Positions 1 through 32,931 of a stretch of 32,931 nt of DNA are shown in pieces. The DNA is from Klebsiella pneumoniae (lineage in GTDB: Bacteria > Pseudomonadota > Gammaproteobacteria > Burkholderiales > SG8-39), in NCBI GenBank assembly GCA_945906755.1, contig CAMDRJ010000014.1:1-32931 (forward strand), given 5' to 3'. Position 1 is the stretch's first letter. Each line of letters starts with the position of its first letter. The notes under the pieces were generated by a model. It saw nothing but the letters and a program-made list of their open reading frames with translations, was not told the DNA's origin and did not search any database. The position numbers were made by a program, and so were the translations under genes.

Positions 1-1020
1 CGCGTTACCAAACGAGCGGCCCAGCGCCAGCCGTCGCGCCCCCGCGTAGGCGATCATCGCGCCGTTGTCGGTGCAAAGCGCAAGTTCCGGATAGTGGACA
101 CGGAATCGACCCGTGATGGCGGCATCATCGAGGGCCTTGCGCAATGGACGATTCGCGCCAACGCCGCCAGCAACGACCAGATCGCCGATCCCTGCTTTCG
201 TCAAGGCCGCACGCGATTTCGAAACCAGGATCTCCACCACCGCCTGCTCAAACTCGGCCGCGAGATCGGCCTTTTCGTCAGGACTCAGGCTGCGATCCCC
301 GATCCGCGTGAGCACTGCGGTCTTGAGTCCGGCAAAGCTGAAATCGAGCGTGCCGCTTTTCAGCATGGGACGCGGCAGCGTGAACCGCCCAGGCGTGCCA
401 CGGCTTGCCAGCGCCGACAGCGCCGGTCCACCCGGGTAGCCAAGCCCCAGCATATGTGCTGTCTTATCAAAGGCTTCCCCGGCGGCGTCATCAAGGGTTT
501 CGCCCAGCAACGCATAGGTTCCCATCTGCGTGACGCGCATGAGCTGAGTGTGCCCACCGGACACCAGCAACGCCACAAACGGGAAAACCGGCGGGTTGGC
601 GGACAGCATCGGCGAGAGCAGATGGCCTTCGAGATGGTGAATCGGGATCGCCGGCACACCGAGTCCCATCGCGATTGCGGACGCAACGCTGGCGCCAACG
701 AGCAATGCACCGGCTAAGCCCGGGCCGGCGGTGTACGCAATCGCTGAGAGATCGGATAAGTTAGCGTTTGCTTCCGCGATGACTTGTCGAATCAAAGGAA
801 TGATGCGTCGCACATGATCCCGCGATGCCATCTCCGGCACCACCCCCCCATAGACCGCATGCAGATCAACCTGTGAATGAATCGCCTGGCCGATCAGACC
901 GCGCTTGGTGTGATACAGCGCGATGCCGGTTTCGTCGCAAGATGTTTCGATGCCAAGCACAAGTAGCGGGGCCGTTCCAGGAAAAGGCGGGGCGCTGGAT
1001 GGGTTCAATAGTGGCGGCAT
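1..1020 (-). CDS. tsaD: tRNA N6-adenosine threonylcarbamoyltransferase TsaD, C-terminus cut by window edge
   Basis: Minus-strand translation from the ATG complement at 1018-1020 reads ...[52 protein letters not shown]...[14 protein letters not shown]...[14 protein letters not shown] and runs off the window without a stop. Not in the ORF track because it is open at the edge. Confidence 0.95.
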
Positions 1021-1063
1021 CGACTGGGGCAGCGGGACGGATTAAAAGGATCCACAGGAGTGG

Positions 1064-1093
1064 TTGCTGATTATCTTGCAGAATCGTTATACT
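1064..1093 (+). promoter_or_regulatory. candidate sigma-70 promoter for rpsU
   Basis: TTGCTG - 18 nt - TATACT, about 40 nt upstream of the rpsU ATG. Confidence 0.45.
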
Positions 1094-1130
1094 CCACGGC
1101 TTTCCGCAATTCACCCTAACACGAGTCTTC

Positions 1131-1343
1131 ATGCCGACTGTCCGCGTCAAGGAAAACGAACCGTTCGAAGCCGCGCTTCGACGCTTCAAGCGCACCGTAG
1201 AAAAAACCGGTCTTCTGACTGAACTACGGGCCCGCGAGTTTTACGAGAAACCGACCACTGAGCGCAAGCGCAAGCTCGCCGCGGCCGTTAAGCGACACTA
1301 CAAACGCATTCGCAGCCAGCAACTCCCACCGCGAATGTTCTAA
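1131..1343 (+). CDS. rpsU: 30S ribosomal protein S21
   Basis: 70 aa [48 protein letters not shown]..., typical bS21; followed by yqeY-dnaG-rpoD. Confidence 0.98.
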
Positions 1344-1414
1344 AGACGTAGCGGGTTGCGCACCCCTGGCTTCGGCGTGCTCCTACCTGGTCGCAGTACT
1401 CGTTGTATCGGCGT

Positions 1415-1438
1415 ATCGTTTGGGATCGCCCAAACGAT
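1415..1438 (+). promoter_or_regulatory. perfect 10-bp inverted repeat (RNA hairpin) between rpsU and yqeY
   Basis: atcgtttggg-atcg-cccaaacgat: 10-bp perfect stem with 4-nt loop, no downstream T-run. Confidence 0.55.
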
Positions 1439-1563
1439 CTTATCGCTTGGTATAGCAATTCGCGCGAAAATTGCCCGTCTTCCCACGTCAACGGATTGCA
1501 TCGCACCGATCGGGCCCATAGCGGACTGCTTGGTGTGATCTAGATCCTATGGAGGTCCCGTCC

Positions 1564-2010
1564 ATGTCGCTGAAAGCCCGCGTTACCGAAGACATGAAAA
1601 CCGCAATGAAGGCGAAGGATGCACCGCGGCTATCGGCTATCCGCCTGCTGCTTGCGGCCATCAAGCAAAAGGAAGTGGACGAGCGGATTGAATTGACGGA
1701 TGCAGACGTCCTTGCTGCGATCGAAAAGATGCTGAAGCAGCGGCGCGATTCGATTGCACAGTTTCAAGCTGCCGGGCGGAAAGATTTGGCCGATGTCGAG
1801 GTCTTTGAGATCGACGTCTTGAGCGGCTACATGCCGCAGCAACTCTCGGAAGCCGAGGTCCTCGTAGCGGTTTCCGCGGCGATGAAGGAATCGGGTGCCC
1901 AGGGCATGAAAGACATGGGCAAGGTCATGGCGATCCTCAAACCCCAGCTCGCCGGAAAGTTCGATCTGGCCAAAGTCTCGGGATTAGTAAAAGGCAAACT
2001 CGCGGGTTGA
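1564..2010 (+). CDS. yqeY: GatB/YqeY domain protein
   Basis: MSLKARVTEDMKTAMKAKDAPRLSAIRLLLAAIKQKEVDERIELTDADVLAAIEKMLKQRRDSIAQFQAAGRKDLA...; GGAGG at 1551-1555 favours the ATG at 1564 over 1549. Confidence 0.95.
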   Translation: MSLKARVTEDMKTAMKAKDAPRLSAIRLLLAAIKQKEVDERIELTDADVLAAIEKMLKQRRDSIAQFQAAGRKDLADVEVFEIDVLSGYMPQQLSEAEVLVAVSAAMKESGAQGMKDMGKVMAILKPQLAGKFDLAKVSGLVKGKLAG

Positions 2011-2164
2011 TCGGGCGGGGGATTGGGGGCGCCGACGTGCGATGTCGTGGCGCTGTCGGATTCGCTAGACTCAGGCATCGCTGCTTCCCACCGGCCGCGT
2101 CGGTAGAGCCCAGTGGGAAGTCGGCATCGCGCTTGCCCGGCGCACCACGCGTGAAAGAATTCGA

Positions 2165-3994
2165 TTGATCACCGAGTCATTCAAACAGGAGTTGCTCGCG
2201 CGCGTCGACATTGTCGATGTCATCGACGCGCGGGTGCCGCTCAAGAAAACCGGTGCCAATTTCTCGGCGCGCTGCCCGTTTCATACGGAAAAGAGCCCCT
2301 CGTTTTCGGTGAGTCCGACCAAGCAGTTCTATCACTGCTTCGGTTGCGGCGTGCATGGCAACGTCATTGGCTTTCTGATGGAGTACGCAGGGCTTGGCTA
2401 TGTTGAGGCGGTGCGCGAACTCGCCGAAGGCGTCGGTATGAAAATGCCCGCGTACGAGCCGAAATCCGACACCGACAAACCGCACGCCCCACTGGCGAAT
2501 GATTTGTTCGAGGTGATGGCCAAGGCGATGCAGTTTTATCGCGACGAGCTGAAAGGCACGCCCACCGCGATCGAGTATTTGAAGAAGCGCGGCTTGACCG
2601 GGCAGATCGCCGCTCGTTTTGGCATTGGCTACGCACCTGCCGAGTCACAGGGCCTGCGCCGCGCCTTCCCACAATACGATGCGGCATCACTGGTCGAATG
2701 CGGGTTGATCATCGAGGGCGAAGGCGGGCGACGATACGACCGGTTTCGCGACCGGATCATGTTCCCCATCATCAATCAGCGTGGTCAGGTCATCGGCTTT
2801 GGCGGCCGCGTGATTGGCGCGGGTGAACCCAAGTACCTCAATTCGCCCGAAACGCCATTGTTCGAAAAGCGCCGTGAGTTGTATGGCCTCAGGGAAGCGC
2901 GTGAGTCGATTCGCAAAGACAGCCGGGTGGTGGTGGTTGAGGGATATATGGACGTCGTTGCGCTGGCACAGCATGGCATCGAAAACGCCGTCGCCACGTT
3001 AGGCACCGCAACGACCTCGAATCACGTCCTTAAACTGTTGCGACAAGCCGAAGAAATCGTGTTTTGTTTCGATGGTGATGCGGCCGGTCGCAAAGCGGCC
3101 TGGCATGCCCTCGATGTGAGCCTCGCATCTTTGCCCGATGGCAAGATGGTGCGCTTTCTCATGCTGTCCCCCGAACACGACCCCGATAGCTTCGTGCGGG
3201 CCGAAGGGGCCGAAGCATTTCGCCAGATGGCCGCGACGGCAGCACCGCTCTCTGAGTTTATGGTGAGCGAGTTGGCGCGACGCAGCCCGGTCACGACGGC
3301 CGAAGGGCGTTCACGTTTTGTCAACGAGGCCAAGCCGCTGTTGCAAAAAATGGTGGCACCCATCCTGCAATTGCAGCTGCTACGCGATGTCGCGCGACGG
3401 GCCGAACTTGACGAGCAGGACCTCACCCGACTGCTTGGCATGCAGACGAACCGACCGACCAGTTCGGCTCGACCCGACGCGGCCTGGCCCGTATGGCGAG
3501 CGGCCGCCAGTGTGACCGTGCCGACGCGCGGCACGCTGATTCCGATGCGGCGCCTGGAGTGGACGATGTTGCAAAGCGTGATGGCACGGCCGGAACTCGT
3601 GTCGGCGGAAGTGATCGAATACGAATCAAGTGATTATCCGGAAGGCCGCGCCTTGACCGCCGTCGTTGCATCGTTGCATGAGGACCCCACGACCACCGCA
3701 GGATTGATTGAACGGTTTCAGAATACCGAGCATGCGCCGATACTTAATGCGGTCTGCGCCGAGTTGCTGAAGCTCAATATTCCGGACGGCGAAATCGAGG
3801 CGGACCTCAAACAAGCCCTCCTGAAAGTGCAACTTGGTCGCATCCAGGCGCGTCTGGTCGCGCTGACCTCCTCAAGTACGCAGCCGAAGGGGGACGGCGC
3901 CCCAGAATCGTTGCAGGGAGAGCAGGTGCTCGAGTTGCTCCGACGCAAAGGAGAGCTGCAACGTGCGCTTAATAGCACCGGTGACGTGGTATGA
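2165..3994 (+). CDS. dnaG: DNA primase DnaG (TTG start)
   Basis: CHC2 zinc finger (CPFHTEKSPSFSVSPTKQFYHCFGCGVHGN) and TOPRIM region (VVVVEGYMDVVALAQHGIENAVATLGTA). Confidence 0.97.
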   Translation: MITESFKQELLARVDIVDVIDARVPLKKTGANFSARCPFHTEKSPSFSVSPTKQFYHCFGCGVHGNVIGFLMEYAGLGYVEAVRELAEGVGMKMPAYEPKSDTDKPHAPLANDLFEVMAKAMQFYRDELKGTPTAIEYLKKRGLTGQIAARFGIGYAPAESQGLRRAFPQYDAASLVECGLIIEGEGGRRYDRFRDRIMFPIINQRGQVIGFGGRVIGAGEPKYLNSPETPLFEKRRELYGLREARESIRKDSRVVVVEGYMDVVALAQHGIENAVATLGTATTSNHVLKLLRQAEEIVFCFDGDAAGRKAAWHALDVSLASLPDGKMVRFLMLSPEHDPDSFVRAEGAEAFRQMAATAAPLSEFMVSELARRSPVTTAEGRSRFVNEAKPLLQKMVAPILQLQLLRDVARRAELDEQDLTRLLGMQTNRPTSSARPDAAWPVWRAAASVTVPTRGTLIPMRRLEWTMLQSVMARPELVSAEVIEYESSDYPEGRALTAVVASLHEDPTTTAGLIERFQNTEHAPILNAVCAELLKLNIPDGEIEADLKQALLKVQLGRIQARLVALTSSSTQPKGDGAPESLQGEQVLELLRRKGELQRALNSTGDVV

Positions 3995-4179
3995 TTTCGG
4001 GTTATTCAGGACCTGTCCCGGACCCGCTTTCGGTTGCTTGGCCAGCCCTCCGACGAAGTGCCCCATAGCTGTTAAGCAGTTGAATGTATGAAGGTTTGAC
4101 CGGGATTTGGTCGAATTTCGAGTCGGCATCGCTGCTGATCACACTCTTAACCGCGTTACGTCTCACACCAGGAACGACG

Positions 4180-6534
4180 ATGGTCAAATCGAAGGCGAAA
4201 TCGAAAGCGAAAACCGCAGCCGCCAAACGGCCGGCATCCGCGCAGCCCAAGAAAACGAAGCCGGCGGCAAAGCCTGCGACGCGGGCAAGTTCGAAGCCGG
4301 CCGCCAAGTCGCGTCCGTTGAGCAAGGCCAAGCCGGCCAAGAAGCCCCAGGCCGACAAAGCCGTCGAAAAGGTCAAGGAACACCCGAAGCTTGCTCCTGC
4401 CAAAGGCAAAGCCGCGACGCCCGGGAAGGCCGAAAAGAAAGAAAAAGTGAAAGCTTCGGTCAATGAGACCAAGGCTGAAAAGGTAACGCCACGTGCCAAG
4501 GGTGCCGCCGCTGCCCCGCAGGGCCGGGGTGACAAGACGCCGCAGAAGATCGCCGAGAAACCCGCGAAGCCTGTTGAGCCGGTTGCCATTCCGAAAGAAC
4601 GCGTCAAGGCCATCGCTGAAGAATTGGCGCGCGAGAAGAAGCGCCGTAAGGGCGAAGACCGCGTCGCGCCTGCGATCCTCAAGCCTGAGGACACCGAGGC
4701 ACGCCGCACCCGCCTGAAAAATCTGATCAAGCTCGGCAAAGAGCGTGGGTTCCTCACCTATGCCGAGATCAACGATCATCTCCCCGACGATATGGTCGAT
4801 GCGGAGCAGATCGAATCGATCATCACGACGTTCAACGACATGGGCATCCAGGTCTATGACGTCGCGCCCGATGCCGAGCAGCTCATCATTAACGAGAACG
4901 CGCCGGCACCCGTTTCCGACGAAGACGTCGAAGAAGAGGCTGAGGCGGCGCTCTCGACCGTGGATCCGGAGTTTGGCCGCACCACTGATCCGGTCCGGAT
5001 GTACATGCGTGAAATGGGCTCGGTGGAGCTGTTGACGCGTGAAGGCGAAATCGAGATCGCCAAGCGGATCGAAGAGGGCCTGAAGCACATGATTCAGGCC
5101 ATCTCGGCCTGCCCGACGACGATCACCGAAATTCTCGACCTGTGGGCGAAAGTCGAACGCGATGACATGCGGATCGATGAACTCGTCGATGGGCTGCACG
5201 ATTCGAACGCCAAGGACGTCGCGGCGGCCGCCATTGAAGAAGCCGCCGATGCCGAACCGGAAGCCGATGAAGACGAAGAGGAAGTGGACGACGGCGGTGC
5301 GGCCCTGGCGGCCAGCATGCTGCAATTGAAGCAGGACTCCGCGCCGCATTTTGAGCGGATTCTTCGCCTGTCGGCCAAGCTCAAGTCAGCGCTCACCACG
5401 TACGGACACAAGAGCAAGGAATACATCAAGGTTCGCGACCAGATCAGCAATGAGCTGATGGGTATTCGCTTTACCGCGCGGATCATCGAGCGGCTGTGCG
5501 ATACGGTGCGTGGCATGGTCGATCAAGTGCGTCGCCATGAGCGCACGATTCTCGATTTCTGCGTCGAGAAAGCGGGCATGCCCCGTGTCCACTTCATCAA
5601 GGTGTTCCCCGGCAACGAGACCAATCAGCGTTGGATACGCCATGAAATCGCGGCCGAAGCGCCTTACAGCACAGCGCTCATTCGCCTGGAACCTAACATC
5701 CTCGAGCAGCAGCAAAAGCTCATGGATATCCAACGGCATATTTCGATTCCGCTGCGCGAGCTGAAGGACATCAACAAACAGATGTCGACCGGTGAGGCCA
5801 AAGCACGTCGCGCCAAGCGCGAGATGACGGAAGCCAATCTGCGTCTAGTGATTTCGATCGCGAAAAAGTATACGAACCGCGGCTTGCAATTCCTCGATCT
5901 GATCCAGGAAGGCAACATCGGCCTCATGAAGGCGGTCGACAAGTTCGAGTACCGGCGCGGCTACAAATTCTCGACCTATGCTACCTGGTGGATTCGCCAG
6001 GCCATCACGCGGTCCATCGCCGATCAGGCGCGCACCATTCGTATTCCGGTGCACATGATCGAGACGATCAACAAGATGAACCGCATTTCACGGCAGATTC
6101 TCCAGGAAACCGGCCTTGAGCCCGACCCGGCGACGCTCGCGGTGAAAATGGAGATGCCCGAAGACAAGATCCGCAAGATCTTGAAGATCTCCAAGGAACC
6201 GATCTCGATGGAAACACCGATCGGTGACGACGACGATTCGCATCTTGGCGATTTCATCGAGGACACTTCGACCGTCGCGCCGAACGATGCCGCAATGTAT
6301 TCATCATTGCGCGATGTCACCAAAGACGTGCTCGATTCCCTGACGCCACGTGAAGCGAAGGTGCTGCGCATGCGTTTTGGCATCGAAATGAACACCGATC
6401 ACACTCTGGAAGAGGTCGGCAAGCAATTCGATGTCACACGCGAGCGGATTCGGCAGATCGAAGCCAAGGCGCTGCGCAAGCTGCGTCATCCATCGCGGTC
6501 CGAACGCTTGAAGAGTTTTCTCGACCAGAACTAG
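4180..6534 (+). CDS. rpoD: RNA polymerase primary sigma factor RpoD (sigma-70) with Lys/Ala-rich N-terminal extension
   Basis: Regions 2-4 intact ([76 protein letters not shown]...; C-terminal helix-turn-helix [29 protein letters not shown]). ORF opens at 4084, but MVKSKAKSK at 4180 is the more likely start. Confidence 0.96.
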
Positions 6535-6554
6535 GATCGGTTGGTTGCAAGGTT

Positions 6555-6578
6555 GAACGCCCCGTTTACGGGGCGTTC
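6555..6578 (+). terminator. stem-loop after rpoD
   Basis: gaacgcccc-gtttac-ggggcgttc: 9-bp perfect stem just after the rpoD stop; no clear T-run. Confidence 0.6.
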
Positions 6579-6685
6579 TCGATTCTGGGTGGATGAGACC
6601 GTGTTGTTCCGGCACCGGCATCCAATCGCGCCAGCCCACGCACGGGTAACATTCACCAAGATCATATCGAAGGACGACGCGGCAC

Positions 6686-8059
6686 ATGGCAACCTACGAC
6701 TACGATTTGTTTGTGATTGGCGGCGGTTCGGGCGGCGTGCGTGCATCGCGCGTTGCGGCAGGTCTTGGCGCGCGCGTCGGCATCGCTGAGGATTATCGTG
6801 TTGGCGGCACCTGTGTTATTCGCGGCTGCGTCCCGAAAAAATTGTTCGTCTACGCCGCCCATTTTCGGGACGACTTCGAAGATGCGCGTGCTTACGGTTG
6901 GACAGTCGATGAACCGACCTTCTCATGGCCGACCTTGATGGCCAACAAGGATCGCGAGATTGCACGCCTGGAAGCCATTTACGGACGATTGCTCGATGGC
7001 TCCAAGGTAAAGCTCCATAAGGCGCGCGCTCGCCTCCTTGACCGCCATACGCTCGCAGTCGGCACCGATAAGGTGACGGCCAAGACGATTTTGGTCGCGA
7101 CCGGCGGATGGCCGGTGATGCCCTCGCTTCCAGGCATCGAGCACTGCATCAGCTCGAACGAGGCCTTCGAGTTGCCCGATCTGCCGGCTCGCGTGTTGGT
7201 CGTTGGTGGAGGCTATATCGCAGTCGAATTCGCGGGCATCTTTCGTGGGATGGGTTCGCAGGTGACGATTTCCTATCGTGGTGACCGCGTGTTGCGCGGT
7301 TTCGACCAAGACGTTCGTGCGACCTTGCAAGCCGAACTTGCCAAGAAGGGCTTCGACCTTGCGATGGGCAGCGTAGTCGAGTCGGTCGTGAAGCAGTCAA
7401 ACGGCTCACTGGCCGTAACGCTTCGCACCGGTGCTGATACGCGACGCCTTGAATGCGACGCAGTCATGTTTGCCACCGGTCGTGCGCCCAATACCGCCAA
7501 ACTTGGGCTGCAAGAGGCGGGCGTCGAACTAACACCGGATGGTGCGGTGCGCGTCAATGAGTTCTCCCGGTCAAGCGTCGATAATATTTTCGCGGTGGGC
7601 GATGTCACGAATCGCTATGCGCTGACACCCGTGGCAATCCGCGAGGGACAGGCCTTTGCGATTACTGAATTCGGCAGTACGCGGATTCCGGTTGATCATG
7701 AAACGATCGCCAGTGCCGTGTTTAGTCAGCCGCCGGTTAGCACCGTCGGACTCACTGAAGAGGCCGCGCTCAAGCGGCACGGCAGCGTCGATATTTACAA
7801 GACGGACTTCAAGGCGTTAAAGCACACCTTGTCGGGTCGAGATGAAAGAACGATGATGAAGTTGATCGTCGATGCAAAATCGGGACGTGTGTTGGGCGCG
7901 CACATGGTTGGCGCGGACGCCCCCGAAATCATTCAAGGGATCGCGATCGCGGTCAAGGCCGGACTCACCAAGGCGCAGTTTGATGCGACCTGCGCGATCC
8001 ATCCGACCGCGGCCGAAGAATTCGTCACGCTGAAAGAGAAACGTACGGTTTCAGCGTGA
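6686..8059 (+). CDS. gor: glutathione-disulfide reductase
   Basis: DYDLFVIGGGSGGVRASRVAAGLGARVGIAE...GGTCVIRGCVPKKLFVYAAHF (redox-active CxxxxC); C-terminal dimerisation motif with HPTAAEEFVTL. Confidence 0.95.
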   Translation: MATYDYDLFVIGGGSGGVRASRVAAGLGARVGIAEDYRVGGTCVIRGCVPKKLFVYAAHFRDDFEDARAYGWTVDEPTFSWPTLMANKDREIARLEAIYGRLLDGSKVKLHKARARLLDRHTLAVGTDKVTAKTILVATGGWPVMPSLPGIEHCISSNEAFELPDLPARVLVVGGGYIAVEFAGIFRGMGSQVTISYRGDRVLRGFDQDVRATLQAELAKKGFDLAMGSVVESVVKQSNGSLAVTLRTGADTRRLECDAVMFATGRAPNTAKLGLQEAGVELTPDGAVRVNEFSRSSVDNIFAVGDVTNRYALTPVAIREGQAFAITEFGSTRIPVDHETIASAVFSQPPVSTVGLTEEAALKRHGSVDIYKTDFKALKHTLSGRDERTMMKLIVDAKSGRVLGAHMVGADAPEIIQGIAIAVKAGLTKAQFDATCAIHPTAAEEFVTLKEKRTVSA

Positions 8060-8087
8060 CGCTGCGCAATCAGCGCAAGGCGGTGCG

Positions 8088-8954
8088 TCAGGCGGCGATC
8101 GCGACATCCGACGATTTCAGCATTGCAGCGACACTCGCCAAGCCCGTTTCGTCGATGCCAAGTTCATTGGCGACCAGCGCTTTGCCGGCAGCCCATTCGC
8201 GGTGCGGCTTACCGGTCTGCTGCATCGATTGAATTTGATCGGCGAGTATCCCCACAGCGATTAGTCGTGCGCCCGCTTTCGATGGTGCCGGTCGACCAGC
8301 GGCTAAATTCGGCGCGTCATGATGGCTGAAAATCGCTTCACAAATTACATCAGACAACTGCCAGCTTTTGGCCAACACCCCACCAATATTCGCGTGATTG
8401 GTCGGAAAGGAAGCACTTTCGACTTCCACCATGCTTTTGTTGGGCGGCACCGCCTCGCCGGTGAAGAGGCCTCGGTAGTTAGGAAATTTGATCAGCATGA
8501 TCGCCTGCCCGCAATCGCGAAATAGCCCGTAGGTGTAGGCGACATAGCGATCGACCTGTACCACCATCGGCGCAAGGGCCGCGCTGTACGCCGCGGTCGT
8601 TGCCGAGTTGCGCCAGAACGCCTCGATGGAATTGGATTGACTGACCGGAAATGACCCTTTAAGAAGCAGGCTCGATACCAGCATCGATGTTGCACGCATG
8701 CCCAACACGGCGAACGCTTGCTGGACCGTGCTCACCTTCGACTTGAGCGCGAACATCGACGAGTTGGCGGTCTTCAATACCGCCGCGGCCAATCCGGGGT
8801 CGGATCCGATCAGATCGGCAAGGCGCCTCATATCGGCATCGTCCTTGCGCATTTCCTGCATGAACTCAAGAACGATCTTCGGACACGGCGGAATGCCGAT
8901 CGCGCGGACGATCTTTTCGGTTTCAGCGTCGATATCGATGGCGCTCGTGGTCAT
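8088..8954 (-). CDS. HDOD domain-containing protein
   Basis: IPPCPKIVLEFMQEMRKDDADMRRLADLIGSDPGLAAAVLKTANSSMFALKSKVSTVQQAFAVLGMRATSMLV... typical of HDOD proteins. Confidence 0.88.
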   Translation of the reverse strand: MTTSAIDIDAETEKIVRAIGIPPCPKIVLEFMQEMRKDDADMRRLADLIGSDPGLAAAVLKTANSSMFALKSKVSTVQQAFAVLGMRATSMLVSSLLLKGSFPVSQSNSIEAFWRNSATTAAYSAALAPMVVQVDRYVAYTYGLFRDCGQAIMLIKFPNYRGLFTGEAVPPNKSMVEVESASFPTNHANIGGVLAKSWQLSDVICEAIFSHHDAPNLAAGRPAPSKAGARLIAVGILADQIQSMQQTGKPHREWAAGKALVANELGIDETGLASVAAMLKSSDVAIAA

Positions 8955-9333
8955 GATGGTCTCCGGGCCGCAATAGGCCTTCTATAGGAATTCGGCTATC
9001 AAGCCGATTCAAAGAGGAACGGATGGTTTGTAAATGACCGAGAATTAACGATCGTGCGAGGCCATCAAGAGCCCGCTCATATCGACGCAAGCCACTGGCT
9101 GAATGCATCGCGATTGCAATGTTTGTCGCGGAAATCAGGACTTCGTGAGCGATTCCATGTATAGTGCCGCCCCTGGACTCTCAGTCGCGGCATCCGGTTA
9201 GCGCCCCCAAGTCCCCTCGCGGTTGTTCTCGCTTCCTTCTCGAACTCCTCGATTTTTTTCCACTCAGCAGTCTTGTCTGCCTGAACCGGTTTCGATGGCG
9301 ATTGCTATCGCAGGCTGATTTCAGGAGATTTTT

Positions 9334-10668
9334 TTGACTCAGGTATTTTCAGACCTCGGCCTATCGGCCGAGTTGACGCGTGCCGTTTCCGATCAGGGCT
9401 ACACGGAACCCACGCCGGTTCAAGCTAAGACCATCCCGATCGTTCTGCAAGGCCGCGATTTGCTTGCGGCCGCGCAAACCGGCACGGGCAAGACCGGTGG
9501 GTTCGCCCTCCCAATATTGCATCGCCTCTCAGCAACCATGATTGCGCGCACGCCCAAACGCGTTCGTGCATTGGTGCTGACACCCACCCGCGAACTCGCA
9601 GCGCAAGTCGAAACAGCATTCAAAGGCTATGGTCGGCATCTGCGATTGAACTCCACCGCGGTCTATGGCGGCGTGAGCATCGGCGCGCAAATCCAGGCTC
9701 TGAAACGCGGCGTCGAAATTCTCGTCGCTACGCCCGGCCGATTGCTTGACCATGTACAGCAACGCACGGTCGATTTGAGCCGTGTTGAGATCGTCGTGTT
9801 GGATGAGGCCGATCGCATGCTCGACATGGGCTTCATCCATGACATTCGCCGCATCCTGAGTCTGTTGCCCAAACCACGGCAGTCGCTGCTGTTTTCGGCC
9901 ACGTTCTCCAATGAGATTCGTACGCTCGCGAATACGCTGTTGTCCAATCCCGCTGTGATCGAGATCGAGCGACGTCGCGACACATCGGATTTGATCAAGC
10001 AGCGCGTTCATCCGGTTGCGGTTGGGCGCAAGCGCGAGCTGTTGGCCCATTTGGTTACCAAGGGTGATTGGCGGCAGGTGCTGGTATTTACCAAGACCAA
10101 ACACGGCGCCAATCGGCTTGCCGAGCAACTTGAAAAGCAGGGTATCAACAGCGCGACCATTCATGCCAATAAGAGTCAATCACAGCGCATGCGCGCACTG
10201 GCGGAATTCAAGCGAGGCGATGTCCGCGTGCTGGTGGCCACCGATATTGCTGCACGTGGATTGGATATCGAAGCGCTGCCGCATGTCGTCAATTTCGATT
10301 TGCCGAATGCACCGGAAGACTATGTACACCGCATCGGGCGGACCGGGCGGGCTGGCATGTCGGGCGAAGCGATCTCCTTTGTCGCCCCCGACGAGCGACG
10401 CTTGCTCACCGGCATCGAGCGCCTCATTGCTCGGCGCATTGACAGCGAAATCATCCCCGGTTTTGAAGTTGCGGTACATGAAAAGTCAACCGTCGAGCGT
10501 CGGCCGCAGATTCCGCGCGGAAATCAATCGCGCAAATCAAGCCGTAGCGCCGACGCACCGAGTCGCGGTGCGGACACGCGCGCGCGTAGCAGGCCGACGA
10601 GTATCATTCGTGCCATTAAAGCAAAAGGAGCCCCTGATGGAAATCTTCGTCGGCAACCTCGCCCCTGA
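9334..10668 (+). CDS. DEAD-box ATP-dependent RNA helicase, RhlE-like
   Basis: Motifs [58 protein letters not shown]; basic C-terminal tail. Confidence 0.95.
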
Positions 10669-10903
10669 AGTCACCGAAACGGATTTGCTTGAGATCTTCA
10701 AGCCGTTCGGACAGGTGAAATCGACCGAGATCAAGCGCGAAATGTTTACCGGCACCTCGAAGGGGTTTGGATTCGTCGATATGCCCGGTAAATACCACTC
10801 CATCGCCGCCATAAACGGCCTGAATGGCAAAGACTTGCGCGGGCAACCCTTGCGTGTCAACGAAGCGCAATCGCGGGTTGGTGGCCGTCCGCGGCGACGC
10901 TAG
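10637..10903 (+). CDS. RRM-domain RNA-binding protein
   Basis: [81 protein letters not shown]2 (IFVGNL) and RNP1-like (KGFGFVDM) motifs; AAAGGAG at 10624-10630. Start overlaps helicase 3' end by 32 nt. Confidence 0.92.
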
Positions 10904-10968
10904 TTGTTCTAAGTGACGCGCGCCGGGGCCGAACACCCTGGCGCCGCGAACCGGCTCTCTTACGCTTC

Positions 10969-12606
10969 CTAAAGCGTTCCTCGTTCGCGAAGATCCCGAT
11001 CGCTAAAATCCCGATCGCTAAAATCAATCACGATATTGCCCGCATCATCACATCCAGCCTGCGCACCCGGCGGAATGACGCAGGTTGAATCGTATTCCTC
11101 GATGATCAACGGCCCGCTACGCGTTGATTGCAGCGCCGCACGGTGCACGATCGGGGTGTCGAGCCAGCCATGGGTTCGGCCGAAATAGGCGCGGCGTGAG
11201 GCTGCGGCGCTGCGTTCTTTCCGCGTTGATCGGACCTTTTCGGGAACACTCGGACGAGCCCTGAGTCCTTCGCCGACGACCTGAATGGCGACAGGTTCCA
11301 CCGGCTCATCGGGCCCGGCACGATGCCCATAGGTTTTTTCATGCTCCTTGCCGAAGGCCTCTTCCAGGTGGGCGGCCAGCGCGGCGTCCAACTTCAGCGC
11401 ACCGCCGACGAGATGCTTCGGATTGAGATAACCCAGCACGACATTCGCATCGGTGATGGTGGGAATCGTGCCGCCCTTGCCGTAACAGACCGGGCCGGGA
11501 TGCGCCCCGGCACTTTCGGGGCCAATCTGCATGGAGCCCGCGGCGTCGATCCAGATATGCGAACCACCCCCTGCACCCACTTCGGCCAGATCAATCGCGG
11601 GTACCTTAAGTGTGTAGCCGGCGCCGGTGAGGAGGCGCGAGCCGATCATGATGCCCGCGCCGACCGAGTATTCGCTCGCGCGACTCACCGCGCCGTCTTC
11701 GACCATTGACGCTTTCGCGGTGGTCCCGCCCATGTCGAACGTGATGATCTTTGGCAGTCCTTTCGCGTGTGCCAGTGCCTGCGCCCCCACCACGCCGCCG
11801 GCCGGACCGGACTCGATGATATTCATCGGGCGTTCGATCGCCGCGAGATCGGTAGTGAGTCCGCCGTTTGATTGCATGAGCAGGATCCGTGCGGGAATGC
11901 CGGCATCATTCAATCTTTTGCGCAGCGACTGCAGATAGCGCGCCACGATCGGCATGACATAGGCATTGACCACCGTTGTTGAGGTGCGTTCGTATTCCTT
12001 GATTTCAGGCAGGACTTCAGCGGAGACACTGAGCGGCAAGTCGGGTGCTTTGCGGTGAACCATGGCCTTGATCGCCAACTCGTGCACCGGATTGGTAAAG
12101 GAATTGATCAGGCAGATTGCCATCGCCTCAACCCGTTCGGCGAGCAGTGCATCGATTTGTCGGATGGCATCGGCTTCATTCAGCGCGCGCTCGATGTGGC
12201 CACGTGCATCGATCCGCTCATCGACGACTCGGCGCAGATAACGTTCCACCAAGGGGACCGGCTTGGTCCATCCCATGTCGTAGAGCCGCGGCATGCGTAG
12301 CGTTCGTATTTCCAGGATGTCGCGAAAGCCTTTGGTGGTGATGAGACCTACGCGTGCGCCTTTTTGCTCGAGGATTGCGTTCGATGCGACGGTGGTGCCA
12401 TGACGAATCTCCTCGATCGCCGTGCCATCCAAGTTCGTTTCGCGAAACAATTCGGCGAGCCCTTGGACGATGGCGCGCGCATAGTCGTCGACGCTCGAGG
12501 AGATTTTCTTGGTATGGATGCTGCCGTCATCACCCAGCAGCACGATGTCGGTGAAAGTCCCGCCGATATCGACGCCGACGCGATAAGTGATCATCGCATC
12601 ACGCAC
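10969..12606 (-). CDS. hyuA: hydantoinase/oxoprolinase subunit A (HyuA-like), apparently shortened internally
   Basis: ITYRVGVDIGGTFTDIVLLGDDGSIHTKKISS..., MNIIESGPAGGVVGAQALA, ITFDMGGTTAKASMVEDG, GAHPGPVCYGKGGTIPTITDANVVLGYL; then LDAALAAHLEEAFGKEHEKTYGHRAGPDEPVEPVAIQVV without the expected intervening core. 545 aa. Confidence 0.85.
   Translation of the reverse strand: MRDAMITYRVGVDIGGTFTDIVLLGDDGSIHTKKISSSVDDYARAIVQGLAELFRETNLDGTAIEEIRHGTTVASNAILEQKGARVGLITTKGFRDILEIRTLRMPRLYDMGWTKPVPLVERYLRRVVDERIDARGHIERALNEADAIRQIDALLAERVEAMAICLINSFTNPVHELAIKAMVHRKAPDLPLSVSAEVLPEIKEYERTSTTVVNAYVMPIVARYLQSLRKRLNDAGIPARILLMQSNGGLTTDLAAIERPMNIIESGPAGGVVGAQALAHAKGLPKIITFDMGGTTAKASMVEDGAVSRASEYSVGAGIMIGSRLLTGAGYTLKVPAIDLAEVGAGGGSHIWIDAAGSMQIGPESAGAHPGPVCYGKGGTIPTITDANVVLGYLNPKHLVGGALKLDAALAAHLEEAFGKEHEKTYGHRAGPDEPVEPVAIQVVGEGLRARPSVPEKVRSTRKERSAAASRRAYFGRTHGWLDTPIVHRAALQSTRSGPLIIEEYDSTCVIPPGAQAGCDDAGNIVIDFSDRDFSDRDLRERGTL
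10993..11025. repeat. 15-bp direct tandem repeat inside the hyuA 3' end
   Basis: atcccgatcgctaaa x2 followed by atc; gives the repeated peptide (FSDRD) in HyuA ...DFSDRDFSDRDLRERGTL. Confidence 0.9.
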
Positions 12607-14406
12607 TCAGCGAATCGGCGTGTTGGGTTCATCGCGCTGCACGGTCGGCACTTTCGTCCATCCGCGTGCTTGTCGAATCGATTCGCGAAGAACCTGTGTT
12701 TGCGCTTCGTTGACGGTCCAACGCTCGGTATCCAACACGACGCCATAGTCCTGCCGTGCTTTCGCGGTCGATAGGAATTCATTACGCACGTCTTTCAGCA
12801 CGGCGAGCGGGTCGCGTTTGAGCGGATCGCCCCAACCACCGGCGCCTGCGAGCACATGCCGCAATACATCGCCCTTCTTCACCGTCATCGTGAACTTACC
12901 GGGTAGTGGCCGACCCTCGATATCCGGATTGAGATAGTTCTCGGAGGGGCTGCCCGGATTGCCGCCGTAGAGTCCAAACGGCCGATGATCGCGGCGATCG
13001 GAGCGGACTTGCAATGTGCCTTCCAGCTCATTGAATCGATAGTCGCGCTTGAAGGGGACCCCGCCGCGGTACTCGCCGGCCCCGGCCTTATCGGAGACGA
13101 ATTCATAGGCAAGGAGCGAAACCGGATGCTCCGCTTCAGTGACCTCGATCGATTGCGAGGCCATATTGGCAAACATATGCGAATTGCCGTCGAGCCCATC
13201 TGCCCATGGCCGCGCACCCCATGCGCCGCAGGTGAAATCGACATATACGAAGGGCTTGCGATTGGCGTCATAGCCACCGATCGAGACACCTGAATTGCCA
13301 CCGTCGCCGGCGGCCATCACCTTGTCGGGCAGCATCATCGCGAGCACGCCGAACATGCAATCGACCATCCGAAAGCCGGTCAGGCCACGTGCGGCGCAAG
13401 CCGCCGGCAGCACCCCATTGCCAATCGTTCCCGGCGGGCAGATGACTTCGATCGCCCGAAACACGCCTTCGTTATTCGGAATCCCCTGCGGCAGGACGGA
13501 GCGCACGCCGGTGTACGCGGCGGCTTTGGTGAATGACAGCGTGTTATTGATCGCGCCTTTGACTTGCGGACTCGTGCCGGTCCAATCGACGATGATCTGA
13601 TCGCCGCGTTTAGTCAGCGTAACAAACAGCCGAATCGGTTTGCCATAGTCGATGCCATCATCGTCGATCCAGTCCTCAAACGACCACTCGCCATCGGGGA
13701 GCTTGGCAATCGCCGCGCGCGTCAGCCGTTCTGCATAATCGATCGTTTCCGCCATGAATTGCTTGGTTTCTGCCGCCCCGAATTTTGCGATCAGATGGGA
13801 AAACTGCGTCTCGGCGATATGACATGCGGCAAGCTGTGCGCGCAGGTCACCGGCGACTTGCACCGGCAAGCGCACGTTCTTCTCGATGAACGTCATGACG
13901 GTGCGGTTGAGCTTGCCGGCTTCGTAAAACTTGAGCGGCGCGATACGCAGCCCCTCGGCATAGATTTCAGTGGAATCCGATGCGTTGGACCCCGCCACGC
14001 GACCGCCTACATCGCTGTGATGGCAAACAGTGCAGGCAAACGCGACGCGTTCACCAGCGTGATAGAGCGGTTTGAACACAAAGATGTCCGGCAAATGCAT
14101 GCCGCCATCAAATGGGTCATTCATGATGAACACATCGCCTGCGGCCATGTCGTGTGCATAGTGACGCATGATCGAAGCCATGGCAGTTGGCACGGACCCG
14201 AGATGCCCCGGCAAGGTGAGCCCCTGCGCGACCAGCTTGCCGCTCGCATCGGCGATGCCGGTCGAATAGTCCATGTTGTCTTTCAGCACGCCTGAGTAGG
14301 TCGTGCGAAACACCGTCAACGCCATTTCATCGGCGATCGAAAAGACCGCGTTCTTAAACAGTTCGAACGCGATTGGATCGCGCGTTGCCGACATCGGATT
14401 GTCCAT
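12607..14406 (-). CDS. hyuB: hydantoinase/oxoprolinase subunit B (HyuB-like)
   Basis: MDNPMSATRDPIAFELFKNAVFSIADEMALTVFRTTYSGVLKDNMDYSTGIADASGKLVAQGLTLPGHLGS...GDVFIMNDPFDGGMHLPDI...; apparently complete. ORF extends upstream to 14586, but homologous start is near 14394-14406. Confidence 0.92.
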   Translation of the reverse strand: MDNPMSATRDPIAFELFKNAVFSIADEMALTVFRTTYSGVLKDNMDYSTGIADASGKLVAQGLTLPGHLGSVPTAMASIMRHYAHDMAAGDVFIMNDPFDGGMHLPDIFVFKPLYHAGERVAFACTVCHHSDVGGRVAGSNASDSTEIYAEGLRIAPLKFYEAGKLNRTVMTFIEKNVRLPVQVAGDLRAQLAACHIAETQFSHLIAKFGAAETKQFMAETIDYAERLTRAAIAKLPDGEWSFEDWIDDDGIDYGKPIRLFVTLTKRGDQIIVDWTGTSPQVKGAINNTLSFTKAAAYTGVRSVLPQGIPNNEGVFRAIEVICPPGTIGNGVLPAACAARGLTGFRMVDCMFGVLAMMLPDKVMAAGDGGNSGVSIGGYDANRKPFVYVDFTCGAWGARPWADGLDGNSHMFANMASQSIEVTEAEHPVSLLAYEFVSDKAGAGEYRGGVPFKRDYRFNELEGTLQVRSDRRDHRPFGLYGGNPGSPSENYLNPDIEGRPLPGKFTMTVKKGDVLRHVLAGAGGWGDPLKRDPLAVLKDVRNEFLSTAKARQDYGVVLDTERWTVNEAQTQVLRESIRQARGWTKVPTVQRDEPNTPIR

Positions 14407-14643
14407 TTCACGAAGAATTGGGTGTGAACAAAGTATAAGGGGCGGCGCACGACGGCGCTGTTTGGTAGAGTGACGCATACTTCGCCCCCGCGTTGGATCC
14501 AGCATGCATTGCGCGCACGCGGCGCGCCTCGCATTGCCGCAGCCGAACGCACGCCCCTGGGTCGTCACAGACCCATGCACCGGCACGGGCCGGATGGTAT
14601 GTTTCGCTTCCTCATTTAACTAGATTAATTCAAGGATTACGCA

Positions 14644-15243
14644 ATGGCTTCCATCAAGCTCCTGCCCAGGCGCAAAGTGCGGGTGCGGGGATTTGGGTTG
14701 TTTCAAGTGCCACGACACATCCAAAGAATCGATATCGATGAGCCGGGTAAAGCCGGCACGCATGGCTGGCAGGTTCGTTGGGACGGTACGAAATTTTTTA
14801 GCGACGCGGCTGAAGGCAAGCGCGATGCGGCGGGTTCACTCGCGCGCTCCGAGCGCTACCTACAATCGATCTATACGGGGCCAAGGCCTCGTCTGCGCGA
14901 GACCGAACACAAGGACAAGAAGCACCGCACCGGTATCGCTGGCGTGCAGTTGGCGCATCGCCGCCGCAAGGATCGGCAGATCGCTGAGGTGTATTTGCGT
15001 GTGAATCCGCCGATGCAAGGTGGGGTGCCGCGCAGTATCTATGTTGGAACGGAAAACACGATTACGCAGGCACGGATGCGCGCAGCACTGAAAAAGGCGC
15101 GCGCCATGCGCGACGCGATGCGCGACGCTTACCTGGAGGCCCTCGCAAAGGGCGGCCGCGCGCGCAAGAAATCTGTGGTGGCAAAGAAGAAGGCACCTGC
15201 AAAGAAGGCACCTGCAAAGAAGGCACCCGCACGCAAGAAGTAG
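14644..15243 (+). CDS. putative AP2/ERF-like DNA-binding protein with Lys/Ala/Pro-rich C-terminal tail
   Basis: RIDIDEPGKAGTHGWQVRWDGTKFFSDAAEGKRDAAGSLARSERYL resembles bacterial AP2-like modules from memory; tail RKKSVVAKKKAPAKKAPAKKAPARKK is histone-H1-like. Confidence 0.6.
   Translation: MASIKLLPRRKVRVRGFGLFQVPRHIQRIDIDEPGKAGTHGWQVRWDGTKFFSDAAEGKRDAAGSLARSERYLQSIYTGPRPRLRETEHKDKKHRTGIAGVQLAHRRRKDRQIAEVYLRVNPPMQGGVPRSIYVGTENTITQARMRAALKKARAMRDAMRDAYLEALAKGGRARKKSVVAKKKAPAKKAPAKKAPARKK
15190..15234. repeat. 15-bp tandem repeat encoding KAPAK units in the basic tail
   Basis: aaggcacctgcaaag x2 plus a diverged third copy aaggcacccgcacgc. Confidence 0.85.
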
Positions 15244-15264
15244 CGGAGCGAAGACAGAGCTACC

Positions 15265-15291
15265 AAAAAAGCCGGGCTTGCCCGGCTTTTT
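15265..15291 (+). terminator. rho-independent terminator after the AP2-like gene
   Basis: aaaaaagccgggcttgcccggcttttt: GC stem, A-tract on the left and T-tract on the right. Confidence 0.88.
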
Positions 15292-15571
15292 CATTCCGGA
15301 TTTCTGCGCTTGCTCAGTTGCGGCGTTGGTGGTTGGCATATCAGACGCGTCCATCAGCCGGGTGAACGCGGCCGCATCTTTTGCTTCCACAAATTGCGGC
15401 GAAAAGTCGCACTCCCTCTGGTGGAGCGCCCTCATGTTGGTGTGGTTGGGCCTCTCGTCGTGCTCGCTTCCCCGCCAAGTGCGCCTTCATTCATGGTTCG
15501 GGCGGTTCGTAGTCAAGGAAACGATCGGTGCGGCCGATACTGAATCTACACCTCGACGAGAACTGCGATCC

Positions 15572-15910
15572 GTGGATCAGACTGCTAACAACAATACCAA
15601 CGATGCGAAAAATGTCCCGCGCGACGGCAGATTCGCCTTCGTCTCGGCATTTGGCATCAAGCCGCAGAACTTGCGCGAACTGCATGTGTACAGCTCAAAA
15701 GGCAAGCTTGAAGAGTTTCCCCAGAAAGTTGGGGAGCTCCTTCGCAGGCTGTACATGAACGGATCGGCGGTCGGGGAAGGAATTATGGCAATCATCAATC
15801 GTGGACGATTGCTTAACGAAGGCGAGGCGATTTACGTCGCCGTGGAGCGGGACGAGAGCACCAACAGAAACAGGACCGTAGCATTCCTGGATCGTCACCG
15901 CGCCTGCTAG
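15572..15910 (+). CDS. hypothetical small protein; start uncertain (ORF opens at 15278)
   Basis: From GTG 15572: VDQTANNNTNDAKNVPRDGRFAFVSAFGIKPQNLRELHVYSSKGKLEEFPQKVGELLRRLYMNGSAVGEGIMAIINRGRLLNEGEAIYVAVERDESTNRNRTVAFLDRHRAC; protein-like composition and a strong terminator directly downstream. No family recognised. Confidence 0.45.
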   Translation: MDQTANNNTNDAKNVPRDGRFAFVSAFGIKPQNLRELHVYSSKGKLEEFPQKVGELLRRLYMNGSAVGEGIMAIINRGRLLNEGEAIYVAVERDESTNRNRTVAFLDRHRAC

Positions 15911-15939
15911 AAGTGCTCACAGGGAGGGGAGCGTTTTCG

Positions 15940-15967
15940 GGGCGGCTTAGGCCGCCCTGTTTTTTTT
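15940..15967 (+). terminator. rho-independent terminator downstream of the small ORF
   Basis: gggcggc-ttag-gccgccc followed by tgtttttttt. Confidence 0.88.
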
Positions 15968-15980
15968 CCTGATTTGCACG

Positions 15981-16811
15981 CTAGTCGATTTCGAGGCTAT
16001 CGATCAGACGCGTTTTGCCGATGCGCGCCGCACTGAGGACGACCAACGGCGCATTGCCGCCCTCTTGCACTTTGAGGTCGCTCCGCCGCCGCACAGTGAT
16101 GTAGTCGACCTGCCAGCCGCGTCCTGCTAACTCCGCGGTCGCCTTGGCTTCCAGCTCCGCAATCGCCGTTTCACCCGCCTGAACTGCCACGCTGATTGCG
16201 CGCATCACGCGATGCAGATTGGGCGCCTCGGCACGTTCGGATTCAGACAGATAGTTGTTGCGCGACGAAAGCGCCAGTCCATCACTCGCTCGAATTGTGG
16301 GATAGGGCTGAATCGCAATCGGCATATTCAATTGCGCCACCATTCGCTCAATCACTCTCAGCTGCTGATAGTCCTTCATGCCGAAGATCGCCTGCGCGGG
16401 CGCGACGATGTTGAAGAGCTTGGCGACGATCGTGGCGACCCCGCGAAAATAGCCCGGCCGAAACGCCCCTTCGAGCATGTCGGCGAGTTCCGGGTTGGGT
16501 GTGACGAAGAAATCTTGCGGTTGCGGGAAGAGCACTTTTTCGTCCGGGGCGAAAACATAGTCGACGCCTTCGCTCGCAAGTTTTTCGCAATCTGCCGCGA
16601 AGGTGCGTGGATAGCGATCGAAATCTTCGGTGGGGCCGAATTGCAGTCGATTCACAAAGATGGAGGCGACGACGATCCGACCGCGCTTGCGCGCTTCGCG
16701 CACCAACGCCACATGGCCCTCGTGCAGGTTGCCCATGGTGGGCACGAAGGCGATCGCGCTTTGCGCGCCAAGGAGCGACCGCAGGGTTGAAACCGATTCG
16801 ACAACTTGCAT
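15981..16811 (-). CDS. panC: pantothenate synthetase
   Basis: SAIAFVPTMGNLHEGHVALVREARKRGRIVVASIFVNRLQFGPTEDFDRYPRTFAADCEKL...GMKDYQQLRVIERMV...SSRNNYLS. Confidence 0.95.
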   Translation of the reverse strand: MQVVESVSTLRSLLGAQSAIAFVPTMGNLHEGHVALVREARKRGRIVVASIFVNRLQFGPTEDFDRYPRTFAADCEKLASEGVDYVFAPDEKVLFPQPQDFFVTPNPELADMLEGAFRPGYFRGVATIVAKLFNIVAPAQAIFGMKDYQQLRVIERMVAQLNMPIAIQPYPTIRASDGLALSSRNNYLSESERAEAPNLHRVMRAISVAVQAGETAIAELEAKATAELAGRGWQVDYITVRRRSDLKVQEGGNAPLVVLSAARIGKTRLIDSLEID

Positions 16812-16853
16812 ACATCCTCCGCGGATACCGACGACTGCGTGGCCGGTCGGCCA

Positions 16854-17360
16854 TTACGATCCGTCGTGCGCCGCCAAGCGTACAACGTGCTGGCCGATGA
16901 CATCGGCCAGACGTGCCGACGCCAAGCCTTGCCCGGGAATCTCAATGTCTGGGCAGATCTCGATGAGCGGAACCAACACGAAAGCCCGCTCACCCATGCG
17001 CGGATGTGGCAGTGTCAGAGCGGGCGACGAGAGTACGGTCGTGCCATGGAGCAGCAGATCTAGATCAAGCGTGCGCGGGGCGTTCGGAAAGGATCGTTGA
17101 CGGCCGAAGCGCCGCTCGATGTCCTGTAATGCCTTCAACAAAGCAAGTGGTGCAAGGTTCGTTGCGATCTTGGCGACTGCGTTGATAAACGGCGGTTGCT
17201 GTTGGTAGCCGATCGGCGCGGTTGAATAATGCGAAGAGCATGCGACAAGCGTTGTGGATTCGAGTCCGGCAAGCGCCGCGACGGCTTGGGTGATTGTGCT
17301 CCGCGCGTCGCCAAGATTTGCACCCAGGCCGATCAGCGCAATCGTAGATCCGGTTGCCAA
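16854..17360 (-). CDS. folK: 2-amino-4-hydroxy-6-hydroxymethyldihydropteridine diphosphokinase
   Basis: IALIGLGANLGDARSTITQAV...YSTAPIGYQQQPPFINAVAKIAT...FGRQRSFPNAPRTLDLDLLLHG...LPHPRMGERAFVLVPL. Confidence 0.95.
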   Translation of the reverse strand: MATGSTIALIGLGANLGDARSTITQAVAALAGLESTTLVACSSHYSTAPIGYQQQPPFINAVAKIATNLAPLALLKALQDIERRFGRQRSFPNAPRTLDLDLLLHGTTVLSSPALTLPHPRMGERAFVLVPLIEICPDIEIPGQGLASARLADVIGQHVVRLAAHDGS

Positions 17361-17418
17361 GGGTAAGGAGCCTATGTCACGTTGAGGGGGTTGATCCCCA
17401 TCTTCCTAACACGCGCAG

Positions 17419-18774
17419 TCAAGACATCGAACCGGAATCGTCGCTGGTCGGCGCCTCATCGTGCCAGGCGCTATCGCGAATCGGTTTGCGACGACGTCGG
17501 CGCCGTGGTTTGTCACCTGTGGTGCGGGTGGTCGCGAGCAATGCACCGCGTTCCGCATCGTTTGCAATTTGGAATTTGGTCCACCAGTCGACCAGATCCT
17601 GCTGCGCTTCGCCGCTCGCTGCGCGCAATGCAAGAAAGTCGTAGGCGGCGCGAAAGCGGGGATGCTCCAAGAGGAGCATCGCGCGCTTGCCGGTCCGATT
17701 CTCAAGTCGGGGTTGCAGCACCCAGATTTCCCGCATCGTCGTGGTGAAGCGCCGCGGAATCGCCAGTTTCTCGGTCTGAATATCGAGGACTTCATCCATC
17801 GCAGCCATCATCGATGGGATTGTGCGTTCACCTTCTTCCTCGCGACTCTTCCAGGCCGCCAGCACTTCATGCCATAGCAGCGCGGCGAGCAGGAAGGCGG
17901 GCGATACGCCCTTGTCGTTCCGAATCCGGTCGTCAGTCTGCTGGAGTGCGAGATTGACGAAGCGCTCCCCAAGCGGTTGTTCGAGAATGACATCCAACAG
18001 CGGCATCATGCCGCGGTGCAGGCCCTCTTGACGCAGCCGGTGTACGCACGCATGCGCATGACCTGACAGCAAGAGCTTTTGCATCTCATCGAACAGCCGG
18101 GCGGCCGGCACGTTTTCGATCAGGGGTCCAAGGCGATCGATCGGCTCGCGCGATTTCTGATCGATTTGGAAGCCAAGCTTCGCTGCGAACCGAACCGCAC
18201 GTAGCATGCGAACCGGGTCCTCGCGATAGCGTGCTTCCGGATCGCCGATGATGCGCACGATCTTCGCCTTCAGATCGGCGGCGCCGCGGTGATAGTCGAG
18301 CACCTGTTCCTTGGCCGGATCGTAGTAGAGCGCATTGATCGTGAAATCGCGCCGTGCCGCATCCTGTGCGCGATTGCCAAAGACATTGTCGCGGAGCACG
18401 CGACCATGCTCATCGGTTTCCGAGGGCGTTTCGGAGCGAAAAGTTGAAACCTCAACCGTTTCATCGCCGAACATCGCATGGACCAGTTTGAACCGCCGTC
18501 CGATCAGTCGCGAGCGGCGAATCTGCTTGTGTACCTGGTCTGGCGTCGCGTTGGTGGCGACATCGTAGTCTTTGGGCTGCACGCCAAGCATGAGGTCGCG
18601 GACCGCGCCACCGACCACATAGGCCTCGAATCCGGCCTCGGCGAGTGCTTCGCAGACCTTGCGGGCGCCTGGGCTAATGGCATCGCGCCGGATGCCGTGT
18701 TTGGCAAACGATAGGACAGTCGCCTCCGTTCCATCTTGGAGTCGAAAAACCTTGCGAATCAAGCTTTTGATCAA
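17419..18774 (-). CDS. pcnB: poly(A) polymerase PcnB
   Basis: AYVVGGAVRDLMLGVQPKDYDVATNATPDQVHKQIRRSRLIGRRFKLVHAMFGDETVEVSTFR...ARRDFTINALYYDP; basic C-terminus GDKPRRRRRRKP. Confidence 0.94.
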   Translation of the reverse strand: MIKSLIRKVFRLQDGTEATVLSFAKHGIRRDAISPGARKVCEALAEAGFEAYVVGGAVRDLMLGVQPKDYDVATNATPDQVHKQIRRSRLIGRRFKLVHAMFGDETVEVSTFRSETPSETDEHGRVLRDNVFGNRAQDAARRDFTINALYYDPAKEQVLDYHRGAADLKAKIVRIIGDPEARYREDPVRMLRAVRFAAKLGFQIDQKSREPIDRLGPLIENVPAARLFDEMQKLLLSGHAHACVHRLRQEGLHRGMMPLLDVILEQPLGERFVNLALQQTDDRIRNDKGVSPAFLLAALLWHEVLAAWKSREEEGERTIPSMMAAMDEVLDIQTEKLAIPRRFTTTMREIWVLQPRLENRTGKRAMLLLEHPRFRAAYDFLALRAASGEAQQDLVDWWTKFQIANDAERGALLATTRTTGDKPRRRRRRKPIRDSAWHDEAPTSDDSGSMS

Positions 18775-19553
18775 CGGAAGTGAGGTCCGAAATCGGCGTC
18801 CAAACCGGGCCAGTCCAGCCGGCAGCCATAGAGTTGCTCGACCGCCGATTGCGTAACGACCTGTGTCACAGGCCCCAGTTCGAGGCGGCCCGCATCATAC
18901 ATCATGAGGGCGTGACTACAGTACCGCAGTGCATAGACGGGCTCATGCAGTGTACAGACCACTGACCCTCCTTGTGCGGCGTGCTTGGCAAGCAAGCTCA
19001 TAGCAAGCATTTGTTGGGCAAGATCAAGATGATTGAGCGGTTCGTCAAGAAGAAGGAACTTCGGGGTCTGGGCCAGCAGTTGGGCGATCCGCGCGCGCTG
19101 GCGTTCACCGCCCGATAGCGTACGAAACCGACGCGATGCCAAGTCAGTGAGTCGCAGTGCTGCCAACGACTCGATGACCTCGCGATCATTATCGGCGGCG
19201 TCGTTGCCATACCATCCTCGATGTGGGAGCCGCGCGAGTGCCACATAGTCTTGCACGGTTCCCCAATACTCGGGGGACTCATCTTGCAGCAAAAGACCGA
19301 TTCGTCGCGCGAGGTCGCGACGGGCCCATGTTTGAATATTCGAGCCGGCCAGCAGCACCTCGCCCGCATGGTGCTTGCCGATGCCGGCCAGCGCATGCAG
19401 CAGCATCGTCTTGCCCGCACCATTGGGGCCGAGGATGGCCCAGCACTCGTTCGGGCCGATCGTCCAGGACGTCGGCTGCGCGAGGATGCGATCACCGACC
19501 TTGAGCGAAAGTTCGCGCAGTTCGAGCGTCAACGCGACCTCGCAATCAGCCAT
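18771..19553 (-). CDS. ABC transporter ATP-binding protein (FecE/BtuD family)
   Basis: Walker A LGPNGAGKT, signature LSGGERQRARIAQLL, Walker B FLLLDEPLNHLD, H-loop CTLHEP; adjacent to a FecCD permease. Confidence 0.92.
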   Translation of the reverse strand: MADCEVALTLELRELSLKVGDRILAQPTSWTIGPNECWAILGPNGAGKTMLLHALAGIGKHHAGEVLLAGSNIQTWARRDLARRIGLLLQDESPEYWGTVQDYVALARLPHRGWYGNDAADNDREVIESLAALRLTDLASRRFRTLSGGERQRARIAQLLAQTPKFLLLDEPLNHLDLAQQMLAMSLLAKHAAQGGSVVCTLHEPVYALRYCSHALMMYDAGRLELGPVTQVVTQSAVEQLYGCRLDWPGLDADFGPHFR

Positions 19554-20539
19554 AGCAGCACCGGCACGCCAATCACCGCAGTCGCCACGCCAACCGGAAT
19601 TTCAATCGGTGCGGCAATCGTGCGCGCAACGGTATCGGCAACCGTGAGCAGGATGCCGCCACCCAGCACTGAAAGGGGTACGAGCGAACGATGGGCGTGC
19701 CAACCGATCAGGCGAAAGACGTGCGGCACCGCAATGCCGACAAAGCCGATCGCGCCGGCTTCAAGCACCGCAGCGACGGTTGCCACGGTTGCGCAGAGCA
19801 AGGCAATCGATTGCGTCCAGCCCACCGAGACGCCGAGCAGACCCGCTTTCATCGTGCCAAGGGTTAGCGCATCGAGATTCGTGCGCAGCCCAAACGCGAT
19901 GAGGGTGAGGGCTGCCAAGATCGCCGCTGGCCATCCGGGTTCGCGTGATGATGAAAGATCCCCCATGAGCCAAAACAGCATGCCCTGGACCTGTCCGGCC
20001 GGTGAAATCGTTAGGATCAGTGCAACGAAAGCCCCACATGCGGAGGCGATGCCAACGCCTGCTAACAGGACGCGATAGATATCCCATCCGGATGCGCGCG
20101 CCGCAAATCCTGTGACCAGCACCACGACCGCACCGGCACCGAGCAGCCCGAACAGCCCAATAAAAAACGGGCTCAACCCGAGCATCATCGCCAACAAGCC
20201 GCCGACCGAGACGCCGCCCGACACGCCAAGCACATAGGGATCGGCCAGGGGATTGCGCAGCAGCGTTTGTAGCAAGACGCCGGCCAGCGCGAGCAGCCCG
20301 CCGGTGACGAACGCTGTGATGGCGCGCGGCAAGCGATGCGTCCAGACAATCTCCTGGAAGATCGGATCGCCTGCGCCAACCAGCGCGACGGTCCAATCGT
20401 GCATTCCGATTGGCACGCTACCGAATAGCGTCGCCAATAACATGACCGCCGGTGCCATGCCAAGGAGCCCGACGATCGCGAGGCGGTAAGACACGGCTGG
20501 ACCCGGGGTATGGGTCAGTGCAGCGAAATGATCGGCCAA
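19529..20539 (-). CDS. FecCD-family ABC permease (iron-siderophore or cobalamin type)
   Basis: WTHRLPRAITAFVTGGLLALAGVLLQTLLRNPLADPYVLGVSGGVSVGGLLAMM..., hallmark of the FecCD/BtuC family. Confidence 0.93.
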   Translation of the reverse strand: MADHFAALTHTPGPAVSYRLAIVGLLGMAPAVMLLATLFGSVPIGMHDWTVALVGAGDPIFQEIVWTHRLPRAITAFVTGGLLALAGVLLQTLLRNPLADPYVLGVSGGVSVGGLLAMMLGLSPFFIGLFGLLGAGAVVVLVTGFAARASGWDIYRVLLAGVGIASACGAFVALILTISPAGQVQGMLFWLMGDLSSSREPGWPAAILAALTLIAFGLRTNLDALTLGTMKAGLLGVSVGWTQSIALLCATVATVAAVLEAGAIGFVGIAVPHVFRLIGWHAHRSLVPLSVLGGGILLTVADTVARTIAAPIEIPVGVATAVIGVPVLLWLIARSR

Positions 20540-21177
20540 CCCCGCTCCATAGCGATTGCGCGAAGCCGATCATCCGGATCCACGGCAACCGGATGGCTCA
20601 CAATCTCAAGAAGCGGCAGATCATTGGCCGAGTCGCTGTAGAACCAGACCGCATGGTGAGCCGCCAGCGTTCGTCCATCGCCTGCGAGCCATTGTTCGAC
20701 ACGCGTAATCTTGCCTTCACGAAAGGACGGCGTGCCTGTTGATCGTCCGGTGAAGCGACCGTCGATCTCCTCGATCTCCGTGCCGATCAAATGCGGAATG
20801 TTGAGATGGGCGGCGATCGGGCGAGTAATGAAGGTATTGGTGGCGGTAACGATCGCCAGCGTCCGCTCGCGTATTCGGTGGGATTCGATGAGCGCTGTGG
20901 CGTGCTTGGCAACCATCGGTTCGATGGTCTGTTGCATGAATTGGCGATGCCAAGCGTCCAGTTGCGCTCGGCTGTACTTCGCCAATGGCGCCAGCTGAAA
21001 GTCGAGAAACGTATTGATATCGAGCGTCCCGGCTTTGTACTGTTCATAGAACTCGAGATTGCGCGCTTCATAGGCGGCGCGCTCGAGTACGCCTTGCTCG
21101 ATGAGGAACTGGGCCCAGGCATAGTCGCTATCGCCATTGAGCAAGGTATTGTCGAGGTCAAACAGGGTCAGTTCCAT
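20515..21177 (-). CDS. HAD-superfamily phosphatase (SerB-like, HAD-IB type)
   Basis: [31 protein letters not shown]...RTLAIVTATNTFITRPIAAHLNIPHLIGTEIE...FYSDSANDLPLLEIVSHPVAVDPDDRLR. Confidence 0.92.
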   Translation of the reverse strand: MELTLFDLDNTLLNGDSDYAWAQFLIEQGVLERAAYEARNLEFYEQYKAGTLDINTFLDFQLAPLAKYSRAQLDAWHRQFMQQTIEPMVAKHATALIESHRIRERTLAIVTATNTFITRPIAAHLNIPHLIGTEIEEIDGRFTGRSTGTPSFREGKITRVEQWLAGDGRTLAAHHAVWFYSDSANDLPLLEIVSHPVAVDPDDRLRAIAMERGWPIISLH

Positions 21178-21862
21178 GGAGGGGATTGGCGATGCGCAGT
21201 TGTTGAAGGAGTTGCCGGACCAGGGGCAAGGTCGGTGGACGTTTTTGCGACAAGGTGTAGCGATCGAGCATTTCGATCAATGCCATCAGCGTGCCCATAT
21301 CGCGCCCGGCATGTACGAGAAGGTAGCGGAAAATCTCGTTGAGCGGCGGCAGGCTGCGCGCGCTCGCATAGGCTTGCATGGCGGCGAATTTCTCATCATC
21401 AGAGAGCGGCAGCACTTCAAAGACGATGCCCGAGGCAAGGCGCGAGCGAACGTCGTCCCGCGCAGCAAGTGACGCGGGTGATCGATCAGCCGCCACCAGC
21501 ATCGAATCGGCCCGCTGCCCAGGGCGGTTGAACCACTCGAAGATCGCTTGTTCGCCGGCCGCCGATAATCGCTCTGCGTTATCGAGGGCGATGAGATCGG
21601 CGCCAAGCTGCGTGCTGGATTCGAGCACTGGCGCATCGATGTAGCATGCGGTGCGCTGAGCGGTTGCGGCCGCGGCGACCGCGGCATGCAACAGATGCGT
21701 GCGGCCAACGCCGGCACCGCCCCAAAGATAGGCAGCACGATGCGGCAGCTCGCCATCAGCAAGGTGCCTGAGGGCTTGGAGCATCGGGCCGTTGCCGCCA
21801 ATGACGAAGCTGGCGAACGTGGGAGCGGGCGGGGCGGCCAGCTCAAGGACGAATTGTTCCAT
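21158..21862 (-). CDS. hda: DnaA regulatory inactivator Hda
   Basis: [32 protein letters not shown]...[23 protein letters not shown]...[24 protein letters not shown]; short DnaA-like AAA+ protein next to purM. Confidence 0.88.
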
Positions 21863-21964
21863 CTTTCCAGTAGAATCACGGCGTGTATCGGATGCCACGC
21901 CGTACCAGATGCCACTTTAGCAGGCCGTAACCTTCACGGGCAGAGCGCCCCAGCGGATCGCGTA

Positions 21965-23020
21965 TTGACCTCTCCTAAATCCGGACCGCCCGCGGGCGGC
22001 CTTTCCTATCGCGACGCTGGCGTCGATATCGACGCGGGCGATGCTTTGGTCGAGCGTATCAAGCCGCTGGCGCGACGGACGATGCGCCCCGAGGTGCTGG
22101 CCGGCATCGGCGGTTTTGGCGCACTGTGCGCGATTCCGAAAAAATATCGCGAGCCGATTCTCGTTTCGGGCACCGATGGTGTCGGCACCAAGCTGAAGCT
22201 GGCGTTCGCACTCGACAAACACAATACGGTTGGCATCGATCTGGTCGCGATGAGCGTCAATGATGTGCTGGTGCAAGGCGCCGAGCCGCTCTTTTTCCTC
22301 GACTACTTTGCCTGCGGGAAGCTCGATGTCGATGTTGCCGCGGATGTGGTGGCCGGCATCGCGCGCGGCTGCGAGATGGCCGGCTGTGCATTGATCGGCG
22401 GCGAAACCGCGGAGATGCCGGGCATGTATCCGGTTGGCGAATACGATCTCGCGGGCTTCGCGGTGGGTGTCGTTGAGCGGAGCGCCATTCTGGATGGGCG
22501 CTCGATTGCCGCGGGTGATGCGATCATCGGGCTGGCCTCAAGTGGCCCGCATTCCAACGGCTACTCGATGATCCGGCGCATTCTTGAACTGAGTGGTGCC
22601 GACACCGGCTCGCAATTGGGCGGGCGTACGCTCGGTGAGTGCTTGTTGGAACCGACGCGCATCTATGTGAAATCGGTGCTGGCATTGCGCGAAGCGGTGC
22701 CGATCAAAGGCCTTGCACACATCACAGGTGGTGGCTTGACCGAAAATATTCCGCGCATCCTTCCTGACCAAACCATGGCGGTGTTGCGTCGTGATGCGTG
22801 GCCACGGTCTGATGTCTTCACTTGGATTCAGCAAGCGGGGAATGTCGCCGATGCCGAAATGCATCGCACGTTTAACTGTGGCATCGGCATGGTGGTGGTG
22901 GTGGCCGAAGCCGATGTCGATCGCTCGCTTGCGATGCTTCGTGCGAGCGGCGAGTCGGCGTATCGAATTGGTTCGATCGCCGCGCACGACGCGAGCCTGC
23001 CCCGGGTTGCGATCCGCTAA
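21965..23020 (+). CDS. purM: phosphoribosylformylglycinamidine cyclo-ligase (TTG start)
   Basis: [27 protein letters not shown]...[56 protein letters not shown]. Track start at 21686 overlaps hda; TTG at 21965 gives 351 aa. Confidence 0.95.
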
Positions 23021-23026
23021 GGTGGG

Positions 23027-26000
23027 ATGAGTATGGCCGATCCGCGCTTCGTCCACCTACGCCTGCACACCGAGTTCTCGATCACCGATAGCGTGGTGCG
23101 AATCGATGTGGCGGTCGCGCGCGCGGCGCATGATGGCATGGGTGCATTGGCCATCACCGATCTCTCCAACCTGTTCGGCATGACCAAGTTCTATCAGGCG
23201 AGCCGCGCTGCCGGCGTGAAGCCGATTCTTGGCGCTGACGTCTGGATCACTAATGATATCGATCGCGATAAAGCGAGCCGCCTTCTGCTTTTGTGCTGCT
23301 CGAAGGCGGGCTATCTCAATTTATCGAAGCTGCTCTCGCAGGCTTGGCTATCCAATCGTCACCGCGGTCGCGCGGAATTGCGTCGCGAATGGATCGAGCA
23401 CCATGCAGACGGCCTGATCGCCTTATCGGGTGGCATGCAGGGCGACGTCGGCGCTGCGCTGCAAGCCGGCAATGACGCGCTCGCGATGCGCCTTGCAACA
23501 TCATGGGCCCGCATGTTCCCCGAGCGCTTCTACATTGAATTGCAGCGTGCCGGTGCCACTGGCACCGAGGAATACATCGAAGGCGCGTTATCGGTCGCGA
23601 CGCGATTGGGCATTGCGGTGGTGGCCACCCATCCGGTGCAATTTTTGGAGCCCGACCAATTCAAGGCCCATGAAGCGCGCGTCTGTATCGCCGAAGGGTA
23701 TGTGCTTTCCGATCAGCGCCGGCCGCGCCTGATCACGCCGGACAGTTATTTCAAGACGCAAGCCGAAATGGTCGAGTTGTTCGCCGATATTCCGGAAGCG
23801 TTGGCCAACGCGGTGGAAATCGCCAGGCGAAGCAACCTCGTCTTGGAGCTTGGCAAACCGAAGTTGCCGCTGTTTCCGACGCCGACCGGCATCACGCTCG
23901 ATGATCATCTGGTGCAACTGGCGCAAATTGGCCTCGTCAAGCGCATGGAGCAGTTGTATCCGGCGCCGGAAGCACGGGCCGCGGAGGTCAAGCGTTATGC
24001 CGATCGTCTCGCGTTCGAATGCAAGACGATCATTCAGATGGGTTTCCCGGGCTACTTCCTGATCGTCGCCGACTTCATCAATTGGGCGAAAACCAATGGC
24101 ATCCCGGTTGGCCCAGGGCGCGGTTCGGGTGCCGGATCGTTGGTCGCTTATTCCCTTGGCATCACCGATCTCGATCCCTTGCGCTACGATCTTCTGTTCG
24201 AGCGCTTTCTGAATCCTGAGCGCGTATCGATGCCCGATTTCGATATCGACTTCTGCCAGGATGGCCGCGATCGCGTCATCGAGTATGTTCGCGACAAGTA
24301 CGGCAAGGAGTCGGTGTCGCAGATTGCCACGTTCGGCACGATGGCCGCAAAAGCGGTGGTACGCGATGTCGGTCGCGTCATGGAGTGGGGATACGGGCGC
24401 ACCGATGAGCTTGCCAAGCTGATTCCATTCCAACCCGGCAAGCTGATAACGCTCAAGATGGCGCGCGAGATGGAACCGCGGCTGGCCGATCGCGAGCGCG
24501 ACGAAGAAGACACCCGCGATCTGTTGGCGCTCGCCGAGCAACTCGAAGGGCTCACACGCAACGTCGGCATGCACGCAGGCGGGGTGTTGATTGCACCGGG
24601 CAAGCTCACCGATTTCTGTCCGGTCTATGCCGCGGAAGGCTCCACCAATATCGTCTCGCAACTCGATAAAGACGATGTCGAAGCGATTGGCCTGGTGAAG
24701 TTCGATTTTCTCGGTCTCACCACGCTCACGATTCTCGATTGGACCTTGCGCTTCATCAAACGCCTCGATCCGGCGAGTACCATCGCACTCGATGCGCTGC
24801 CGCTTGACGATGCGCCGTCCTACAAGATCTTTCAGAAGGCCAATACCAGCGCGATCTTCCAGTTTGAATCGCGCGGCATGCGCGATCTCCTGAACCGCGC
24901 CCAACCGGATCGCTTCGAAGACATCATCGCGCTGGTGGCGCTGTTTCGGCCCGGTCCGATGGATCTCATCCCGGACTTCATCAACCGCAAGCACGGCCGC
25001 GAGACGGTGCACTATCCCGATCCGCGTCTGGAGCCGATTCTTGGATCGACCTACGGCATCATGGTCTATCAGGAACAGGTGATGCAGATCGCGCAGTCGA
25101 TCGGCGGTTATTCGCTTGGCAGCGCGGATCTGCTACGCCGGGCGATGGGCAAGAAAAAACCGGAGGAAATGGCCTTGCATCGTGGCCAGTTCGTCGACGG
25201 CGCCGCGAAAAACCAGGTGCCCGCGCTCAAGGCCAATGAGCTGTTCGATTTGATGGAGAAGTTCGCCGGCTACGGTTTCAATAAATCGCATGCGGCCGCC
25301 TATGCGTTGGTCGCCTACCAGACGGCGTACTTCAAGGCGCATCATCCGGCGCCGTTCATGGCGGCGAACTTGTGCGCAGTGATGGACGATACCGACAAGG
25401 TCCGTCAGTTCTACGACGATGCCAAGGACAATGGCCTCACCATCCTGCCGCCCGATATCAATGCGAGCGAATACCGCTTCGTGCCGGTCGATGCAAAAAC
25501 CATTCGCTACGGATTGGGCGCATTAAAGGGTACGGGCGAGTCGGCGGTCAATGGTATCGTCGCCGCGCGCGCCGCCAAGCCATTCACCGATTTGTTCGAT
25601 TTTTGCCGGCGCGTTGACAAGCGTCTAGTGAATCGGCGTACCGTCGAATCATTGGTTCGCGGCGGCGCATTCGATTCGCTGGACGATCATCGCGCGCGAT
25701 TGCTCGCATCGGCGGGTGTCGCGATGGAAGCTGCGGAGCAGGCCGAAGCCGATGCCTTGCAGGTGAGTTTGTTTGGCGATGATGCGAATGACGGAGCGCC
25801 GGTTGCGATGGTGCAGGCCGCGCCATGGAGCGAGCGCCAGCGCCTGCAGGAAGAAAAAGTCGCGCTCGGCTTCTATCTGAGCGGACATCCGTTCAATTCG
25901 TATCGCAAGGAAATCGGCGGCATCGTCCGCGTGCGTTTGGCGGAGCTGGTACCGCGCAATGAGCCGATGATGTTGGGCGGCATCGTGGTATCGGCGCGCA

Positions 26001-26458
26001 CGCAGATGACGCGCCGCGGCCGGATGTCGATCGTGCTCATCGATGATGGCACCGCGCAGGTCGAGGTGTCGATCTTCAACGAACTGTTCGAGCAATGTCG
26101 CGACGTGATTCGCGAGGATCAGCCGATCGTGGTGCTTGGCAAGGTCCAGAAGGACGAATTCTCAGGCGGCTTCAGGATTACCGCCGAGTCGATCTATGAT
26201 CTTGCCGCGCTTCGCTCGCGCTTTGCACGTGAGCTGAAGCTCTCGATGAACGGCGAAGCCGACGCACAGAAGCTCGCTACGCTGCTTGGGCCTTATCGAA
26301 ACGGCGTGCTATCGGTGCAGGTGCGCTATCAGAAACACAATGCGATTTGCGAGGCGCGTCTTGGTGAGTCGTGGAAGATCTCGCCCGAGGAGCCGCTCAT
26401 TAGTGCGCTCACCGACTGGCTGACGGCTGAAAACGTGGAAATCGTTTATTCCAGTTAA
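23027..26458 (+). CDS. dnaE: DNA polymerase III subunit alpha
   Basis: N-terminal PHP domain (FVHLRLHTEFSITDSVVRI), GPGRGSGAGSLVAYSLGITDLDPLRYDLLFERFLNPERVSMPDFDIDFCQDGRDRVIEYV...; 1143 aa, full length. Confidence 0.97.
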   Translation: MSMADPRFVHLRLHTEFSITDSVVRIDVAVARAAHDGMGALAITDLSNLFGMTKFYQASRAAGVKPILGADVWITNDIDRDKASRLLLLCCSKAGYLNLSKLLSQAWLSNRHRGRAELRREWIEHHADGLIALSGGMQGDVGAALQAGNDALAMRLATSWARMFPERFYIELQRAGATGTEEYIEGALSVATRLGIAVVATHPVQFLEPDQFKAHEARVCIAEGYVLSDQRRPRLITPDSYFKTQAEMVELFADIPEALANAVEIARRSNLVLELGKPKLPLFPTPTGITLDDHLVQLAQIGLVKRMEQLYPAPEARAAEVKRYADRLAFECKTIIQMGFPGYFLIVADFINWAKTNGIPVGPGRGSGAGSLVAYSLGITDLDPLRYDLLFERFLNPERVSMPDFDIDFCQDGRDRVIEYVRDKYGKESVSQIATFGTMAAKAVVRDVGRVMEWGYGRTDELAKLIPFQPGKLITLKMAREMEPRLADRERDEEDTRDLLALAEQLEGLTRNVGMHAGGVLIAPGKLTDFCPVYAAEGSTNIVSQLDKDDVEAIGLVKFDFLGLTTLTILDWTLRFIKRLDPASTIALDALPLDDAPSYKIFQKANTSAIFQFESRGMRDLLNRAQPDRFEDIIALVALFRPGPMDLIPDFINRKHGRETVHYPDPRLEPILGSTYGIMVYQEQVMQIAQSIGGYSLGSADLLRRAMGKKKPEEMALHRGQFVDGAAKNQVPALKANELFDLMEKFAGYGFNKSHAAAYALVAYQTAYFKAHHPAPFMAANLCAVMDDTDKVRQFYDDAKDNGLTILPPDINASEYRFVPVDAKTIRYGLGALKGTGESAVNGIVAARAAKPFTDLFDFCRRVDKRLVNRRTVESLVRGGAFDSLDDHRARLLASAGVAMEAAEQAEADALQVSLFGDDANDGAPVAMVQAAPWSERQRLQEEKVALGFYLSGHPFNSYRKEIGGIVRVRLAELVPRNEPMMLGGIVVSARTQMTRRGRMSIVLIDDGTAQVEVSIFNELFEQCRDVIREDQPIVVLGKVQKDEFSGGFRITAESIYDLAALRSRFARELKLSMNGEADAQKLATLLGPYRNGVLSVQVRYQKHNAICEARLGESWKISPEEPLISALTDWLTAENVEIVYSS

Positions 26459-26874
26459 GGGCGCGCAAACCACGCCGCCGCTTCCGGTCCTTGCAACTCA
26501 TAGATCGCGCCGCCACAGGCGAGAATCACCGGCAATAGAAAAATCGCGATCCCGATGAGCGATGACCGTTCGCCCGCCTTCCATGCGGTGTAGCCTTTCT
26601 GGAACGCGATCAGACAACACAATGCGATCAGCACGATGCAGAAGTACTGCAGCATCCAGCGCCCCCAGGGCTTGCCCTGCAGCACGCCGATACTCGCTGC
26701 GAAACCGGCGATCCAGATACCGAAGATCACCATCTCGTTAATCGCATTGTTGACGAGATGCCGGCGCTCCGTCTCAGACGCGCGCATGAGCGCAAGCACG
26801 AAGGCCACGCCAAGGCCCAGCACCACGAAGGACGTGATGAGAAAAAACCAACCGATAATCAGCATGACATTCAT
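26455..26874 (-). CDS. small integral membrane protein of unknown function
   Basis: 139 aa with about four hydrophobic segments (MLIIGWFFLITSFVVLGLGVAFVLALM, EMVIFGIWIAGFAASIGVL, MLQYFCIVLIALCCLIAF, LIGIAIFLLPVILACGGAIY); overlaps dnaE stop by 4 bp, convergent. Confidence 0.65.
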   Translation of the reverse strand: MNVMLIIGWFFLITSFVVLGLGVAFVLALMRASETERRHLVNNAINEMVIFGIWIAGFAASIGVLQGKPWGRWMLQYFCIVLIALCCLIAFQKGYTAWKAGERSSLIGIAIFLLPVILACGGAIYELQGPEAAAWFARP

Positions 26875-26905
26875 CGTTGCGACTTAGCTGTGTGTTAATA
26901 AGGCT

Positions 26906-26994
26906 CGTCACTCCCGCGAAGGCGGGAGTCCAGAATTATTTGGCCGCGTGTGGAATCCGGTACCTTCTGGATTCCCGCCTTCGCGGGAATGACG
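26906..26994. repeat. REP-like inverted pair of 28-bp palindromic units
   Basis: Unit 1 cgtcactcccgcgaaggcgggagtccag (26906-26933) and inverted unit 2 ctggattcccgccttcgcgggaatgacg (26967-26994), separated by 33 bp; each is also an internal hairpin. Confidence 0.88.
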
Positions 26995-27042
26995 TCTTAA
27001 GTCGAAAGCAAGCGAATTTCAACAAACCTCCAGCTAATGGAC

Positions 27043-29082
27043 TCACTTGACCTTCATGCCGGGCACCGCACCCGTGTCGGGTGACACGACGAAGATGCCG
27101 GGTCCGCCGCCTGGCGTATCGTCCAATGATGCGGCGAGCACCATGCCTTGTGAGACACCGAATTTCATCTTGCGCGGCGCGAGATTGGCCACCATCACGA
27201 CCAATCGACCGATCAGCTGCGCGGGATCATAGGAACCTTTGATGCCGGCAAACACGGTGCGCGTTTCGGTGCCGATATCGAGCGTGAGTTTGAGCAGCTT
27301 GTCGGCGCCTTCGACGCGGTCGGCAGCGAGCACTTTCGCGACCCGGAGATCGAGCTTGCCAAAATCTTCGATCGAGATATCGGGGAGTTTGGGGATGGAG
27401 GGCTTGGCGGGTTCTGGTGGGGTCATCGCGGGGGCTTCGAAAAGTGCGTCGATCATCTTTGCATCGATGCGGGTCATCAGGTGTTGATAGGGGCGGATGC
27501 TGGTCGGCACGCGCGTGACATCCTCCCAGCGAAAGGCGCGATCGGAACCGAACAGTTCCTTCGCGACGCGTTCGGATGTTTTCGGCAAGACCGGCGCCAG
27601 CAAGATGGAAAGGAGCTGGAACGCGTAGAGCGCGCGCGAACAGACGGCATGCAACTCGTCTTTCTTGCTTGGGTCCTTGGCGAGATTCCAGGGCTGGCGG
27701 CGATCGAACTCTTCGTTCACGCGATCGGCGATCCGCATGACGTCGCGTAGCGCCTGGCCGAATTCGCGCGCCTCGAAGCTCGCGGCGCATTCTTCGGCCG
27801 CGGTGCGTGCCATTTCGATGTCGTAGCCGGCCAGTTCTTGAGTTGCGAGCATTCCATTGAAATGCTTGGTGATGAATGGCGCCGCGCGACTGGCGATGTT
27901 GATGTACTTGCCGACGAGATCACTATTGACCCGTGCGACGAAATCGTCCGGATTGAAATCGACGTCTTCAACATGTGAATTGAGTTTGGCCGCGATGTAA
28001 TAGCGCAGCCACTCCGGGTTCATGCCGATCTCGATATAGCGCTTGGGCGAGATGCCGGTGCCACGGCTCTTTGACATCTTCTCGCCGCTCACGGTGATGA
28101 AGCCGTGCACGAACACATTGTTCGGGATTTTGTAGCCTGAGAAATGCAGGGTCGCCGGCCAAAACAGCGTGTGAAAGTAAATGATGTCCTTGCCGATGAA
28201 ATGAATCTGCTCGACCGCCGGATCGGCCATGAATTGTTCGAAGGTCTGCGGCGTCTGCGCACGCGCCTTGCCAAGATCGAAGTAATTCTTGAGGCTCGCG
28301 AGATACCCGATCGGCGCATCCAGCCAGACGTAGAAGTACTTGCCCGGGGCATCCGGAATCTCGATGCCGAAGTACGGCGCGTCGCGTGAGATGTCCCAAT
28401 CGCCGAGCGTGCCGCCCAGCCATTCACTCGCCTTGTTAGCCACTTCTGACTGCAATTTGCCGTCTTGCGTCCAGTGGCGCAGAAACTCGACGCACTCCGG
28501 CGCCGAGAGCTGAAAGAAATAATGCTCGGAGGTCTTGAGCACCGGCCGTGCGCCGCTCAAGGTCGAAAACGGGTCCTTGAGATCGGTGGGTGAATACACC
28601 GCACCGCACACTTCGCACGCATCGCCGAACTGGTCCTTGGCGCCGCACTTCGGGCACTCGCCTTTGATGTAGCGATCGGCAAGGAACATGCCTTTCACCG
28701 GATCGTAGAATTGCTCGACCGGCTTTGAGTACACCAGCCCGCGTGCCTTCAGCTTGCGATAAATGTCTTGCGAGAACAGCGTGTTCTCGGGTGAATGCGT
28801 GCTGTGCCAGTGATCGAAGCTCACATGAAAGCGCGGCCAGTCCGACAAATGATCGGCCGCCACTTGCGCCACCAAGGCTTCGGGCTGCATGCCCATCGCT
28901 TCGGCCTTCAACATGATCGGCGCGCCATGCGCGTCATCGGCGCAGACAAAATGCACCTCATGGCCCCGCATGCGCTGGAATCGCACCCAGGTGTCGGCCT
29001 GGATGTACTCCATGATATGGCCGATATGAAACGCGCCATTGGCGTAGGGGAGGGCGGTGGTAACAAAGAGCCGGCGTGACAT
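27043..29082 (-). CDS. metG: methionyl-tRNA synthetase
   Basis: [55 protein letters not shown]...[18 protein letters not shown]...[12 protein letters not shown]-terminal tRNA-binding domain [23 protein letters not shown]. Confidence 0.97.
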
Positions 29083-29254
29083 TGTTCGAGGCGTCTCGGT
29101 GAAGCGTGCGGTGGTGCGGCTGGGGCGAGCGAAAACCGAATTTAGCCCTCGATTCTAGCGTGGATACCCGCACTGCTAAACTACCCCCAGGAATAGCTCA
29201 GGACAATAGTATGAAGGGACGTCGCTGTACCACCGGTGGAGCGCGCTCAGGCGC

Positions 29255-29405
29255 GAAGTCACCCTCTCCCTCGACGGGACTGGGGAGAGTGAGGTTCGCC
29301 AGGTCGGCATATCGCGCCAAGCGATGCACCCCTCTCCCCATCTCCCGCAGTGGGGCGAGGGGTTTTCTACGACGCCTCCCCCGAAGCGGGCTCGCCCCCT
29401 CGTAA
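29255..29405. repeat. intergenic repeat-like element made of imperfect hairpins
   Basis: ctctccc(n11)gggagag-type stem at 29264-29289; cccctctcccc-atctcccgcagt-ggggcgagggg with one mismatch at about 29330-29362; a third degenerate CT/GC-rich block to about 29402. Reverse-frame translation PSPVEGEGD is typical of dispersed intergenic repeats. Confidence 0.6.
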
Positions 29406-29486
29406 TGCCCTGAGGATTTGCGCACGCTGAGAGCCTGAAATGGTTTCATCAGCGTCCACCTAGGTTTATCACTTTCCGGAGTTGGC

Positions 29487-30575
29487 ATGGGCATCACCGA
29501 AGCAGCGATTCAAGACGTACTGAAGACTATCCAGGATCCCAATACCGGCAAGGACTTCGCAGCGTCGAAGGCGGTTCGGCGCGTCAAGGTGGACGGTGCG
29601 AACGTCGCCGTCGATGTGGAGCTTTCGTATCCGGCCAAGTCGCAATTCGAGCTGCTGCGAAAACTGATCGTGGAGCGACTGCGCGAAACCGCCGGCATCG
29701 GCACTATCACCGTCAATGTCACCTCGAAGATCGTCGCGCATGCAGTCCAGCGTGGCGTGAAACTCATTCCCAAGGTGAAGAACATCATCGCGGTGGCTTC
29801 CGGCAAAGGCGGTGTTGGCAAGTCCACGACGGCCGTCAATCTCGCGCTCGCGCTGGCCGCCGAAGGCGCCAAGGTTGGCGTACTCGATGCGGATATCTAT
29901 GGTCCGTCGCAACCGATGATGCTCGGTATTTCCGGTCGCCCGGAATCGAAAGACGGGAAGACGATTGAACCGATGATCGGGCATGGCATTGAAGCCGCGT
30001 CGATCGGCTTTCTGATCGATACCGACACGCCGATGGTGTGGCGCGGTCCGATGGTCACCCAGGCGCTCGAACAGCTGCTCCGTGATACCAACTGGGGCGA
30101 ACTCGACTATCTCATCGTCGACCTGCCGCCCGGGACCGGCGATATTCAGCTCACCTTGGCACAGAAAGTGCCGGTGACGGGCGCGGTCATCGTGACGACG
30201 CCACAGGACATCGCGTTGATCGATGCCCGCAAGGGGCTCAAGATGTTCGAGAAGGTGGGGGTGCCGATTCTAGGCATCGTCGAGAACATGTCCTTGCACA
30301 CCTGTTCCAAGTGCGGGCACACCGAGCACATCTTCGGTGAAGGCGGCGCCGACCGCATGGGCAAGGACTACGGTGTTGAAGTATTGGGGCAATTGCCGCT
30401 TGACATCAGCATCCGCGAGCAGACCGATTCCGGCAAACCCACCGTCGTCTCGGATCCGGATGGTCCGATCGCGGAGATGTACCGGGGCATCGCACGCCGC
30501 GTGGCAATCCGCATCAGCGATCTGCAACGCGACATGACCTCGAAGTTCCCCAATATCGTGATTCAAAACACATGA
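29487..30575 (+). CDS. apbC: Mrp/NBP35-family iron-sulfur cluster carrier ATPase (ApbC)
   Basis: [48 protein letters not shown]...[20 protein letters not shown]...[22 protein letters not shown]. Confidence 0.96.
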
Positions 30576-31138
30576 GCATCAAATCCGATAAGTGGATTCG
30601 CCGCATGGCGAGCACGCAGGGCATGATCGAGCCGTTTGAGCCCGGGCAAATCAAAGAGGTCAATGGACAGCGCGTGGTGTCCTATGGCACCTCGAGCTAT
30701 GGCTATGACATCCGCTGTTCGAGCGATTTCAAGATCTTCACCAACATCAATTCGACCATCGTTGATCCGAAGGCATTCGATGAGCGCTCGTTCGTCGATT
30801 TCAAAGGGAAGGTCTGCATCATCCCGCCGAATTCGTTTGCACTCGCGCGCACCGTCGAATACTTTCGCATCCCGCGCAACGTGCTCACGATTTGCCTTGG
30901 GAAATCGACCTATGCGCGTTGCGGCATCATCGTGAACGTCACCCCGCTCGAACCGGAGTGGGAGGGGCATGTCACTTTGGAATTCTCGAATACCACGCCG
31001 CTGCCCGCGAAGATCTACGCCGACGAAGGGGTCGCGCAGGTGATCTTCCTTGAGTCCGATGAAGTGTGTGAGACCTCTTATCGCGATCGCGGCGGCAAGT
31101 ACCAGGGGCAGCAGGGCGTTACGCTTCCGCGTATTTGA
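30572..31138 (+). CDS. dcd: dCTP deaminase
   Basis: [13 protein letters not shown]...[43 protein letters not shown]...[51 protein letters not shown]; overlaps apbC stop by 4 bp. Confidence 0.97.
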
Positions 31139-31178
31139 CGCGTCCGGTCGCGCGACAGCCGAACAGCTCACTTGAATC

Positions 31179-32061
31179 GTGGAAGCCCTGCTAGGACAAC
31201 TGGTCAGCGTCGCGTTTCATGGCACGGCCTTCGGGATGATTCTCTATGTCATCTCGGTCGGTCTGTCGGTGACGATGGGCCTCATGGGGTTTGCCAATCT
31301 CGCGCATGGTGTGTTCGCGATGGCAGGTGGATACGTCATGTTGTCCATGATGAATGCCTATGGGCTGCCGTTTCCGCTGGCCCTCGCCATTGCGTTCGTT
31401 GCAGTGGCCTTGGGCAGCATCGTTTTGGAGCGGCTGCTCTACGCCAAGCTGTATGCGGCCGGGGAACTCGCGCAAGTGCTGTTTACGATTGGTTTGATTC
31501 TCATGGCGATCGCCGTGGCGCGCCTCCTGTACGGTACCTTGCAGCAGCCGGTCAATCTGCCCGATTACATGAAGGGGCAATTCCATTTGCTTGGCCGCGA
31601 TTTCCCGGCCTATCGTGTGATTGTCATTTTGTTCAGTCTCACGCTGGTGCTGCTGCTTTGGTTCGGTGTCGAGCGCACGCGCTGGGGCGCGATGCTGCGG
31701 GCCACCGTCGACAACCGCGCCATGGCGCAATCGATCGGCATCAACACCTCCAGACTCTTCACGCTCACCTTTGCGCTGGGCTCCGGGCTCCGGGCTCGCG
31801 GCAATCGGTGGCGGCATGGGCGCCGAATTGCTCGCGATCCAACCGACCTACCCGTTTGAGCACCTCGTCTTTTTCCTGATCGTCGTATCGGTCGGTGGCA
31901 TGGGCACCTTGCGCGGGCCCTTTGTGGCCGCGCTGCTGATCGGTGTGACCGATACCGCATGCAAGTATTGGCTGCCGCAATTTGGCGCGTTCTTTATCTA
32001 TGCGGCGACGATCGCGATCCTGCTATGGCGACCGGCCGGTCTCTTTGGAAAGGCGGCCTGA
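31179..32061 (+). pseudogene. livH: branched-chain amino acid ABC transporter permease LivH, frameshifted by a 7-bp tandem duplication
   Basis: Frame 1 gives MEALLGQLVSVAFHGTAFGMILYVISVGLSVTMGLMGFANLAHGVFAMAGGY...LFTLTFALGSGL then RARGNRWRHGRR and stop at 31859. The expected GLAAIGGGMGAELLAIQPTYPFEHLVFFLIVVSVGGMGTLRGPFVAALLIGVTDTACKYWLPQF...GLFGKAA continues in another frame to 32061. Confidence 0.88.
31778..31797. repeat. 7-bp tandem repeat (gggctcc) at the livH frameshift
   Basis: gggctcc-gggctcc-gggctc; removing one unit restores ALGSGLAAIGGGMGAE. Confidence 0.93.
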
Positions 32062-32062
32062 T

Positions 32063-32931
32063 TTGAACACGCCACCTGGCACCACGTCCGTCGCTGCGCA
32101 CTTGCTGAGTCGTTTGGCGCCGCATGCCGGCGGCTATATCGCCGATGCGCGGATCCGCCCGATCGAATATTTGCCGTGGGTGGTCGCGATCATCATCTAC
32201 TTTGCGGCGCCTGACTATCTGCCGCTTGGCAGCACCATTCTCATCCTGATGCTGTTTGCGCTATCGCTCGATCTGATTCTTGGCTATGGCGGCATCATCA
32301 CGCTTGGCCACACGGCTTACTTCGGCATCGGTGCTTATTCCGCCGGCATTCTCGCCAAGTTCGTGACCGCTGAACCGTTTACCGGTTTGGTTGTCGCGGC
32401 CGTTTGCGCAGGTGTGTTCGGCTTGATAACCGGTGCGGTCATCCTGCGCACCACCGGTCTGACGCTCTTGATGCTGACGCTCGCCATTACATCGATCTGC
32501 TATGAAGTGGCGAACAAGGCGAATGCCTGGACGGGCGGCGCCGATGGGCTTTCCGGCATCACGATGAATCCGTTGTTGGGGCAGTTCCGCTTCGATATGT
32601 TCGGCAACACGGCCTATCTCTACAGTCTGGTGTTTTTGATTCTCGGCTGGTGGATTGTGCGGCGGATCGTCTATTCACCATTCGGTGCGTCGCTGGCCGG
32701 CATCCGCGAAAACCCGATGCGGATGCATGCGGTGGGTGCACCGGTGTATGGCCGCCTGGTCATGGTCTATACGATCTCCGCGATGATCGCCGGCGTTGCG
32801 GGAGCACTGCTTACGCACACGACGCAATTCGTTGGACTCAAGGTGCTTGGCTTTGAGTTGGCGGGCGATCTGCTTGTCATGCTGATCCTGGGCGGTGTCG
32901 GCAGGATTTATGGTGCGATCGTCGGGCCGCT
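32063..32931 (+). CDS. livM: branched-chain amino acid ABC transporter permease LivM, 3' end cut by window
   Basis: From TTG 32063: LNTPPGTTSVAAHLLSRLAPHAGGYIADARIRPIEYLPWVV...FALSLDLILGYGGIITLGHTAYFGIGAYSAGIL...GIRENPMRMHAVG...ILGGVGRIYGAIVGP; open through the window edge. Confidence 0.93.
   Translation, partial: MNTPPGTTSVAAHLLSRLAPHAGGYIADARIRPIEYLPWVVAIIIYFAAPDYLPLGSTILILMLFALSLDLILGYGGIITLGHTAYFGIGAYSAGILAKFVTAEPFTGLVVAAVCAGVFGLITGAVILRTTGLTLLMLTLAITSICYEVANKANAWTGGADGLSGITMNPLLGQFRFDMFGNTAYLYSLVFLILGWWIVRRIVYSPFGASLAGIRENPMRMHAVGAPVYGRLVMVYTISAMIAGVAGALLTHTTQFVGLKVLGFELAGDLLVMLILGGVGRIYGAIVGP

Follow-up and report, generated by a model that had tools for sequence, protein, structure and literature searches.

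The closest described systems are the caprolactamase CapAB of Pseudomonas jessenii (PDB 6yra, PMC8453981) and an N-methylhydantoinase (PDB 7hk5, 9h03). In CapA, an ASKHA ATPase module (residues 1-84 and 242-494) carries an inserted domain and is followed first by an alpha+beta domain at 495-610 and then by a barrel at the C-terminus, and the subunit docks CapB via a helix at 418-438 and a loop at 553-560 (PMC8453981). The ATP-signature motifs of the family have been defined as phosphate 1, phosphate 2 and the adenosine motif GxxPGP (PMC8453981, PMC5214803). Here we analysed a stretch of 32,931 nucleotides of DNA, hereafter the window, which carries a hyuA-like ORF for the alpha subunit of an ATP-dependent lactamase/hydantoinase (10969..12606, minus strand; 545 aa). 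The encoded protein belongs to the same family as CapA and has the same domain order, the three ATP-signature motifs are conserved, and the gene for the partner subunit is adjacent. However, the protein is internally deleted: it aligns to CapA residues 5-402 and then again to about 567-687, while CapA about 401-571 has no counterpart. What is absent thus comprises the last stretch of the ASKHA module, up to 494, and the greater part of the alpha+beta domain, and both the CapB-docking helix and the omega loop lie inside the lost block.

The retained N-terminal part (residues 1-412; 11371..12606, minus strand) and the retained C-terminal part with its barrel-like domain (residues 413-545; 10969..11370, minus strand) meet at 11370/11371, where in the translation GGALKLDAALAA abuts HLEEAFGKEHEKTYGHRAGPDEPVEPVAI. 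The junction could also lie up to about 18-21 nt further towards 11391, since GACGCCGCGCTGGCCGCC partly matches both block flanks in the sister species. The sister (G001, that is L097/L013, where L097 is an 8.2-kb contig of a MAG of the same genus, also G001:C64) is the nearest relative, and compared with its DNA 507 nt, exactly 169 codons, are missing from the window gene. All 62 intact orthologs carry the block, 59 of them with 169 residues and 3 with 168, and 55 ortholog-invariant positions fall inside it. Pfam profiles located the same gap: Hydant_A_N (PF05378) is whole at residues 9-184 (profile 1-173 of 176, 163.5 bits), Hydantoinase_A (PF01968) stops at 217 of 291 profile positions, having started at 1, and Hydant_A_C (PF19278) gave no match at E<=0.001. 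By comparison, the intact ortholog L045 has all three domains, with Hydantoinase_A reaching 290 of 291 and Hydant_A_C at residues 518-685. Thus, the initial annotation, which had described a HyuA lacking an in-frame core segment and had proposed profile alignment and ortholog comparison at the junction as checks, was borne out by both of these and by the DNA of the sister, although the about 150 residues that it had estimated proved to be 169. It was likewise right that a core motif is missing, but not in the NANMARAIR-type wording that it gave; the clade form is SNMIRAIKxVSTERGRDPRxFxLFAFGGNGPLFA (SNMIRAIK.VSTERGRDPR.F.LFAFGGNGPLFA).

The lost SNMIRAIK motif is none of the three published ATP-signature motifs. 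These lie outside the missing block and are all present, as DIGGTFTD (phosphate 1, residues 13-20), DMGGT (phosphate 2, 291-295) and GAHPGP (adenosine, 367-372), so that loss of the ATP motifs could be ruled out. No remnant of the block was found within the window hyuA gene, and a search of the other contigs of the same genome with the DNA of the sister did not find it either; at the protein level the matches in that genome were only paralogs, at 40% identity or less, or pieces at contig edges, which ruled out a block that had moved elsewhere. At the 3' end of hyuA (about 10999-11030, minus strand) a 15-nt tandem duplication, giving FSDRDFSDRD, makes the tail longer than that of the sister. 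An Rfam scan of the whole window returned no matches.

A scan of GTDB species genomes yielded 80 loci in genome contigs. Direct joining of the two block flanks was found in none of the 80, and wherever a contig holds both flanks the block stands between them. Nor did a junction-spanning DNA match turn up in any of the 97 other genomes of the family (98 were searched, including the one that carries the window). The initial annotation had reasoned that a short form common to many relatives would speak for a functional variant rather than decay; such relatives were searched for and none was found, a clade-wide short form is ruled out by the 80 loci, the 62 intact orthologs and the 97 genomes, and, as far as the searched collections show, the short form is private to the window assembly. 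Other MAGs hold HyuA orthologs that are broken at places different from the window junction, at residues about 316-357 (L103:5001-6963), about 297-318 (L105:5001-7029) and about 185-201 (L118:1016-3056). A search of the literature on hydantoinase pseudogenes found nothing relevant.

We consider it likely that this hyuA ortholog was hit by a recent in-frame deletion of 507 nt, which would have inactivated a dispensable, paralog-rich enzyme, and that the window operon is most likely an early-stage pseudogene and not a new minimal version. As in a pseudogene, the lesion deletes conserved invariant positions and is absent from functional orthologs, and the genome holds eight other intact HyuA-family genes. 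The product would keep its ATP-contact motifs, and since the deletion removes the HyuB-docking elements together with the last part of the ATPase module and the bulk of the alpha+beta domain, folding, pairing with HyuB and substrate activation would most likely fail; on sequence comparison and structure prediction, HyuA activity has most likely been lost. Between a minimal variant and a decaying enzyme, the two readings that the initial annotation had put forward, the unique short form, the lesions of the sister and the lost invariant and docking residues favoured decay.

The sister operon is itself damaged, at other places. The window HyuA and that of L097 are 91% identical over residues 2-327, and the gene order and both flanks of the window hyuA are collinear with the sister contig. 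The sister hyuA retains the block, which places the window deletion after the split of the two species, but it has a 1-nt frameshift near codon 327, and 7 of the 177 invariant sites of its N part are changed, against a mean of 0.7 in the orthologs. Its hyuB (L097:352-1565) has lost residues about 91-277 (about 187 codons) together with a change of frame, and it is also interrupted by an in-frame stop near 1479; the deletion takes out the positions aligned with the CapB metal ligands H99, D102 and H124. An HDOD-domain gene on the same contig (L097:5700-6562) is both frameshifted and interrupted by an in-frame stop, unlike its intact window copy (8088-8954); with this neighbour also broken, contig-level sequence errors on L097 are possible. 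Among the matches listed, however, the HyuA paralogs of G001 are uninterrupted and at least 695 aa long, so the assembly is not error-ridden throughout. Judged by its sequence, the sister hyuBA is broken independently of the window deletion, and that one operon is damaged differently in each of two sister lineages suggests that it is dispensable.

In the window, the remainder of the operon bears almost no trace of decay. None of the 177 ortholog-invariant positions of the HyuA N part and 1 of the 16 of its C part (L438P) is changed. In pairwise comparison with the sister, the N part has a dN/dS of 0.08-0.10 and the C part one of 0.23; hyuB has 0.08-0.16, and the flanking gor-like and helicase genes lie at 0.04-0.06. 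Relaxed selection on the HyuA remainder was not detected by these measures. The partner gene (12607..14391, minus strand; start taken at MSATRDPIAFEL..., with a longer 659-aa ORF beginning upstream) is intact, as the initial annotation had suggested: Hydantoinase_B (PF02538) is complete (1-519 of 519), 1 of 289 invariant positions is changed, and the residues aligned with the CapB metal ligands D41, H99, D102 and H124 are all present. These patterns indicate that purifying selection acted on the operon up to the very recent past, and because the HyuA and HyuB remainder is almost fully conserved, the lesion, if real, is young. The open conserved frame and the intact HyuB fit a young lesion, but they fit retained function or a wrong assembly equally well, and the in-frame state, a one-in-three chance, is by itself no evidence of function.

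The deletion probably arose between short imperfect direct repeats, the codons for LDAALAA and IDAAMVA, which lie one deletion length apart. The window junction bases match both arms of the sister imperfectly over about 18-21 nt (query bases 83-100). A strong repeat at the deletion ends can be ruled out: the mean longest run there is 3.7 nt against 3.2 at control offsets, with 12 nt in one ortholog, and many control offsets give repeats at least as strong as this short and imperfect one. The repeat-mediated route is plausible, suggested by the sequence of a repeat that is unexceptional by this measure.

An artefact of assembly or strain mixture, in which the real gene is of full length and the contig skips the 507 nt through a mis-join or a minority deleted strain, would be an unlikely source of the short form, although the genome assembly, at 91.9% completeness, is a draft in 381 contigs, and the rest of hyuA and hyuB is free of any decay. 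The same contig also carries a 7-nt duplication that breaks another gene, a livH-like permease, near 31790. There, the branched-chain amino acid permease gene (PF02653; 31179-31900, plus strand) is frameshifted at a GGGCTCCGGGCTCCGGGCTC run with an apparent extra 7-nt unit, coding resumes in the next frame (GSGLAAIGGGMGAELLAIQPTYPF), and the window contig apparently bears either a further lesion or a sequence error here. Against an artefact at hyuA stand the collinearity with the sister contig in gene order and on both flanks and the absence of the block, noted above, from the other contigs; moreover, in the sister the similarity between the deletion ends is limited to an imperfect repeat about 20 nt long, too little for k-mer collapse. 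We infer that the window assembly is probably correct at the deletion.

That the short protein is a functional minimal HyuA, still binding ATP and either functioning in the absence of the docking helix or using a new partner, is very improbable, even though its three ATP-signature motifs are kept, its frame is open and its retained parts are strongly conserved. The short form occurs in no other genome searched and the sister species has lost the enzyme too. In the model of a full ortholog, the block holds helices 407-422, 426-450, 468-479 and 520-540 and strands 460-464, 483-486, 503-514, 548-558 and 565-569 of the second ATPase lobe, all gone from the short form. AlphaFold2 predicted the remaining lobe to be of low order, with residues 308-411 and 430-465 below 50 pLDDT. 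Structure prediction, also proposed as a check in the initial annotation, agreed with the loss, as pLDDT and pTM fell from 75.3 and 0.74 for the full ortholog to 56.9 and 0.50 for the short HyuA with a similar alignment, and the TM-score of the predicted models to CapA from 0.80 to 0.47; the AlphaFold2 runs used shallow clade alignments and count as supporting evidence only, weak on stability. We give hardly any credence to a real, expressed minimal HyuA that would bind ATP without the docking and alpha+beta parts, alone or with a new partner. Supply of the missing piece in trans by another gene, a split arrangement with, for instance, a paralog fragment, is barely conceivable: the genome does have two partial HyuA genes, on C316 (446 aa) and C285 (261 aa), but they are just 30-54% identical to the block and both run off contig ends (C316, 4526 nt, match to 4526; C285, 5138 nt, match to 5136), so that they are ruled out as complementing fragments, being genes merely cut by contig ends.

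With a recent inactivating deletion as the preferred reading, the finding is most likely an ordinary one, a lesion in a single member of a large enzyme family that is already known. It carries a caution: annotation would take such an ORF, open and in frame and with its ATP motifs intact, for a functioning hydantoinase subunit, although the window HyuA is missing about a quarter of what the normal protein has. The sister pair, each species with its own lesions in this operon, also offers a small example of the repeated loss of a dispensable, paralog-rich enzyme. Set against the known systems, the N-methylhydantoinase is the best sequence and structure match for both window subunits; it has A and B fused in one chain of 1288 aa, unlike the separate genes of the window, and the window HyuA aligns to its residues 3-402 and 570-687, the segment aligned to 403-569 being absent. 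Full-length clade orthologs such as L045 and L061 are 70-82% identical to the window HyuA and have hyuB directly upstream. Together with L097, the clade orthologs all keep the block of 168-169 residues, and the window copy alone is without it.
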